Shown here one piece after another: positions 1-63,237 of a stretch of 63,237 nt of DNA. Position numbers and translations under genes: made by a program. The notes beneath the pieces are model-generated. The model saw only the letters and a list, made by a program, of their open reading frames with translations, was not told the DNA's origin and made no database searches. The stretch's first letter is position 1. Each line of letters opens with the position of its first letter. The DNA is from Anoxybacteroides tepidamans. GTDB lineage: Bacteria > Bacillota > Bacilli > Bacillales > Anoxybacillaceae. The stretch spans positions 1-63,237 of the forward strand of contig NZ_JACHEP010000018.1 of NCBI RefSeq assembly GCF_014201465.1, given 5' to 3'.

Positions 1-68
1 AAGCCGATTTGATTTTTGCGGATACGGTAGCGATGATTAAGCCGAAGAAGGACAAGAAGAAAAGCTAA
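1..68 (+). CDS. C-terminal end of an unrecognised protein (partial)
   Basis: An open frame enters from the left edge and ends with TAA at 66-68. It encodes about 21 residues with a very lysine-rich tail (KPKKDKKKS). The start lies outside the window. The fragment is too short to assign to a family. A 13-bp stem-loop about 40 bp downstream supports a real gene end here. Confidence 0.5.
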   Translation, partial: ADLIFADTVAMIKPKKDKKKS

Positions 69-109
69 AAGGAATCAGAAAAGGATAAATAAGGGTAATA
101 TAGAAATAT

Positions 110-156
110 AAGGGACAAAAAGCGAACTTTAGTTGGAGGTTGCCTTTTTGTCCCTT
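110..156 (+). terminator. Stem-loop after the left-edge gene
   Basis: The arms AAGGGACAAAAAG and CTTTTTGTCCCTT are perfect complements around a loop of about 20 nt. The T-run lies inside the stem rather than after it, so it is not a textbook intrinsic terminator. Its position just after the partial gene fits transcript ending or 3' end protection. Nothing else is recognised between it and gltD. Confidence 0.45.
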
Positions 157-339
157 CGTAAAAGTAAATTTATAGTTAAACAGTAAATTTAAAACATATA
201 TGCAACGCTAGTGGGGGCACCCTTTCTTATCACCATATATACGCACGAAACACTTTCGTAAAACTATATATTGTATCTTCCTTGAAGGAAGACGACCTTT
301 TGAGACAGCCTATCTCTTACCAAATCATAAAACGCATGT

Positions 340-1821
340 TTATGGCAAATTCGTCGTTCCCATTAAGAAGCGGTCTACTTCTCTCGCTGCTTCCCGTCCT
401 TCGTGAATCGCCCATACAACTAAGCTTTGACCTCTTCTTGCATCCCCTGCGGCAAAAACCCCTTCTACATTTGTTGTATATTTTCCGTAAGGAGCTTTTA
501 CTTTCTTGTTGACGGTCTCTACACCGAACTGCTCTAAAACAGGCTGTTCTGGTCCTTCAAAGCCAATAGCAATAAATACAAGATCACAAGGCCAAATTTT
601 TTCCGTTCCAGGGATTTCTTTAAACGTCACTTTACCGCTTTCATCGACCGTTTTTTCCATTTGAATCGTATGAAGCTCTTTTACTTTTCCGTTTTCGTCC
701 CCAACGATTTTTTTCGTTTGAATGCAATATTGGCGAGGATCGTCACCGAATTTGGCCTTTGCTTCTTCATACGCATAATCGAGCGTGAAAATGAGCGGAA
801 ATTGCGGCCAAGGGTTATCCTCTGTCCGCTTCTCCGGCAGTGCAGGGTGCTTGCCGAATTGAACGACGCTTTTGCATTTTTGTCTTAGCGCCGTAGCGAC
901 ACAATCCGCTCCTGTATCACCACCGCCAATAACGATCACATGCTTATCTTTCGCATCAATAAAATTCCCATCTTTAAAGTTCGAATCAAGCAAACTCTTC
1001 GTTACAACCGTTAAATAGTCCATTGCAAAATGGATGCCATCTAATTCTCTTCCTTCAATAACAAGATCACGTTGTTTTTGTGCGCCTGTGCATAATACAA
1101 CGGCATCATATTGTGAACGGAGTTCTTCTGCGGTCATATCTTTTCCAATTTCCGTATTTGTCACAAATGAAATTCCTTCTTCCTCTAACAGACGGACTCT
1201 CCGCTCAATCACTTCTTTTTCAAGTTTCATATTTGGAATGCCGTACATCAATAACCCACCAATGCGATCAGCCCGTTCATAGACCGTTACCGAATGCCCG
1301 GCTTGATTCAATTGATCGGCGCAAGCAAGACCGGCAGGCCCTGATCCGACAATCGCCACCTTTTTCCCTGTTCGCTTTTTTGGAATTCTCGGTTGAATCC
1401 ATCCTTCCGCAAATCCTTTATCAATAATCGCCCGCTCAATGCCTTTAATGGCTACCGCCGGATCAGAAATCGCTACCGTACAGGAACCTTCGCATGGAGC
1501 CGGACAAACTCTTCCTGTAAATTCCGGGAAATTGTTCGTTTTTAAAAGACGGTCTAACGCCTCTTTCCATCTGCCGCGATATACTAAATCGTTCCATTCA
1601 GGAATTAAATTATGAATCGGACAGCCAGATGTTAAACCGTTCAATTCCATCCCCATATGACAGAAAGGAGTCCCGCAGTCCATACAGCGGGCACCTTGTC
1701 TGGCAAGCGTTTCATTGGAAAACGGCAACGTATATTCCTTCCAATCATCAAGGCGGGAAAGCGGTTTACGTTTCACTTCTTCTTCGCGCGTATATTCGAT
1801 AAACCCTGTCGCTTTTCCCAT
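340..1821 (-). CDS. gltD: Glutamate synthase (NADPH) small subunit
   Basis: This is the beta subunit of glutamate synthase (GOGAT), which takes electrons from NADPH and passes them to the large subunit to make two glutamates from glutamine and 2-oxoglutarate. The 493 residues match the usual family length. The N-terminal iron-sulfur segment carries CMDCGTPFCHMG and CPAPCEGSC. It is followed by an FAD-binding GSGPAGLACADQL and an NADPH-binding VIGGGDTGADC. It lies 40 bp downstream of the large-subunit gene on the same strand, forming a two-gene operon. The Bacillus subtilis name for this subunit is gltB. The start at MGKATGFIEY agrees with family N-termini. No clear intrinsic terminator follows. 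Confidence 0.95.
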   Translation of the reverse strand: MGKATGFIEYTREEEVKRKPLSRLDDWKEYTLPFSNETLARQGARCMDCGTPFCHMGMELNGLTSGCPIHNLIPEWNDLVYRGRWKEALDRLLKTNNFPEFTGRVCPAPCEGSCTVAISDPAVAIKGIERAIIDKGFAEGWIQPRIPKKRTGKKVAIVGSGPAGLACADQLNQAGHSVTVYERADRIGGLLMYGIPNMKLEKEVIERRVRLLEEEGISFVTNTEIGKDMTAEELRSQYDAVVLCTGAQKQRDLVIEGRELDGIHFAMDYLTVVTKSLLDSNFKDGNFIDAKDKHVIVIGGGDTGADCVATALRQKCKSVVQFGKHPALPEKRTEDNPWPQFPLIFTLDYAYEEAKAKFGDDPRQYCIQTKKIVGDENGKVKELHTIQMEKTVDESGKVTFKEIPGTEKIWPCDLVFIAIGFEGPEQPVLEQFGVETVNKKVKAPYGKYTTNVEGVFAAGDARRGQSLVVWAIHEGREAAREVDRFLMGTTNLP

Positions 1822-1861
1822 TGTCGGTCTCCCTCCTCTTCCGCTGTGTGAAGGCGGCCGC

Positions 1862-4800
1862 TTATTTCGCGACCGCTTCTAGCTTCGGTTCGTTTGTTAT
1901 CGCTTTTTTTTGTTTCGCAACGGTTTCAAATGCGGCAAACACCGCTTTTTCTTTCGACAAACCGGAATGCTCCATTTTCTCGATCGTTTCGATCATCAAT
2001 TTATAGTTTCTTGGAATTACTTTGACAAATTTTCTGACGAACTGATCCCAATGTGCCAATATATGAGCCGCTTTCGGACTTCCTGTATATTGATAGTGCT
2101 TCGAAATCATTTCATACACTTCTCTGATTTCCTGTTCATCTTCAAGCGATTCGAACAGCACCATTTCCCGGTTCGCTGTCCGTGCAAACTGCTCTTCATT
2201 GTCAGCTAACACATAGGCGATGCCGCCAGACATCCCTGCCGCAAAGTTTTTGCCGACAGATCCGAGAATGACGACGCGGCCTCCCGTCATATATTCACAG
2301 CCGTGATCGCCTACTCCTTCGACAACAGCGTTTACCCCACTGTTTCTGACGCAAAATCTTTCGCCCGCACGTCCGCGAATGTATGCTTCCCCGGATGTCG
2401 CTCCATAAAACGCCACATTCCCGATAATCACGTTATCACCTGAAGCAAAAGATGCTTCTTCAGGCGGAAGGACGATTACTTTTCCTCCAGAAAGCCCTTT
2501 GCCGATGTAATCATTCGCATCGCCAACAAGAGTCATCGTCATTCCTTTTGGCACGAATGCGGCAAAGCTTTGACCGGCAGAACCTTTGAAATGAAGGCGT
2601 ATCGTATCTTCCGGAAGCCCTTCTTCTCCGTAACGCTTCGAAATTTCGCTTCCGACGATCGCGCCGACCGTACGATTCACATTGCGAATATCAAGATGCA
2701 GTTCCACTTTTTCCATGTGCTCTAGCGCTGGAGCAACAGCTGGTAAAAGTTCATTGTAATCAAGCGATTCTTCGATTTTATGATGTTGCGGACGCGAGAA
2801 TGTGCGCGCGCCATCCACTTGATACAATAGGCGGGATAAATCTAAATGCTTTGCTTTCCAATGTTGTTTCGCCCGCTCGCTCACCTTTAATACGTCGACT
2901 CTTCCCACCATTTCTTCCACCGTCCGGAATCCGAGCTGCGCCATGATTTCCCGAACTTCTTGGGCGACAAAATACATAAAATTCACCACATGTTCCGGCT
3001 TGCCCATAAATTTCTCGCGCAATTCCGGATTTTGCGTCGCAACGCCGACAGGACATGTATCCAAGTGGCACACGCGCATCATGACGCAACCTAGCACGAC
3101 AAGCGGTGCTGTCGCAAACCCGAATTCTTCCGCACCAAACAACGCTGCCATCACAACGTCACGTCCTGTCATTAATTTACCATCCGTTTCCAACACGACG
3201 CGGTCGCGCAAGCCGTTCAACATTAACGTTTGATGCGTTTCGGCAAGGCCGAGCTCCCATGGAAGTCCCGCATGTTTAATACTCGTCTTCGGCGACGCTC
3301 CTGTACCGCCGTCATAGCCGCTAATGACGATGACGTCCGCAGCACCTTTCGCTACACCAGCGGCAATCGTTCCAACGCCTGCCTTAGACACAAGCTTTAC
3401 GCTAATGCGCGCATTCCGGTTGGCATTTTTCAAATCATAAATGAGCTGTGCTAAATCTTCAATCGAATAAATATCATGGTGCGGAGGCGGTGAAATTAAT
3501 TCAACACCAGGAGTAGAACCGCGCACTTTTCCTACCCAAGGATAGACTTTATTCCCAGGCAGTTGCCCTCCTTCGCCAGGCTTTGCCCCTTGCGCCATTT
3601 TAATTTGCAGTTCATCGGCGTTCACTAAATAATGGCTTTTAACGCCAAAACGGCCAGAAGCAACTTGCTTAATCGCACTTCTGCGGAAATCTCCGTTTTC
3701 ATCTGGAACGTAACGGCTCGGATCTTCTCCACCTTCGCCGCTGTTGCTTTTTCCGCCGATGCGGTTCATCGCAATCGCAAGCGCTTCATGAGCTTCTTGG
3801 CTGATCGAACCGTAGGACATCGCTCCTGTTTTAAAGCGGCGCACAATCGATTCTACCGGTTCTACTTCTTCAATCGGAATCGGTTTTCTCGTTTCGTCAA
3901 ACTCAAACAAATTTCGCAAAAACGTTAGACTCTCTTCATTAGCTAGTTTTGAATATTGTTTAAAGAGTTGATAATCATTTTTCCGGCACGCCCATTGGAG
4001 CATATGAATCGTCTTCGGATTGAAGGCATGATGTTCTCCGTTTCTTCTCCATTGAAACTCGCTGCCGGAGTCTAACGTTTCATCTTGGTATGTTGTTTGG
4101 AACGCAGCATCATGGCGCATTTTTGCTTCTTTGGCAATCTCGTTTAAACCAATTCCGCCAATTTGCGAAGCCGTTCCGGTGAAATATTGCTCGATGACGT
4201 CTTCTCCGATACCGACCGCTTCAAAAATTTGCGCGCCGCGATAGCTTTGCACGGTGGAAATGCCCATTTTTGACATGACTTTTACTACGCCATCTGTGAC
4301 TGCTTTTTTATATTTGCTCACCGCCTCTTCATACGTGAACGAAACCGTTTCTTTCTCTACGGCATTCCGAATCGTTTCAAGCGCTAAATACGGATTGACA
4401 GCGTCCGCACCGTATCCGATTAATGCGGCGAAATGGTGAACTTCCCGTGCTTCTCCGCATTCTGCAATAATGCTGGCATTCGTACGCGTCCCTTTTCGAA
4501 TCAAATATTGATGAAGGGCACTAACCGCAAGCAATGTCGGAATCGCTACGTGCTTATCGTCTACACCGCGGTCAGATAAGACAAGAAGCACTGCGCCGTC
4601 TTCTATCGCCCGGTCAGCTGCCTCGCAAAGTTGATCGAGCGCTTCTTTTAAATCATCCGTAAACAATGTCGGAATCGTGACAGAGCGGAACTCCGGATAC
4701 GGATTCGCTTTTAACGCAGCGAGCTCTTCGTTTGAAAGCACCGGCGAATCGAGACGAATGCGGCGGGCAGCTGAAGCATCCGGATGAAGGATGTTTCCTT

Positions 4801-6421
4801 CTTTCCCGAGCAGCGTCATCGTCGATGTGACGATATATTCACGAATCGAATCGATCGGTGGGTTGGTTACTTGCGCAAATAACTGTTTAAAGTAATTAAA
4901 TAAGCTTTGCGGACGATCAGACAAAACCGCAAGCGGCGCATCGTTCCCCATCGCTCCGACCGGATCTTTTCCGTCTTGTACCATCGCTAACATCGTTTTT
5001 TCCACGTCTTCATATGTGTAGCCGAACGCTTTTTGTAGTTTCGTAACATCCTTCACTCGCTCTGTCTGCTCTGGAATATCAAGATCATCAAGCGATATCA
5101 TCTGTTCGTCGAGCCATTTGCGATACGGCTTTTCTTTGGCGATTTCCGCCTTCATTTCCTCATCGGAAATGATTCTTCCTTGTTCTAAATCAATGAGCAA
5201 CATTTTGCCAGGGCTTAGACGGTCTTTGTACAGCACGTTTTCCGGAGGAACGTCAATCACACCGACTTCTGATGAGAAAATAATATAATCGTCTTTCGTG
5301 ACATAATACCGTGCCGGTCTTAACCCGTTGCGGTCCAAAATCGCTCCGATTTGTTTTCCGTCTGTAAATGCGATGGCTGTTGGACCGTCCCAAGGCTCCA
5401 TTAAACAGCTATGATACTCGTAAAACGCCTTTTTCTCATCATCCATTTCACGATCCCAAAACCACGGTTCCGGTATGAGCATCATCGCTGCGTGCGCAAG
5501 CTTTTTCCCAGCCAACACGAAAAACTCAAACGCGTTATCTAAAATGGACGAATCGCTTCCGTTCATGTCTAAAATTGGGGTAATTTTTTGCAAATCGTCC
5601 CCAAAAAGTTCAGAAGCAAATTGCTTTTCCCGAGCCGCCATCCAGTTGACATTACCCCGGAGTGTATTAATCTCACCATTATGAATGAGGTACCGGTTTG
5701 GATGGGCTCTCTCCCAGCTAGGGAACGTGTTCGTACTAAAACGAGAGTGAACGAGCGCAAATGCCGATTGAAAACGTTCATCTTGAAGATCAACGTAAAA
5801 TTCATCGAGCTGCTCTGGCGTTAATAATCCTTTATAAACAATCGTACGGCTCGAAAGGCTTGCGAAATAAAATTCGCTGTTTGGCGCCAGCTTTTCCGCT
5901 TGTTTCCGAATCACATACAATTTTCGCTCAAAAGCAAGCGTATCTTGCAAATCGTCGCTCGCCCCAATAAACACTTGACGAATGAACGGCTTGCTTTGTT
6001 TGGCGAGTTTTCCAAGTTTTTCGATATTTACAGGCACCGTCCGCCAGCCTAACAACGTTTGGCCTTCTTTTTGAATAATTTCGTTTATTTCCTTTTCATA
6101 ATGTGTCCGTTCCGGCTCATTTTCCGGTAAAAATACCATCCCGACGCCATACCGACCTTTTGGCGGAAGTTTCATTTTTCCGCAAACTGTTTGAAAATAC
6201 TCGTGCGGAATTTGTACCATAATGCCCGCGCCGTCTCCCGTCTCAGGGTCGCTTCCTTGTCCGCCGCGGTGCTCTAATTGACGAAGCATATGAAGTCCTT
6301 TTTTCACAATATCATGCGATCGCTTCCCTTTTAGATGGGCATATAAACCGATTCCACATGCGTCATGCTCAAATTCAGGACGGTAGAGACCTTGCGCCTT
6401 CGGTAGTCCATCGTATTTCAT
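1862..6421 (-). CDS. gltB: Glutamate synthase large subunit
   Basis: This is the alpha subunit of glutamate synthase (gltA in B. subtilis nomenclature), 1519 residues. The sequence EHDACGIG near residue 22 marks the Cys nucleophile of a class II glutamine amidotransferase, so the first 21 residues are a propeptide that should be removed. The central and FMN-binding synthase domains follow. The cluster [15 protein letters not shown] supplies the cysteines for the 3Fe-4S centre. The C-terminal part is the glycine-rich GXXGXXXG beta-helix. The gene is transcribed away from gltC across a 133-bp divergent promoter region and is followed by gltD. It is expected to be activated by GltC when 2-oxoglutarate is plentiful, by analogy with B. 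subtilis. Confidence 0.96.
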
Positions 6422-6466
6422 CTGTCTTCTCCCCCATTCCTTTCACCGATGAAGTCTGTAATTGTA

Positions 6467-6495
6467 ATTGTAGTTTCCAAAATTCATATAAACAA
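6467..6495 (-). promoter_or_regulatory. Sigma-A promoter of the gltB-gltD operon
   Basis: On the minus strand, TTGTTT (6495-6490) and TACAAT (6472-6467) are separated by exactly 17 bp, close to the vegetative consensus. The LysR-type palindrome at 6517-6531 lies just upstream of the -35 box, as expected for an activator-dependent promoter. Confidence 0.65.
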
Positions 6496-6516
6496 TATAT
6501 AATTCAGATTAAATCA

Positions 6517-6531
6517 ATCTCATTTTGAGAT
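6517..6531. promoter_or_regulatory. GltC-type binding box between gltC and gltB
   Basis: The dyad ATCTCA-TTT-TGAGAT is perfect and fits the T-N11-A layout of LysR-family sites. It sits upstream of the gltB promoter and just downstream of a TATAAT (6498-6503) that could serve gltC. Binding there could both activate gltBD and repress gltC. Assignment to GltC rests on position and on the known B. subtilis arrangement. Confidence 0.65.
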
Positions 6532-6554
6532 AAATAGTAAGAGGAGGGTAGGAA

Positions 6555-7457
6555 ATGGAACTAAGACAGCTGAAATATTTTGTGGAAGTTGCCAAGCGGG
6601 AACATGTTTCGGAAGCGGCCGAAACGCTTCATGTCGCCCAGTCAGCCATCAGCCGACAAATCGCCAATTTGGAGGCAGAGTTGGGGGTACAGCTGTTTGA
6701 AAGAGAAGGACGAAATGTGAGGCTCACTCCGATTGGACGATATTTTCTTCCTCATGCGGAAACGGTGTTGCGGGCCGTCAATCATGCAAAACAACAGATT
6801 GAAGAATATTTAGATCCTGAACGCGGAACGATTAAAATTGGCTTCCCGACTAGTTTGGCTAGCCATACGATGCCGATGGTCATTTCCGCCTTTAAAGATG
6901 AGCATCCGAATGTCAAATTTCATTTACGGCAAGGTTCCTATAAATTTTTAATCGAGGCGGTGAAAAAACGGGAAATTGACTTGGCCTTTCTCGGACCTGT
7001 GCCAACCGAAGACAAGGAAATTAAAGGAGAGATTTTGTTCATCGAATCGTTTGCTGTGCTTTTGCCGCTCCATCACCGTTTTGCCAAGCGAAAAAGCTTA
7101 ACATTAAATGAGCTGCGTGACGAACCATTTGTCACGTTTCCAGAAGGATATATTTTGCATAAAATTGTGCTTGATGCATGTAGGCAGGCCGGGTTTTCCC
7201 CGATCATCTCATCGGAAGGCGAAGATTTAGACGCGATTAAAGGGCTCGTTTCTGCCGGCATCGGCGTCACATTGCTTCCGGAAAATACGTTTTACGATAC
7301 AATGCCTCGCTTTACCGTGAAAATTCCGATTGAAATGCCGGAAGTGAAGCGAAATGTCGGGATCATCATCTCCAATCAACACGACCTCGCTCCGTCTGTC
7401 AAAGTATTTTATGAATTTGTAAAACAGTTTTTCTCTGTTTTAGAAAGATATAGATGA
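6555..7457 (+). CDS. gltC: LysR-family regulator of glutamate synthase
   Basis: The protein has 300 residues. It begins with MELRQLKYFVEVAKREHVSE, the N-terminal winged helix-turn-helix of LysR regulators (residues 1-60, with SAISRQIANLEAELGV as the recognition helix). A periplasmic-binding-like effector domain fills the rest. The gene is divergent from the glutamate synthase operon, which is the classic location of gltC, the activator of gltAB. It is preceded by a strong GAGGAGGG site. A 9-bp stem-loop separates it from the convergent oxidoreductase gene. Confidence 0.9.
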   Translation: MELRQLKYFVEVAKREHVSEAAETLHVAQSAISRQIANLEAELGVQLFEREGRNVRLTPIGRYFLPHAETVLRAVNHAKQQIEEYLDPERGTIKIGFPTSLASHTMPMVISAFKDEHPNVKFHLRQGSYKFLIEAVKKREIDLAFLGPVPTEDKEIKGEILFIESFAVLLPLHHRFAKRKSLTLNELRDEPFVTFPEGYILHKIVLDACRQAGFSPIISSEGEDLDAIKGLVSAGIGVTLLPENTFYDTMPRFTVKIPIEMPEVKRNVGIIISNQHDLAPSVKVFYEFVKQFFSVLERYR

Positions 7458-7468
7458 AATATAGTGAA

Positions 7469-7498
7469 AGAGAGCCAACGTACTACAAATGGCTCTCT
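7469..7498. terminator. Bidirectional stem-loop between convergent gltC and the oxidoreductase gene
   Basis: AGAGAGCCA and TGGCTCTCT form a perfect 9-bp stem. It lies between two converging genes, so it can serve both. On the minus side it is followed by TTTCACTATATTTC, a weak U-rich tract. Confidence 0.6.
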
Positions 7499-7520
7499 AT
7501 GTTCCAATCGTTTTAATGGA

Positions 7521-8513
7521 TTACGACAGCTTGACAACCGTTCGGCCGCGCAGTTTTCCTTTTAAAATGTTAGAAAGTGCTTCTGGCAACTGTTCGAGAG
7601 TGATCTCTTGCGCAATGGCATCTAGCAATTGCTCTGGTTTCAAATCATTAGCCATACGCTCCCAAATTTTTAACCGCAATTCCATCGGACAGTACACTGA
7701 ATCAATGCCAAGCAAATTCACGCCGCGCAAAATAAACGGAAATACCGTTGTCGGCACATCGGTTCCTCCAGTGAGCCCGCTTACAGCGACCGATCCGCCA
7801 TATTGAATGCGGCTCAATACAGTGGCAAGCGTTCGTCCACCAACTGGGTCAACAGCAGCTGCCCAATATTGTTTATCTAACGGTCGAATTTGCTCAAGGC
7901 AAACCTCTTCCCGTGAGAGAATTTCTTTCGCACCAAGCTTGCGCAAATATTCATGTTCTGTTTCCTTCCCTGTACTAACAACGACGTTATACCCTCGTTT
8001 AGCCAACATCGCTACCGCTAAACTTCCAACTCCTCCTGTCGCACCAGTGACGAGCACTTTGCCTTTTTCGGGAGACAATCCGTTTTCTTCTAAGCGATGA
8101 ATCGACAAGGCGGCTGTAAATCCAGCTGTCCCTAACACCATCGCTTCCTTCAACGTCAATCCTTTTGGAAGCGGAACAACCCAGTCGCCAGGAATACGAG
8201 CGTATTCGCTGTAACCACCGAAATGGGAAACTCCGATTTCATAGCTTGTCGCAATCACTTCGTCCCCTTCTTGAAAGCGAGGGTCTTTCGAAGAAACGAC
8301 AACTCCTGCAAGGTCGATCCCTGGAATAAATGGATACGTTTTGACAATTTTCCCGTTAGGAATGCTCGCTAAGCCGTCTTTATAATTGACGCTCGAATAA
8401 GCGACTTGAATGACGACATCACCTTCCGGAAGATCATTCATTGAAACTGTCTGCACTTTCACCGTAAAATCGGTTTCTGTTTTGTTGACGACTAATGCTC
8501 GAAATTCGTTCAC
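7521..8513 (-). CDS. YhdH/YhfP-family quinone oxidoreductase (acrylyl-CoA reductase type)
   Basis: This is a zinc-free medium-chain dehydrogenase/reductase of 330 residues. The N-terminal GroES-like catalytic domain contains YSSVNYKDGLA. It is followed by a Rossmann domain with VTGATGGVGSLAVAML for NADPH. Family members (YhdH, AcuI) reduce acrylyl-CoA or other activated enals; the substrate here is unknown. The start is placed at GTG 8513 because AGAGGGGG lies at the right distance. A longer frame from ATG 8540 lacks a ribosome site. It is monocistronic, between gltC and an IclR regulator. Confidence 0.8.
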   Translation of the reverse strand: MNEFRALVVNKTETDFTVKVQTVSMNDLPEGDVVIQVAYSSVNYKDGLASIPNGKIVKTYPFIPGIDLAGVVVSSKDPRFQEGDEVIATSYEIGVSHFGGYSEYARIPGDWVVPLPKGLTLKEAMVLGTAGFTAALSIHRLEENGLSPEKGKVLVTGATGGVGSLAVAMLAKRGYNVVVSTGKETEHEYLRKLGAKEILSREEVCLEQIRPLDKQYWAAAVDPVGGRTLATVLSRIQYGGSVAVSGLTGGTDVPTTVFPFILRGVNLLGIDSVYCPMELRLKIWERMANDLKPEQLLDAIAQEITLEQLPEALSNILKGKLRGRTVVKLS

Positions 8514-8636
8514 ACAATATCCCCCTCTAAGTTTTTCCATATTCTTAGCTTAACAATAACAAAATTGTTCTGTGGCAGCAAAATATTTTATACTTAGTGT
8601 TGCACCTTCTGTCATGTAAGTGTATAACAAAAAACG

Positions 8637-8659
8637 GCCCGGCATATCCTATACCGAGC
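8637..8659 (-). terminator. Intrinsic terminator of the IclR gene
   Basis: Read on the minus strand, an imperfect GC-rich stem built from GCTCGGTAT and ATGCCGGGC is followed directly by CGTTTTTTG. It lies just past the IclR stop codon. Confidence 0.65.
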
Positions 8660-8666
8660 TATTTTT

Positions 8667-9443
8667 TTATTGTTCGCTGTATCCAAGCCTTGCCGAGATT
8701 TGTTTACCGATATGCCTCATGTGGGCCTGGAGTTGTTCGATTCGCTCATCCGTCATACGAATCGTCGGACCAGACACGCTCACTGCCGCAATGACGTTTC
8801 CGGAATGGTCAAAAATCGGGACAGCGATGCAGCGAATCCCGTACTCATTTTCCTCTAAATCAAGCGCATAGCCTTTTTGCCTCACCACAGCAAGTTCATG
8901 CAAAAACATTTCTTTGTCCGTAATCGTGTGATCGGTATGCTGCGGCATTCCTTTCCTTTCTAAAATATCAAGCACAACGCGCAAAGGCAAATGGGCAAGA
9001 ATCGCTTTCCCAACTGCCGTACAGTGCATCGGTGCCCGCTTTCCGACTTTTGAATGCATGCGCAACGTTTCCGTTCCTTCCAGTTTTTCGATATAAATGA
9101 CTTCCCCTTGATCATATACCACAAGGTGAACGACTTCGTTTGTTGCCTTCTCCAGCTCCCGCAAATACGGCTTTGCTTCGGCCCGCAAATCGATGGACTC
9201 AAGCAATTTCGAACTCATTTCTAGAAATTTATAGCCAAGTTTGTAGCGTTCTGTTTCTTCGTCCTGTTCGATATATCCATATCGAACAAGCGTAGACAAA
9301 ATACGATATACAGAGCTTTTATTAATATCCATCTGCTTCGCAATCTCGGTAACACCTAAGCCATCTTTTTTCGAACTAACGATGTCTATAATATGTAACG
9401 CCCGGCTCACAGATTTTACTATATTCTCTTTTTCCACAAGCAT
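8667..9443 (-). CDS. IclR-family transcriptional regulator
   Basis: The protein has 258 residues. Residues 8-70 form a winged helix-turn-helix (SRALHIIDIVSSKKDGLGVT, NKSSVYRILSTLV). The C-terminal effector domain has the family signature APMHCTAVGKAILA and AVSVSGPTIRMTDERI. The start could be ATG 9443 or, with better spacing to AAGGAG, GTG 9437. A TATAAT at 9479-9474 is the likely -10 of its own promoter; its -35 is poor. IclR proteins often control glyoxylate or aromatic catabolism. With malate synthase and glycolate oxidase genes next door, it is a candidate regulator of this block, but that is an inference. Confidence 0.82.
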   Translation of the reverse strand: MLVEKENIVKSVSRALHIIDIVSSKKDGLGVTEIAKQMDINKSSVYRILSTLVRYGYIEQDEETERYKLGYKFLEMSSKLLESIDLRAEAKPYLRELEKATNEVVHLVVYDQGEVIYIEKLEGTETLRMHSKVGKRAPMHCTAVGKAILAHLPLRVVLDILERKGMPQHTDHTITDKEMFLHELAVVRQKGYALDLEENEYGIRCIAVPIFDHSGNVIAAVSVSGPTIRMTDERIEQLQAHMRHIGKQISARLGYSEQ

Positions 9444-9607
9444 TCACTCCTTGCATAAGCCATCATAAATAGTATTATAGCACATTTGCGCCGGGCGTTT
9501 CGTAAACTTCTCCGTTCCAAGCAAGAGATTCAAGCAGCTTATAAATTCACTGCTCATCCTAAAAGCATTTTATTGAAATAAAGTACAAATAAAAATTTGT
9601 CCTTCAC

Positions 9608-10387
9608 TTACAGCACTTTCGCCCGCTCTTTCGCCAATACAAACGTATTTCGTAACGTGCCAATCTCCTTAATCTCACATTCAATGACATCACCTGGTCC
9701 GACTAATTCGGCTCCGACAGGGCTCCCTGTTAAAATAACGTCTCCTGGCTTCAACGTCATCACATTCGTGAGATAGGAAATCATTTTGCGAATCGAAATA
9801 ATCATTAATTCTGTTGGACTATTTTGTTTTTCAACTCCGTTTAGCTTAGCGGTAACGCGTACGGCAAACGGATCTAGCTCTGTTTCGATCACAGGACCAA
9901 GCGGTGTAAACGTATCGAATGCCTTACCAATCGTCCAATGTCCATCTTGATGAAAAAACTGCGGTGCTGTCACATCATTAGCAATCGTATAGCCGAATAC
10001 ATAGTCTAGAACTTCTTCTTCAGAAACGTGTTTTGCCTCTTTTCCGATGATAACAGCTAATTCCGATTCAAATTTGACTTGTTCAATCCCGTTTGGAATG
10101 ACAATTTCTTCATCAGGTCCGATAACCGATGAAGACGGTTTAAAGAAAAATACCGGAATTTCGGGCAACACTTCAGGGAGATCTTCCTTTTTCGCTACGT
10201 AATTTGCACCAATTCCAATTATTTCATTTGGCACAAGCGGTGCAAGAAAAGTAACGTCTTGTTTAGGAAATACTTTTCCCGTATACTCCCAATCTGTAAA
10301 CAAATCACCAGATATTTCTCGAATGATATCATCCGTCACCACACCTGTACATACATTCCCACCAATAACAAATCGAGCAAATTTCAT
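9608..10387 (-). CDS. Fumarylacetoacetate hydrolase-family protein
   Basis: This is an FAH-superfamily enzyme of 259 residues, from MKFARF (start 10387, with AAGGGTG upstream). The metal-binding fold is seen in FFFKPSSSVIGP, VKFESELAVIIGKE and WTIGKAFDTFTPLGP. Related proteins hydrolyse acylpyruvates or decarboxylate oxaloacetate (FAHD1 type); sequence alone does not settle the reaction. It follows malic enzyme by 25 bp and is probably cotranscribed, so a role around pyruvate, oxaloacetate or malate is attractive. A 4-codon longer start (MLFMKF) is less likely. Confidence 0.82.
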   Translation of the reverse strand: MKFARFVIGGNVCTGVVTDDIIREISGDLFTDWEYTGKVFPKQDVTFLAPLVPNEIIGIGANYVAKKEDLPEVLPEIPVFFFKPSSSVIGPDEEIVIPNGIEQVKFESELAVIIGKEAKHVSEEEVLDYVFGYTIANDVTAPQFFHQDGHWTIGKAFDTFTPLGPVIETELDPFAVRVTAKLNGVEKQNSPTELMIISIRKMISYLTNVMTLKPGDVILTGSPVGAELVGPGDVIECEIKEIGTLRNTFVLAKERAKVL

Positions 10388-10412
10388 AAAAAGCACCCTT
10401 TCTAATAACGTT

Positions 10413-11612
10413 TTATTGCTCTATATCTAGTTCGGCAATTCTCGCAACTCCTGTTCTTACAGCCGTGCGAGCCACCGCATTGGCTACTGCTTCTACAACC
10501 CGCCGATCAAGCGGATGTGGAATGACATAATCGTTCGTCAACTCGTTCGGACTAACCAAATTCGCAATCGCATATACAGCCGCTAACTTCATTTCCTCGT
10601 TAATCTCTGTGGCTCTTACCCGTAATGCACCTTTAAAAATACCTGGAAACGCCAACACGTTGTTTACTTGGTTCGGTAAATCCGAACGCCCTGTTCCTAC
10701 CACTGCAGCTCCAGCAGCCTTCGCTGCTTCAGGCATGATTTCTGGGGTCGGATTGGCCATCGCAAACACAATCGCACCTTCATTCATCGATTGCACCATT
10801 TCCGGTGTCACCGCACCAGCCACCGAAACCCCGATAAACACGTCGGCACCTTTCATGGCGTCATGCAGCGACCCTTGAACACCACGCTTATTCGTCATCT
10901 CCGCTAGCGCTTCTTTCATCGGATTCATCCCATATGGGCGACCTTTAAAAATCGTTCCTTTGGAATCGCATAAAATAATATCGCCAGCTCCCATATAAAG
11001 GAGTAGTTTTGTAACCGCGATGCCGGCCGCCCCTGCACCGTTGACAACAATTTTACAATCTTCCAGCCGCTTATTTACAATTTTCAGTGCATTCAACAGC
11101 CCGGCTGCCGTGACAATTGCCGTTCCATGCTGGTCATCATGAAACACCGGAATGTTCATTTCCTTTTTTAATCTCTCTTCAATAATAAAACAATTTGGTG
11201 CTGCAATATCTTCCAAATTAATCCCGCCAAAAGTCGGCTCCAACGATTTCACAATTTGAATGATTTGTTCTGGATCGCTCGTGTTCATGCAAAGCGGCAC
11301 AGCGTCGATATCGGCAAACGCTTTAAATAATGCTGCTTTTCCTTCCATGACCGGCAGCGATGCTTCAGCCCCAATATTCCCCAGCCCTAATACAGCAGAT
11401 CCATCGGAAACAACGGCAACAAAGTTTCCTTTCATCGTATAGCTATAAATCTTCTCCGGATTCTCGTAAATGTCTTTGCACGGCTCTGCTACCCCCGGGG
11501 AATAGGCTAAACTTAAATCACTTGCATTTTCTAACGGCACTTTCACGTTTACACTTAACTTTCCTTTCGCTTGCTTATGAAATTCTAACGATTTTTCCCG
11601 AAGGTTTTGCAT
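10413..11612 (-). CDS. NAD(P)-dependent malic enzyme
   Basis: This enzyme oxidatively decarboxylates malate to pyruvate and CO2. The 399-residue length is that of the short bacterial malic enzymes. Motifs include SDGSAVLGLGNIGAEASLPV, the metal/substrate segment FHDDQHGTAIVTAAGLLNAL and the nucleotide fold VVNGAGAAGIAVTKLLL. It is first in an operon with the FAH-family gene. Downstream of glycolate oxidase and malate synthase in metabolic terms, it would return carbon to pyruvate. The start is fixed by an in-frame TAA 12 nt upstream, yet no good ribosome site is adjacent; the leader is described separately. Confidence 0.92.
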   Translation of the reverse strand: MQNLREKSLEFHKQAKGKLSVNVKVPLENASDLSLAYSPGVAEPCKDIYENPEKIYSYTMKGNFVAVVSDGSAVLGLGNIGAEASLPVMEGKAALFKAFADIDAVPLCMNTSDPEQIIQIVKSLEPTFGGINLEDIAAPNCFIIEERLKKEMNIPVFHDDQHGTAIVTAAGLLNALKIVNKRLEDCKIVVNGAGAAGIAVTKLLLYMGAGDIILCDSKGTIFKGRPYGMNPMKEALAEMTNKRGVQGSLHDAMKGADVFIGVSVAGAVTPEMVQSMNEGAIVFAMANPTPEIMPEAAKAAGAAVVGTGRSDLPNQVNNVLAFPGIFKGALRVRATEINEEMKLAAVYAIANLVSPNELTNDYVIPHPLDRRVVEAVANAVARTAVRTGVARIAELDIEQ

Positions 11613-11619
11613 AGCCTGA

Positions 11620-11670
11620 CCTAGTTACTGACCGACAATATTTTGTGTAACTAGGGTTTGCACCTCCTTT
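11620..11670 (-). promoter_or_regulatory. Structured leader of malic enzyme with a displaced Shine-Dalgarno
   Basis: The only strong ribosome site, AAAGGAGG (11670-11663), is 50 nt upstream of the ATG at 11612. Between them lies a perfect 9-bp inverted repeat, CCTAGTTAC at 11655-11647 and GTAACTAGG at 11628-11620 in mRNA sense. Folding would bring the ribosome site to about 14 nt from the ATG. The repeat could also be an operator. Both readings are inference. Confidence 0.5.
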
Positions 11671-11674
11671 TTTA

Positions 11675-11770
11675 TGAAATTTTAGTGTTTAATGTATCTG
11701 AATATTCCGACATATTAAACCGCGAAATTTGGACTGAAAATTTTCCAAAAATTAGGGCGATGTACTTTCT
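11675..11770. repeat. Degenerate repeat, copy 1 (see 18525-18615)
   Basis: This segment shares an ordered series of words with 18525-18615 in the same orientation: GAA-TTTTAG, TAATGTATYTGAA and ATTAGGGCG-GTAC. Similarity is partial. It may be the remnant of a small mobile element or of a duplicated regulatory region. No coding potential is visible. Confidence 0.35.
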
Positions 11771-11779
11771 TTTATAATA

Positions 11780-11807
11780 AGGGCATTCTATTTTACTAGA
11801 ATGCCCT
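11780..11807 (-). terminator. Terminator of malate synthase
   Basis: AGGGCATTCTA and TAGAATGCCCT form an 11-bp perfect stem with a 6-nt loop. On the minus strand it is followed by TATTATAAAAG. It lies 12 bp after the glcB stop. Confidence 0.65.
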
Positions 11808-11818
11808 CGCAATATCGT

Positions 11819-14002
11819 TTATTGTTTAACAGAAGCAAACTTCGCTTTTGCTTCTAGACGGCGGCGGTGTAAAATCGGTTCTGTATAGCCGTTTGGTTGC
11901 TCGTAACCTTTGAATACAAGATCGCATGCCGCTTGGAATGCCACCGAGTTTTCATAATCTGGTGCCATCGGACGATATGCCGGATCTCCGGCGTTTTGTT
12001 CATCCACGACTTTCGCCATCCGCTTCAACGTTTCGAGCACTTGTTCTTTCGTGCAAATGCCGTGATGCAGCCAGTTCGCGATATGCTGGCTTGAAATACG
12101 CAATGTCGCGCGGTCTTCCATCAACCCAATATTGTTAATATCCGGCACTTTTGAGCAGCCGATCCCTTGATCGATCCAGCGAACGACATAGCCGAGGATA
12201 CCTTGTGCATTATTATCGAGCTCTTGTTGAATTTCTTCCGGTGTCCATTGCGGGTTCACAGCTAACGGAATTTGTAAAATGTCATCGCGATAATCGCTGT
12301 TTTCTTTGCGCAACTCATTTTGTACGCTTGCCACATCAATTTGATGATAATGAAGCGCATGCAACGTTGCGGCGGTCGGGGAAGGAACCCATGCCGTATT
12401 GGCGCCTGCCTGTAATTGGCTTCCTTTTTGCTTGAGCATTTCCGCCATCATATCCGGCATTGCCCACATTCCTTTTCCGATTTGTGCCCGCCCTTGGAAA
12501 CCGACAGAAAGACCGATGCTGACGTTCGATTTCTCATATCCTTGCAGCCATGTCGACGTTTTCATATCGTTTTTACGAATCATCGGTCCTGCTTCCATTG
12601 ACGTATGGATTTCATCGCCCGTACGGTCTAAGAAGCCGGTATTAATAAACACGATCCGGTCTTTCACTTGATAAATGCAGTTTTTTAAGTTGAGCGTTGT
12701 GCGGCGTTCTTCGTCCATGACACCGATTTTAATCGTGTTTCGTTTTAAACCGAGCATATCTTCGACGCGGTCAAACAGCTCGTTGGCGAATGCTACTTCT
12801 TCGGAGCCGTGCATTTTCGGTTTGACGATATAAATGGAGCCTTTTCTCGAGTTTGGATAACGGCTGTTGCCGATTAACGAATGTTTCATAATTAAACTTG
12901 TCACAACCGCATCGAGTATTCCCTCGTATACTTCTTCGCCGTTTTCGTTCAATACCGTATTGTTCGTCATTAAATGGCCGACATTGCGGACGAACATAAG
13001 CGAGCGGCCCGGCAATGTGATTTCTTCACCACTTGACGTTTGGTAAGTGCGATCTGGATTTAGCGCACGCGTCAACGTTTTATTTCCTTTTGTAAATGTA
13101 GCGGTTAAATCCCCTTTGATTAAGCCAAGCAAATTGCGATATACAAGCACTTTATCTTCGGCATCTACCGCTGCCACAGAGTCTTCACAATCCATAATCG
13201 TTGTGAGTGCCGCCTCTAAATAAATGTCTTTTATCCCCGCTTCGTCTGTCTTTCCGATCGGATGATCGCGGTCTATTTGAATTTCAATGTGCAGTCCGTT
13301 ATTTTTTAATAAGAGCGCTGACGGCTCTTCCGCTCTTCCTTGATAGCCGACAAATTTTGTTTCGTCTTGGAGCGTTGCCGTATGGCCGTCGCGGACAGTA
13401 ACAACTAGGTTTCCGTCGACCACTGCATATTTCACAGCGTCTTTATGAGAGTAGCCGTTCAACGGTACGGCTTGATCCAAAAATTCGCGTGCGTAAGCGA
13501 TTACTTTTTCACCGCGAACTGGGTTATACGTATTACCACGCTCCGCGCCATCTTCTTCACTGATCGCATCCGTTCCGTACAGCGCATCATAAAGGCTGCC
13601 CCAGCGAGCGTTCGCCGCATTGAGTGCATAGCGGGCGTTCGTAATTGGTACGACTAGCTGCGGTCCGGCTTGAACGGCGATTTCATCGTCGACTCCTTCT
13701 GTCGTAATCGTAAAATCGTCCACTTCTGGCTCTAAATAACCAATTTCTGTTAAAAATGCTTTATATTCCGCAAAGTCGATATTTCCGCGATGCTCCCTAT
13801 GCCATTCATTTAACTTTTCTTGAATTTCATCACGACGTGCAAGCAACGCTTTGTTTTTTGGCGTTAAATCTTTCACTAACGTTCCGAAGTCCGCCCAAAA
13901 CTGATCGCGATCTACCCCGCTATTCGGAATGACTTCATTGTTCATAAACTCGTAAAATAGTTCGGCTACTTGCAGATTTCCTACTTTCACGTACTTTGAC
14001 AT
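11819..14002 (-). CDS. glcB: Malate synthase G
   Basis: The enzyme condenses glyoxylate with acetyl-CoA to malate. The 727 residues match the G isoform, which is larger than the A isoform. Characteristic stretches include [37 protein letters not shown] and [15 protein letters not shown]-like [12 protein letters not shown]. It is monocistronic, in front of the glycolate oxidase operon, and has its own near-consensus promoter. The promoter shares an operator-like inverted repeat with the glcEFD promoter, so the two are probably co-regulated by glycolate or glyoxylate. Confidence 0.95.
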
Positions 14003-14044
14003 GCTCTTTTCCCCTTTCTCCCCTTCTTTATTGTTTGTTATTAC

Positions 14045-14057
14045 GAAACACTGTTTC
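14045..14057. promoter_or_regulatory. Operator-like inverted repeat downstream of the glcB promoter
   Basis: GAAACACTGTTTC is a dyad placed about 10-20 nt downstream of the likely transcription start. The extended block ATTACGAAACACTGTTTCTT recurs nearly unchanged at the glcE promoter (18270-18291). A repressor roadblock is the simplest reading. Confidence 0.55.
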
Positions 14058-14073
14058 TTAATTATTTACCAAA

Positions 14074-14102
14074 ATCATATCATGGAGCGAAAGTCATTTC
14101 AA
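14074..14102 (-). promoter_or_regulatory. Sigma-A promoter of glcB
   Basis: On the minus strand TTGAAA (14102-14097) and TATGAT (14079-14074) are spaced by 17 bp. Confidence 0.65.
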
Positions 14103-14118
14103 TCATTTTCTGGCGATT

Positions 14119-15555
14119 TTATCCCTTTTTTACTTCGACACAACGCCCTGGTGTTGGGAACAGCTTTCCAGCGTTCAATAAGTTTTTCGGGTTAAAAACA
14201 TCACGAATATTCGTTTGTGCGATAATTTCCTCATCATTGAAAATAAAGCGCATTTCTTCTTTTTTCTCGATTCCAACCCCATGCTCTCCCGTAATCGAGC
14301 CGCCAACCGCGGCACATGCTTGTAAACATTCGCTTCCGGCTGCTAGCGCTTTTTCCGTTTCTCCTGGTTTTTCTGCGTCAAATAGCACGAGCGGATGCAA
14401 ATTCCCATCTCCTGCATGGAAAATATTTGCGATGCGCAATCCGTATTTTTGACTGATTTGTTGAATTTGTTGTAATACTTCCGGTAGCTTGCTGCGCGGA
14501 ATGACCCCGTCTTGTACTAAGTAATCCGGCGAAATGGCCCCCATCGCACCAAATCCGGTTTTCCGGTTCGCCCACCATCTTGCCCGTTCTTGTTCATTTT
14601 GCGCCACTTTTACTTCGCGAACGTTCCGCTGGCGGCAAATGTGCAAAATTGCTTCGATTTGTTCAGCAATTCCAGAAGAAATGCCGTCCACCTCAATTAA
14701 TAGCAATGCTTCAATATCTTTCGGATGGCCTACGGGAAACGCGGCTGCTTCCACCGCTTCAATCGCTGTTTGGTCCATCATTTCTAAAGCGGCTGGAACC
14801 ATTCCGGCGGAAATGATGTCGGAAACGGCTTGGCTTGCATCGGCAACGCGGTCAAAATAGGCAAGCACCGTCTGCTTGGCCTCCGGATTTTTTAAAATGC
14901 GCACCGTAATTTTCGTAACGATGCCGAGTGTCCCTTCCGAGCCAGTCAATAATCCAAGCAAATCGTACCCCGGCGGATCAGGAATACCGTTTTCGCCAAT
15001 CTCGACAATCTCGCCATTTGGTAGCACGACTTCCAGTCCTAAAATATGATTCGTTGTGACGCCATATTTTAAACAATGTGCCCCTCCAGCATTTTCGGCA
15101 ACATTGCCGCCGATCGTACAGCAATATTGGCTTGAAGGGTCAGGCGCATAGTAATATCCTCGATCAGAGATCGAGTTGGTTAACTTTAAATTGACAAACC
15201 CCGGTTCAACAACTGCGCGACGGTTTTCTAAATCGACGCTAACCAAGCGTTTCATCCGCACTAAACTAATAATGACTTCACCGTTTAACGGAATCGCTCC
15301 TCCACTTAGCCCTGTCCCTGCTCCGCGAGCGAGAAACGGCAAATTGTGTTCATGGCAATATTTGACGATAGCCGCCACTTCTTCGGTGTTTTTCGGAAAC
15401 ACGACCGCTTTCGGCAAATGGCGATGCACTGTAAATCCGTCACAATCATAGGCAAGTAAATCTTCTTTTTTATATAAAATCGATTTCTCGTCGCCAACGA
15501 TACGGGCTAACGCTTGAATGTGTGGATCGTTCGTATGAATGCCTTTTCCCCTCAT
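14119..15555 (-). CDS. glcD: Glycolate oxidase, FAD-linked subunit GlcD
   Basis: This is the catalytic flavin subunit of the glycolate oxidase complex GlcDEF, which oxidises glycolate to glyoxylate. It has 478 residues. The PCMH FAD-binding fold is seen in PFLARGAGTGLSGGAIP and the C-terminal cap in HAGDGNLHPLVLFD and GGSITGEHGVG. The start at 15555 is chosen because AAGGAGGAC lies 7 nt upstream and its ATG overlaps the glcF stop codon as ATGA, a sign of translational coupling. A longer frame to 15594 reads into glcF and is not supported. It is last in the operon glcE-glcF-glcD. Confidence 0.93.
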   Translation of the reverse strand: MRGKGIHTNDPHIQALARIVGDEKSILYKKEDLLAYDCDGFTVHRHLPKAVVFPKNTEEVAAIVKYCHEHNLPFLARGAGTGLSGGAIPLNGEVIISLVRMKRLVSVDLENRRAVVEPGFVNLKLTNSISDRGYYYAPDPSSQYCCTIGGNVAENAGGAHCLKYGVTTNHILGLEVVLPNGEIVEIGENGIPDPPGYDLLGLLTGSEGTLGIVTKITVRILKNPEAKQTVLAYFDRVADASQAVSDIISAGMVPAALEMMDQTAIEAVEAAAFPVGHPKDIEALLLIEVDGISSGIAEQIEAILHICRQRNVREVKVAQNEQERARWWANRKTGFGAMGAISPDYLVQDGVIPRSKLPEVLQQIQQISQKYGLRIANIFHAGDGNLHPLVLFDAEKPGETEKALAAGSECLQACAAVGGSITGEHGVGIEKKEEMRFIFNDEEIIAQTNIRDVFNPKNLLNAGKLFPTPGRCVEVKKG

Positions 15556-16910
15556 GTACGGTCCTCCTTCCCTTCCTCTTTTTGATACGCCCAATCCAAT
15601 AGCTGTACAGTATGCACGACTTTTTGATTTCTTCCGTGCTTAAGTACCCCCATCGCCATTTGCAGCATACAGCCTGGGTTTCCCATTGAAATCAATTCGA
15701 CGTCCTCAGGAACGTTTTCCATTTTGCTTTTCAACACCGCACCTGCCATCTCCGGATGGGTAATATTGTAAATACCGGCACTACCACAGCAGCGGTCGGC
15801 GTTCGGCATATACACCATTTCTACGCCAGGAATGCTCGATAAAATAGCACGCGGTTCTTGACGTATTCCTTGACCATGCGCCAAATGGCACGCATCATGG
15901 TACGTAATGCGCGTATTTAGCTGTGCTTTCGGTATTTCATATCCTGTGTCGTACAAATATTTTGAAATATCTTCTACTTTCCGTGAAAACTCTTCCGCTT
16001 TTTCATGCCATACCGGATCATTACGGAACAATTCCGGATACTCCTTTAGCATACAGCCGCAGCCAGCCGCGTTAACAATGACGCGGTCGACATGCTGAAA
16101 CGCTTCGATATTTTGTTTCGCAAGTTCCCGGCCTGTTTCCCTGTCACCAGCATGCACATGCAGCGCCCCACAACACGTTTGATTTTGCGGAATGACCACA
16201 TCATTTCCATTTCTCGTCAACACGCGGATCGTCGCTTCATTAATATCACTAAACATCACATCCATGACACACCCTGTCAATAATGCGACCGTATGCTTTG
16301 TTTCCCCTTTTGCCTTAATGACATTGGCATGTTTATATTTTTTTCGCACCGGCTCGCTTATTTCTGGCAAAATCGCTTCCATATCCGCTAAATGCTGCGG
16401 CATAATATGAATAAGCTTCGTTTTGCGCGCTAATTTTTGCAATCCGCTTTTTTGGTACAGCTTCAACAAGTTCCCTAACGCATGCAAGCGGGTTGGATGT
16501 GGAAACACTCCTTGCAAGAAAAACTTGCTAACGAATGCTTTCCATCCGGTTAACGGAATCGCTTGGCGAATTTGCCCTCGCACTTCTTCAATAAGACCGC
16601 CGACATCAACATCGGCAGGGCAAGCGGTTGTGCACGCACGGCAATCTAAGCATGCAAAAATCGGATCGATAAAGTCTTCATTGATTTCGAGTTTGCCTTC
16701 CGCTACCGATTTCATTAGATGCACCCGTCCACGCGGCGAATGTTGCTCTTGCCCCGTCTGTTCATATGTTGGGCACGACTCTAAACACATGCCGCAATGG
16801 ACGCAATCCGCCCATTTGTTCGGATCCGGCAAATCGTTCCATAAATAATTTCCTAAACTGCCTGTCGTACACACCGGTCCTTGCTTGATATCACTTTCCC
16901 GCAAACTCAT
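15552..16910 (-). CDS. glcF: Glycolate oxidase, iron-sulfur subunit GlcF
   Basis: This subunit carries electrons from the flavin subunits to the respiratory chain. It has 452 residues from MSLRESDIKQ. Two 4Fe-4S ferredoxin motifs occur near the N-terminus, CVHCGMCLESCP and CLDCRACTTACP. Two CCG domains follow, TCCGALHVHAGD and DRCCGSAGIYN. The start at 16910 overlaps the glcE stop in an ATGA and follows a run of G residues as ribosome site. The 35-codon longer frame lies within glcE. Cysteine content is complete, so the clusters should form. Confidence 0.93.
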   Translation of the reverse strand: MSLRESDIKQGPVCTTGSLGNYLWNDLPDPNKWADCVHCGMCLESCPTYEQTGQEQHSPRGRVHLMKSVAEGKLEINEDFIDPIFACLDCRACTTACPADVDVGGLIEEVRGQIRQAIPLTGWKAFVSKFFLQGVFPHPTRLHALGNLLKLYQKSGLQKLARKTKLIHIMPQHLADMEAILPEISEPVRKKYKHANVIKAKGETKHTVALLTGCVMDVMFSDINEATIRVLTRNGNDVVIPQNQTCCGALHVHAGDRETGRELAKQNIEAFQHVDRVIVNAAGCGCMLKEYPELFRNDPVWHEKAEEFSRKVEDISKYLYDTGYEIPKAQLNTRITYHDACHLAHGQGIRQEPRAILSSIPGVEMVYMPNADRCCGSAGIYNITHPEMAGAVLKSKMENVPEDVELISMGNPGCMLQMAMGVLKHGRNQKVVHTVQLLDWAYQKEEGKEDRT

Positions 16911-18244
16911 GTTAGATCCCCCCCTACAAACCGTTGGTCGTTTAAAATTCGATTCGGGTCGATTTTCGTTTTGATTCCTTCTAACAAGAAGAAATAGGAT
17001 GGCTTTTCTCCCCACACATTGATGTTGCGACGCAGTGCAAACGGCAAATGCTTGACAATAGCATATCCTCTTAACTGTGCTGCCATCGCCTGCAACCGTT
17101 CAATCGCCGCTATTACTGATTCAGCTGCTCCTCTTATATACACTTGACATAATCCGTGCCCTAATCCTCCGTGTGCTTCGATGTTTACATGACAAACATC
17201 TTGCAACAATTCGCTCTCCCGAATAACTTTCATAACATCGAGATTGACAACTCCAATTTTGACAGCCGCTTCAATGTTAGCGCTCTCATCATAATGAGCG
17301 GCCGCACCATTCGGACAGATCGTGTAGAAAGAGCTCCAAAAGGATTGGGCTTCTTGCTGGGCAAGGATGGTAATGGCCGTGTCAGACGGTTGAATGCGTT
17401 TGACAAACTCTTCTTGGTAATGAACGGCGCTTTCAACATCTTCAAAACCGATCGCTAACGTGTAAGCACGGCGACCGACAAGTCGTTCGGACAAAGATGG
17501 GTTTAACAATTCCAAACAAACAGGCTCCATCATCGAGTCGAGAAATTGCACAGCAAACGAACGAATTTTCTCTATATTTCCTTCTTGGAAAGATAGTAGC
17601 ACAAGGCTTTCATATTTCGGTAGCGGACGGAGTTTAATCGTCACCTCCGATAAAATCCCGAGCGTTCCCATCGATCCAATAAATAACTTGTTCATATCGT
17701 AGCCGGCCACGTTTTTTACCACTTTGCCGCCTGAGCGAATGACCGTTCCGTCCGGATAAACGGTTCGTAACCCGATCACGCTGTCTCGAGCAGAACCATA
17801 ACCAAGCCGTTTAGGACCGCTTTCATTCGCGGCAATGACACCGCCAACCGTTGCGTATTGCGGCCACGCAGGATCCAATGCCACTTTTTGATTATACTCA
17901 GCTAAATAATCTTGTAATTGTTGAAACGGGGTACCTGATTTAACGGTGACGACCATATCAGCTACCGCATGTTCGACAATTCCGCTGTAATTCGCTAATG
18001 ACAGCAAAATATCTGCACATTCGACCAAACCGCCAAATCCGCGTTTCGTTCCGCCGCCGATAATGGCGATCTTTTTCCCGTTAGTATTAGCATATTGAAG
18101 GATTTTGGAAACCTCTTCCTCTGATTGTGGATATACCGCTACTTTGCCGCTATTGCCAAGTGGATGCAATGCTTGTTTTTCCGTTTCCACTTGTGTTTCC
18201 GGTAAAATCGCTTTTAATTCTGCTACAAGTTCTGTTACAATCAA
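16907..18244 (-). CDS. glcE: Glycolate oxidase, FAD-binding subunit GlcE
   Basis: This is the second flavoprotein subunit of glycolate oxidase, 445 residues. AIIGGGTKRGFGG and DPAWPQYATVGGVIAANESG belong to the PCMH FAD-binding domain. The start is TTG 18244, eight nt after GAGGAGGG. It is first in the operon; glcF and glcD follow with ATGA overlaps. Order E-F-D differs from the E. coli order D-E-F. Confidence 0.9.
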   Translation of the reverse strand: MIVTELVAELKAILPETQVETEKQALHPLGNSGKVAVYPQSEEEVSKILQYANTNGKKIAIIGGGTKRGFGGLVECADILLSLANYSGIVEHAVADMVVTVKSGTPFQQLQDYLAEYNQKVALDPAWPQYATVGGVIAANESGPKRLGYGSARDSVIGLRTVYPDGTVIRSGGKVVKNVAGYDMNKLFIGSMGTLGILSEVTIKLRPLPKYESLVLLSFQEGNIEKIRSFAVQFLDSMMEPVCLELLNPSLSERLVGRRAYTLAIGFEDVESAVHYQEEFVKRIQPSDTAITILAQQEAQSFWSSFYTICPNGAAAHYDESANIEAAVKIGVVNLDVMKVIRESELLQDVCHVNIEAHGGLGHGLCQVYIRGAAESVIAAIERLQAMAAQLRGYAIVKHLPFALRRNINVWGEKPSYFFLLEGIKTKIDPNRILNDQRFVGGDLT

Positions 18245-18276
18245 GGCTCAACCCTCCTCTTTTTGTTCTGTAATAA

Positions 18277-18297
18277 CAAACACTGTTTCTTATTATA
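18277..18297 (-). promoter_or_regulatory. glcE promoter -10 and adjoining shared operator
   Basis: TATAAT (18297-18292, minus) has only a poor -35 upstream. Directly downstream lies GAAACAGTGTTTG (18289-18277), the same inverted repeat as at glcB, with flanking matches ATAAGAAACAGTGTTT. The weak -35 suggests activator help or simply a weak promoter. Confidence 0.55.
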
Positions 18298-18524
18298 GAG
18301 AAAAAAATATACTTCTTTGTATGAAGCTGCGCCGTCTAAGTTGTAACAAATGTCCCCCACCCCACTTCTAAAAAATGTATATAAACAAAATACATGAGCC
18401 GTTTGTTTTTTTGTTCGCCTCCCTACATTACTATTAAACCATCTCTCCTGTTATTTTTCAATTAATTTTTAGAATTTATTAAATAGTCTATATAATCCTA
18501 CTTTACTATTGAGATGAGAAAACT

Positions 18525-18615
18525 GGAATAGAATTTTTAGAATCCCTAATGTATTTGAAAAATGGAATTAGCACTAAAAACTCAAGAATTAGGGCGTGGT
18601 ACACATTTTGTTTAA
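18525..18615. repeat. Degenerate repeat, copy 2, in the glcE upstream gap
   Basis: This partial match to 11675-11770 has the shared words TAATGTATTTGAA and ATTAGGGCGTGGTAC in the same order. The rest of the 500-bp gap (18300-18704) is AT-rich and shows no recognisable gene. Confidence 0.35.
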
Positions 18616-18704
18616 GAATGTAAATTGTAGAAGAAGAGAAACATCACAACTTTGGGCATGAATTGATTGGAGAGGCTTAGGAACTAAAAGTTTCATCTCA
18701 CCCA

Positions 18705-18733
18705 CACTATGAAAGTATTTCACTTTCATAGTG
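18705..18733 (-). terminator. Stem-loop after the TIM-barrel gene
   Basis: CACTATGAAAGT and ACTTTCATAGTG form a perfect 12-bp stem with a 5-nt loop, 15 bp after the stop codon. There is no strong U-run on the minus strand. Confidence 0.5.
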
Positions 18734-18747
18734 CGGTCATCATTCAT

Positions 18748-19665
18748 TTATCGTAATGGAGAGCTGGCCATGCGGACATATGTGTGACGTTTGCCGCGAA
18801 TCGCAATTGAATAAGTCATGATGTTTTCCGGGATTGCAATGCCATGGTAACCAGCGTCACCGATATGATATAAATCTGCCCCAGCCATTTTACTTGTGAG
18901 CGCAATTTGGCGAATCGTATGCTCGTCCGCTCCTTCTTGACTTGTACCAATTGTCAGCATGACTAATGCTCCTTTTTCGTGTGCGAACCGGACAAGTTTT
19001 TCTGTTTTTTCTAATGTTACCCCTGGAACGGTTCCAGGTGCCGGCATGAGAATAACATCAGCTCCTGCGCTAATAAAACGTTCCATTACTTTTTCGGAAA
19101 CAATGCCTGCCCCGATTTCGTTGGCAACACCTGCCCCGTGCATTTTTCCTGCAATAATCAAACCATCGTCCCCAAAGACGTAACGCGCCTTTTCAATCGC
19201 TTTTGCAATTTCGTCGTTAGTAACGCCTGTTTTAGGATTGCCTGTTAAACAAACAAAATCAAACCCTAACTTCTTCGCTTCCTGCAACGATTCATCTGTC
19301 GCCAATCTCCCTTTAGAAAGCGATGTTAAATCTTCCAGCTGTTTAGCGTTCGGATCGACAGGCTCCAAATTGACACCAATCGGACGTCCTGTTAGCTCCT
19401 TAAGACGTTTTACAATTTGATTCGGCTCATTCATATCTAAACCATTAAAATACGGGACAAACACATCAAAAAAATTTAACAGCAATAAATCAGCACCAAA
19501 AGCAGCGGCGATTTCCGCGTTTGTTACTGATGGATAAAGAGACGTAAACGCTCCAATGATTTCCGAAACAATCACTCTTCCTTCAGATGCTTTAATCGAT
19601 TGCTTTAATTGTTTCCCATTCATACAGCGAAAATCAGAAGCTGTACAATCTAATAAACGTTTCAT
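18748..19665 (-). CDS. TIM-barrel protein of the PEP-phosphonomutase-like (DUF7916-type) group, nag cluster
   Basis: The protein has 305 residues and a probable beta/alpha-barrel, with strand motifs such as GADLLLLNFFDVFVPYF, RPIGVNLEP, GFDFVCLTGNP, GADVILMPAPGTVPGV and DLYHIGDAGYHGI. It resembles uncharacterised phosphoenolpyruvate mutase-like proteins often found beside sugar PTS genes. No reaction can be named from sequence. It lies downstream of the N-acetylglucosamine PTS gene on the same strand, but a stem-loop intervenes, so it may be transcribed separately. AAGGA lies upstream of the ATG. Confidence 0.65.
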   Translation of the reverse strand: MKRLLDCTASDFRCMNGKQLKQSIKASEGRVIVSEIIGAFTSLYPSVTNAEIAAAFGADLLLLNFFDVFVPYFNGLDMNEPNQIVKRLKELTGRPIGVNLEPVDPNAKQLEDLTSLSKGRLATDESLQEAKKLGFDFVCLTGNPKTGVTNDEIAKAIEKARYVFGDDGLIIAGKMHGAGVANEIGAGIVSEKVMERFISAGADVILMPAPGTVPGVTLEKTEKLVRFAHEKGALVMLTIGTSQEGADEHTIRQIALTSKMAGADLYHIGDAGYHGIAIPENIMTYSIAIRGKRHTYVRMASSPLR

Positions 19666-19738
19666 AAGGACACTCCTTCGATATGTAATTAAACAACATC
19701 TGTTTTTTTCTAAATTATGAGACTATAAAAAGACACAG

Positions 19739-19784
19739 GGCTGACCAATAAATGTCTGGATGACACTTTGCTTTTTGATCAGCC
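19739..19784 (-). terminator. Terminator of the nagE transcript
   Basis: GGCTGATCAA and TTGGTCAGCC pair around a loop of about 26 nt. On the minus strand the hairpin is followed by CTGTGTCTTTTTATAG. Confidence 0.55.
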
Positions 19785-19807
19785 TCAAAGTGCGTAAAGT
19801 ATTATAA

Positions 19808-21175
19808 CTATGATTTTTTCATCTCATTTGCTACAAATTCTACATCTGTACCGACTACGACTTGCAAATCGGTTTGATTCAAGCGAATGACACCTTTTGC
19901 TCCCAATCTTTTTAGCTCACTTTCGTTCACCTTTGACATATCATGCACTTTTAACCGTAGACGCGTCACACAATTATCAATGTGTGCAATGTTTTCTTTT
20001 CCACCTAACGCCTCGATATATTTAGCTGCAAGTTCTTCATATTTGACACCTGATTGAGCAATGCCGCTTTCAGTAAACTCCCCTTCGATTTCATCTTCGC
20101 GTCCAGGCGTTTTTAAATCCAATTTTTTAATAAGGAAATAAAAGACAACGAAATAAATCACACCATAAACAATTCCTTGCACAAGCAATAACAACGGTTT
20201 TTGCGCAATTCCGAAGTTTAGAAAATAGTCAATGGCTCCGGCTGAGAAACCAAACCCGTGATGAATCCCCAGAACCGTGGCAATCGATAAAGAAAGACCT
20301 GTTAAAACTGCATGAACAAAATAAAGCAGCGGTGATAAAAACATGAACAAAAATTCAATTGGCTCCGTAATTCCTGTTAAAAACGATGTGAATGCAACCC
20401 CAATCAGTGCACCAGCAACCGCTTTACGACGCTCCTTTTTCGCTGCAGCAATCATAGCAAATGCCGCTGCTGGAAGCCCAAACATCATCACTGGGAAAAA
20501 GCCAGCCATAAAAATACCTGCACTAGGATCTCCAGCAAAGAAACGATTTAAATCGCCCGTTTTACCATTAAATTCACCAAATACAAACCAGACTAAACTA
20601 TTTAACACATGATGCAATCCAACAGGGATTAATAAACGATTTAAAAAGCCGAAAATACCGACTCCAAGCGCACCTGCTCCAACAATCCATTCACCTAACG
20701 TATTAATTCCGTGTTGAATTGGAGGCCATACATACCCAAAAACTAAGGCTAACACAAGCATCACAAATGAGGTAATAATCGGCACAAATCGTTTGCCGCC
20801 AAAAAAACCGAGCCAATCTGGTAATTTTATATTATGATAGCGATTGTACAACATACCTGCGACAACACCAGAAATAATTCCACCTAATACCGCCATATTA
20901 ATATCTTTATTGATTGCTGCTGTTCCTTTTGTTAATACAAAATACCCAATCGCACCTGCTAAAGCTGCCGCACCATTTCCATCCTTAGCCAACCCTACTG
21001 CTACACCAAGTGCAAACAATAAAGCTAAATTCGAAAAAATCGCATCCCCTGCTGCCGCAATAAACGGAATATTCAGTAAGTCTGGTTGCCCTAAACGGAG
21101 TAATAGCGCTGCCGCAGGAAGGACGGCAATCGGAAGCATAAGCGCCTTCCCAATCCGCTGCAAAAATCCTAACAT
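19808..21175 (-). CDS. nagE: N-acetylglucosamine-specific PTS transporter, EIICB
   Basis: The 455 residues comprise an EIIC membrane domain (residues 1 to about 350, multiple transmembrane helices, starting MLGFLQRIGKALMLPIAVLP) and a C-terminal EIIB domain. The phospho-acceptor Cys lies in HIDNCVTRLRLKV. There is no EIIA domain, so phosphate must come from another EIIA, as known for Bacillus NagP. The context with nagA, nagB and nagR fixes the substrate as N-acetylglucosamine. It lies 53 bp after nagR, across a perfect 11-bp hairpin. Confidence 0.9.
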   Translation of the reverse strand: MLGFLQRIGKALMLPIAVLPAAALLLRLGQPDLLNIPFIAAAGDAIFSNLALLFALGVAVGLAKDGNGAAALAGAIGYFVLTKGTAAINKDINMAVLGGIISGVVAGMLYNRYHNIKLPDWLGFFGGKRFVPIITSFVMLVLALVFGYVWPPIQHGINTLGEWIVGAGALGVGIFGFLNRLLIPVGLHHVLNSLVWFVFGEFNGKTGDLNRFFAGDPSAGIFMAGFFPVMMFGLPAAAFAMIAAAKKERRKAVAGALIGVAFTSFLTGITEPIEFLFMFLSPLLYFVHAVLTGLSLSIATVLGIHHGFGFSAGAIDYFLNFGIAQKPLLLLVQGIVYGVIYFVVFYFLIKKLDLKTPGREDEIEGEFTESGIAQSGVKYEELAAKYIEALGGKENIAHIDNCVTRLRLKVHDMSKVNESELKRLGAKGVIRLNQTDLQVVVGTDVEFVANEMKKS

Positions 21176-21199
21176 TGTAATTCCCCCTTGATTGTATAT

Positions 21200-21224
21200 A
21201 GAAAAGCAAATGATTTGCTTTTCT
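21200..21224 (-). promoter_or_regulatory. Perfect hairpin between nagR and nagE
   Basis: AGAAAAGCAAA and TTTGCTTTTCT form an 11-bp stem with a 3-nt loop in the 53-bp gap. It has no U-tail on the minus strand, so it may set mRNA stability or act as a partial attenuator rather than a full terminator. Confidence 0.45.
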
Positions 21225-21228
21225 TCCG

Positions 21229-21951
21229 TTATCGTTCCATCTCAATCATGAATTTGTAACGATCTGCTCGATAAACAGATTTGACAACTTCTAGTGGTTG
21301 TCCGTTATCTAAATAACTATTTCGCTGAATGAGTAAAACTGGGGCACCTTCTTTAATTTGTAACATTTCTGCTTCCATCTTTCGTGCCACCGATGCCTCT
21401 AATACTTGTGTTGCAAATCGAATCGTTAATCCTAGTTTATTTTCAATAAAATCATAAATAGAACTGCTTATATTTTCCGCCGCCAAATTCGGAACGAGTG
21501 AACAAGATATATATGCTGTTTCTAAAGCCATCGGCAGTTGGTCAGCAAGCCGAATACGGCGAATTTCATAAATGTCTGCTCCTTCTCGGACATCAAGCTG
21601 CTCTGCTAAAGATGGATTAGCAGGAATTATATGGAAATCAAGTACTTTCGCCCCCGGTTCCATTCCTCTTGCACGCATATCTTCGGAAAAGCTCGTCAAT
21701 CCTTTTAAAGGCTGTTCAATTTTTTTTGTAGCGACAAACGTTCCTTTTCCTCTTTTTCTTACTAAATAGCCATCATTCACTAAGTTGTTGATTGCCTGAC
21801 GAACAGTCATTCTGCTAATTTCGTATGTTTCCGCCCATTCTCTTTCCGATGGGATCATTTCCCCTGGTTTCAGCTCCCCTTTTTCGATCATTTCTTTAAT
21901 ATTTTGTTCTAGTTGGTAATAAATTGGAAGAGGAGAATGTTTATTAATCAT
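21229..21951 (-). CDS. nagR: GntR/HutC-family regulator NagR
   Basis: The protein has 240 residues. The N-terminal GntR winged helix-turn-helix contains PSEREWAETYEISRMTVRQA and VRKRGKGTFVA. The UTRA effector domain fills residues 90-240 and in this family binds glucosamine 6-phosphate or N-acetylglucosamine 6-phosphate. It overlaps nagB by 4 bp in the operon nagA-nagB-nagR-nagE. A matching operator-like site lies upstream of nagA. Confidence 0.9.
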   Translation of the reverse strand: MINKHSPLPIYYQLEQNIKEMIEKGELKPGEMIPSEREWAETYEISRMTVRQAINNLVNDGYLVRKRGKGTFVATKKIEQPLKGLTSFSEDMRARGMEPGAKVLDFHIIPANPSLAEQLDVREGADIYEIRRIRLADQLPMALETAYISCSLVPNLAAENISSSIYDFIENKLGLTIRFATQVLEASVARKMEAEMLQIKEGAPVLLIQRNSYLDNGQPLEVVKSVYRADRYKFMIEMER

Positions 21952-22703
21952 TGCACATACACCTTTCTTTGTTCTTTGCCTATAAGTGATAAAGCTTCTT
22001 TATCAGCAATAATCGTGACATTCGGATGTGTTTTTAAAATCGAAGCTGGAATGTTCGGTGTTACTTCCCCTTCGAGAAGTTGAGACATAATATGCGCTTT
22101 CCTCTCCCCAGATGCTAATAAGATGATTTGTCTACTTTTCATAATCGTTGCAATCCCCATTGTAATTGCATGAGTTGGCACCTCTTCAAGAGAAGAAAAA
22201 AAGCGTGAATTTGCTTTTCTTGTTGAATGAGCAAGTTCAACAACATGAGTAGTCGAGTCAAAAGAAGTGCCTGGTTCATTAAAACCAATATGACCGTTCC
22301 TTCCAATTCCTAGTATTTGTAAATCAATTCCGCCACATTGTCCAATCAACTTTTCATAACGAATACATTCTTCTGGAATATCATCTGCAAGCCCATTTGG
22401 GATGTATGTTTGCGACATCGGAATATCGATGAAGCGAAATAAATGTTCATTCATATAATAGTGATAACTATTCGGGTGGTCAGCTGCTAGACCAATGTAT
22501 TCATCTAAATTGAAAGTGCGAATATGTCGATAAGATGTTTGATTTTGCTGGTAGTCGTTCACAATGGCGGCGTATGTTTCGAGTACTGTTTCCCCTGTCG
22601 CTAAACCAAGTACAGAGTCGGGTTTCTTTCTAACTTGATCAATAATCATTTCTGCCGCCTTTTGGCTCAACTCATAATAATCGTTCACTTCAATGACTCT
22701 CAT
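21948..22703 (-). CDS. nagB: Glucosamine-6-phosphate deaminase
   Basis: The enzyme converts glucosamine 6-phosphate to fructose 6-phosphate and ammonia. It has 251 residues from MRVIEVNDYY. VLGLATGETVLETY forms the phosphate-binding loop, and FNLDEYIGL, GIGRNGHIGFNEPG and STTHVVELAHSTRKAN are family signatures. The start 22703 follows AGAGGTG. A two-codon longer TTG start is poorer. It overlaps the nagA end by 14 bp and the nagR start by 4 bp. Confidence 0.93.
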   Translation of the reverse strand: MRVIEVNDYYELSQKAAEMIIDQVRKKPDSVLGLATGETVLETYAAIVNDYQQNQTSYRHIRTFNLDEYIGLAADHPNSYHYYMNEHLFRFIDIPMSQTYIPNGLADDIPEECIRYEKLIGQCGGIDLQILGIGRNGHIGFNEPGTSFDSTTHVVELAHSTRKANSRFFSSLEEVPTHAITMGIATIMKSRQIILLASGERKAHIMSQLLEGEVTPNIPASILKTHPNVTIIADKEALSLIGKEQRKVYVQ

Positions 22704-23880
22704 CTGCAAACACCTCTAGCTTTGAATAGGCTAATTTTCCGCGGCAAAATGTCATGACGACTTCATACGCTTCGTTGAGTACAACAAGATCCGCATCTTT
22801 ACCTACACGAATACTTCCTTTACGATCAAGAACACCTAATTGTTTGGCAGGATTCCAACTTGCCATGAAAATCACGTCTTCTAGTGAACAACCAGTAAAT
22901 TCGATCATTTTTTTCGCCGCATCTTTGAATTTCAGAATGCTTCCTGCCAACGTTCCGTCTTGCAATGTCGCTTGCTGCCCTTGAACGATGACTCGCTGCC
23001 CTCCTAGCTCGTATTCTCCTTCTCCGAGACATTTCGCACGCATCGCATCCGTAATGACAATGAGGCCTTCCCTTCCTTTGTTTCGATAAGCAAAGCGAAC
23101 CATTTCCGGCACGACATGAGTTCCATCAACAATCAGCTCACAGACCACTTCATCGTGCATAAGCACCGCCCCGACAACTCCCGGCTCGCGATGATGAATC
23201 CCGCGCATTCCATTAAACAAATGAGTTGCATGTGTAACCCCTGCTTCAATCGCCTCTTTTACTTGTTGATAAACGGCATCGGAATGACCTATTGAAGCGA
23301 CAACACCGTTTTCTTTTAAATAAGAAACAAGCGCCAGTCCGCCATGTTCTTCTGGAGCAAGCGTGACGAGGCGAATGTTTCCATTTGCTTCCTTTTGCCA
23401 TTGGTTAAACAGCTCTACATTCGGTTCTATAATGTTGCATGGATGCTGTGCTCCCGCCCGCTTTGGTGACAGAAATGGCCCTTCTAAATGAATCCCGAGC
23501 ACTTCGGCTTCTCCCGGCTGATTATGAAACTGCATATAATGCGCTACATTTCGCACCGCTCTCTCAATATAATCAACAGGTGCCGTCATCGTTGTCGCAA
23601 GAAAACTCGTCGTTCCTTCCTGCGGCAAAACAGACGCCATCGTTTGTAACGCCTCTTTTGTCGCATCCATCACATCTGCACCAGAAGCCCCATGAATGTG
23701 AATATCAATAAAACCAGGGACTATGCAATCACAATGGTCAAGCTCAATCACTTTTGCATCCGAAATCGGCATCATTGAACCGACATAAGTGATCTTCCCA
23801 TCTTCCACCAATATACTTCCGTGTTCTATTCGCTCTCTTTCTGCGTATACCGTTGCATTCGTTAATAAAAATCGATCCAC
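22690..23880 (-). CDS. nagA: N-acetylglucosamine-6-phosphate deacetylase
   Basis: This metal-dependent amidohydrolase removes acetate from N-acetylglucosamine 6-phosphate. It has 396 residues. The metal site is seen in GFIDIHIHGA, and family motifs include LGIHLEGPFLSPKRAGAQ, IGHSDAVYQQ, THATHLFNGMRGIHHREPG and VITDAMRAKCLGEG. The start is GTG with AAGGAAGGTG upstream. It is first in the nag operon. Confidence 0.93.
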   Translation of the reverse strand: MDRFLLTNATVYAERERIEHGSILVEDGKITYVGSMMPISDAKVIELDHCDCIVPGFIDIHIHGASGADVMDATKEALQTMASVLPQEGTTSFLATTMTAPVDYIERAVRNVAHYMQFHNQPGEAEVLGIHLEGPFLSPKRAGAQHPCNIIEPNVELFNQWQKEANGNIRLVTLAPEEHGGLALVSYLKENGVVASIGHSDAVYQQVKEAIEAGVTHATHLFNGMRGIHHREPGVVGAVLMHDEVVCELIVDGTHVVPEMVRFAYRNKGREGLIVITDAMRAKCLGEGEYELGGQRVIVQGQQATLQDGTLAGSILKFKDAAKKMIEFTGCSLEDVIFMASWNPAKQLGVLDRKGSIRVGKDADLVVLNEAYEVVMTFCRGKLAYSKLEVFADESH

Positions 23881-23924
23881 GTTTTACACCTTCCTTCTAC
23901 ACTTATATTAACATCTTATAATCT

Positions 23925-23940
23925 AGTTGTCTATACCACT
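23925..23940 (-). promoter_or_regulatory. NagR operator (dre-like site) upstream of nagA
   Basis: AGTGGTATAGACAACT (minus strand) is a near palindrome of the TGGTNTAGACCA type used by NagR/DasR proteins. It sits 45 bp upstream of the nagA start. It is likely repressed until amino-sugar phosphates accumulate. Confidence 0.65.
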
Positions 23941-23982
23941 TAAAAAATATTTCTACTTCGAATTTGACAGCACAAAAAATTT

Positions 23983-24714
23983 TCATTGCAATAACTTTAT
24001 TCGATCACAGTACATTTCGACCCATTTTTGATTATGTTCCTTCCCACCTTGAATATTGTTGCTTACAAAAATCGGAGGAGTAGCTCCTTCGGTTGCAATG
24101 ATGATCGCCGCTTCAGCAAAAACCGCATGTAAAATCGCTGCGCCAATAACAGTCGAAGTTGGAGCAAACGGAACCGAAATCAAAGGATGGGTTAAAATTG
24201 CATCTCCCTCTACAGAATAATTGTTAATAACAAGATCTACACACTCCGCCAAACGCTTTCCACTTGGATGCAAAGGTGGTAGCGCTTTCGAACATGCTAG
24301 CGATGTTAAACCGATAACATAAGCCCCATGTTGTTTAGCAAATAACGCCACATCAATTGGTACCGGATTACACCCCGATGTTGAAATGATAAACACAACA
24401 TCTCCTTGACAAATCTCTTCTTTCTCTAAAAACGTGCGAGCATAATTGATTTCTTTTTCTAGTTGCGATGAACGAATAGCTCCTTCATGAAGCATCAACG
24501 GCTCAATCAATATTGGCTTAATTGGCACAAGCCCCCCTGCCCGATAAAATACTTCTTCCGCCAATAAGTGCGAATGCCCGCAGCCAAACAGCTGGACAAT
24601 CCCATTGTTTTGAATGCATTCTGCTACTTTTGTGGCCGCAAGCAATAATGTTTCTCTTTCATTTTGTTCTACTGCTGTGAGCAACTGATGAAGATGCTGA
24701 AAATACTCAAACAT
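23983..24714 (-). CDS. SIS-domain sugar-phosphate protein (UPF0309 type)
   Basis: The protein has 243 residues from MFEYFQHLHQ. The sugar isomerase fold is seen in GIVQLFGCGHSHLLAEEVFYRAGG and VFIISTSGCNPVPIDVALFA. It resembles uncharacterised SIS proteins near amino-sugar and MurNAc genes, plausibly binding a phosphosugar; the reaction is unknown. AAAGGATG places the start at the second ATG (24714). The long upstream frame to 24888 is not supported. It lies upstream of nagA on the same strand, separated by about 100 bp that contains the NagR site. Confidence 0.75.
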   Translation of the reverse strand: MFEYFQHLHQLLTAVEQNERETLLLAATKVAECIQNNGIVQLFGCGHSHLLAEEVFYRAGGLVPIKPILIEPLMLHEGAIRSSQLEKEINYARTFLEKEEICQGDVVFIISTSGCNPVPIDVALFAKQHGAYVIGLTSLACSKALPPLHPSGKRLAECVDLVINNYSVEGDAILTHPLISVPFAPTSTVIGAAILHAVFAEAAIIIATEGATPPIFVSNNIQGGKEHNQKWVEMYCDRIKLLQ

Positions 24715-24860
24715 CGCAAACATCCTTTCATAACAATTTCCTTCATAAAATTTTGACAAATCTATCACACAAAAGTCAATGTACATGTTATAAATGAAAA
24801 TGTTGGAAATAAAAAATTGCAGTAAAAAGATGATCGCTCTACAATGAATTTGAAGAAAAA

Positions 24861-24881
24861 GGTGTCCTAAAATCGGACACC
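24861..24881 (-). terminator. Orphan intrinsic terminator
   Basis: GGTGTCC and GGACACC form a 7-bp stem, extended by GC at the base. On the minus strand it is followed by TTTTTCTTC. No intact minus-strand gene lies upstream, so it probably ended a gene now lost or a short RNA. Confidence 0.6.
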
Positions 24882-25041
24882 CTCCCAATCAAAAAGAAGC
24901 GTTGCACGTTCGCCTTATCAAGCGTTTATCCGTATAGAGCGTGGCGGGATCAAGGTCGCGAACTTATTACTTTTACTTCTTACAGAATGGAGTCGATAAA
25001 AGACCATTAAACTTATCAAATCCTCATGTATATAATGGGAT

Positions 25042-25293
25042 TATTATAAATGCCATTTGGAACTTTAACGTTTTCGTCTTTTATGGAGTAATCGGTATGT
25101 TTCGACTGTCGGGTGACTGAACAACACCGCTTCCAGACAAATGCATTTGTCTGTGAAGCGGTTGGTTGTTCGGTCCTCTGTCACGCGAAGGCGTGACGAA
25201 GGCAAGTCACAGACTTGCCTCCGACAGTCGAAAAAATAGGGAGTCTACTTTTTCGTCCGCCATAAGTTAAACCTCCCAGTTGTATTTATATAG
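25042..25293 (+). repeat. Cloverleaf repeat family, copy A
   Basis: This unit of about 250 bp recurs inverted at 39155-39412 and shortened at 34074-34218. The outer stem is TCGACTGTCGG against CCGACAGTCGA. Inside are three hairpins: a long one with CAGACAAATGCATTTGTCTG at its tip, GTCACGC/GCGTGAC and GCAAGTC/GACTTGC. The outer flanks (ACTTTAACGTTTTCGTCTTT and the TATATAGA side) are also conserved between copies. No open reading frame is present. See the finding on this repeat. Confidence 0.8.
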
Positions 25294-25299
25294 ATGATA

Positions 25300-25480
25300 A
25301 AAAGCGGCTTGATCGGACGCACAGAGCGATAGGCATCGATGTGGTGTTTGCCTGTGAAAGTCTTAGGGAACGTGATCAAGGCTTCATGCAAAGTCACGCC
25401 GTACCCTCCCTAAGAACTCCTAGGGCTTTAGTCGACGGGAAATTCAGTGCAAGAAAGTCATATTCTGTTTAGGAAATTGC
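25300..25480 (+). pseudogene. Probable 3' remnant of a tnpB-type (IS200/IS605) gene with its end region
   Basis: An open frame without a start runs to TAG near 25481 and includes RTHRAIGID, CESLRERDQGFMQS and LRTPRALVDGKFS. These resemble C-terminal tails and right-end sequences of IS605 OrfB elements. The catalytic part is missing. The assignment is by recollection of such tails and is uncertain. The element would be immobile. Confidence 0.4.
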
Positions 25481-25534
25481 GGCTTCCCATATCATTAATC
25501 CTCGCTATACTCAGAAACATGACAAAAATTTTTT

Positions 25535-25567
25535 AACCGCACCTATACAATAAGGTGCGGTTTTTTT
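25535..25567 (+). terminator. Strong intrinsic terminator
   Basis: AACCGCACCT and AGGTGCGGTT form a 10-bp stem followed by TTTTTTT on the plus strand. The converging small zinc-protein gene ends inside the T-run, so it may use the reverse side. Confidence 0.75.
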
Positions 25568-25703
25568 ATCCTTTGATTCCTTGCAGCCATTCTTGATAAC
25601 ACTCCGGACATAATGTTTCCACGCGCTCTTCGTCTAATGTATAAAAGGAAACATAATGAACTTCGTTGCACTCACATTGACAATAGAAGCATGTTTCTTT
25701 CAT
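25566..25703 (-). CDS. Small CxxC zinc-binding protein (45 aa)
   Basis: The frame ATG 25703 to TAA 25566 encodes 45 residues starting MKETCFYCQCECNEVHYVSF and containing LCPECYQEW. Two Cys pairs (CFYC and CPEC) plus extra Cys make a mini zinc ribbon likely. The gene has AAGGGGGAAG upstream, and its end abuts a terminator. The function is unknown. It lies just downstream of the dihaem cytochrome gene and may share its transcript. Confidence 0.65.
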   Translation of the reverse strand: MKETCFYCQCECNEVHYVSFYTLDEERVETLCPECYQEWLQGIKG

Positions 25704-25771
25704 ACTCTTCCCCCTTGTCCATTAGTATGTGGCAAAAGGGAAGATTTTTTTCAAGTGAACAGCTTCCAATT

Positions 25772-27706
25772 TTATTTCGGAGAAGTGAGGGAAAGCAAAT
25801 AGTTAATAACCGCTTCTTGCTCGACTTTTGTAAAGCCGTTTTGTTCATCAATCCAATAGCGATGACCATCGCCGCTTACATGAACGTTGCGAAGTTTTTG
25901 CTCCGAGCTGTTAGCGCGTATAACTTGCTGCCGGAGAGTTCGGTCAATGAGAGCACGAAGGCTGTTGCGTGCATCAGGAACGATTCCTTTTTCGACCGTT
26001 CCGGCTAATCCCATCTCTCCATTCGGCCCTACAGCAACACCGCCGTCATGAAGGTACGGAGCGCTCCAAGCAACCCCGATTAAGCTTGGCACTTTATAGC
26101 CTCCTAGAGAATCACCGTGTGCAAATGCCAACCGTATTTGTTCTTTATCCAAATGTTCTGTCGGTACTTTTAATATTTGCGGGTTGTCCGGAATAGGAAC
26201 AGGCGTATCTGGCGCGTACAAGACAGCTTCGCCAAATATTTTTTCTGTTTTCTTCAACGCTTGCGCCCGCGACGGCTCGGTGCCGACCACTTTCGCAGAA
26301 ACAACGCGATTATTGGTTAAATAAGCACCGGCATGGCAATGAATACATCCTGCCCGGACAAATACGTCGCGGCCGTGCTCAATTTGTTCCTGCGCTACTC
26401 GCTCTGTTGCTGCCGGAGGGTTAATGGTATTTTGCCAAGCAGCTACCGCATAATTTTGCTCGTTAAACCGGTATCCTGGTTCACTGACGATTAGCCCGTC
26501 CGGGGCAACGAGCGACACCTTCGGAAATTGCGGTGGAGCAACGAGCTTGTTGACTCCGACAACGCCAGGGGTCGGATCCACTTTTGTAAAAAACGTTGAC
26601 GGCTTTTCCTTTTTATTCGGTTCATATCGGAATTTAGGATTCGCAGCATTTTGCAATATCGTTCCGAGATATACTTCCTTATCGATCCCAAAAAGCGCTT
26701 GACTAATTTCTGATTGCGATAGTGAATCTGCATTTTGCGCATGAACATTATTGCTGAACACAGCCAACCCTCGAAACGGTCCCGCAGCCGCAAATCCGCT
26801 CCATCCATATGGGTGGTCGCCGAGTGTAAAAGAATCCGGTATTTGTGAAGGATTTGCTTTCATATCAATCGTTGAATCAAAATTGCCGCGCGGCCAGCTG
26901 CCAAAAATCCGATCAACTTCCTTCTCAAGCAACCGCGGGTCAGGAAGGGGAGTTTTCCTTCCTTTTGAATCCACTATCGATCGGTCAACTGAATGAATGT
27001 AATGTTGCAATGAAGTAATATTGGCATGTGTAAAATAAGCAGCTGAATTGGTTGCGAGCGCTAGTAAAAGGCCAGCATTTAAATCGTTGTTCGGAGCTCC
27101 TTCTACTACTTTTTTCGTTGCTGGATCCACAGTTGCATGACACGCCGCGCAGCTAATACCGACGCGAAGCCTCCCGTCATTCCAGACAACCGGCATTCCT
27201 AACGGTGCGTATGCTCCTTTTGGTACATCAATACCAGTGTCAACTTTCTCCCCTTTTTTGTATATTCGGTCGCCGATGGTAATGTCTTCGGCCAGCTCAA
27301 CTTGTAAATTGGTTGTTCCTTTTCCCCGCAGCGCCATAATGGCTTTTGCTATGTTGGCCATCGTCAACGGACCGTTGACAATTCCCATAATATCCGTTAA
27401 AAATACTTCATTTCCGAACGTTTCCTTATAAAATACTTCCCGTCCTAATTGAAGCAGCCGATCATCGACTCGGACTGCTCCGGCAACGGAAGATGGATCC
27501 GCTTCATGTACTGACAACTTTTTAATGTTTCCATTTTGTTGGTCTATCCAATTTCCCCAAACGTCCACACCTGTCCGTTCATTTGCCGCGTATCGCTTCG
27601 TATCTTCCTCCGCCGGCAACAAGGCATACTCGACATGAGCGTAATAGAAAAAACTGCTTCCGATGAGAAGCAAAACAATGATGATAGCGATATACTTGTT
27701 GCGCAT
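25772..27706 (-). CDS. Membrane-anchored dihaem cytochrome c (cytochrome c peroxidase/MauG-like)
   Basis: The protein has 644 residues. An N-terminal transmembrane anchor (residues 4-24, IAIIIVLLLIGSSFFYYA) is followed by an exported domain. Two c-type haem motifs are visible: CAACH (residues near 183) and CIHCH (near 455). GRDVFVRAGCIHCHAGAYLT and the C-terminal PSLIGVAWSAPYLHDGGV are typical of dihaem peroxidase-like proteins. It would act outside the membrane in electron transfer; peroxidase activity is not assured. It is longer than classic CcpA. It stands alone. Confidence 0.75.
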   Translation of the reverse strand: MRNKYIAIIIVLLLIGSSFFYYAHVEYALLPAEEDTKRYAANERTGVDVWGNWIDQQNGNIKKLSVHEADPSSVAGAVRVDDRLLQLGREVFYKETFGNEVFLTDIMGIVNGPLTMANIAKAIMALRGKGTTNLQVELAEDITIGDRIYKKGEKVDTGIDVPKGAYAPLGMPVVWNDGRLRVGISCAACHATVDPATKKVVEGAPNNDLNAGLLLALATNSAAYFTHANITSLQHYIHSVDRSIVDSKGRKTPLPDPRLLEKEVDRIFGSWPRGNFDSTIDMKANPSQIPDSFTLGDHPYGWSGFAAAGPFRGLAVFSNNVHAQNADSLSQSEISQALFGIDKEVYLGTILQNAANPKFRYEPNKKEKPSTFFTKVDPTPGVVGVNKLVAPPQFPKVSLVAPDGLIVSEPGYRFNEQNYAVAAWQNTINPPAATERVAQEQIEHGRDVFVRAGCIHCHAGAYLTNNRVVSAKVVGTEPSRAQALKKTEKIFGEAVLYAPDTPVPIPDNPQILKVPTEHLDKEQIRLAFAHGDSLGGYKVPSLIGVAWSAPYLHDGGVAVGPNGEMGLAGTVEKGIVPDARNSLRALIDRTLRQQVIRANSSEQKLRNVHVSGDGHRYWIDEQNGFTKVEQEAVINYLLSLTSPK

Positions 27707-27918
27707 CTGTTATTCACCACCTATTGCAAAAGCTGTAACATGTATATTGTATCCTCACTGTTTTCGAATTAGTCACTTCTTAGCACGCTCATCTCTTGTT
27801 TGGCATGAAATGTATAGTAAAAAGCTAGTCTGACCAATCCGTTTGTTTTTTACAATATTCGCAAGACATACATGTCAGATCATGGCACAAACTATTTCTC
27901 GGAAGGTAGTGAAACACA

Positions 27919-28041
27919 ATGCGAACAACAGGAACACACGAAATGTTAGAACCCCATGAACTTTTTGCGTTTAAAAATGTATATTTGGCGAAAAATATAG
28001 CTATGCAAGGAACGGTTACAGACCCACAACTTCAATCATGA
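27919..28041 (+). pseudogene. Truncated CotF-like spore coat protein
   Basis: Forty codons with AAGG upstream encode MRTTGTHEMLEPHELFAFKN followed by VYLAKNIAMQGTVTDPQLQS. This matches the N-terminus of CotF/YhcQ-type spore coat proteins, which continue for 40 or more residues with DPELK-type helices. Here a TGA ends the frame, and remaining similarity downstream is in other frames. It is likely a decayed gene. The gap from 27733 to here shows nothing else. Confidence 0.55.
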
Positions 28042-28150
28042 ATTCAGATAAGATATTCAAAAAACACAACAACAAATTCATGATTGACACAATCTTCTTT
28101 CATGTGATCGCTCGATTGTTTAATACACGTCAAGCAAAATAAAAAAGCCA

Positions 28151-28978
28151 TCAATAATGATGACTGAATATAACCACTTGATTTCTCCCGTTTGCTTTCG
28201 CTTGATACAACGCTTGATCCGCTTGTTCAATCAGTTTTGGCACTGACGTACCTTTATATGTGGCTAATCCCACACTAACAGTTACATGCACCTTCTTGCC
28301 TTCATAAATAAAATCAGCTGATTCGATGGCTTGGCGAACTCGTTCGGCAAGCAATTGACATTCCTCGGTCGTTGTTTCAGACACTAAAATTGCAAACTCT
28401 TCTCCACCTAAACGAACAACACCATCCGATTTCCTGACATTTGCTTTAATTAATCTAGCAACCTTTTTCAACACTTCATCCCCAAACATGTGGCCATACG
28501 TATCATTGATTTTTTTAAAATGATCAATATCAATGAGAATGAGATGAAAAGGTGACCCTGTTCGTTCACCTAAGGGAATAGCTTTCTCTATATACAAATT
28601 AAAATATCTTCTATTATAAACGCCTGTAAGCGGATCAATTACAGTGAGTTTTTGAACCTTTTTGAGTAATTTTTCATATTGAATTTTAAAGTATACTATC
28701 GTAAAAAATATGGAATAATTTATAATTGTACCAATCAACAATTCAACGAAAAGTGTACGAGAAAAACCGTAATAAGTGAATGTAAAGGCATATTCCAACA
28801 CGCTTAGAAGAAAAGTGATCGAAATAGCAACGCCCCATTTTTGACAAGCAACAACAACAAAAACTATGGGTATCAAAAGCAATGACCATATAGCGTTGTA
28901 AGGAAAAAATATAAAGAGAACAAACGGTAAAATCATTGTAATGACAATAAATAACCATAATAATAATTTTTTATTCAT
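28151..28978 (-). CDS. Membrane diguanylate cyclase (GGDEF)
   Basis: The protein has 275 residues. Residues 1 to about 105 form five or six transmembrane helices. A coiled linker and a GGDEF domain follow, with DPLTGVYNRRYF and the active-site RLGGEEFAIL. An RxxD inhibitory site (RKSD) lies five residues before GGEEF, so product inhibition is expected. It makes c-di-GMP from GTP. A c-di-GMP-I riboswitch and a sigma-A promoter lie directly upstream. The Shine-Dalgarno AAAGGAG is 16 nt from the ATG, unusually far. The frame has an upstream stop, so no other start is apparent. Confidence 0.9.
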   Translation of the reverse strand: MNKKLLLWLFIVITMILPFVLFIFFPYNAIWSLLLIPIVFVVVACQKWGVAISITFLLSVLEYAFTFTYYGFSRTLFVELLIGTIINYSIFFTIVYFKIQYEKLLKKVQKLTVIDPLTGVYNRRYFNLYIEKAIPLGERTGSPFHLILIDIDHFKKINDTYGHMFGDEVLKKVARLIKANVRKSDGVVRLGGEEFAILVSETTTEECQLLAERVRQAIESADFIYEGKKVHVTVSVGLATYKGTSVPKLIEQADQALYQAKANGRNQVVIFSHHY

Positions 28979-28998
28979 GTTTACTGAATATTAACTCC

Positions 28999-29080
28999 TT
29001 TCGGCAGCCCAGCCGTCATAGCGTTTCCGCCTTAGACCTTTGGCTTTGCGTCACCGCCTTTCGACAGTTTTGCCTTTTTC
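28999..29080 (-). ncRNA. c-di-GMP-I (GEMM-I) riboswitch 1
   Basis: On the minus strand the leader carries the conserved GEMM elements in order: GGCAAAAC, a P1b hairpin around CGAAAG, GACGCAAAGCC, GGTCTAAGGC with a GAAA-containing P2 arm, ATGACGGCTGGGCTGCCGA. The Shine-Dalgarno AAAGGAG begins in the 3' edge of the aptamer, which points to control of translation. It precedes a diguanylate cyclase, giving a feedback loop on c-di-GMP synthesis. No intrinsic terminator lies between aptamer and gene. Confidence 0.9.
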
Positions 29081-29095
29081 GTAGAGTAAAAAACT

Positions 29096-29124
29096 ATGAT
29101 AATAATACCATATAAAAGTATCAA
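29096..29124 (-). promoter_or_regulatory. Sigma-A promoter for riboswitch 1 and its cyclase
   Basis: TTGATA (29124-29119) and TATCAT (29101-29096) on the minus strand are spaced by 17 bp, placing the transcript start just upstream of the aptamer. Confidence 0.65.
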
Positions 29125-29336
29125 TTTCTATTGTAAAATATATAAACTCCAACACTGTATCACATAGGTTCATTCCAGCAAATGCTTCTCCTAAGTGAAA
29201 GGAAAAAAGCAAGACATTGCCTATAAAACGATTGAACACCTCCGATGACGATAGGTTCACCGTTCAGAAGCTATCATCAAAAAAGGGAAAGAATTCTCTT
29301 TTTCCGCAGTCCACACCATCGTCGGCAACACTGTTT

Positions 29337-29418
29337 TTCATAAAACGTCATGAATGAGTCTCGCTCTCTACCGGGGTATGAAAATCACCACTCATGGATC
29401 GATGATTTTCACAGAAAA
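29337..29418 (+). repeat. Hairpin repeat R2, copy 1
   Basis: This unit of about 80 bp is shared with 32444-32524 and, inverted, 46499-46583. Common words are GCTCTCTACC, ATGAAAAT, CTCATGGATCG and TTTTCACAGAAAAAA. GAAAATCA and TGATTTTC pair in this copy. The rest of 29130-29420 contains no convincing gene. Confidence 0.65.
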
Positions 29419-29422
29419 AAGA

Positions 29423-29513
29423 GGCTGACCCGATGAAGCGACCTTCCACACAATCATCGTATAAACTATGATGAATTGTGCGTGAGATCAGGCGCTTACA
29501 GGTACGGTCAGCC
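29423..29513 (-). terminator. Complex terminator after the ABC importer operon
   Basis: GGCTGACC and GGTCAGCC close a long structure that has an inner hairpin near 29448-29482 (CACAATCATC against GATGAATTGTG). On the minus strand it is followed by TCTTTTTTCTG. It lies 45 bp past the ATPase stop codon. Confidence 0.6.
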
Positions 29514-29557
29514 CCATACTGCCCAAAACAAACTAACTCGAACTGTCGCAATTCTCT

Positions 29558-30301
29558 TTATTCTTCCAGCCCAAGAAGCTGCATAATTTCTTGTCTTAGT
29601 TCACCTATTCGTTGGCCATGACGGCTGCGGGGTCTTGGAAGATCGAGATCGATCGTTCGAACTAACTTTCCTGGTCGAGAGCTCATGACAAAAATTCGAT
29701 CGGCTAAATATAAAGCTTCATCAATATCATGAGTAATTAACAGCATTGTTTTTCCAGAACCTTCCCAAATTTTCAGCAGCTCGTTTTGCATTGTTAGGCG
29801 AGTCATAGCATCCAACGCTCCGTATGGTTCGTCAAGAAGCAATACATCTGGATCCATAACAAGCGCTCTAGCAATCGAAACACGCTGACGCATTCCACCT
29901 GATAACTGACTCGGATAATAATGGTAAAAGCCTTCAAGCCCTACTGTTTTTAAAACCTTTTGTGCCCGATTCCGCCGCTCTTCCTTTGAAATACCGGCCA
30001 GTTCCAACCCCATCTCAACATTTTCTCCGACGGTTAACCATGGATACAGGGCATGCTCCTGAAAAATCATCATCCGCCGCGGGGAAGGATGATCAATCGT
30101 TTTTCCGTCTGCTTGAACAGTTCCCTCATCCGGTCTCTCTAATCCTGCTACCATTCGCAAGAGCGTGCTTTTTCCACATCCTGAAGGACCGACAATAGCA
30201 GCAAATTTTCCTTTTTCAATCGTTAGGCTGACATCCTCGAGCACCTTTAGAGAGCCGAACGATTTATGAACCTTTTGTATTTCTAATGTCTGCATGATCA
30301 T
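29558..30301 (-). CDS. ABC transporter ATP-binding protein (SsuB/TauB/NrtD type)
   Basis: This is the ATPase of an importer for sulfonates, nitrate, taurine or similar. It has 247 residues from MIMQTLEIQK. The Walker A is GPSGCGKST, the signature LSGGMRQRV and the Walker B VLLLDEPYGALD. The ATG at 30301 overlaps the permease stop in an ATGA, with GGGGGG as ribosome site. A 16-codon longer frame is not supported. It is last in the operon after binding protein and permease. Confidence 0.88.
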   Translation of the reverse strand: MIMQTLEIQKVHKSFGSLKVLEDVSLTIEKGKFAAIVGPSGCGKSTLLRMVAGLERPDEGTVQADGKTIDHPSPRRMMIFQEHALYPWLTVGENVEMGLELAGISKEERRNRAQKVLKTVGLEGFYHYYPSQLSGGMRQRVSIARALVMDPDVLLLDEPYGALDAMTRLTMQNELLKIWEGSGKTMLLITHDIDEALYLADRIFVMSSRPGKLVRTIDLDLPRPRSRHGQRIGELRQEIMQLLGLEE

Positions 30302-31086
30302 TTCGCCCCCCCGATATAACGCCACTTTAACATTCGCCGCTTTAACCACTCAAGTATGACGTGGTCAAAGAAAGCAGCAATCAGACCAATGATCACAATA
30401 TACATTAATACGTCTGTCATTTGCGCAACCTCTCCGGCAAATTTGATGGAAAATCCAAGGCCACTTGACGCTCCGCCCACCATTTCGCTCGCAATGAGAG
30501 AACGCCACGCATTTCCGAATGCGACTTGAGCTCCCGTGATAAAGGAAGGCAGCGTTTCGGGTAGGTATACTTTTCGTAAAAGTTGCCCTTTCGTAGCCCC
30601 TAATACTTTCGCCACTTCAAGATGTGTACGGTTAATTCCTTCTGTTGCGTTCATGACGGATAAAGCCATCGGGAAAAAGCTCGCAATAATAATGACAGTA
30701 ATAATCGGAACATTACCAAACCCAAACAAAATAATCAAAAACGGAATCCAAGTAATTGGCGGAATCGATTGTAAAATGGCAATCAAGCTTCGCAAATAAA
30801 CAGCAAATCCTCGTGAAAGACCTGCCAATAATCCTAATAGCCCACCGAGTAAGCATGCACTTGGATAACCGACGACAAGGCGAAACAAGCTTTCTTTTAA
30901 AGACGTAACAAATTCAGGTTCTGTTATTCCAGCACCTAATCGTTCCAACACGGCCGGAACTCCCGGCAGCAAATAAGGCGGGGAGAAAAAAGCAGCGATT
31001 TGCCAGATCAATAACAACGTTCCGATTGCTGCCGCATAAGGCCAAATTTTTTTCCACGTTTGCGAGTTCATCTTTTGCACCGCCAT
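30298..31086 (-). CDS. ABC transporter permease (SsuC/TauC type)
   Basis: The protein has 262 residues with about six transmembrane helices. The EAA loop reads EGINRTHLEVAKVLGATKGQLLRKVYLPETLP. It would form the membrane channel with the neighbouring ATPase. It starts 8 bp after the binding-protein stop. Either ATG 31086 or ATG 31071 (with GGCGGTG upstream) may be used. Confidence 0.88.
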   Translation of the reverse strand: MAVQKMNSQTWKKIWPYAAAIGTLLLIWQIAAFFSPPYLLPGVPAVLERLGAGITEPEFVTSLKESLFRLVVGYPSACLLGGLLGLLAGLSRGFAVYLRSLIAILQSIPPITWIPFLIILFGFGNVPIITVIIIASFFPMALSVMNATEGINRTHLEVAKVLGATKGQLLRKVYLPETLPSFITGAQVAFGNAWRSLIASEMVGGASSGLGFSIKFAGEVAQMTDVLMYIVIIGLIAAFFDHVILEWLKRRMLKWRYIGGAK

Positions 31087-31094
31087 CCCTGCTA

Positions 31095-32159
31095 TTATTC
31101 TTTTACTTGTTCTTGCCAGCTTAAATCAAGCGCGTTCTTCACATCGATCTTTCTTTTTAAAATCCCCTGTTCGACCATCATATCGGCAATTTCCTGCATC
31201 TTTTCAACTTGCTCAGGAGTAATCTTCCATTCGAACGTTTGTGATTTAATAGATTCTTCAATCACTTTCATTGCCGCTATTTTTTTGCCGTCTGACGTTT
31301 CAAGTTCGTTTTCTTTAATAAAGTGTTTCGTAATCAACTTAGCTGATTCTGCCGGTTTTTCTTTTAACATTTCAACTGCCTCTTTTTGTGCATCCAACAA
31401 AGCATAAACAGCGTCTTTGTTTTCTTTAACCATTTTTCCAGATGTAATGACGACCATGCAAGGGAACGGCCATTCTTGTCCCACTTCATAAATTTGCTTA
31501 ACAGGCGTCGTTAAGCGGGCAATCGAATCATAAGGTTCGAATACAAAAGCGGCATCTACTTTTCCAGCCGCAAGAGACTGTATTGCGACAGATGGTGAAA
31601 CATACTGCATTTGAACATCATTCTTCGTAATACCTGCTTTTTTCCAGACAACTCCGTTCAACACAATGTCAGCCGTGCTGCCTTGTTGCTGAGAAGCGAC
31701 GGATTTTCCTTTCAAATCAGCCAATGACTCGATTCCGCTGTCTTTGCGTACTAACATGCTGTGATATCCCATTTGAGCCCCGCCAACAATTTTAATATCT
31801 GCACCTTTATCTAACCACGTTAACGCATTCGTAAACCCAAGCACGCCAGCATCCAGTTGTCCGCCAACAATTGCCTTAATAAGATCCGTGCCACTATTAA
31901 ACATTTGCATCTTTACATCTAAACCATGTTTCTTATAAAATCCACCTTCGCTCGCCAACATCGCTTGCGCATCGTCCATGACATTTAAATAACCTATACG
32001 TATTTCTTGCAGTTGATCACTATCGCTTTTTTGATTCGATCCGCTTGATTGCTGTGAGGTTGAAACATTTCCATTATTTCCGCACGCTGTTGTGCCAAAA
32101 AGCAACCCAAAAGCTGCCGTTGCAACGATTAATCTCTTTTTCCATCTTATCTCTTTCAT
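31095..32159 (-). CDS. ABC transporter substrate-binding lipoprotein (nitrate/sulfonate/taurine family)
   Basis: The protein has 354 residues. A lipoprotein signal peptide (residues 1-26) ends in GTTAC, a slightly unusual lipobox, followed by a Ser/Gln-rich linker. The mature part is an NMT1/SsuA-like periplasmic-binding fold, with IRIGYLNVMDDAQAMLASEG, GGQLDAGVLGFTNALTWLDK and DLKGKSVASQQQGSTADIVL. It delivers ligand to the following permease and ATPase. No sulfonatase, nitrate or thiamine genes are adjacent, so the ligand is unknown. Confidence 0.88.
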   Translation of the reverse strand: MKEIRWKKRLIVATAAFGLLFGTTACGNNGNVSTSQQSSGSNQKSDSDQLQEIRIGYLNVMDDAQAMLASEGGFYKKHGLDVKMQMFNSGTDLIKAIVGGQLDAGVLGFTNALTWLDKGADIKIVGGAQMGYHSMLVRKDSGIESLADLKGKSVASQQQGSTADIVLNGVVWKKAGITKNDVQMQYVSPSVAIQSLAAGKVDAAFVFEPYDSIARLTTPVKQIYEVGQEWPFPCMVVITSGKMVKENKDAVYALLDAQKEAVEMLKEKPAESAKLITKHFIKENELETSDGKKIAAMKVIEESIKSQTFEWKITPEQVEKMQEIADMMVEQGILKRKIDVKNALDLSWQEQVKE

Positions 32160-32218
32160 TTTAGTCTTCCCCCTATTATTTTATTTATTCTTATATTTCC
32201 TACCTGTTTAATAGGGTT

Positions 32219-32248
32219 ATTGTATGTAAAAATCGTATTTTTTGTCAA
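32219..32248 (-). promoter_or_regulatory. Sigma-A promoter of the ABC importer operon
   Basis: TTGACA (32248-32243) is a perfect -35 on the minus strand. TACAAT (32224-32219) follows with an 18-bp spacer. Confidence 0.7.
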
Positions 32249-32405
32249 GTATATAAGTTGAAATTTTGTTTTACATCCAGCTGATCACTCGCCACGTTAT
32301 ATCATATCGGCTTGTATGGAGAGGAAAACAAAAACGAAAAATAGGAAATTCTTTATTAGGAATACTCCAACGCTTCCCCAGCATATTTGTGCATAATCTA
32401 TATAA

Positions 32406-32806
32406 CTGCACTTGAGTAAATTTTCTAACATAAATTTACAAATAAAACGTTCATGAACAAGCTTTGCTCGCTACCCAAGCATGAAAATATTCACACACGG
32501 ATCGTTATTTTCACAGAAAAAAAGACATGGACCCTATTTTAGTTAGAATAAATGTGCCACCAACTCATTCTTACAAAGAGGTTCATGTCTTATGAATAGA
32601 TTATCATATCACCAAAGAATCGACAAGTTTTTGAGATCAATGTTGGGGCTGGTGCTGTATTAAGCCTGTGATGAATCATCCACCTATATATCGTGCCTTA
32701 ACGACAAAAGAATTTGCCAGAGCGCTGACCGATATCCATTCATCCTAAGTTTTCATTCCAAGCATCGAATCGCCTCGTAATATTCATCAAATTTGCTCAT
32801 CTACAG
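32406..32806 (+). mobile_element. Internally deleted IS remnant related to the IS at 44938-46109
   Basis: The right terminal repeat ATTTGCTCATCTACAG (32791-32806) matches the terminal repeat at 46094-46109. The left end (32406-32421) matches 12 of 16 bases in inverted orientation. The 5' region and the start of a transposase (MNRLSYHQRIDKFL, MLGLVLY, ALTDIHSS) are homologous to the other IS, but most of the gene is deleted. A copy of repeat R2 is inserted in its 5' end. It cannot encode an active transposase. Confidence 0.6.
32444..32524 (+). repeat. Hairpin repeat R2, copy 2, nested in the IS remnant
   Basis: It matches copies at 29337 and 46499. The pairing arms are GAAAATA and TATTTTC, differing from copy 1 in both arms so that pairing is kept. 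It interrupts sequence that is continuous in the IS at 46.1 kb. Confidence 0.6.
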
Positions 32807-32862
32807 TTTTTAAGTTACATTTAATTATATTAACAATAAACGAAACAAAAGAGGCGAGAACA

Positions 32863-34044
32863 TTGACGTACATCCAAAAAGGCAGCGTCGAATACATAAA
32901 AGCAAGTTTGTCACTATTTTTCGGCGGATTTGTCACCTTTGCCATTTTATACACGACACAGCCGCTGTTGCCAATTTTTGCGAAAGAATTTCACGTTTCC
33001 GCCGCTTCTGCTAGTTTAACGGTATCCGCGTCTACTGGAACGTTAGCGGTAATAATGCTCATAGCGGCTAGTTTATCCGACCGCATCGGCAAAAAGAATG
33101 TGATGGTAATGTCCATGCTGCTGACATCGATATTAGCGATGGTCATGGCACTTACCCCTAATTTTCTTTCCCTTGTCCTTGCACGCACGTTTCTCGGCAT
33201 GACGGCCGCGGGCATCCCGTCCCTGGCGATGGCCTACGTCGCCGAGGAATTTCATCCGGCTGGGATCGGAAAAGTGATGGGTCTCTATATTAGTGGGACT
33301 AGCATCGGCGGCATGGCTGGGCGAATTGTAACAGGCGTGTTGACCGATTTGTTTTCGTGGCGGACGGCGTTATTTTCCATTGGGGCAATTTCACTTCTAT
33401 TAAGCGTGGTTTTTGCTCTCATTCTCCCGGCGCCTCGTCATTCGATAAAAAAACCGCTCAATGGCAAAACTGCGCTGCAGGCGTATACCGTTCATTTGCG
33501 CAATAAACCGTTAATGGCTCTCATTGTGCTTGGCTTTTTATTTATGGGCGGATTTGTAACGCTGTATAACTATATCGGCTTTTTATTGAGTGAACCGCCG
33601 TATTCGTTCAGCCAGTCCGTGCTTGGATTTCTATTTATCGTGTACCTATTCGGCAGTTTTAGCTCCGTTTATATGGGAAGAAAAGCCGATTTACACGGCC
33701 ATGCGCTGGTGCTAAGCATTTCAGTCGCATTGACCGTGCTTGGTGCAGCTGTTACGCTCGTTCCGTCTGTTGTTGTCAAAATCATCGGACTTTCGCTATT
33801 TACCTTTGGCTTTTTCGGCTGTCACTCGATTGCGAGCACTTGGATTGGCGAACGTACAAAGACGAATAAAGCGCAAGCGTCTTCCCTTTACCTCTTATTT
33901 TATTATTTAGGTTCCAGCCTTGCTGGCACAGCCGGCGGCTATTTTTGGACGCACTTTCATTGGCTTGGCGTCATCACGTTTATTGTTACGTTATTGCTAG
34001 TAAGCTATCCGCTGATCGGCTATGCTCAGAAGCGGCTCGAGTAG
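32863..34044 (+). CDS. Major facilitator superfamily transporter
   Basis: The 393 residues give about twelve transmembrane helices. The loop ASLSDRIGKKNVMVMSM is the MFS motif A between helices 2 and 3. ARTFLGMTAAGIPSLAMAY and GTSIGGMAGRIVTGVL are also typical of YnfM/YybF-like exporters. The substrate is unknown. The start appears to be a TTG preceded by AGAGGCGAG. It is alone on the plus strand, and copy C of the cloverleaf repeat follows 30 bp after the stop and may end the transcript. Confidence 0.82.
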   Translation: MTYIQKGSVEYIKASLSLFFGGFVTFAILYTTQPLLPIFAKEFHVSAASASLTVSASTGTLAVIMLIAASLSDRIGKKNVMVMSMLLTSILAMVMALTPNFLSLVLARTFLGMTAAGIPSLAMAYVAEEFHPAGIGKVMGLYISGTSIGGMAGRIVTGVLTDLFSWRTALFSIGAISLLLSVVFALILPAPRHSIKKPLNGKTALQAYTVHLRNKPLMALIVLGFLFMGGFVTLYNYIGFLLSEPPYSFSQSVLGFLFIVYLFGSFSSVYMGRKADLHGHALVLSISVALTVLGAAVTLVPSVVVKIIGLSLFTFGFFGCHSIASTWIGERTKTNKAQASSLYLLFYYLGSSLAGTAGGYFWTHFHWLGVITFIVTLLLVSYPLIGYAQKRLE

Positions 34045-34073
34045 TTCCCACGTTTACCATAATCGAGGAAGGG

Positions 34074-34218
34074 TGGCTGACGAAAAAGAAAAAGCAGACT
34101 CTCTATTTTTTTCGACTGTCAGAGGCAAGTCTGTGACTTGCCGACAGCCGAAAAATATCGATTACTCCATAAAAGACGAACCCGTTAAAGTTCCAAACTG
34201 CATCTATAATAAATGCCC
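34074..34218 (-). repeat. Cloverleaf repeat family, copy C (shortened)
   Basis: It has the same outer flanks and outer stem as copies A and B (TCGACTGTC and GACAGCCGA) and keeps only the GCAAGTC/GACTTGC hairpin. The two larger hairpins are missing cleanly. It lies just after the MFS gene. Confidence 0.7.
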
Positions 34219-34298
34219 CGTCACAACGACCGCCCCACATATATATCTTTACTACATTTCATCTTGTTTCCTTTTCATCCTCTATCGTTGTGAAACCA

Positions 34299-34691
34299 TC
34301 ATTTTTGACTTTCAATAACCTGCAGCCCAAATTGCAGACAGTCTTCACAAATCGAGGCAAACGGCCCTCTGGCAAGGCGAGCTTTTTCACGCAAGCAAAA
34401 AGAGCAGCGTTCGTTCATATTTTCTTGAGCCGTTGCGAACGTATCGTTTATTTCTACCACGTTCAGCATTTTCATGTTCTCGTACATATGACGGATCAAT
34501 GTCTCATCAATATATTCAAACTCCCCTTTAAGTTTCATCGCTGCGAGTTTGCTAGCGACCGCCATTCCTTCATAAAATCGCTGCCTTTCTTTGTCTTCGC
34601 CATTTTCCGCAACCGCCATCATGCCTTCAGAAAAACGCTCCAACGCTTCCACCGTCAAGCTGTCCAGCCATGCTTTTTGTCCATCGTTCAT
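34299..34691 (-). CDS. Uncharacterised protein with C-terminal ClpX-like zinc finger
   Basis: The protein has 130 residues and is mainly helical. The last 35 residues contain CSFC and CEDC (ERCSFCLREKARLA, ASICEDCLQFG), the pattern of a C4 zinc finger like that at the N-terminus of ClpX. The gene has a good TAGGAGGTG ribosome site. No partner is evident. The function is not known. Confidence 0.65.
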   Translation of the reverse strand: MNDGQKAWLDSLTVEALERFSEGMMAVAENGEDKERQRFYEGMAVASKLAAMKLKGEFEYIDETLIRHMYENMKMLNVVEINDTFATAQENMNERCSFCLREKARLARGPFASICEDCLQFGLQVIESQK

Positions 34692-35090
34692 TGAATCACC
34701 TCCTAATGGTAGTTACTTATTCCCATACGACAAAAAGCTAACATTTTCCTTCTTAAATGGCCACTCATCAAGAAACCGCGCGCAGATGCCGAGGGCATTA
34801 AGCAATAATCATGTTTTCTAAACCATTTATACTGATGCTTGCCGACTACGGCAGAAAAGCTAGGAATAGAGCGATGTCAACTGGTTTTTATTGGTTAATC
34901 AACACACTTGTCCAATAACAATGTTTTTGCTGCTATCACCGTGACTCTCTCCTGTTGCTAAACATAATATCATTCGCTTCACCTCCGATAGCTATGAAGC
35001 GGCTCTGTTTTGGGGATCTATACATCAAAATGAAAAAATGTGGTTAATATCGATCGTTACAAGTTCGTTTGCTTTTAGGCCGAAATAAAA
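34692..35090. other. Intergenic gap without recognised features
   Basis: About 400 bp of AT-rich sequence lies between the zinc-finger gene and the ABC-2 exporter. No open frame with a ribosome site, no repeat seen elsewhere in the window and no clear terminator were found. Confidence 0.5.
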
Positions 35091-35879
35091 TTAACTACTC
35101 GCACTTGTATACGAGCGAAGCGCAAAGCGCCAAAAGCGGTGGGATAGCCATAAAAAGAACCCGGCGATGCCAACCGATACCGCTGTGGTGACAACATTCC
35201 ATCTTCCTAACAAAGATAGTGCTGGCATGTTCGTAATGACCGCAGCCGGCAGTACGTATGTCAGTATGATACGAAGCCAGCCGCGGTACATGCCGGACGG
35301 AAAACGGGCCGTTTCGAAAAATGAATCAAAAATAAAGGATAAATCATCGATGCGAATAACCCAAAATGACGTAGTCATTAACATCATCCAAAGGGCATAA
35401 ATGAGCACGAACGAGGAACCGATGCTTATGACAAACATCGCCACGTCTAACAATGAAGGCATATAATGCTGTTGGACTAATCCGTACCCGATCACACCAA
35501 GGCCGAGCAGCACATCAATCAGCCGCCAAAACATTAAATGGCGAAAGCTAACGTAAAACATGCTGTCAACTGGTTTCGTTAAAATATAATCCAACGTTCC
35601 TTTGCGAATGTGTTCAAGCAAGCGCGGCATATTGGGACGCAACGCAAAATCGATCAATCCCCGCAGCGTATTAAACACACCGAGCAGCACAAGCACATCA
35701 GCATACGTCCATCCGCCTAATTGATCCGTTTGGTAAAAAAAGATTTTTACAGTTAGAATTGCAATTCCGATACCGAAAAAGCTGGACAGTAAATTGCTGA
35801 GAAATTCACTCCGATACTCCAGTTCTTCGACAAAACACGCTCGAAAAAATTCGCGGAAAATTCGCCAGTATCTCCCCAT
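35091..35879 (-). CDS. ABC-2 type exporter permease, second subunit
   Basis: The protein has 262 residues from MGRYWRIFREFF (TAGGTGGA upstream). It has six predicted transmembrane helices and belongs to the COG3694-like permeases that work with the preceding permease and ATPase. FALRPNMPRLLEHIRKGTLDYILTKP is the conserved coupling region. The 27-codon longer frame runs into the upstream gene and is rejected. The exported substrate is unknown. Confidence 0.82.
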   Translation of the reverse strand: MGRYWRIFREFFRACFVEELEYRSEFLSNLLSSFFGIGIAILTVKIFFYQTDQLGGWTYADVLVLLGVFNTLRGLIDFALRPNMPRLLEHIRKGTLDYILTKPVDSMFYVSFRHLMFWRLIDVLLGLGVIGYGLVQQHYMPSLLDVAMFVISIGSSFVLIYALWMMLMTTSFWVIRIDDLSFIFDSFFETARFPSGMYRGWLRIILTYVLPAAVITNMPALSLLGRWNVVTTAVSVGIAGFFLWLSHRFWRFALRSYTSASS

Positions 35880-35881
35880 TC

Positions 35882-36655
35882 TTATCCACCTACCGCCTGA
35901 TTTTTCTTCAATCCCGCTTTCCATAGCAAGCATAATGCAACGATCAACAGCATGACCCACACGGATGCAACTAAAAATCCAAAGGCAATATCCGCCCGAT
36001 TTGCCGCTCCGGTCAAAATATCAATTGGAAATCCGATCATATAGCGAAACGGCAAAAAAATGCTCCATTGCTGTAACACCGGCGGCAACATCGACAACGG
36101 CGCAATCCGTCCGGACAAAAACAAGGAAACAACTTCCATCATGCTGTATACCGCTGTAACTTTTGTGATCCAAAAGCCAAGAAGGCCGCAAGTATAACTA
36201 AATAAAAATCGCAACATCATCCCAAGAACAAGCGCTGGCAAAAACAATAGCATTTGCGTTCCTGTGACATCAAGGCGCAACACGGGAACAAACAGAGCCA
36301 ACACCGCCCAAAACGGTACAAGCACAACAAGAAACAATCCTTTATAAACGATATTTTCCGCAATTGCCCAGTGAATCGGATGAAGCGGCCGAAGAATATA
36401 TGTCGAAAACGTGCCGTGGCGGATTTCCCGATCAAGCTCCCATACATCCCATGCGCTCGTCATCCGCTCCACGAAAATAAGCGCCATAAAATAGAAAACA
36501 AATGCATCCGATTGCGACGGCCTAATGTTCATCCAGACGATCATCGTAATAAGCGGCTGTACCACCGCTCCCGTCATCCACACAATCGTTGCGAGGCGAT
36601 ATGCTAACATTTCTACATACTTCATACGAAGGAGAGCAATATACTTACGAACCAT
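35882..36655 (-). CDS. ABC-2 type exporter permease, first subunit
   Basis: The protein has 257 residues with about six transmembrane helices. WDVWELDREIRHGTFSTYILRPLHPIHW is the conserved cytoplasmic segment of COG4587-like permeases, parallel to that in the second permease. Its start overlaps the ATPase gene by 11 bp, indicating one operon of ATPase, permease, permease. Confidence 0.82.
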   Translation of the reverse strand: MVRKYIALLRMKYVEMLAYRLATIVWMTGAVVQPLITMIVWMNIRPSQSDAFVFYFMALIFVERMTSAWDVWELDREIRHGTFSTYILRPLHPIHWAIAENIVYKGLFLVVLVPFWAVLALFVPVLRLDVTGTQMLLFLPALVLGMMLRFLFSYTCGLLGFWITKVTAVYSMMEVVSLFLSGRIAPLSMLPPVLQQWSIFLPFRYMIGFPIDILTGAANRADIAFGFLVASVWVMLLIVALCLLWKAGLKKNQAVGG

Positions 36656-37622
36656 GCAAACCCTCCTGAAACGCCCGCGTAATCACTTCTTCCATCGGCG
36701 GGTCTTGAATGGTTAAATCATGTACATGGAAGTGTTGCAAAACGTGTGCCGATACTTCCGCTACTTTGTCGCGGGGAACGCGCAGCGTCACTTTTCCGTC
36801 TTCCATCGCCACGACTTCCCCGTAATCGTCCCACGGCACTGAAGGGACTATAGGGAAATGGATTTCCAACCGCTTATACGGTGCCAACGTTTCCGTTAAT
36901 ACGCTTAACTCACCGTCGTAAATGAGCATCCCGTGGTTGATAATCATCACGCGGTCACAAAGTGCTGTCACATCGCCCATGTAATGTGATGTCAATAAAA
37001 TGGTCGTTTGATATTCGCGATTGTACTCGGCAATAAAGCGCCGCACTTTTTCTTGCGTATGTACATCAAGCCCAATCGTCGGTTCATCTAAAAATAAAAT
37101 AGCCGGTCGATGCAATAGCGCCGCTGCCAGCTCGCAGCGCATTCGCTGCCCTAACGATAAGCTTCGCGTCGGTTTGGTCAGCAGCGGCTGCAACTCAAGC
37201 AACTCCACGAGTTCTTCAAGCGTCCGCCGAAACGTGCGGTCATCAATGTCATAAATCGCCTTGTTTACTAAAAACGTTTCCATCGGAGGAATGTCCCAAA
37301 TAAGCTGGCTCTTTTGCCCCATAACGAGACTCATCATTTTTTTAAATTCTGGCTTTTGTTCAAACGGAACAAATCCTCCGACTGTAATCTCTCCAGATGT
37401 TGGGTACAACAGTCCCGCTAACATTTTCATCGTCGTCGTTTTTCCCGCTCCATTCGGACCTAAAAAACCGACAATTTCCCCTGTTTCAATTGTAAAGGAA
37501 ATATCTTTCACCGCTTCGACCGTTCGGTATTGCCGCCTCCATAAATGGCGCACCGCGTCAATCCACCGTGCCTGTCGAACATGAACTCGAAACGATTTAT
37601 GTAAATGCTTCACTGCAATCAT
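36645..37622 (-). CDS. ABC-2 type exporter ATP-binding protein
   Basis: The protein has 325 residues. The Walker A is GPNGAGKTT, the signature SLGQRMRCELAAALL and the Walker B ILFLDEPTIGLD. A long N-terminal segment before the core (RQARWIDAVRHLWRRQYRTV) is typical of the COG4586 group. It energises the two following permeases. Multidrug or lipid export is possible but not shown. Confidence 0.87.
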   Translation of the reverse strand: MIAVKHLHKSFRVHVRQARWIDAVRHLWRRQYRTVEAVKDISFTIETGEIVGFLGPNGAGKTTTMKMLAGLLYPTSGEITVGGFVPFEQKPEFKKMMSLVMGQKSQLIWDIPPMETFLVNKAIYDIDDRTFRRTLEELVELLELQPLLTKPTRSLSLGQRMRCELAAALLHRPAILFLDEPTIGLDVHTQEKVRRFIAEYNREYQTTILLTSHYMGDVTALCDRVMIINHGMLIYDGELSVLTETLAPYKRLEIHFPIVPSVPWDDYGEVVAMEDGKVTLRVPRDKVAEVSAHVLQHFHVHDLTIQDPPMEEVITRAFQEGLHGS

Positions 37623-37694
37623 GATTTCCCCTCCCTCATTCGCTTCTCTTCCGATTTATATTAATACGAGCGATTGCCGCTGTGCAAACAAAAA

Positions 37695-37724
37695 GACAGG
37701 CTTCTTACTTTATTGAAGCCTGTC
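37695..37724 (-). terminator. Terminator of the aldo/keto reductase gene
   Basis: GACAGGCTTC and GAAGCCTGTC form a perfect 10-bp stem. On the minus strand it is followed directly by TTTTTGTTTG. It lies 30 bp past the stop. Confidence 0.8.
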
Positions 37725-37753
37725 ACTCCTCTTTTCGTTGACAGCACGGACAT

Positions 37754-38701
37754 TTATGCGAGAATTTCCTCAATTTTTGCGATTACATCACTGGAAAGCT
37801 GAACATCTATCGCTTTCGCATTTTCCTCCACCTGCTCTGGTTTACTTGCCCCAATTAATGCGCTGGCAACATTCGGTTGACGTAAAACCCAAGCTAAAGC
37901 TAATTGTGAAAGCTTAATACCTAACTCATTAGCCACTTTTTGTAATTGCTCAACCTTGATTAAAACTTCATCCTTTAATAGCTCATTCATAAACATATTC
38001 GATTTTGGATCTGTTGCCCGGCTTCCCACCGGTAATTTTTCGCCCCGTTTATATTTTCCTGTTAAAACTCCTTGTGCTAATGGAGAAAAAACAATTTGGC
38101 TGATTCCATTTTGTTCGCAAACCGGAATGACTTCTTTTTCAATATAACGATTCAACATATTATAGACAGGCTGGTTTACAACAATGCGATCGAGCAAATA
38201 TTTATCTGCCGTGCCGAGAGCTTCTTGAATTTGTTGAGCCGTCCATTCGCTAACACCAACATACAAAACTTTCCCTTGCCGAATGAGATCATCAATCGTT
38301 CGCAACGTTTCATCGACTGGTGTTTCTTTGTCATACCGGTGACAGTAGTAAATGTCTACATATTCTAAGTTCAAACGTTTTAAGCTTGCATGAAGCTGTT
38401 CGAACACATGCTTTCTTGAAAGACCGCGATCGTTCGGACCTTCTCCCATCGGCCAAAATACTTTTGTTGCAATAACATAAGATTCTCTTGGATATTTTCG
38501 TAATGCTTCCCCAACAATCTTTTCTGCCTCTCCTCTTGCGTATACGTTTGCCGTATCAAACGAGTTAATTCCTAACTCATATGCTTTATCGATTGTCTTA
38601 ATAGCCGTTTCTTTTTCCGTAGAGTTTCCATATGTAAGCCAGCTTCCTAAACTAATTTCACTTACTTTTAACCCTGTTCGTCCAAGTTTGCGATACTTCA
38701 T
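37754..38701 (-). CDS. Aldo/keto reductase, potassium-channel beta-subunit-like group
   Basis: The protein has 315 residues from MKYRKLGRTGLKVSEISLGS. The catalytic tetrad region is seen in GINSFDTANVYARGEAE, VIATKVFWPMG and YVDIYYCHRYD (catalytic Asp, Tyr, Lys and His positions). NADPH-binding residues are in the C-terminal LIGASKPEQVEENAKAI. It resembles YccK/KvBeta-type oxidoreductases with unknown physiological substrates. AAGGAGGAG sets the start at 38701. It stands alone. Confidence 0.88.
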   Translation of the reverse strand: MKYRKLGRTGLKVSEISLGSWLTYGNSTEKETAIKTIDKAYELGINSFDTANVYARGEAEKIVGEALRKYPRESYVIATKVFWPMGEGPNDRGLSRKHVFEQLHASLKRLNLEYVDIYYCHRYDKETPVDETLRTIDDLIRQGKVLYVGVSEWTAQQIQEALGTADKYLLDRIVVNQPVYNMLNRYIEKEVIPVCEQNGISQIVFSPLAQGVLTGKYKRGEKLPVGSRATDPKSNMFMNELLKDEVLIKVEQLQKVANELGIKLSQLALAWVLRQPNVASALIGASKPEQVEENAKAIDVQLSSDVIAKIEEILA

Positions 38702-39026
38702 TGGATAACTCCTCCTTTGTTTTAAATACAGATGATTTTTCAACATATGTAAACCATTTTTAATCAGCTCAAGCGGTTTACTCTATGTCGGCTTTCCAAT
38801 CTAAATTTATTATAGTAACCCATGTTTCGCAACCAATCATAATCAACAAAATTCTACAACTCCTGCAACCCATTCGACAGCATTCATTTAAAGATTTAAA
38901 TGTGTTTCATCTTAATAATTAGACATACTATCCTGAAAACAAAATTTGGCAAAAAACAACCCCCACCTAGCCTTTGGAATATAATTTCCAAAGTAAGTAT
39001 TAAAGTTTATATATGGTTTAATTCCC

Positions 39027-39125
39027 TTACGCACCCACTTTTTCTACCTTCACTTCATACCCTAACCCCTCTAATTTCTTCACCGTTTGACGCACGATCT
39101 TCGCTTCTCGTTGACGCTCCAGTAG
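39027..39125 (-). pseudogene. Possible C-terminal transposase remnant
   Basis: Thirty-three codons ending in TAA (39029-39027) read LLERQREAKIVRQTVKKLEG and then LGYEVKVEKVGA. This looks like the end of a transposase or helical protein, with no start. It lies next to cloverleaf copy B. The family is not identified. The rest of 38750-39020 shows nothing recognisable. Confidence 0.3.
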
Positions 39126-39154
39126 TCTGCCCCTAATTCTTATACGGTTAAGCG

Positions 39155-39412
39155 ACTATATAAATACAACTGCGAGATTTAACTTATGGTTGACGAAAAA
39201 GTAGACTCCCTATTTTTTTCGACTGTCAGAAGCAAGTCTGTGACTTGCCTTCGTCACGCCTTCGCGTGACAGAGGACCGAACAACCAATCGCTTCACAGA
39301 CAAATGTATTTGTCTGGAAGCGTTGTTGTTCGGTCACCCGACAGTCGAAAAACACCGATTACTCCATAAAAGACGAAAACGTTAAAGCTTCAAATTGCAT
39401 CTATATATTCGT
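39155..39412 (-). repeat. Cloverleaf repeat family, copy B (inverted relative to A)
   Basis: This is a near full-length inverted copy of 25042-25293. It keeps the outer stem, GCAAGTC/GACTTGC, GTCACGC/GCGTGAC and the long CCGAACAAC/GTTGTTCGG hairpin. The central loop changes from ATGCAT to ATGTAT, so one arm base differs and pairing is weakened only slightly. Confidence 0.8.
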
Positions 39413-39768
39413 ACTGTTAGCTGATTTCATTACAAATTCCTTTCAAATTCCAATATTTTCACTTAGAATAGAAGATAGGCGGATAAAACGTAAAATTCTT
39501 TTGTAAACGTCACATCAATATTTTCACTGAGATATAGAAAATACGTATGCTCTCCTCGAACATTTTGGCTCTTCACCAAAAGTTGTGCTTGATTATAAAA
39601 GCAGATTTGATACTTGTTTATACATAATTGTAAATGAAAGTTAAATAAACAATAAGCGGTATCGCTCGCTTCACAACATCACTTGTTTGTCAAGTACATT
39701 TCGTGGTGATAAACCAATATTTTGGAACTTGGGTATTTTCAGGAAGCATAGAAAGGAAGCTTTAGAAA
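39413..39768. other. Upstream region of the AbrB-family gene
   Basis: About 355 bp are AT-rich with no gene. ACTTG-TTTGT-CAAGT near 39684 is a small dyad that could be an operator. AGGAAGC precedes the next start. Confidence 0.35.
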
Positions 39769-40815
39769 ATGTTACTGACGAATGGAAAACTTTCATTAAC
39801 TAAAATACTCGAGACCTACGTCATTGCAGGATTGAGCGGACTTTTGTTTTATGTTTTAAGCCTTCCTATTCCTTGGATGCTTGGGCCGATTACGGGGATG
39901 CTGTTGTGGAAGACGGGAACGAAACGGACGTTAGCGACGACGACAGTCCTTACAAATGTAGGGCTTATCATTTTAGGGATTTATTTCGGACAATCGTTTA
40001 CAAAAGAAACGTTTATCACTGTCGGACCATATATCGTCCCGTTTTTCACACTTACGATTGTCATTATTAGTATCAATGTGCTAAACAGCATCTTCGTCAC
40101 AAGATTTATCGGGATCGACCGCGTGACGAGCGTGTTTGCCTCAATCCCCGGCGGATTATCCGAAATGGTTGCGGCAAGCGAATCGTTAAAAGCGAATACA
40201 GCGCTTGTTACGATTTTTCAAACGATTCGTCTTCTTACCGTTGTGTTCATTGTACCGTTTGTTGTCGTTCATTTATTTGACGGTCATTCTTCACGAAATA
40301 ATTTGTTCCATCTCCGCGCTCATGAGTCAAACGGCCACTATCTTTGGTTTGCGGTTAGTATCGCTGCTGGCTGGCTGCTTCGAAACACTGTTCCTGCCGC
40401 CTTTGTCATCGGACCTTTAGCAGCGACAGCAGTTATGAATGTCATCGGCATACCATTGCCGACAATTCCGGTTTGGCTATTGATTTTTGCGCAAATTAGC
40501 GTTGGAATGAGCATGGGCAATCGCATAACTATCGAAGATTTGAAACTTGGCGGGAAATTTGGCTGGATCTACTTCTTACTGACATTGGTGCTAATTACCG
40601 TTTCGTTCAGCTGCGGTTACCTGTTTGCGAAAATGACCCATCTTTCATTGTCAACCGCGATTTTAAGCATGGCGCCGGGCGGACTTGTCGAAATGGTATT
40701 GACAGCCGAATCGGTAGGCGGTGACCCGGCGATTGTCAGCTCGCTGCAATTCATCCGTCTTCTTTTTATTATTCTCGTTGTACCAAACGTATTAAAATGG
40801 TTTTTTCAAAATTAA
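39769..40815 (+). CDS. AbrB-family (ammonia monooxygenase-like) membrane protein
   Basis: The protein has 348 residues with about ten transmembrane helices arranged as an internal duplication. PIPWMLGPITGMLLW in the first half corresponds to VPAAFVIGPLAATAVM in the second. SIPGGLSEMVAASE and MAPGGLVEMVLTAE repeat likewise. It belongs to the AbrB transporter family (unrelated to the transition-state regulator AbrB). The substrate is unknown. An alcohol dehydrogenase gene follows by 23 bp in an apparent operon, which suggests uptake or export of an organic acid or alcohol-related compound. Confidence 0.78.
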   Translation: MLLTNGKLSLTKILETYVIAGLSGLLFYVLSLPIPWMLGPITGMLLWKTGTKRTLATTTVLTNVGLIILGIYFGQSFTKETFITVGPYIVPFFTLTIVIISINVLNSIFVTRFIGIDRVTSVFASIPGGLSEMVAASESLKANTALVTIFQTIRLLTVVFIVPFVVVHLFDGHSSRNNLFHLRAHESNGHYLWFAVSIAAGWLLRNTVPAAFVIGPLAATAVMNVIGIPLPTIPVWLLIFAQISVGMSMGNRITIEDLKLGGKFGWIYFLLTLVLITVSFSCGYLFAKMTHLSLSTAILSMAPGGLVEMVLTAESVGGDPAIVSSLQFIRLLFIILVVPNVLKWFFQN

Positions 40816-40838
40816 ATATTGCTTAGGAGGAATACATA

Positions 40839-41999
40839 ATGAAGAGTTTTCAATATTACTGCGCGACACGCATTGAAATGGGAATCGGGAAATCAAAGCA
40901 GCTGCCGGAATTGTTGGAATCACTGCAAATCGGAAAATCCATTTTACTTGTCAGTGACCCAGGAGTCGTTCAGGCGGGTTTGGTTGAGCCGATCCAAGCG
41001 AAATTGGAGGCTGCTGGCTACCGCGCAACATTATTCAGCGAGTTGTCACAAAATCCGCGCGACACGGAATGCTTGGCAGGTGCGAAGCGCTTTAACGAAC
41101 AGAACGCGGATGCCGTTGTCGCCATCGGCGGCGGAAGCGCCATGGATACCGGAAAAGCGATTGCTCTTATTGGACCGAATGGCGGGACACCGATCGAGTA
41201 TGCCGAAGGAAAGCGGCGGTATGAGAACGTTGCTCCAATCATTTGTATCCCCACAACAGCGGGAACAGGCTCTGAAGTCACCCGTTCATCCGTCATTACG
41301 GAAGCTTCCACCCACCGGAAATTGACGTTGAAAGATGTTGCGTTGCGTCCGATACTGGCTGTTCTTGATCCGGAGCTTACGTTCACCGTGCCGAAATCAG
41401 TGACGGCTGCGACTGGGGTTGATGCGTTAGTTCACGCAATCGAAGGCTATACGTGCAAAGTGACGAACCCAATATCGCAAGCAATGGGAGCAAGGGCAAT
41501 GGAAATCATTGTATCAGCCCTTCCTGAAGCATATCGGGATGGCCGAAACGTAGAAGCTCGATACGACATGCTGCAAGGTAGTTTGCTTGCAGGGTTATGT
41601 TTCGGGTCTGCTGACGTAGCGGCTGTCCATTGTTTAGCGGAAGCACTAGGTGGGCTTTACGATACACCACATGGTGTCGCGAACGCTGTCTTTTTGCCGT
41701 TTGTGTTGAAATTTAATGCGGAAGAGAACAAGGCGATGCACGCCAAATTGGCGCGGTATATGAAGTTTGCGACAGAATCAGATTCAGATGAAGAAGCAGT
41801 CGAAAAATTGATTGAAGGCATTGAAGCATTTACTCATAATTTGGATATTCCAAAGCTAAAAGACTTACCTGGTGTTCGTAAAGAAGACTTCGGAAAAATT
41901 GTGGAATTGGCAATGCAAAACCGCTCTACTCCAAGCAACGTCCGAACGGTGACGGCCGAAGATTATCTTAATATTCTAGAAGAAGCGTACAATGCTTGA
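40839..41999 (+). CDS. Iron-containing alcohol dehydrogenase
   Basis: This is a group III alcohol dehydrogenase of 386 residues. NAD binding is seen in AIGGGSAMDTGKAIAL and PTTAGTGSEVTRSSVI. Metal ligands lie in VDALVHAIEGYT and the histidines of AAVHCLAEALGGLYDTPHGVANA. The ribosome site is TTAGGAGG. The substrate could be an alcohol, lactaldehyde or similar; it is not decidable here. It is cotranscribed with the AbrB-family gene. Confidence 0.9.
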   Translation: MKSFQYYCATRIEMGIGKSKQLPELLESLQIGKSILLVSDPGVVQAGLVEPIQAKLEAAGYRATLFSELSQNPRDTECLAGAKRFNEQNADAVVAIGGGSAMDTGKAIALIGPNGGTPIEYAEGKRRYENVAPIICIPTTAGTGSEVTRSSVITEASTHRKLTLKDVALRPILAVLDPELTFTVPKSVTAATGVDALVHAIEGYTCKVTNPISQAMGARAMEIIVSALPEAYRDGRNVEARYDMLQGSLLAGLCFGSADVAAVHCLAEALGGLYDTPHGVANAVFLPFVLKFNAEENKAMHAKLARYMKFATESDSDEEAVEKLIEGIEAFTHNLDIPKLKDLPGVRKEDFGKIVELAMQNRSTPSNVRTVTAEDYLNILEEAYNA

Positions 42000-42150
42000 A
42001 TCGTATAAGCACTTAAAAAAAGCGCAGCGGATCCCAATCGCTGATGCATAATGGCGGATAGCTTAAAACATTCAACAGAAGAGTATTTTCATCCTTCCGA
42101 TGGCGCCGAATTTTTTCGGCATCGGGGTCTATATAAGTTTACGGACGGAT

Positions 42151-42346
42151 GTTGATGGTGTGGAAACGAATACTATTCTTTGTGATTTTGTAATATTAAA
42201 GAAACAAGTGTAGCGAATGAACAGTTTGTTGCTCGTCTGAAGGATTCCGGAATATTAGCAATTCCAGTCGGATCATTCGTTTCGTAACCCATCAGGAAGT
42301 GACCATTCGTATGGTACAAACGGTGGTACAACAGATCAGACAATGA
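42151..42346 (+). pseudogene. L-threonine aldolase C-terminal remnant
   Basis: Broken frames encode DGVETNTILCDF, then VANEQFVARLKDSGILAIPV and, after another frame shift, RMVQTVVQQIRQ before TGA 42344-42346. These match the order of C-terminal segments of low-specificity threonine aldolases. At least two frame changes are needed. An intrinsic terminator still follows. The N-terminal two-thirds are absent. Confidence 0.6.
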
Positions 42347-42366
42347 ATCAGCTAAAAACATGGTGA

Positions 42367-42400
42367 AACAGGAAGTCAATTGGCGACTTCCTGTTTTTTT
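42367..42400 (+). terminator. Intrinsic terminator
   Basis: AACAGGAAGTC and GACTTCCTGTT form an 11-bp stem followed by eight T on the plus strand. It presumably ended the threonine aldolase gene and may now end the alcohol dehydrogenase transcript. Confidence 0.8.
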
Positions 42401-42462
42401 TGCAAAATAACAAGACATACATAAAAGTAGGCGCTTTGGGATCGCTCTGACAGACATCGAGT

Positions 42463-44838
42463 CTATGATGAATATGTCTTAACGTTATTTTTACCATTCC
42501 TCTTCGCCTCGTATAACGCAACATCCGCATGTTTCATCAGTTCACTAGGCGTTGTTCCATCTGTAGGATAAAAGGCAATTCCGATACTAGCAGTCGTATG
42601 AAAAACGTGTTCCCCAATATACCATGGATTTTGGAGAGAGGTCAAGATTCGTTCAGCTATTTGTATAGCCTCCTCCTCTTTGATTTCAGAAAGAAGAATG
42701 GTAAATTCATCTCCACCTTGTCGTGCAAGCGTATCATTTTCTCTAAGAAAGCCTTGCACCCTTTGAGAGAATTGCTTGAGAAGTTCATCCCCTACATCAT
42801 GACCAAATGTATCATTAATGTATTTGAATTTATCCATATCCATATACATGACGGCAAGTTTTCGTTTATATCGCTCTGCTTCTTTTAGGGCTTGTTTCAA
42901 TCTTTCTCGAAAGAAACTGCGATTAGGTATTCCAGTCAATGTATCATGATAAGCCATATATCTTAGTTTTTCTTCAAACAATTTTCTCTCCGTAATTTCT
43001 CTGGCTACAACTTGGAAATGGATAACATTCCCAATCTCATCCAAAACAGGCGTCCCCTTTGCTTCCACCCATACATAATTTCCTTTCACATGTTTGTAAC
43101 GAAACTCAACAATCTGAGTTTCCTTTGCCCGAACTATATTCATAAATTGCTTTTGAACATGCGAAATGTCATCAGGATGAACCAAATCAAAGGCAAGTTT
43201 TCCTTCATAAAATTCGGGCGGGTAACCTAATACGAATTCATGGGATGGGGAAGCGTACCTTACTACTCCATTAAGATCTAATATCCCTACAAGGTCGGTC
43301 ATATTTTCCGCAATCAAACGATAGCGCTCTTCACTTTCCTTTAACTCTCTTTCAAAACGTTTTTCCTTGGTTATATCTCTAAACATGATCAACGTGGCGG
43401 GACTGCCATTATAAATCATCAACACTCCACCGACCTCCACATCAATGATTGTCCCATCTCGTTGGATGAATTGCATTTCGGTAAAGAGAAACTCTTCCCC
43501 TATTTCCGCCTCCGCAACTCTTTGTTTGACCAATTCATGATAATTAGGATGAATATAGGAGAAAATCGATTGACCAATTAGATTTTCCTCTTTCATACTT
43601 TTCAAAGCGGCTCGATTAGCATAGAGAATTTTTCCTTTCTGCTGAACAACAATTCCCATTGGCGACAACTCGACTACCTTTCGATAACGCTCTTCACTTT
43701 CTTCTAATGCCTTTTCTGCTTTTCTAACATCAGATAGGTCTAAAGCGATGCAGTATACACCTACAATTTCGTTATTCACGATGATGGGAACATTTGTTAC
43801 CATCAAAGGAATCATTCGTCCTTCTTTATTGTAAATGAAACATTCATATCGCTGAGTCTCTCCCTGAACAGCTTTCTTAAAACTTTCTTTCATGACTTCT
43901 AAATACTCTGGGACAATAAGCGGTACAAGAGACGTTCCACGAAGTTCATCAACAGAATATCCTGTAACCTGCTCAAACGATGGATTTCCATCGATAAAAC
44001 ATTCATTCAAATCTATGGAATAAATCATGTTGATATTGTATTCAAACAACGATTTATAACGTTCTTCGCTTTCTTTCAGAGATCTTTCCAATCGTTTTTG
44101 TCCTGAAATATCCCTAGTAATTCCAGATATTGCAATAATGTTTCCTTTGGAATCCCGAATAGGCGAAAGTGTTAAACTAACATCGATAGGCGTGCCGTCC
44201 TTTTTGATACAAATCGATTCAAATCCAGTAATATTTTCACCTAATTTCGCCTTTTCCACTAAAGATTGAGCCTCAGCTAACTGATATTCGGGGATGATCG
44301 GCAATAACTTTCCAATTACTTCCTCTCTTTTCCATCCGTACATTTCTTCAAAAGCAGGATTTACATCTAGAACATTCCCTTCCAAATCCAAAATGTCAAT
44401 AGCATCACCAGTGGAATTGAAAAGAGCTTTAACCCTTTGTTCCATCTCGCTTAAAAATGCTTTCATCTTCTGTAGCTCTGTTACATCTTTTATAACACAG
44501 CAGACACCTACTACTTCAACACCTATAATCAAGGGAATAAACTTGACTCGAATATGTAAAATACTCCCGCTTTTATGAAATGCATCCGTCTCAAACTCTG
44601 ATGAAATTCCCTGTAATACCTCATCAAAATATCGGTTTATTTTTTCTAATTCTGGAAACATCATCTTTTTGTATGAACATCCTTGAACCTCCTCTTTTAA
44701 ATAGCCAAACATAATCGTTACGGCTTGGTTCACTTCAATGACCTTTCCATCTATGGAAAGAATAAAAATCGCATCAGGATTATATTCAATAATAGATCTG
44801 TAGATTTCAAAGAATGATTCTCTCGATAACAGATTCAT
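42463..44838 (-). CDS. Diguanylate cyclase with five PAS domains
   Basis: The protein has 791 residues from MNLLSRESFFEIYRSI. Five PAS sensor repeats are visible, beginning near IEYNPDAIFILS, FNSTGDAIDILD, FEYNINMIYSID, VELSPMGIVVQQ and AENMTDLVGILD. A C-terminal GGDEF domain follows with DTLTGIPNRSFF and RQGGDEFTILLS. The RxxD inhibitory site is REND, five residues before GGDEF. There is no EAL domain and no transmembrane helix, so it is a cytosolic sensor-cyclase. The start at 44838 is set by AAGGAGG with 8-nt spacing. A 49-codon extension would lie inside the riboswitch and is rejected. Confidence 0.92.
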   Translation of the reverse strand: MNLLSRESFFEIYRSIIEYNPDAIFILSIDGKVIEVNQAVTIMFGYLKEEVQGCSYKKMMFPELEKINRYFDEVLQGISSEFETDAFHKSGSILHIRVKFIPLIIGVEVVGVCCVIKDVTELQKMKAFLSEMEQRVKALFNSTGDAIDILDLEGNVLDVNPAFEEMYGWKREEVIGKLLPIIPEYQLAEAQSLVEKAKLGENITGFESICIKKDGTPIDVSLTLSPIRDSKGNIIAISGITRDISGQKRLERSLKESEERYKSLFEYNINMIYSIDLNECFIDGNPSFEQVTGYSVDELRGTSLVPLIVPEYLEVMKESFKKAVQGETQRYECFIYNKEGRMIPLMVTNVPIIVNNEIVGVYCIALDLSDVRKAEKALEESEERYRKVVELSPMGIVVQQKGKILYANRAALKSMKEENLIGQSIFSYIHPNYHELVKQRVAEAEIGEEFLFTEMQFIQRDGTIIDVEVGGVLMIYNGSPATLIMFRDITKEKRFERELKESEERYRLIAENMTDLVGILDLNGVVRYASPSHEFVLGYPPEFYEGKLAFDLVHPDDISHVQKQFMNIVRAKETQIVEFRYKHVKGNYVWVEAKGTPVLDEIGNVIHFQVVAREITERKLFEEKLRYMAYHDTLTGIPNRSFFRERLKQALKEAERYKRKLAVMYMDMDKFKYINDTFGHDVGDELLKQFSQRVQGFLRENDTLARQGGDEFTILLSEIKEEEAIQIAERILTSLQNPWYIGEHVFHTTASIGIAFYPTDGTTPSELMKHADVALYEAKRNGKNNVKTYSS

Positions 44839-44846
44839 TTGTAGTT

Positions 44847-44932
44847 CCTCCTTCGGCAACCCAGCCGTCATAGCATTTGCCTTAGACCTGTGGCTTTGCG
44901 TCCCCGACTTTCGTACAGGTTTGCCTTTATCT
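44847..44932 (-). ncRNA. c-di-GMP-I (GEMM-I) riboswitch 2
   Basis: On the minus strand it has the same conserved core as riboswitch 1: AAAGGCAAACCTG, a CGAAAG loop, GACGCAAAGCC, GGTCTAAGGC and ATGACGGCTGGGTTGCCGA. The gene's Shine-Dalgarno AAGGAGG overlaps the 3' edge of P1, so ligand binding would alter ribosome access. The upstream side joins decayed IS sequence within about 10 bp, so the native promoter may be lost. Confidence 0.9.
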
Positions 44933-44937
44933 GGATT

Positions 44938-46109
44938 AAACTTTAAAATCGCTGTTGGACTCGAACATGCTGTACACATAAGCAAGCTGTACCAAGACCC
45001 AATACCGTTTTACCGCCCGACGCCCGCGAACGCGGTACCCATCGAGCTTCAGCTGGTCTTTCGCTTGCCGAAAAAAACCATTCGATTGACCAATGTGTGG
45101 TATAGTAGCACAAGATGTCTTCATCGCTCAATTCCCGTCGGTGCTCAAGACGCAATGAAGATGTTCAGTTGTCATCGGCTGATCAGCTTTCCAAGCGAGT
45201 AGCACCACGGCATGATCGAGACCGTTGAGCGCACCTTCATAGCGATAACGCTCTTCGCCCACCGTGATGAGGTAGTGTCTTTCGGTTCGATGGAGCGGGC
45301 AAGCGCCTTCGCCTGAACCGCTATACCTTTTGGATAAAGAAGCCGATTGGTCTTGAGCATCGCGATCACGTGGAATCCCTTTTTCAGACAGGCTTCCATA
45401 AGCGTTTGCGATGGATACAAAGAGTCCATCAGCACATAAACAAACGGGACGGTGCACATCCAAAGAAGAAAGCATCTCGATCGTGAGTTCCTCCTAGCTG
45501 CCTTGTCGTAAAGGCGAAACGCGAAGGGAAGCGCTTGGGTCATCGTATGAACCATGAGCCAGACGAGAGAATGTCCCTAAATGGACTTTTTATCTGTGTG
45601 GGAATAATGCCAATCACACCCTTGAATGGCGTGCGTTGTCCGTGACGAAGGCTTTGTTTTGCGGCAAATCGTATCATCGATCGAAACAAAAATGGGTTGA
45701 TTCCCTTGTTTGACGATCCGTTCGATACGACGAAGCATTTACTGCTGGAGCTTGTGAAGTAACATGTCTTCATCTCAAGAGCTTGTCGTGAAAAAATCGC
45801 TGAGTGTCGTACGATGATTCGGATGGAAGCTCCAATGGTGAAGATCGGTCAATGTTCCAGAAAAGCCTTTCGTGATCATCGCATCAACGATATGAACGAG
45901 ATGCTTCTTGACAGGTTTCGAGAAATAAAGCGCCAATCCCAACATCGTGAAAAACTTGTGGGTTCCTTGATGATGTGCTAATTGATCCATGAGACATGAA
46001 CCTCCTTGTGAATGGTTTGGTGACACATCTATTCTAATCAAGGAATCGGATTCATGTCTCCTTTTTTGTTCGATTTTAAATTTATGTTAGTGGATTTGCT
46101 CATCTACAG
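44938..46109 (-). mobile_element. Decayed DDE-transposase IS (IS4/IS701-like), truncated at its 3' end
   Basis: Transposase fragments occur in several frames on the minus strand: MDQLAHHQGTHKFFTMLGLA, then a DDE core with FVSIDDT-like and LYPSQTLMEACLKKGFHVIA, and a C-terminal THWSIEWFF with QAKDQLKLDGYRVRG. Several frameshifts and stops inactivate it. The 5' terminal repeat is at 46094-46109. No matching repeat is found at the other end, where the sequence passes directly into riboswitch 2. The family name is tentative. Confidence 0.7.
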
Positions 46110-46466
46110 TAAATAAGTAATTGTACAAATGGGGCTTACAAAGACAACTTTTATTTTTTTTTGCCTTATATCACTAACATTGTATAAACTTCGCAACCTA
46201 AATGTCAATCCTTTTTACATCCGGAGCTTTTTGCGATATTGATTTTTCCAAAGAGAAACGAACAAAAAACAACCCACTCATCGGTATTCGAGTTTTTTAT
46301 CATTTTTCCCTTTAAAAGGGATCTTCACCGAAAATGGTGCTTGACTTTTTAATAAAATGCTCTACTTACAGTTAAAAGGAAATTGCTTATTTATGCATAA
46401 TATTTATTCGGTAAAACCGATTACTTGTCAAGCACACGTTGTAGTGACGGACCTTAAAAATAGAAA
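46110..46466. other. Intergenic gap between the IS and the pxp operon terminator
   Basis: AT-rich sequence with small dyads (for example ACTC/GAGT near 46277-46295 and CCCTTT/AAAGGG near 46310). No gene was recognised. Confidence 0.4.
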
Positions 46467-46504
46467 GAGAGCCAAGTGATTTTTTTGGAATATCACAGGC
46501 TCTC
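46467..46504 (-). terminator. Bidirectional terminator after the pxp operon
   Basis: GAGAGCC-AAGTGAT pairs with ATCAC-A-GGCTCTC. T-rich tracts follow on both strands (TTTTTC on plus, TTTCTATTTTT on minus). Confidence 0.7.
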
Positions 46505-46583
46505 TTTTTCTGTGAAAAGAAACGATCCATGAGCGTTGTTTTCATGTTTGGGTGGAGAGTAAAAATTACTCATGGATGTTTTA
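46499..46583 (-). repeat. Hairpin repeat R2, copy 3 (inverted)
   Basis: Shared words with the copies at 29337 and 32444 are TTTTTCTGTGAAAA, CGATCCATGAG, TTTTCATG and the GGGTGGAGAGT block. It overlaps the end of the operon terminator, as copy 1 also adjoins a terminator. Confidence 0.6.
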
Positions 46584-46642
46584 TCCTACCAATCTTCGCC
46601 ATACTCTAAAGTGTCACAGGTACTGTTCGACAATTGCTTAGC

Positions 46643-47881
46643 TTATGAAAATAACTGTGGAATTTGGGTGATCAATGTGTAAATTCCCATATAAGCCATA
46701 GCCATCACGACAATACTACCAAAAATCGTCATCCAAAGCGGATGTTTATAATCGCCAACAATATTGCGTTTGTATGCAGCAATCAGCATGACTCCAAGAG
46801 AAATTGGCAAAATTAAACCATTTAATGCACCGACAAGAATTAACGTTTTTACCGGCTTTCCAATCGATACGAAAACAATGGTAGAGATGACGATAAAAGC
46901 AACAATTATCCATCGATGGTACGTTTCTAAATTTTTGTGAAACGTACGAATAAAGGATACAGATGTATAAGCCGCACCAATAACCGATGTGATCGCTGCT
47001 GCCCACATAACGATGCCAAACAGCTTATATCCTATGTTCCCTGCCGCTAACTGAAACACAGAAGCTGGCGGGTTGGAAGAATCAAGTGCAAGCCCTTTAG
47101 CAACAACACCCAACGCTGCTAAAAATAGTACGACCCTCATAATAGAAGCGACACCGATAGCAGAAATGGCACTGCGCGTCACTTCCGGTAAAGCATTCTT
47201 CCCTTTAATCCCTGCATCTAACAAACGGTGGCCTCCTGCAAACGTAATATAGCCTCCAACAGTACCACCGACGAGCGTGACAATGGCCATCATGTCAATC
47301 TTATCAGGGATGAACGTTTTTACTACCGCTTCCCCAACTGGCGGTTTTGCTGTAAATACTACATATAGCGTTAAACCAATCATGACAATTCCCAATAACT
47401 GTGTAAAGCGATCCATCACTTTCATCGCTTCACGCACAATAAAGATAGCAACAGCAATTACTGCGCTGATAATGGCACCTTGTTCCGGTGAAACTCCCAA
47501 AAGGACATTCATGCCAAGACCAGCACCGGCAATATTCCCGATATTAAATGCCAAGCCGCCAAGAACAATAAGGACAGCAACGAAATATCCAAGCCCTGGT
47601 AATACTAAGTTTGCAATATCTTGCGCTCGTCTTTCAGAAACAGCGATAATCCGCCAAATGTTCATCTGTGCGCCGATATCAAGTAAAATAGAAATAAAAA
47701 TGACAAAACCAAAGCTTGCGGCCAATTGTTGTGTAAATACGGTTGTTTGCGTGAGGAATCCCGGTCCGATGGCTGATGTAGCCATTAAAAATACCGCACC
47801 AATCAACAAACTCATACGCGAAGGTTGTTTTGTTGTCGCCTTTATCACTGTGTCCTTCTTTGTTTCACTTTTTTCAACCAT
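46643..47881 (-). CDS. NRAMP-family transporter (YcsG type)
   Basis: The protein has 412 residues and about eleven transmembrane helices. It belongs to the NRAMP-related group found in 5-oxoprolinase operons (YcsG in B. subtilis). The canonical DPGN metal motif of helix 1 is replaced by ATSAIGPGFLTQT, so divalent metal transport is doubtful. Uptake of an organic substrate such as 5-oxoproline has been suggested by context only. It follows pxpA by 18 bp. Confidence 0.8.
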   Translation of the reverse strand: MVEKSETKKDTVIKATTKQPSRMSLLIGAVFLMATSAIGPGFLTQTTVFTQQLAASFGFVIFISILLDIGAQMNIWRIIAVSERRAQDIANLVLPGLGYFVAVLIVLGGLAFNIGNIAGAGLGMNVLLGVSPEQGAIISAVIAVAIFIVREAMKVMDRFTQLLGIVMIGLTLYVVFTAKPPVGEAVVKTFIPDKIDMMAIVTLVGGTVGGYITFAGGHRLLDAGIKGKNALPEVTRSAISAIGVASIMRVVLFLAALGVVAKGLALDSSNPPASVFQLAAGNIGYKLFGIVMWAAAITSVIGAAYTSVSFIRTFHKNLETYHRWIIVAFIVISTIVFVSIGKPVKTLILVGALNGLILPISLGVMLIAAYKRNIVGDYKHPLWMTIFGSIVVMAMAYMGIYTLITQIPQLFS

Positions 47882-47899
47882 TTCTTCTCCTCCTTGTCA

Positions 47900-48658
47900 T
47901 TAACGAATTGATTGAATTTTAATTCCTTCCTCTGTTAATTTTTCAAAAATCTTTTTCGCAAATGTTAACGCATGCGCTCCATCGCCATGAATGCAAATCG
48001 TATCTGCTTGGATTTCCACATCAGTCCCTTGCTGTGACCGCACTTTTCCTTCTTTCACCATGCGAATCACTTGCTGTATCGCTTCTTGTTCGTCATGAAT
48101 TAAAGCGTTAAGTTCACGACGTGGTGTTAACGAACCATCTTGCTGATATGTACGATCGGCAAACACTTCATTGGCTGTCTTTAAGCCAACTCTCTCTCCT
48201 GCTTTAATTAATTCGCTTCCTGCTAATCCAAACAACACTAACGTTGGGTCAATGTCATAAACTGCTTTTGCGATCGCTTCTGAAAGTGCGCGGTCTTTTG
48301 CAGCCATATTGTACAAGGCGCCATGCGGTTTCACGTGTTGCATCTTTCCGCCTGCAGCCTTTACAAAACCATATAATGCTCCTATTTGATAAACAATGAG
48401 ATCATACGCTTCTTCCGGGGTAATCGCCATGTTTCTTCTTCCGAATCCGATTAAATCTGGCAGCCCCGGATGTGCACCGATACTCACCCCTTTTTCTAAC
48501 GCCATGTAGACTGTTCTGCGCATCGTTGATGGGTCACCAGCATGGAACCCGCAAGCAATATTCGCTGATGTCACGTAATTTAAAATATCTTCATCGTTCC
48601 CGATCCGATATACTCCAAAGCTTTCTCCCATATCACAATTAAGATCGACGCGATACAC
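47900..48658 (-). CDS. pxpA: 5-oxoprolinase subunit PxpA (LamB/YcsF family)
   Basis: The protein has 252 residues. [20 protein letters not shown] and [20 protein letters not shown]-like sequence are the family hallmarks. With PxpB and PxpC it forms the ATP-dependent prokaryotic 5-oxoprolinase that opens 5-oxo-L-proline to glutamate. The start is GTG 48658, with GGGGGAATAAG upstream and 2 bp after the pxpC stop. The 13-codon longer frame lies in pxpC. Confidence 0.92.
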
Positions 48659-48660
48659 CC

Positions 48661-49665
48661 TTATTCCCCCATTTTCGATATAATCGCTTTTTTGCATTGC
48701 TTAAGCTCAAATTCGCGTTGAAGATATAATCGTTGTGCTTCTTCAAATGAAATGTCGCGAAATACAATCCGTTCTCCTGGTCTTGTTTGTGCTAAAATCG
48801 GCAAATCGACAGCAATGACTTGCGCAATTTTCGGATAACCGCCTGTCGTTTGACGATCCGCCATCAATACAATCGGTTTTCCCTCAGCCGGCACTTGAAC
48901 TGTTCCAAAAGTGACTGCTTCCGAAACCATTTCTGTTGACCGTTTTCTCTCAAGTGAAGGTCCATCAAGGCGATAGCCCATTCGATTCGATTGAGGAGTT
49001 ACTTCATATGGTTGAGTCAGAAAACATTCTTGGCTTTGCGTCGTAAAATCAGTAAATTGTGCACCGCGAATGACGCGAATCGTTTTTGGTGATCCGTAAA
49101 AATAGGCACGAAGCCCAAATGAAATTCCCCAGCTCATCGCTATAAAAGGAAGAAGTGTTTTGTTCTTATAGAATCGCAACAACTCAAGCTTTCGCCCTGA
49201 TTCCCGAAGCAAAAGCACATCTCCTTTTTGCAAAGCTCTTCCTTGAAAACCTCCGATACGTGCAAGTAAATACGTGGATTGGCTGTTCATCACCTTGGGA
49301 AGATGAAAACCTCCGGCCACAGCCAAATAAGCCCGACATCCTACGCGACAATGCCCGATCGTAAGTACACTGCCTTGTTTAACCAAAATAGGGCGCCATA
49401 ACGGTACTTCCTGTCCATCGATGCTTGCTTCAAACTCCCCGCCACATATTGCAATCAATGCATCTTCCTCAAAAGCAAGTGTTGGACCAATTAACGTCAT
49501 CTCCAGCGCACCTTCCGATTCTTCATTTCCGACAAGAATGTTGGCGATGCGATGCGCAAATTGGTCCATTGCCCCGCTCACAATCACGCCGTCCTTTTGG
49601 AAACCAAATCGACCTAAATCTTGAATCGTAGTTAGTAATCCACTACGAATAACACGAATCCCCAT
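48661..49665 (-). CDS. pxpC: 5-oxoprolinase subunit PxpC (biotin-dependent carboxyltransferase fold, KipA)
   Basis: The protein has 334 residues. [20 protein letters not shown] is the conserved N-terminus, followed by [17 protein letters not shown] and the C-terminal [15 protein letters not shown]. It is the partner of PxpB in the ATP-dependent step. Its start overlaps the pxpB end by 23 bp. In B. subtilis the equivalent is KipA. Confidence 0.92.
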
Positions 49666-50389
49666 TGTTCTCCTCCTGAAGCTGCTTATATTCTTCCCTC
49701 GTTATCGCTTGAAAGCGAACACGGTCTCCAGTTTGTAGTAAACTCGGCTGAGGATGATGTGGACGGAATAATTGGAGCGGTGTTCTTCCGATTAATTGCC
49801 ATCCTCCTGGGCTTTCAATCGGATATACTCCCGTTTGCATTCCGGCGATGCCAACAGATCCAGCAGGAATATGTAATCGTGGCGAATTTTTCCGCGGTGT
49901 GGCAATTTTTTCTGACATGCCGCCTAAATAAGCAAATCCCGGCGCAAATCCAATCATGTACACAAGATAATGACCGTTCGTATGAATATCGACCACTTCT
50001 TCAGGTGTTAATTGATTTCTTCTCGCTACTTCTTCTAAATCCGGTCCAAACTCTCCTCCATAACAAACAGGAATCACGACTTCATTTCCTTGAGGAGTAT
50101 TGGCAGACTCTAATGACGAAAGGATATTTTTCAGTACGGTACAAATTCTTTCAAAAGGAAGAACCTCTATATCCGATTTCCGGTTTGTATTTTTTGCGAA
50201 CTGTACTGGATCATAATAGACGGTAACAGTTGTATAGGCAGGAACGACCTCAATAATTCCCTCGACATGATGCTCTGTAAAATAGGTAGCAACTTGGCGA
50301 ACTCGTTGATGAACATCGGGAGTAATTTGTTCGCCAAATTTGATTACTAACGCATTCTCACTAAGCGGTATCAGCTCATAGCTCAACAT
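49643..50389 (-). CDS. pxpB: 5-oxoprolinase subunit PxpB (KipI)
   Basis: The protein has 248 residues from MLSYELIPLSENALVIKFG. VCYGGEFGPDLEEVARRN, MIGFAPGFAYLGGM and GSVGIAGMQTGVYPIESPGG are the KipI/PxpB signatures. In B. subtilis KipI also inhibits the sporulation kinase KinA; whether that holds here is unknown. GGAGG with 5-nt spacing sets the start at 50389. It overlaps the regulator gene by 14 bp. Confidence 0.92.
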   Translation of the reverse strand: MLSYELIPLSENALVIKFGEQITPDVHQRVRQVATYFTEHHVEGIIEVVPAYTTVTVYYDPVQFAKNTNRKSDIEVLPFERICTVLKNILSSLESANTPQGNEVVIPVCYGGEFGPDLEEVARRNQLTPEEVVDIHTNGHYLVYMIGFAPGFAYLGGMSEKIATPRKNSPRLHIPAGSVGIAGMQTGVYPIESPGGWQLIGRTPLQLFRPHHPQPSLLQTGDRVRFQAITREEYKQLQEENNGDSCYS

Positions 50390-51137
50390 TTTTTCCTCCA
50401 ATAAAACCAAGTGCTTTTGAAATTTGTTCTGCTGCATGTTTTAATTGTGGAACTAATTGTTCAATATAAGAAGGCTGAAAGCGATTTTCCGGTCCGACGA
50501 CACTTAATCCTGCTACAACCTTTCCTTCGTGATTAAAAATCGGAACAGCAACAGCAGAAGAATAGTCGGCTAATTCCGAATGGCTCACCGTATATCCTTT
50601 TTCCTTTGCTTCATTTATCACAGTCTTTAATTGCTCACGATCAACAATCGTTTTTGAGGCAATTGGGATCAATTCGACATGGTCAAGATATTTCTTTTGC
50701 TCTTCACTTGGCATAAAGGCAAGCAGCACGCGCGGACAAGCTCCAGCATAAAGCGGGGCTCTTCTTCCTACCCTTGTATACACTCGAACGGGTTCTGATG
50801 TTTCTACTTTTTCTACATAAATTGCTTCATCGCCATCCTTAATGACTAAGTTAACCGCTTCATTCGTTTCTTCTTTTAATTGCTTCATAATTGGCAATGC
50901 TGCTTTTCGAACATCCAATCGTTCTGCAACTAAACAGCCAAACTGCAATAAGGACAACCCAAGTTCATAAGCTTCCCCATCTTTTTTTAGAAAGCCGCTT
51001 GCCACTAATGACTGAATCATCCGGAAAACCGATGTTTTTGGCAGTTTTGTCAGCTTCACCATTTCTTGCAGCGTCAGCTGTTCATGTGTTATAAACAATT
51101 GCAATAGTTCGAGCGTTTTTACTACCGTTTTATTCAT
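50376..51137 (-). CDS. kipR: IclR-family regulator of the pxp operon (KipR)
   Basis: The protein has 253 residues. The N-terminal helix-turn-helix covers LTLQEMVKLTKLPKTSVFRM. The effector domain shows APLYAGACPRVLLAFMPSEE and LSVVGPENRF. It is the first gene of kipR-pxpB-pxpC-pxpA-ycsG and probably autoregulates. B. subtilis places kipR last, so the order is different here. Two TGTTCCGAA direct repeats in the leader are likely its operators. Confidence 0.85.
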   Translation of the reverse strand: MNKTVVKTLELLQLFITHEQLTLQEMVKLTKLPKTSVFRMIQSLVASGFLKKDGEAYELGLSLLQFGCLVAERLDVRKAALPIMKQLKEETNEAVNLVIKDGDEAIYVEKVETSEPVRVYTRVGRRAPLYAGACPRVLLAFMPSEEQKKYLDHVELIPIASKTIVDREQLKTVINEAKEKGYTVSHSELADYSSAVAVPIFNHEGKVVAGLSVVGPENRFQPSYIEQLVPQLKHAAEQISKALGFIGGKNVEL

Positions 51138-51150
51138 AAAAATCCCCTTT

Positions 51151-51180
51151 TGTTCCGAATAACGAAATAAATGTTCCGAA
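51151..51180. promoter_or_regulatory. Direct repeats TGTTCCGAA, probable KipR operator
   Basis: Identical 9-bp repeats at 51151-51159 and 51172-51180 are 21 bp apart, two turns of the helix. They lie between the promoter and the kipR start codon. Confidence 0.55.
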
Positions 51181-51202
51181 AAATGAATATTTTTTATAAT
51201 CC

Positions 51203-51231
51203 ATTATATTTATCGATAAAATAAAAATCAA
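51203..51231 (-). promoter_or_regulatory. Sigma-A promoter of the kipR-pxp operon
   Basis: TTGATT (51231-51226) and TATAAT (51208-51203) on the minus strand are spaced by 17 bp. The direct repeats follow downstream. Confidence 0.7.
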
Positions 51232-51427
51232 TGAGAATTTACGAATTATATAAGTTCAGCAAAGATTTTTGCATCTTAGTAATTATGTTGCTTATCGACG
51301 ACATGTATACATTTGCTCAATGAATGGGATGTAAAACAGTTGAGCTTATATAGTTAATAAGCTCTCTTCTCTAGAGTGGAGAAAATGCGCAAGGATAGGG
51401 GAGATGTTTAAATTATAATAAAATAAT

Positions 51428-51464
51428 AAAGGAATCTAGCTTAATTTATAAAGCTGATTCCTTT
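51428..51464 (-). terminator. Terminator of ycsI
   Basis: AAAGGAATC and GATTCCTTT, with an inner AGCTT/AAGCT, form the stem. ATTATTTTATT follows on the minus strand. It lies 18 bp after the ycsI stop. Confidence 0.7.
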
Positions 51465-51481
51465 TGCAATCCATTTCTTCG

Positions 51482-52273
51482 TTATAATATTCCAAATTGT
51501 TCCTCGCGTAAATTTGTAATAAACATATGCCCTGGTGCATGGGTAATCATCAATTCCGGCTTCACTTGCATCGCTACCGCTTGTGGTGTCACTCCACATG
51601 CCCAAAACACTGGGACTTCCCCATCATTTATAGGAACAGGGTCACCAAAATCCGGCTTCTGCAGATCGCGAATGCCAATGGATGCAGGATTCCCAATATG
51701 AATAGGTGCTCCGTGAACAGCTGGAAAACGACTCGTTACCTGAACGGCGCGCACGACATCTTTTTCCGGAATCGGACGCATGCTAACAACCATAGGACCT
51801 TCGAAACGTCCAGCTTTCACACAAGGAATATTCGTTTTATACATCGGCACATTACTTTCGCATTCGATATGGCGAACCGAAATTCCGTTATCCAGCAAAG
51901 CCTTTTCGAAAGTAAAACTGCAGCCAAGCAAAAAAGCAACCATATCATCTTCCCAATAGGAAACAATATTATCGACTTCTTCAACTAATTCGCCGTTTCG
52001 ATAGATTCGATATTTCGGGAGATCCGTTCGTAAATCAGCGTCAGGAGCAACGAGCTGCGGAACCGGAGAACCCGGCTCTGTTACATCAATAACCGGGCAA
52101 GGTTTGGGATTGCGCTGGCAAAATAATAAAAATTCAAAAGCCAGATCCTTTTTTAAGATAACTAGATTGGCTTGCGTGTAGCCATTGGCAAGACCTGCGG
52201 TAGGCTGCCTCCATTCGTTTTTGCGAATATAGTCACGAACCTTAGACGGGTGGGCAGTTGATAATTCGTTCAT
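51482..52273 (-). CDS. ycsI: Putative hydro-lyase YcsI (DUF1445/D-glutamate cyclase-like)
   Basis: The protein has 263 residues. [59 protein letters not shown] and [12 protein letters not shown] are the family signatures. The mammalian homologue region of DGLUCY turns D-glutamate into 5-oxo-D-proline, which fits its placement beside 5-oxoprolinase genes; in B. subtilis ycsI is also in that cluster. The activity here is inferred. It lies upstream of kipR on the same strand but has its own terminator. Confidence 0.82.
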
Positions 52274-52300
52274 TTCTCTCTTTTTTCTCCTTTCATATGT

Positions 52301-52316
52301 AGGTTGGCGCTTTCAT
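52301..52316 (-). promoter_or_regulatory. Weak cre-like (CcpA) site upstream of ycsI
   Basis: ATGAAAGCGCCAACCT on the minus strand matches most of the catabolite-responsive consensus but not its 3' end. It lies 28 bp upstream of the start. Nothing else is recognised from 52320 to 52510. Confidence 0.3.
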
Positions 52317-52511
52317 TTTAAAGGAAATTTCATGCAAGGGCTATTTTGCTCTAAGGTCTCTATCTAGCACCAAGGGGTTATAAATACCATCATTTTACTC
52401 TATTAACTCACACTTCACAACCTGTGAATCCGAATTGGTGATGAACCACTTTTTATAGATTTTATAAAAAATTAACATAAAACCTTCCCAACGCCTAAAT
52501 AATTTAAAAAC

Positions 52512-52558
52512 GCTGCCTTCAAAGAACTCTTTCAAGAATCTTTAAGGGCAGCTTTTTT
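52512..52558. terminator. Terminator downstream of the disrupted DsbA-like gene
   Basis: GCTGCCTTCAAAGA pairs with TCTTTAAGGGCAGC. T-runs follow on both strands (TTTTTT on plus, GTTTTT on minus). It probably ended the gene now broken by the IscB element. Confidence 0.65.
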
Positions 52559-52628
52559 AACTCAAATGAAGGCAAATGGCGGGCTGTTAACCGAGATGAT
52601 CCTTATCAACACCTGAAACTAAACTGTT

Positions 52629-52703
52629 TTAGCAACAGCCGTCCACATCGCAAACAAATCCTTCCATCGCTTCAACAGAGCGTTGTTTACTTAATTCATC
52701 ATA
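52629..52703 (-). pseudogene. Probable 3' remnant of the interrupted DsbA/FrnE-like gene
   Basis: Immediately outside the element's right end an open frame reads YDELSKQRSVEAMEGF then VCDVDGCC and stops at 52631-52629. A Cys-ending tail like this occurs in some DsbA/FrnE-type proteins. If it is the same gene, roughly 130-150 codons between it and the 5' remnant are gone. This is inference from position and frame. Confidence 0.45.
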
Positions 52704-54234
52704 ATCGGGCGAGGAGACCCCGACTTCTAAGCAAGAGCGAAAGTCGGGGAGGAATCACCCTTCCTCCTTTCGATTAATAATGTGCTCGCATGCTCCACTT
52801 TTTTTAGTTTCTTAACACTTGCCGAAGCATGGATTCTTGTGCCATCTAACAACCGAAGATCGAAATATCCGCTACTTCTTCTGCCGAACACAAAACATTC
52901 TTGGCGATGGTACATCACTTTGTCAAATAGCTGAAACCCTTTGACCAACCGTTCCGCCTTATTGGCTTTCCTTTTTCCGCCTTTTGATATGGTTGCTTTG
53001 TGTAGTTGACGGTTATTTTTGCGAACAAATTTCAACAGAAACACCGTGTCGCTCGGTGTGGCAAGAGGATTCCCACTGATACAACGAGCATCGACCATGT
53101 GCGTTTTTGCCAATCTATGCACAATACGAGTGTGTTTGGTGATATATCCATACGTGTGCTTCGCATGCGGATACACTTTCTTTAGTCCATTCCAGATGAA
53201 CCAACGCATCATGGACATGTGGGAAGCGTCTTTCAACGAAGGGAATCTCCGCTGTATTTCGTGTTCTAATCCCTCTCGATGAATCCTATCGTGGCAAGTT
53301 TTGCACAGTGTAAGGAGATTACTCGGAGAATCGCCACCCGTCTTTCTGCTTTCGATATGATGGACATTCAGTACAGGGTCTTTCAACTTTCCTTTGCACC
53401 ATTGGCATGTATGACCGTCTCGATACAATACATACTCCCTCACATTCCAAAAGCCCAATTGCTCTCCTTGTTGATATGCTGCACCTTGAATATCAGGATT
53501 CTTTATCTTTTGAGTATCAAATTGCGCCACTTCAACGGTGATATGGGTAATCGGAAGCAGCGAATGTACCCATTTGACTAATTTGATATGACTCTCCACT
53601 TTATGCTGAATCGAAGGGGCTAACCAACCGTTTGGCTTCTTACGATTCAAAAATCGGGCTTTTCGATATCTTGTTTTTCGATTTCTTCGGCTTCTGCGAA
53701 ATTGCCTCCTCGTTGCTAACAATTCTTGAATGTCCGTACGCAATTGTACTTCTGCTTCCAAAAGCACCTGATTTTTTGTGGTAGCGGATAGCCCCACATG
53801 TTTTGCTCCTGCGTCTACACCTAAAGAAATAGGTTGCTTGTATCCGCTACTACCGTATAGTAGTTGAATCGTGAACGGGGTTCTTTTTACTACTTTTGCT
53901 TTTTTGTTTGTTAACAATATCCTTGCTTTTCTTGGCGAGCACGGCATCAATGGTTTCCCATGCTTATTGATCACGTACACGAACAAGACGTGTACCTCCT
54001 TTCGCGGAGTGTTCTTCCTCTTCCCCCATGTTGGAAGGGCTTGTGATGTTGACAGCACCGTCCCTACCCATCAGGACTTTTAACCATCAACGACAGTGGC
54101 TACGAACTAGAGGAGCATTCGTAGGTGTCATGACCCAACCAACGTAGTCCTCGAAAGACTTGGGGTAGTCAACTAGGGCTTTTTACAAGCCCCCACTTCA
54201 AAAGCCCAAGGCTTTAAGTGGTGGGTAGTTGACT
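52704..54234 (-). mobile_element. IscB-carrying IS200/IS605-superfamily element (no TnpA)
   Basis: The boundaries are the DsbA-like codons at 54235 on the left (5') side and 52703 on the right. The right end has a TCGGG/CCCGA hairpin (52705-52723) overlapping an alternative CCCCGACTT/AAGTCGGGG stem around the iscB stop codon. The left end starts with AGTCAACTA and folds into subterminal hairpins. Only iscB is carried. No Y1 transposase is present, so movement would need TnpA in trans. Confidence 0.75.
52727..53986 (-). CDS. iscB: RNA-guided nickase/nuclease IscB (Cas9 ancestor)
   Basis: The protein has 419 residues with the full IscB architecture. The PLMP domain comes first (NKHGKPLMPCSPRKARILL). 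RuvC-I is LGVDAGAKHVGLS (Asp58). An arginine-rich bridge helix spans about 92-112. RuvC-II is THITVEVAQF (Glu152). The HNH domain has CQWC (194-197), LNVHHIESRKTGGDSPSN (His209-210) and CKTC (228-231). RuvC-III is KTHMVDARC (His296, Asp299). All catalytic residues are present, so it may be active. The start is TTG 53986, seven nt after AAAGGAGGT. The longer frame to 54058 lies in the omega RNA. The family is known to use an omega RNA encoded upstream. Confidence 0.93.
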   Translation of the reverse strand: MFVYVINKHGKPLMPCSPRKARILLTNKKAKVVKRTPFTIQLLYGSSGYKQPISLGVDAGAKHVGLSATTKNQVLLEAEVQLRTDIQELLATRRQFRRSRRNRKTRYRKARFLNRKKPNGWLAPSIQHKVESHIKLVKWVHSLLPITHITVEVAQFDTQKIKNPDIQGAAYQQGEQLGFWNVREYVLYRDGHTCQWCKGKLKDPVLNVHHIESRKTGGDSPSNLLTLCKTCHDRIHREGLEHEIQRRFPSLKDASHMSMMRWFIWNGLKKVYPHAKHTYGYITKHTRIVHRLAKTHMVDARCISGNPLATPSDTVFLLKFVRKNNRQLHKATISKGGKRKANKAERLVKGFQLFDKVMYHRQECFVFGRRSSGYFDLRLLDGTRIHASASVKKLKKVEHASTLLIERRKGDSSPTFALA

Positions 54235-54250
54235 TGGCTTAGGTCTTAGT
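53990..54250 (-). ncRNA. Omega RNA (HEARO) of IscB
   Basis: The stretch directly upstream of iscB is highly structured. In RNA sense, AGTCAACTA (54233-54225) pairs with TAGTTGACT about 60 nt later and encloses two hairpins, CCACTT...AAGTGG and GGGCTT...AAGCCC. Further stems follow up to the iscB ribosome site. This matches the HEARO/omega RNA position and shape. The roughly 16 nt just upstream of AGTCAACTA, which are host-gene sequence, would be the guide. Exact ends are not determined. Confidence 0.8.
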
Positions 54251-54369
54251 TCAAAAGGCATCCACTCAATGTTAACATCTTTATTTTGCACAGCATCTTC
54301 CAGTGGTTTTTTGGCTAGAAAACAATATGGACAAACATAGTCGGAATATACTTTTATACTCAATGTCAT
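54214..54369 (-). pseudogene. 5' remnant of a DsbA/FrnE-like oxidoreductase gene, cut by the IscB element
   Basis: From ATG 54369 (GTGGAGG upstream) the frame encodes MTLSIKVYSDYVCPYCFLAK followed by KPLEDAVQNKDVNIEWMPFE and LRPKP. That is the N-terminus of a FrnE-type DsbA protein with its CPYC redox site. After codon 45 the frame enters the IscB element and stops at 54216-54214. The full family is about 200-240 residues, so this copy is dead. Confidence 0.85.
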
Positions 54370-54541
54370 TAAAAAACCTCCACAATTTCAACTCATTTTT
54401 GTATCTCAAATATACATCTTTCAATTCTTTATGTCGAATCATATGCTTCCTTAATTTTTCATTGAAACCTATCGTAAATTCTTCCTATAACACGAGTGTT
54501 GATTATCCATTATTTTACTTTTGTTTTTGCTAACATAAAAT

Positions 54542-54761
54542 TGAGCCACTTCGCTCGTAAAAACGTGAGCCACTCCATTTCCAGCGAAAACACCGTCTTG
54601 ATATGGAGTGAGAGGCATGATAGGCTTGTTGCCTATCGAAACACCTTGATGTGTCGCCTTTCGAGTGAAATCATGCCTCTAGAGGCTCCATGTCAAGACG
54701 CCCCAGATTTACCATTTGTCAATTTTTAAGTGGCTCACAAGGATGTAATCGGAGTGGCTCA
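54542..54761. mobile_element. 220-bp MITE-like nested palindrome with IS21-like ends
   Basis: The ends are TGAGCCACT and AGTGGCTCA, and each end has a second inner copy (TGAGCCACT near 54566, AGTGGCTCA near 54729), like the double transposase sites of IS21-type elements. Inside are nested arms CGTCTTGATATGGA/TCCATGTCAAGACG, AGAGGCATGAT/ATCATGCCTCT and ATAGGC/GCCTAT. AAAT flanks both ends and could be a target duplication. There is no transposase gene. Confidence 0.6.
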
Positions 54762-54923
54762 AAATTCAATTAGCAAATACAACTTTATGATGATAATCGT
54801 CAGTCAAAGTATTCTTGCCCCTTTGGAAGAGACTGCGAAAACAGCCGTGCCTAGTCCATGTTCGGACATATCGTGCTGGTGAACGACTTGAATTTCAACG
54901 CTAAACACCTCCCTAAAATTATG

Positions 54924-54956
54924 AAAGGATTACCTATAATCAACAGGCAATCCTTT
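54924..54956 (-). terminator. Terminator of the sugar ABC operon
   Basis: AAAGGATT and AATCCTTT with an inner CCT/AGG form the stem. CATAATTTTAG follows on the minus strand, 18 bp after the last stop. Between 54770 and 54920 only an unassigned short minus-strand frame is seen. Confidence 0.55.
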
Positions 54957-54974
54957 GCTTCGGCATATATACGT

Positions 54975-55946
54975 TTACGCCCACCACATTTCACTGAGCG
55001 TTTCTTTAAAGAGAATTCCTTTTAGCAAATTTACTGCTTTACTTAATCCTTCATCAATAGAGGCAAGCATGTCTTCATGTTCAATAGAAAGAACATAATC
55101 ATATCCTACTGCCCGTAAAGCACTTACCATATCTTTCCAAAACTTTTCGCTATGGCCATAGCCCACAGATCGGAATGTCCAAGCGCGATCTAAAATTCTG
55201 CTGTAGTGCTTTGTATCTAGTACACCGTTTACTCGAATATTAGCTTGATCTAAGTACGTATCTTTTGCATGAACATGGAAGATCGCATTTTCCCGTCCCA
55301 GCTTTTTAATCGCTTCTACCGGATCAATCCCTTGCCATACTAAATGACTCGGGTCGAAGTTAGCACCGATACTAGGACCTACATGTTCCCTTAATTTTAA
55401 TAAAGTTTCCGGATTATATACGACAAACCCCGGATGCATTTCAAATGCAATTTGATTTACTCCATGTAATTGCGCAAATTTCGCTTCTTCTTTCCAATAA
55501 GGAATAACGACTTCATTCCATTGCCAATCTAATAGTTCTAAATATTCAGGAGGCCAAGAACATGTAACCCAATTCGGATATTTTGCATTCGGATGATCTC
55601 CAGGACATCCGGAAAAACCATTAACGACAGGAACGCCTAGACGCTCTGCCAACAATATCGTTTTTCTCCATACTTCATGGGATTGAGTTGCAAACTTCTT
55701 ATCGGGATGAAGTGGATTACCATGGCAGCTAAGCGCACTAATTGTTAAGCCTCTACTTTCTATCGCACGCTGGAAAGTTCTTATTTTTTCCGGATTTTCC
55801 AACAGTTCATCTGGATTACAATGGCTATTCCCTGGGTAATTGCCAGTACCTAACTCGATTGCTTCAATACCCATCTCGCATATCTTATCCAGCATGTCTT
55901 CGAATGCTAGGTTTTGATAAAGAACGGTAAACACGCCTAATTTCAT
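54975..55946 (-). CDS. Sugar phosphate isomerase/epimerase (TIM barrel)
   Basis: The protein has 323 residues from MKLGVFTVLYQNLAFEDML. The AP endonuclease 2-like barrel is seen in IEAIELGTGNYPGNSHC, GANFDPSHLVWQG and AIFHVHAKDTYLD, which supply metal-binding Asp, His and Glu. Family members act on inosose, xylose or related ketoses. The ATG overlaps the upstream stop in an ATGA, with AGGAGGTG as ribosome site. It is the last gene of the operon. Confidence 0.85.
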   Translation of the reverse strand: MKLGVFTVLYQNLAFEDMLDKICEMGIEAIELGTGNYPGNSHCNPDELLENPEKIRTFQRAIESRGLTISALSCHGNPLHPDKKFATQSHEVWRKTILLAERLGVPVVNGFSGCPGDHPNAKYPNWVTCSWPPEYLELLDWQWNEVVIPYWKEEAKFAQLHGVNQIAFEMHPGFVVYNPETLLKLREHVGPSIGANFDPSHLVWQGIDPVEAIKKLGRENAIFHVHAKDTYLDQANIRVNGVLDTKHYSRILDRAWTFRSVGYGHSEKFWKDMVSALRAVGYDYVLSIEHEDMLASIDEGLSKAVNLLKGILFKETLSEMWWA

Positions 55947-57109
55947 CGGAGCACCTCCTGTCCTGTTTCTACTTTGACCCATCTTTTTTCTTCATTACTC
56001 TTTACAATCGCTTCGATTAACTGCATAATGCGGTGGCCATCTTCTATCGTCGCAAAAGAGGATGCCGATACATTCGGATATGTTTTTACCGCTGTATAAA
56101 AATCAATAAATAAATTCTTTAACCCATCCGGCCAGCCCTCTTGATGCCCGCCAGGATAGTGAGCAAGAGCAGCGGCAACAGGGGATAACAACGATGGATC
56201 GCGCATAAGCTCCATGTTCCCTCCATCCCGCCTGCCAATCCATAATTTATTCGGCTCTTCTTGATTCCAATAAAGCGTACCTTGTTTTGCAGCAATTTCA
56301 AACGTAAGGTAGTTTTTTCGTCCAGCATTTACCTGCGATACAACAAATGCTCCATGAGTCCCGTCTTCAAAATGAACGATCACACTTCCGCAGTCTTCAC
56401 TGTCAATTTGTATTTCTTCAAACGCTTCTTGGCCTCTGCTTTGGAACGTTTCTACCTCACCAATCGGTTTTTTTCGTACGGGATGCACGGTCTTTAGATC
56501 TGCGAATACTTCGACAATCTTTTTATTAAGCACATATTGAACGGTATCACACCAATGTGAGCCGATGTCAGCAATAGCGCGGGATTTACCGTTTCTCTTT
56601 GCATCTAGCCGCCAGTTATAATCGGTATCGTACAGAAGCCAATCTTGAAGATACGTCCCATGCACAAGATGCACAGGTCCGTATTCCCCTTTATCAATAA
56701 GCTCCTTTGCCTGAGCCACTAATGGATAATGCCGATAGTTAAAACATACTCCGGCTACTACATGTTTCGATTTAGCCAACTCCACTAATTCGCGGGATTC
56801 TTCACTCGTCATCGCTAATGGCTTTTCCGATAATAGATGCTTCCCTTTTTCTAACACTTTTTTGTTCACGGTATAGTGCAAATAGTTTGGCGTGCAATTA
56901 TGAACAACGTCTACTTCCGAATCTTCAATTAACTCGTCTACACTCCCATAAAAATTCGGAATGGAAAACTGTTCTGCCATTCGTTTCGCCTTTTCTAATG
57001 CGCTGCCGCTAATAGCAACCACTTCAACGCCACTTAATCGCCTTAATGCTTCTATATGCGATTTTGCTGAAAAACCAGTACCAATAATCCCTACTTTAAT
57101 CAGCGACAT
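55943..57109 (-). CDS. Gfo/Idh/MocA-family dehydrogenase (second)
   Basis: The protein has 388 residues. The Rossmann fold GIIGTGFSAKSH comes first, then the family SEKPLAM and the catalytic-region ADIGSHWCD. It would oxidise a polyol or sugar with NAD(P). It shows clear kinship with the paralogue at 59662-60846 (both have GTYLQDW). It lies between permease and isomerase genes. Confidence 0.85.
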   Translation of the reverse strand: MSLIKVGIIGTGFSAKSHIEALRRLSGVEVVAISGSALEKAKRMAEQFSIPNFYGSVDELIEDSEVDVVHNCTPNYLHYTVNKKVLEKGKHLLSEKPLAMTSEESRELVELAKSKHVVAGVCFNYRHYPLVAQAKELIDKGEYGPVHLVHGTYLQDWLLYDTDYNWRLDAKRNGKSRAIADIGSHWCDTVQYVLNKKIVEVFADLKTVHPVRKKPIGEVETFQSRGQEAFEEIQIDSEDCGSVIVHFEDGTHGAFVVSQVNAGRKNYLTFEIAAKQGTLYWNQEEPNKLWIGRRDGGNMELMRDPSLLSPVAAALAHYPGGHQEGWPDGLKNLFIDFYTAVKTYPNVSASSFATIEDGHRIMQLIEAIVKSNEEKRWVKVETGQEVLR

Positions 57110-57119
57110 ATGCTTCCTC

Positions 57120-58124
57120 CTATTTTTTCAATGTTTTTCTTCCAAATGCCACTGCTAAAATAATAATGAGTCCTTTTACAATCATTTGTTGGCTAACATC
57201 CAATCCCATAATGATTAAACCGTTGTTAATAGTACCAATCATTAAAGAACCGATGACCGTACCAATAACTGTACCAACCCCGCCAAATAAACTTGTTCCA
57301 CCGAGGATAACAGCGGCAATAACTGATAACTCATCCCCTTCACCAAACGTAAATCTTCCTGCATGCATCCGACCTGCATATAGCAGTCCGGCAAATCCCG
57401 CCATTAAACCTGATCCTACAAAGACAAGAAATTTAATTTTCGACGTTTTCACGCCAGTAAATTTGGCAGCCATCTCGTTCCCGCCAGTTGCCAATGTCTG
57501 TCTTCCAAACGCTGTTTTCTTCAAAATAATATGACCAATCACCGTAATAACGAGCGTCCATACTAGTAAAATAGGGATGGATCCAATATCCCCTGAACCG
57601 AATAAAAAGTTAAACGTGGAGTGAACAATCGGAACTGGAGCGGTATCGGTAATCCACATTGCTAATCCTTTGACAATCCCCATCATCCCTAATGTTACAA
57701 GGAAAGAAGGAATGGCTACCTTCGTGATAAGAAGACCATTGACTACTCCGATCACTAATCCTGTCCCTAATCCGACAGCTACTCCTCCTAACAGCCCTAA
57801 CCCTGCTTTCAGCGCTAATGCAGCTGTCAATGAAGCAAGGGCAGTAATGGAACCAACAGAAAGATCAATTTCACCGGTGCTAATGACAAACGTCATCGCT
57901 ACTCCCATAATCGAGATCATTGCCGTTTGTCGTGCGATATTGAGCAAATTGGATGTTGTCAAAAATCCGTCGTCATACAACGTAACAGAAAAATAAATGA
58001 TCACACCGATGAACGCAATATATACAATATAATCGCGCCAATCCACTCCTTTAAACCGTTTTGCGAAACTAACACTGTTTTGCAATTTTACTTGCTCGTT
58101 TAGCTTAATGTCCTTGGATGGCAT
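57120..58124 (-). CDS. Sugar ABC transporter permease (RbsC-like)
   Basis: The protein has 334 residues from MPSKDIKLNEQ, with eight or more transmembrane helices. GVAMTFVISTGEIDLSVGSI and FGRQTLATGGNEMAAKFTGV are RbsC-family motifs. The start 58124 has GAGGAGG upstream and overlaps the ATPase end by 20 bp. It forms the channel for the adjacent binding protein. Confidence 0.9.
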   Translation of the reverse strand: MPSKDIKLNEQVKLQNSVSFAKRFKGVDWRDYIVYIAFIGVIIYFSVTLYDDGFLTTSNLLNIARQTAMISIMGVAMTFVISTGEIDLSVGSITALASLTAALALKAGLGLLGGVAVGLGTGLVIGVVNGLLITKVAIPSFLVTLGMMGIVKGLAMWITDTAPVPIVHSTFNFLFGSGDIGSIPILLVWTLVITVIGHIILKKTAFGRQTLATGGNEMAAKFTGVKTSKIKFLVFVGSGLMAGFAGLLYAGRMHAGRFTFGEGDELSVIAAVILGGTSLFGGVGTVIGTVIGSLMIGTINNGLIIMGLDVSQQMIVKGLIIILAVAFGRKTLKK

Positions 58125-59604
58125 GTTGGAGAACCTCCTCTGAATGAATCTCTTTCCGTTTGAGCTCCTTGACAACCTCTCCTCCATGAACGACGATAAT
58201 TCTGTCACTTACGGCAAGAAGTTCTTGTAGCTCTGAAGAAATCACTAAAACCGCTTTTCCGCTATCTGCTAACTTTCGAATAATATCCATAATTTCCGTC
58301 TTTGCACCAATATCTACACCGATGGTTGGTTCATCTAAAACCAAAATATCAGGATTATTCGCTAGCCATTTTGCTAAAACGATTTTCTGTTGGTTTCCTC
58401 CGGATAACAATCGCACTGTTTTAAAAATGTCATCTGTCTTAATATTTAACGTTTTAACAAACGTTTCCGCTATATCGTTTGCTTTTCGATTATCTAGGAA
58501 GATGCCTCTTTTAATTTTTGAAAGAATTGGTAAAATAATATTTTCCTTTACACTATGCTGCAGTATTAATCCTTGCATTCTTCGATCTTCCGGAATAAGC
58601 GCTATACCAACATTGATCGCATCCACAGGATCTTTAATCGTACATTTTTTCCCTTTAACAAAAATTTCTCCACCATCAATTGGATCAATTCCAAAGATGG
58701 CCCGAACCATCTCTGATCTTCCGCTTCCCATGAGTCCGGCAACACCAAGAATCTCCCCCGGATATAATCGAAAGCTAATATTTTTGACTTTCGTCCCCGA
58801 GGCAAGATTTTTTACTTCTAATACTGGAGTTCCTTCTGTTGAATAAACTCTTTCCTTCCACTCAAACGCTTTATCCAAATCTGCGCCTACAATATGTTGA
58901 ATGACCGTTTCCATGCTTATCTCGTCGCAATTTTCCGTCGTAATTTTTTTACCGTCACGTAAAACCGTAATTCGGTCACAAATTTGGAAGATTTCATCCA
59001 TGCGATGTGATATATAAATGATAGAGATCCCTTTTTCTTTCAATTTATGAATAATATCAAAAAGAACCTCTGTTTCTTTTTTCGTTAAAGAGGAAGTTGG
59101 TTCATCCATGATTAAAATTTTTGTGTTTTGCGATAACGCTTTAGCAATTTCTGTCATTTGCCAATATCCAACACCGAGATTGGCAATCACATCGGTTGGT
59201 TCGACATCTACTTCTAATTCTTTTAATAGCTCCTTCGTTTTTTCATTACATAACTTTTCATTGAGAAATCCTATCGAATTTTTTGGTTCACGTGTCAAAA
59301 ATATATTTTGAGCAACCGTTAATGTTGGTACTAAACTGAACTCTTGGAAAATCATTGATATATAATTTCTTTTCGCATCTTCCGTATTATTGATCGAAAC
59401 TTTTTTTCCTTCAATGAAGATTTCACCTTCATCCGCCGTATAAACTCCGGTTAATATTTTCATCAATGTGGATTTTCCAGCACCGTTTCCTCCCATCAGT
59501 GCGTGAACTTCTCCTTTGTGGAGTGAGAAGTTGACGGAATCGAGCACTTTAATCCCATTAAAAGACTTTGAAATTCCTTCCATTGATAATAGAGGCTGTT
59601 GCAT
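58105..59604 (-). CDS. Sugar ABC transporter ATP-binding protein (RbsA/MglA-like, two domains)
   Basis: The protein has 499 residues. The first domain has Walker A GGNGAGKST and Walker B ILIMDEPTSSL. The second has GLMGSGRSEMVRAIFG in place of a canonical Walker A, with signature LSGGNQQKIVLA and LVLDEPTIGVD. This asymmetry is normal for the family. The start is ATG 59604 after GAAGGTG. A 32-nt perfect hairpin lies just upstream. Confidence 0.9.
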   Translation of the reverse strand: MQQPLLSMEGISKSFNGIKVLDSVNFSLHKGEVHALMGGNGAGKSTLMKILTGVYTADEGEIFIEGKKVSINNTEDAKRNYISMIFQEFSLVPTLTVAQNIFLTREPKNSIGFLNEKLCNEKTKELLKELEVDVEPTDVIANLGVGYWQMTEIAKALSQNTKILIMDEPTSSLTKKETEVLFDIIHKLKEKGISIIYISHRMDEIFQICDRITVLRDGKKITTENCDEISMETVIQHIVGADLDKAFEWKERVYSTEGTPVLEVKNLASGTKVKNISFRLYPGEILGVAGLMGSGRSEMVRAIFGIDPIDGGEIFVKGKKCTIKDPVDAINVGIALIPEDRRMQGLILQHSVKENIILPILSKIKRGIFLDNRKANDIAETFVKTLNIKTDDIFKTVRLLSGGNQQKIVLAKWLANNPDILVLDEPTIGVDIGAKTEIMDIIRKLADSGKAVLVISSELQELLAVSDRIIVVHGGEVVKELKRKEIHSEEVLQHAIQGH

Positions 59605-59624
59605 TATAATCACCTTCTTTTTTA

Positions 59625-59656
59625 TTGGGGGCTACTTTCGTGAAAGTAGCCCCCAA
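59625..59656 (-). promoter_or_regulatory. Very stable intercistronic hairpin before the ATPase gene
   Basis: TTGGGGGCTACTTTC and GAAAGTAGCCCCCAA form a 15-bp perfect stem with a 2-nt gap as loop. No U-run follows on the minus strand. It lies between the dehydrogenase stop and the ATPase ribosome site, and may protect upstream mRNA or lower ATPase and permease expression. Confidence 0.6.
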
Positions 59657-59661
59657 AATTC

Positions 59662-60846
59662 CTAGTTTACACTTAACGATGTCTCATTTAAGCTGATCCA
59701 CATACCTTTTTCAGCAGATTCTAAAATGGCGTCGCAAATAACGGCGATACGATAACCGTCATAGAAGTTTGGTGAAACTTCCGTATCTTCGACAATCGAT
59801 TTGAGGAAATCGTAAATTTCAATAATTTTTGTTTCACCGTATCCGATCCCTAGAGCTGGAATCGGCCATAACCCTTCACCATATGGATGGGCAGGTCCTG
59901 TGTAAACGGTTCTAAATCCTTTACTATCGCTTGGATCATCGGCAAAGCATACTTGTAATTCATCGCGCCGTTCATAGTTAAAGTATAACGAGCCTTTTTC
60001 ACCATGGATTTCAAAGGTTAGGAAGTTGTTGCGTCCCCAAGCATTTCGGGTCGCTTCGATGCTACCAACGGCACCGTTTTCAAATTTTAATAAGGTCGAG
60101 AACTCATCATCGACATCAACTATTCCTTTAGGAGTATCAGCTTGTCCTTTCACTGTACCTAATTTATCAACACCACCAGTTTGAATCGGTCTTTCCGGCA
60201 CCCATGTTTTTGTGATGGCCATTACCTCTGAAATTTCTCCTACAAGATAGCGTGCAAAGTCAATAACGTGTGTACCGATATCTCCTAACGCTCCCGAACC
60301 CGCGACCTTTTTCTGAAAACGCCATGACAATGGAGAGTTAGGATCCGCTGACCAGTCTTGCAAGTACGTACCGCGAAAATTAAGGATTTTACCGATTCTC
60401 CCTTCTTCAATATACTTTTTAGCAAGAGCCACAGCTGGAGTTCTTCTGTAGTTGAACGCAACCATATGCTTAACGCCTGCTTCCCTTACCGCATCCCACA
60501 TTTTCTTTGCTTCCTCAGCGTTTCGTGCTAACGGCTTTTCGCAAATAATATGTTTTCCAGCTTTCGCAGCTGCAATAGCAATTTCCGCATGAGAGTCATT
60601 TGGTGTTACAATATCTACGATGTCAATGCTTGGATCTTCGATAACATCTCTCCAATTAGCAGTGTAATTTTCATAGCCGAAACGTTGAGCAGCTTCTTTT
60701 GCCAACTCTTCTGTTACATCGACTACAGTTTTACGATAAGGAATTCCCGGAGCTGGCCAAAAGAACATTGGCATTCCAGCGTATGAAAGTGAATGCGCTT
60801 TCCCCATAAATCCTGCACCAATCATCGCAACGTTAAATTTTTTCAT
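59662..60846 (-). CDS. Gfo/Idh/MocA-family dehydrogenase (first)
   Basis: The protein has 394 residues. VAMIGAGFMGKAHSLSYAG is the NAD(P) site, CEKPLARN the family lysine motif and ALGDIGTHVIDFARYLVG the substrate-side motif. It is probably a polyol or inositol-type dehydrogenase. It is cotranscribed after the sugar-binding lipoprotein, 27 bp away. Confidence 0.87.
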   Translation of the reverse strand: MKKFNVAMIGAGFMGKAHSLSYAGMPMFFWPAPGIPYRKTVVDVTEELAKEAAQRFGYENYTANWRDVIEDPSIDIVDIVTPNDSHAEIAIAAAKAGKHIICEKPLARNAEEAKKMWDAVREAGVKHMVAFNYRRTPAVALAKKYIEEGRIGKILNFRGTYLQDWSADPNSPLSWRFQKKVAGSGALGDIGTHVIDFARYLVGEISEVMAITKTWVPERPIQTGGVDKLGTVKGQADTPKGIVDVDDEFSTLLKFENGAVGSIEATRNAWGRNNFLTFEIHGEKGSLYFNYERRDELQVCFADDPSDSKGFRTVYTGPAHPYGEGLWPIPALGIGYGETKIIEIYDFLKSIVEDTEVSPNFYDGYRIAVICDAILESAEKGMWISLNETSLSVN

Positions 60847-60873
60847 AGCACAAAAACCTCCTAGTTAATCTTT

Positions 60874-62061
60874 TTATTTTGCTGCATTTTGGATGGAATC
60901 AGGAGCATCTTTATGATAAACAAGCTTCCATGCATCTAACACATTTTCTTTTGTTACTTTTAATGATGGCACTGCCACATAAGGCGGAGCTTGTTTTCCA
61001 AGCAACGCATAACCAGCTAAAATAGCTTCAGCTATGCCTTGGTCATATGGAAGTTGTGCTCCTAATCCTTTCACGATGCCACCAGAAGCAATCTCTAGTG
61101 CCACGTTCGTTCCTAAATCAATTGTAGTAATCACTAAATCATCGCGTCCAGCTGTTCTCGCCGCGGCTAATGCTCCTTCAGCAGGTACATCCCAAACCGC
61201 GAAAATACCGTCTAAATCTGGATGTTTCGTTAACATACCAGACGCTACTTTTTCTCCATCATTCGGAGCTGTAATACCGCCCCGCGCTACAATTTTGATG
61301 TCAGGATACTTTTCTTTGATTGTCTTTTCAAACGCTTCTGTCCTCTGTTTTGTGACAAAGAAGTCTGCGTCATGGAAAATAACACCGATTTTCCCTTTAC
61401 CGTTTAGTTTATCCGCCATAATTTCTGCAGCTGCTACTCCATTTCCATAGTTATCAGCTGAAACAACACTGACATAATCTTTGCCTGCTGTTAACCCTTG
61501 AGGAGCATTATCCATAAATACGAGTTTTACACCTGCTTCTGCTGCTTTTTTGTATGCTTCGGCAGTAGAAACTGGATCAACCGGAATGCTGACTATAATA
61601 TCCGGTTTTTTTGCTAACACCGTTTCAATATCAGAAACTTGCTTTTCTGCTTTAAAATTCGCATCTGTTACCGCTACTACTTCGATCCCCATCTTTTTAA
61701 ACGTTGCTTTTAGACCATCAATTTGCGCTGTTGACCAGTCATTCCCAGCATAGTGCATCACAATAGCTGCTTTATATTTCCCTTCTTTAATCTTCTGCAC
61801 TTCTTCTTCCGTTAATTGTAATGTTTTTGCAGAAATCGCTGTTTCACCATGAGGACCCTTACTTAAAATTTGTTGATCCCCAGAAATTTCCGGGTTAATG
61901 GTAATTGGCCCCGATGTTGTGCTCTCTCCTGTTTCCTCTACCTTTCCGCCATCGGATGGTTTACTAGAAGAATTGGTAGCGTTTTCTTTTTGGCTGCAAC
62001 CAACAAGAGCAACGATGCTAAGAAGCAAGACGACAATCAACATGGAAAAAAACTTTTTCAT
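60874..62061 (-). CDS. Sugar-binding lipoprotein of ABC transporter (RbsB-like)
   Basis: The protein has 395 residues. The signal peptide ends in the lipobox ALVGC near residue 22, followed by a Ser/Thr/Gly-rich linker. The type I periplasmic-binding fold shows VAVTDANFKAEKQVSDIETV, DIIVSIPVDPVSTAEAYKKA and FMDNAPQGL. An extra segment of about 50 residues precedes the core. It binds the sugar or cyclitol for the RbsA/RbsC-like proteins of this operon. Confidence 0.88.
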   Translation of the reverse strand: MKKFFSMLIVVLLLSIVALVGCSQKENATNSSSKPSDGGKVEETGESTTSGPITINPEISGDQQILSKGPHGETAISAKTLQLTEEEVQKIKEGKYKAAIVMHYAGNDWSTAQIDGLKATFKKMGIEVVAVTDANFKAEKQVSDIETVLAKKPDIIVSIPVDPVSTAEAYKKAAEAGVKLVFMDNAPQGLTAGKDYVSVVSADNYGNGVAAAEIMADKLNGKGKIGVIFHDADFFVTKQRTEAFEKTIKEKYPDIKIVARGGITAPNDGEKVASGMLTKHPDLDGIFAVWDVPAEGALAAARTAGRDDLVITTIDLGTNVALEIASGGIVKGLGAQLPYDQGIAEAILAGYALLGKQAPPYVAVPSLKVTKENVLDAWKLVYHKDAPDSIQNAAK

Positions 62062-62086
62062 ACAACCCTTCCCCCTTCATTAGATG

Positions 62087-62899
62087 CTAAAGATTAAACT
62101 TTCTTAAAAACGCTCTGCTAATTTCCGCGCCTTTTTTCGGATCTGGATAACTATCTAATTCTACAGTAATCCATCCATCATAATTTATTTCTTCTAACGC
62201 TTTTATCATTTCATCAAAGTTTTGATGCCCTTCTCCTAAAGGTAGAAATTGACCGTTGTCATAATCTTTGAAATGGATATACTTAATACGAGACGAATAT
62301 TTTTTGATCACCTCAACCGGATCGCCGCCCCCAGCTTCTATATGAGCTGTATCGGGACATAAATAAATAGACGTCAAACTCATCAGTTTATCCAACTGTT
62401 CCGGAGACTCAACAATCGTTCCTAAATGAGGATGATAACTTGGAATTAAACCATATTTTTCTGCAATCGCTACAACTTTATCAAGGGCATGTCCTAAATC
62501 GATGTAATCGCTTTCCAAAATGCCATTCGTTCGAATTGCGCCGCCTCCAACCACAAAATGTGTTGCACCTAACTCGGATGCGAAAGCAGCAACTTTTTCC
62601 ATCTTTAATAATTCTTCCTCTAAAATGTCAGGGAAAATAAAATTCGCGCCTGAATACACACCAATAAGATCCAATGAATGATCAGCCATCAATTTCTTCA
62701 ATTCTTCTTTTTTATCTATATATTGCATAAGATTTCCATCAAAAATTTCAAATCCTGTATACCCAGTTGCAGCAATATCTTTTAATGCTTCTTCTGTTGA
62801 ACCATTTGCAAGATAGTAAAGATCCTTAACAGATGTAACACCTGCAGGGTGGCCGACTACTCCTCCCCAAGTATTTGTTTGATAACCTAGTTTCATCAT
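62087..62899 (-). CDS. Sugar phosphate isomerase/epimerase, operon first gene
   Basis: The protein has 270 residues from MMKLGYQTNTWGG (ATG 62899 or 62896, after GGAGG). The TIM barrel is seen in TGYTGFEIFDGN, FVVGGGAIRTN, YLCPDTAHIEAGGGDPVEVI and YIHFKDYDNGQFLPLGEG. It resembles IolE/inosose dehydratase-like and xylose isomerase-like enzymes; the exact reaction is unknown. It is the first gene of the operon, behind twin LacI-type palindromes. Confidence 0.83.
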   Translation of the reverse strand: MMKLGYQTNTWGGVVGHPAGVTSVKDLYYLANGSTEEALKDIAATGYTGFEIFDGNLMQYIDKKEELKKLMADHSLDLIGVYSGANFIFPDILEEELLKMEKVAAFASELGATHFVVGGGAIRTNGILESDYIDLGHALDKVVAIAEKYGLIPSYHPHLGTIVESPEQLDKLMSLTSIYLCPDTAHIEAGGGDPVEVIKKYSSRIKYIHFKDYDNGQFLPLGEGHQNFDEMIKALEEINYDGWITVELDSYPDPKKGAEISRAFLRKFNL

Positions 62900-62988
62900 T
62901 ACTACCTCCATTCGAGTTTGATTTGTTTAGGTCATTTACACAACTATACCGGACGTATAGAAATTTCACCACCTCCTCAAGTAAATAA

Positions 62989-63004
62989 ATGTAATCGATT
63001 ACAT
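62989..63004. promoter_or_regulatory. LacI-type operator 1
   Basis: ATGTAATCGATTACAT is a perfect 16-bp palindrome with the central CG typical of LacI-family operators. It is 90 bp upstream of the operon's first start codon. Confidence 0.7.
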
Positions 63005-63031
63005 TGAAAAATGTTTAAAAAAGATAATTTG

Positions 63032-63069
63032 TAGGTTTTAAAATGTAATGGATTACATTTTAAAACCTA
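63032..63069. promoter_or_regulatory. LacI-type operator 2 inside a 38-bp palindrome
   Basis: ATGTAATGGATTACAT (63043-63058) differs from operator 1 by one central base. It is extended by TAGGTTTTAAA and TTTAAAACCTA into two 18-nt arms that are perfect complements. The centres of the two operators are 54 bp apart, about five helical turns. Beyond it, 63070-63237 shows no gene; the regulator is not in the window. Confidence 0.7.
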
Positions 63070-63237
63070 TCTCAACATACTTTTTGCAAGTGTCACGAAT
63101 AATAAGTCGATCTCTCAATATATACTGATTTTTTTCTAATTGACTGTAGTTGAGCAATTTCGATAACAATAATTACCATTTAAAAAGAGACAAACAGGGC
63201 ACCCCTTAGGCGACATGGAGCTGTTTTTTCACAACAT

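Follow-up and report, generated by a model that had tools for sequence, protein, structure and literature searches.

The window analysed here, a stretch of 63,237 nucleotides from Anoxybacteroides tepidamans (contig NZ_JACHEP010000018.1), carries on its minus strand an IscB gene and an omega RNA inside a broken frnE gene, and the locus raises two questions: which DNA would the nuclease be guided to, and how did the element come to stand where it does? We found that the predicted guide is read from the frnE codons beside the left end of the element, and that the element joins one site of frnE (site A, on its left) to another site of the same gene (site B, on its right). The features are as follows:

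54234..54369, minus strand: 5' remnant of frnE (DsbA-like), up to site A; matched by Pfam DSBA, and uninterrupted across site A in the congener genome G004
54234..54249, minus strand: predicted 16-nt guide CTAAGACCTAAGCCAA, in frnE codons 41-46, abutting the 5' end of the HEARO RNA
52700..54233, minus strand: IscB element, which starts GTCAACTACCC and finishes GCCCGATTATG; drawn from an end-to-end copy (G001:C2) and the ends of other copies, with the cut before ATGAA taken from the G004 site
54011..54233, minus strand: omega RNA scaffold (HEARO, RF02033), 144.6 bits over the full model
52727..53986, minus strand: IscB nuclease, 419 aa from a TTG; the list of open reading frames gives 54058-52727 with a GTG start
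52695..52699, minus strand: ATGAA of frnE site B, the putative target-adjacent motif (read as TTCAT on the other strand)
52629..52699, minus strand: 3' remnant of frnE, from the ATGAA of site B to the stop, placed by its joint with the site-B left flank of G004

The element, its ends and its motif

The preliminary description had seen a complete IscB with intact RuvC and HNH residues downstream of a HEARO-like RNA, and our searches bear this out. The open reading frame matches the NCBIfam model NF040563, 'RNA-guided endonuclease IscB', at 392.2 bits against a cut-off of 175, and the Pfam families RRXRR (E 8e-71) and HNH (E 1.6e-8). Its nearest PDB chains by sequence are IscB proteins, OgeuIscB included, and the model and the alignment to these chains place in it a PLMP domain and a RuvC with bridge helix into which HNH is inserted. 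The columns of the RuvC-I Asp, the RuvC-II Glu, the HNH HH pair and the RuvC-III H..D, which we take to be the catalytic residues, are all retained in that alignment. Translation likely starts at the TTG at 53986, 7 nt after AAGGAGGT, to give 419 aa, as judged from the sequence. The intact IscB gene lies directly downstream of the HEARO RNA (54233-54011, minus strand), which covers positions 1-211 of the 211 in covariance model RF02033 (cut-off 83 bits) and is the only HEARO in the window; guide and scaffold together fold at -86.4 kcal/mol (z -2.98; 1/200 shuffles at least as good). OgeuIscB and OrufIscB likewise combine a PLMP/RuvC/HNH protein with a ~200-nt scaffold bearing a 5' guide and a TAM beside the target (available portions of PMC9640706 and PMC13180657), whereas the window IscB, at 419 aa, is shorter than OrufIscB (492 aa; same portion of PMC13180657) and the OgeuIscB chain (496; PDB).

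We set the ends of the element by comparison with other copies and with the uninterrupted G004 site. The copy on the Anoxybacteroides amylolyticum (formerly Anoxybacillus amylolyticus) plasmid NZ_CP015439.1 (G001:C2) is 95.6% identical to the window over all 1539 aligned bases and has the same ends and the same ATGAA, but it is sited at a DUF84 gene and a thioredoxin-family gene and its guide differs. For this single pair the dN/dS of IscB is 0.157, and the first 200 bp of the element differ at 1 position; judged by these comparisons, both IscB and the part that encodes the RNA appear to be under constraint. The sequence common to the two copies spans 54233 to 52695, ATGAA included. Because site A of G004 reads uninterrupted as CCTAAGCCAA|ATGAAACG, the last five common bases, ATGAA, are target and not element, and the element is therefore 54233-52700 (minus strand), 1534 bp. 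We had also considered GATTATGATGAA as element sequence throughout and rejected this, since G004 site A reads CCAA|ATGAA and ATGAA thus belongs to the target. Comparison with full copies and with G004 puts the left end at the G of GTCAACTA; the guide and left end had thus been sought in the right place, but one base away, at AGTCAACTA, and the element limit given as 52704 was 4 bases off, the right end being 52700. Within its own genome the element is the single close copy.

ATGAA stands next to the right end at 13/13 distinct junctions, the window counted. This figure rests on a comparison of 25 loci, 16 of which have a usable right end and represent 12 distinct sites, with the window as the 13th; in those 12 sites ATGAA is at the aligned end or at most 3 bp away, and at one locus (L030) two ATGAA near the right end leave the exact end ambiguous. 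Left out were loci at a contig end (L078, L090), loci with the left end or no end aligned (L081, L068, L066) and distant loci (L006, L107, L112, L095). Note that further tables, built with a pattern that requires ATGAA, are no evidence for the motif. The junctions show that the element inserts directly 5' of ATGAA. As a motif inferred from junctions, ATGAA agrees with the NNRR TAM of OgeuIscB (PMC9640706, in the portion available) and fits NWRRN, the looser TAM class given for OrufIscB (PMC13180657, likewise). By analogy with the ISDra2 rule (PMC8612924, in the available text), TTCAT would be the TnpA target.

Both the junctions and the flanks at empty sites display an IS200/IS605 trait, insertion beside a short fixed motif with no duplication of the target, and we class the element as an IS200/IS605-type IscB/omega-RNA (OMEGA) element that has no TnpA of its own. 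We detected no Y1 TnpA in the element or on its contig; the four Y1 matches of the genome lie on other contigs, and comparison of these four loci detected no common ends that would mark a cognate TnpA. It is known that IS200/IS605 derivatives lacking TnpA can be mobilised in trans. Nothing is new in kind about IscB, omega RNA, the guide rule or homing either, and the locus adds another member to a known class.

Related loci were seen elsewhere in this genome (G000) and in its relatives. Three more HEAROs occur in G000 (C25:21558-21767, C1:439186-439396 and C6:77656-77864; L007, L008 and L009); the IscB query matches the genome in two places only, both elsewhere, and none of the open reading frames of at least 120 aa in the 5-6 kb around these three is IscB-like by eye, so that they are possibly solo omega RNAs. 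A second, divergent IscB of the same genome (G000:C1:386880-388356; L012, L001; 39% identity) has its own HEARO at 158 bits. In the 2.8-Mb family genome G010:C1 the IscB query has 20 hits at E <= 0.001, and their identity, mostly 37-39%, indicates that it is the other IscB lineage which has expanded there. A 145-bp non-autonomous element in G004 (C113:79341-79490; L133, L136) has both ends of the IscB element and sits before ATGAA, and in G000, G001, G003 and G006 its flanks lie next to each other to within 3 bp. The window also holds two c-di-GMP-I riboswitches, at 29000-29084 (minus strand, 84.1 bits) and 44852-44935 (minus strand, 78.9 bits).

The predicted guide and its uninterrupted target

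The position and the length (~16-17 nt) of IscB guides are given in PMC9640706, in the portion available, and on this basis the guide of the window element is predicted to be the 16 nt that abut the HEARO RNA. That the guide lies just outside the left end and is read from frnE, as proposed earlier, is supported by G004, where all 16 nt are found within frnE with 0 mismatches and are followed by ATGAA. We searched the seven genomes of the genus for the guide with up to 2 mismatches and found it in three: at its own locus (0 mismatches), at G004 site A (0) and at a place in G005 (2). The guide read backwards, used as a control, matched 0-3 times on each strand of a genome, so a match with 2 mismatches is expected by chance.

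The expectation that relatives would carry an intact target held for G004, at the level of sequence, but not for the frnE orthologues of 77-80% identity, which have 7 (G030), 7 (G033) and 6 (G036) mismatches to the guide, and of which only G033 keeps ATGAA at the site. A FrnE-like match is present in 36 of the 41 family genomes, at ~31-37% identity for most among the matches listed. An uninterrupted target is thus present as sequence, but of the genomes searched a single near relative has it, and the predicted range is narrow.

One element joins two sites of frnE

The element lies inside a FrnE/DsbA-type gene, as the preliminary description had it: the N-terminal piece, translated from 54369-54214, is recognised by Pfam DSBA at E 2.3e-11, and the G004 gene is uninterrupted at site A. 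That the element marks one empty site, on the other hand, did not hold. The element borders codon 46 of frnE on its left (site A) and codon ~193 on its right (site B). The G004 frnE has, at ATTGAGA|GTCAACT and 441 bp further downstream than site A, the left end of an element of the same family; 29 bp of this element precede the end of the contig, and the last letters may be unreliable. Joining the site-B left flank of G004 to the right flank of the window, ATGAATTAAG, produces an open, in-frame FrnE of 215 aa whose joint is gap-free against the three orthologues G030, G033 and G036; the flanks in the window are therefore sites A and B, and the frnE segment between them is absent. Alignment to an empty site, as had been suggested, fixes the left end and the ATGAA motif by way of G004, but the two flanks do not adjoin as those of a single-site insertion would: measured on the G004 gene, they are 441 bp apart. 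Of three ATGAA in this orientation in the G004 frnE, the junctions in the window use the first and the last. Unrelated intergenic DNA was considered as the source of the right flank and rejected, the flank being the 3' end of frnE; this 3' end, the right half of site B, has no match in the G004 assembly at E 0.001. The element thus joins site A on its left to site B on its right.

As a control, we searched the 41 family genomes with the joined flanks of five other copies, and the figures that follow hold among the matches listed. For 4/5 copies the flanks adjoin in at least one relative, with a length difference of about -3 to +45 bp (within 3 bp in relatives for G029C15 and the 145-bp G004 element; +33 bp in G000 and G004 for G001C2; +20 to +44 bp in relatives for G027). 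The flanks of the G007 copy matched separately, with the exception of G016, where the match to the left flank runs on for 21 bases into the right flank. Since four of the five copies have adjoining flanks, a gap of 441 bp is unusual in this element family, in what is a small sample.

We favour, with a probability of about 0.68, the reading that this is a TnpA-less IscB/omega element with a left-flank guide whose A-B joint arose by recombination of two elements of the same family. Elements of one family would have stood at A and at B, either within a single chromosome or in two strains that recombined, and a homologous exchange between the two elements would have removed the 441 bp and left one element; no other account is as simple. 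The left end at G004 site B, which resembles that of the 145-bp element in the same genome rather than the window's, also speaks for this reading, though at base 7 it agrees with the IscB copies. As ATGAA is supplied at both sites, the compound element retains a legitimate guide and motif. In the last 95 bp of the window element, TTAATCG and GATTATG are common to 2/2 short elements and to 0/3 genus IscB-type tails among those compared, and its other tail differences are not common to the short elements; the shared features may be a weak sign of a crossover, or may be ancestral. No divergence step against G001 that would signal a crossover inside the element was seen near its right end, the last two bins holding 5 and 2 differences (the last bin is only 39 bp) versus 0-8 elsewhere. 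Among the seven genus genomes we found none in which A and B both carry an element, nor one in which A is the only site occupied.

Alternatively, a TnpA acting in trans would have cut the guide-side end of the site-B element and joined it 3' of TTCAT at site A, which would expel the 441 bp and give a new guide in one step. A single insertion would suffice, and the event would draw on the strand joins of IS200/IS605 chemistry; the junctions coincide exactly with ATGAA motifs, two of the three that the gene has in this orientation, and in G004 site B is occupied and site A is free. We nevertheless regard such a one-ended event as unlikely, because the letters of the left end differ: G004 site B shares ...GCCTCTGG with the 145-bp element of G004:C113, versus ...GCCTTGGG in the window (at base 7 the G004 site-B end is GTCAACT, as in IscB copies, versus GTCAACC in the 145-bp element). 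Moreover, no published example was found, the phrase 'adjacent deletions' being absent from the entries listed by a literature search, and no cognate TnpA was recognised among the four Y1 genes of the genome, for which no common ends were detected. An insertion at site A, itself a proper insertion site, followed by an unrelated deletion that halted by chance at the right end of the element is very improbable, as the right junction is the ATGAA of site B to the base, the congener has an element end there, and a chance deletion must also preserve G|ATGAA.

Predicted function and meaning

The omega RNA would begin with the guide copied from the chromosome beside the left end, and IscB with this RNA should cut DNA that has the guide sequence followed by ATGAA. 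The predicted targets are the donor joint that the element itself would leave on excision and the frnE allele in relatives like G004, and repair from an element-bearing copy would keep or spread the element. The joint left by excision would consist of guide A and then the ATGAA of site B, a proper target, so that self-recognition would be kept. Two models for TnpB are alike in this respect, the 'homing' proposal in the 'peel, paste and copy' model for IS200/IS605 (PMC8612924) and the TnpB plasmid gene drive (PMC11870625): in the available portions of both, the guide is the flank of the insertion site, and element-free alleles are cut and then copied. These models were shown or proposed for TnpB; by analogy with that published work, we infer a role in retention or homing for the window element.

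We think it rather improbable that the copy is decaying, with an intact sequence that is no longer expressed or moved and has no function, a reading that is compatible with any history of the insertion. While the lack of a Y1 TnpA on the contig, the single close copy in the genome and the 3/5 HEARO copies in the genome without an IscB match nearby would fit such decay, the IscB frame is open, with its low dN/dS (0.157) against the plasmid copy, and the first 200 bp differ from that copy at only 1 position.

A bolder claim, that the IscB element moved its guide-side end from B to A by a one-ended TnpA event, deleting the DNA between and changing its guide, strikes us as distinctly unlikely; if true, it would give OMEGA elements a route to new targets without leaving their locus. 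The locus shows that the two junctions of an OMEGA element can differ in site, and joining the flanks therefore cannot always rebuild the empty site. For a small IscB from a genus of thermophiles it provides a natural pair of guide and candidate ATGAA motif, to which a congener adds an uninterrupted target that matches perfectly, and the homing idea is thus testable on a native allele pair.
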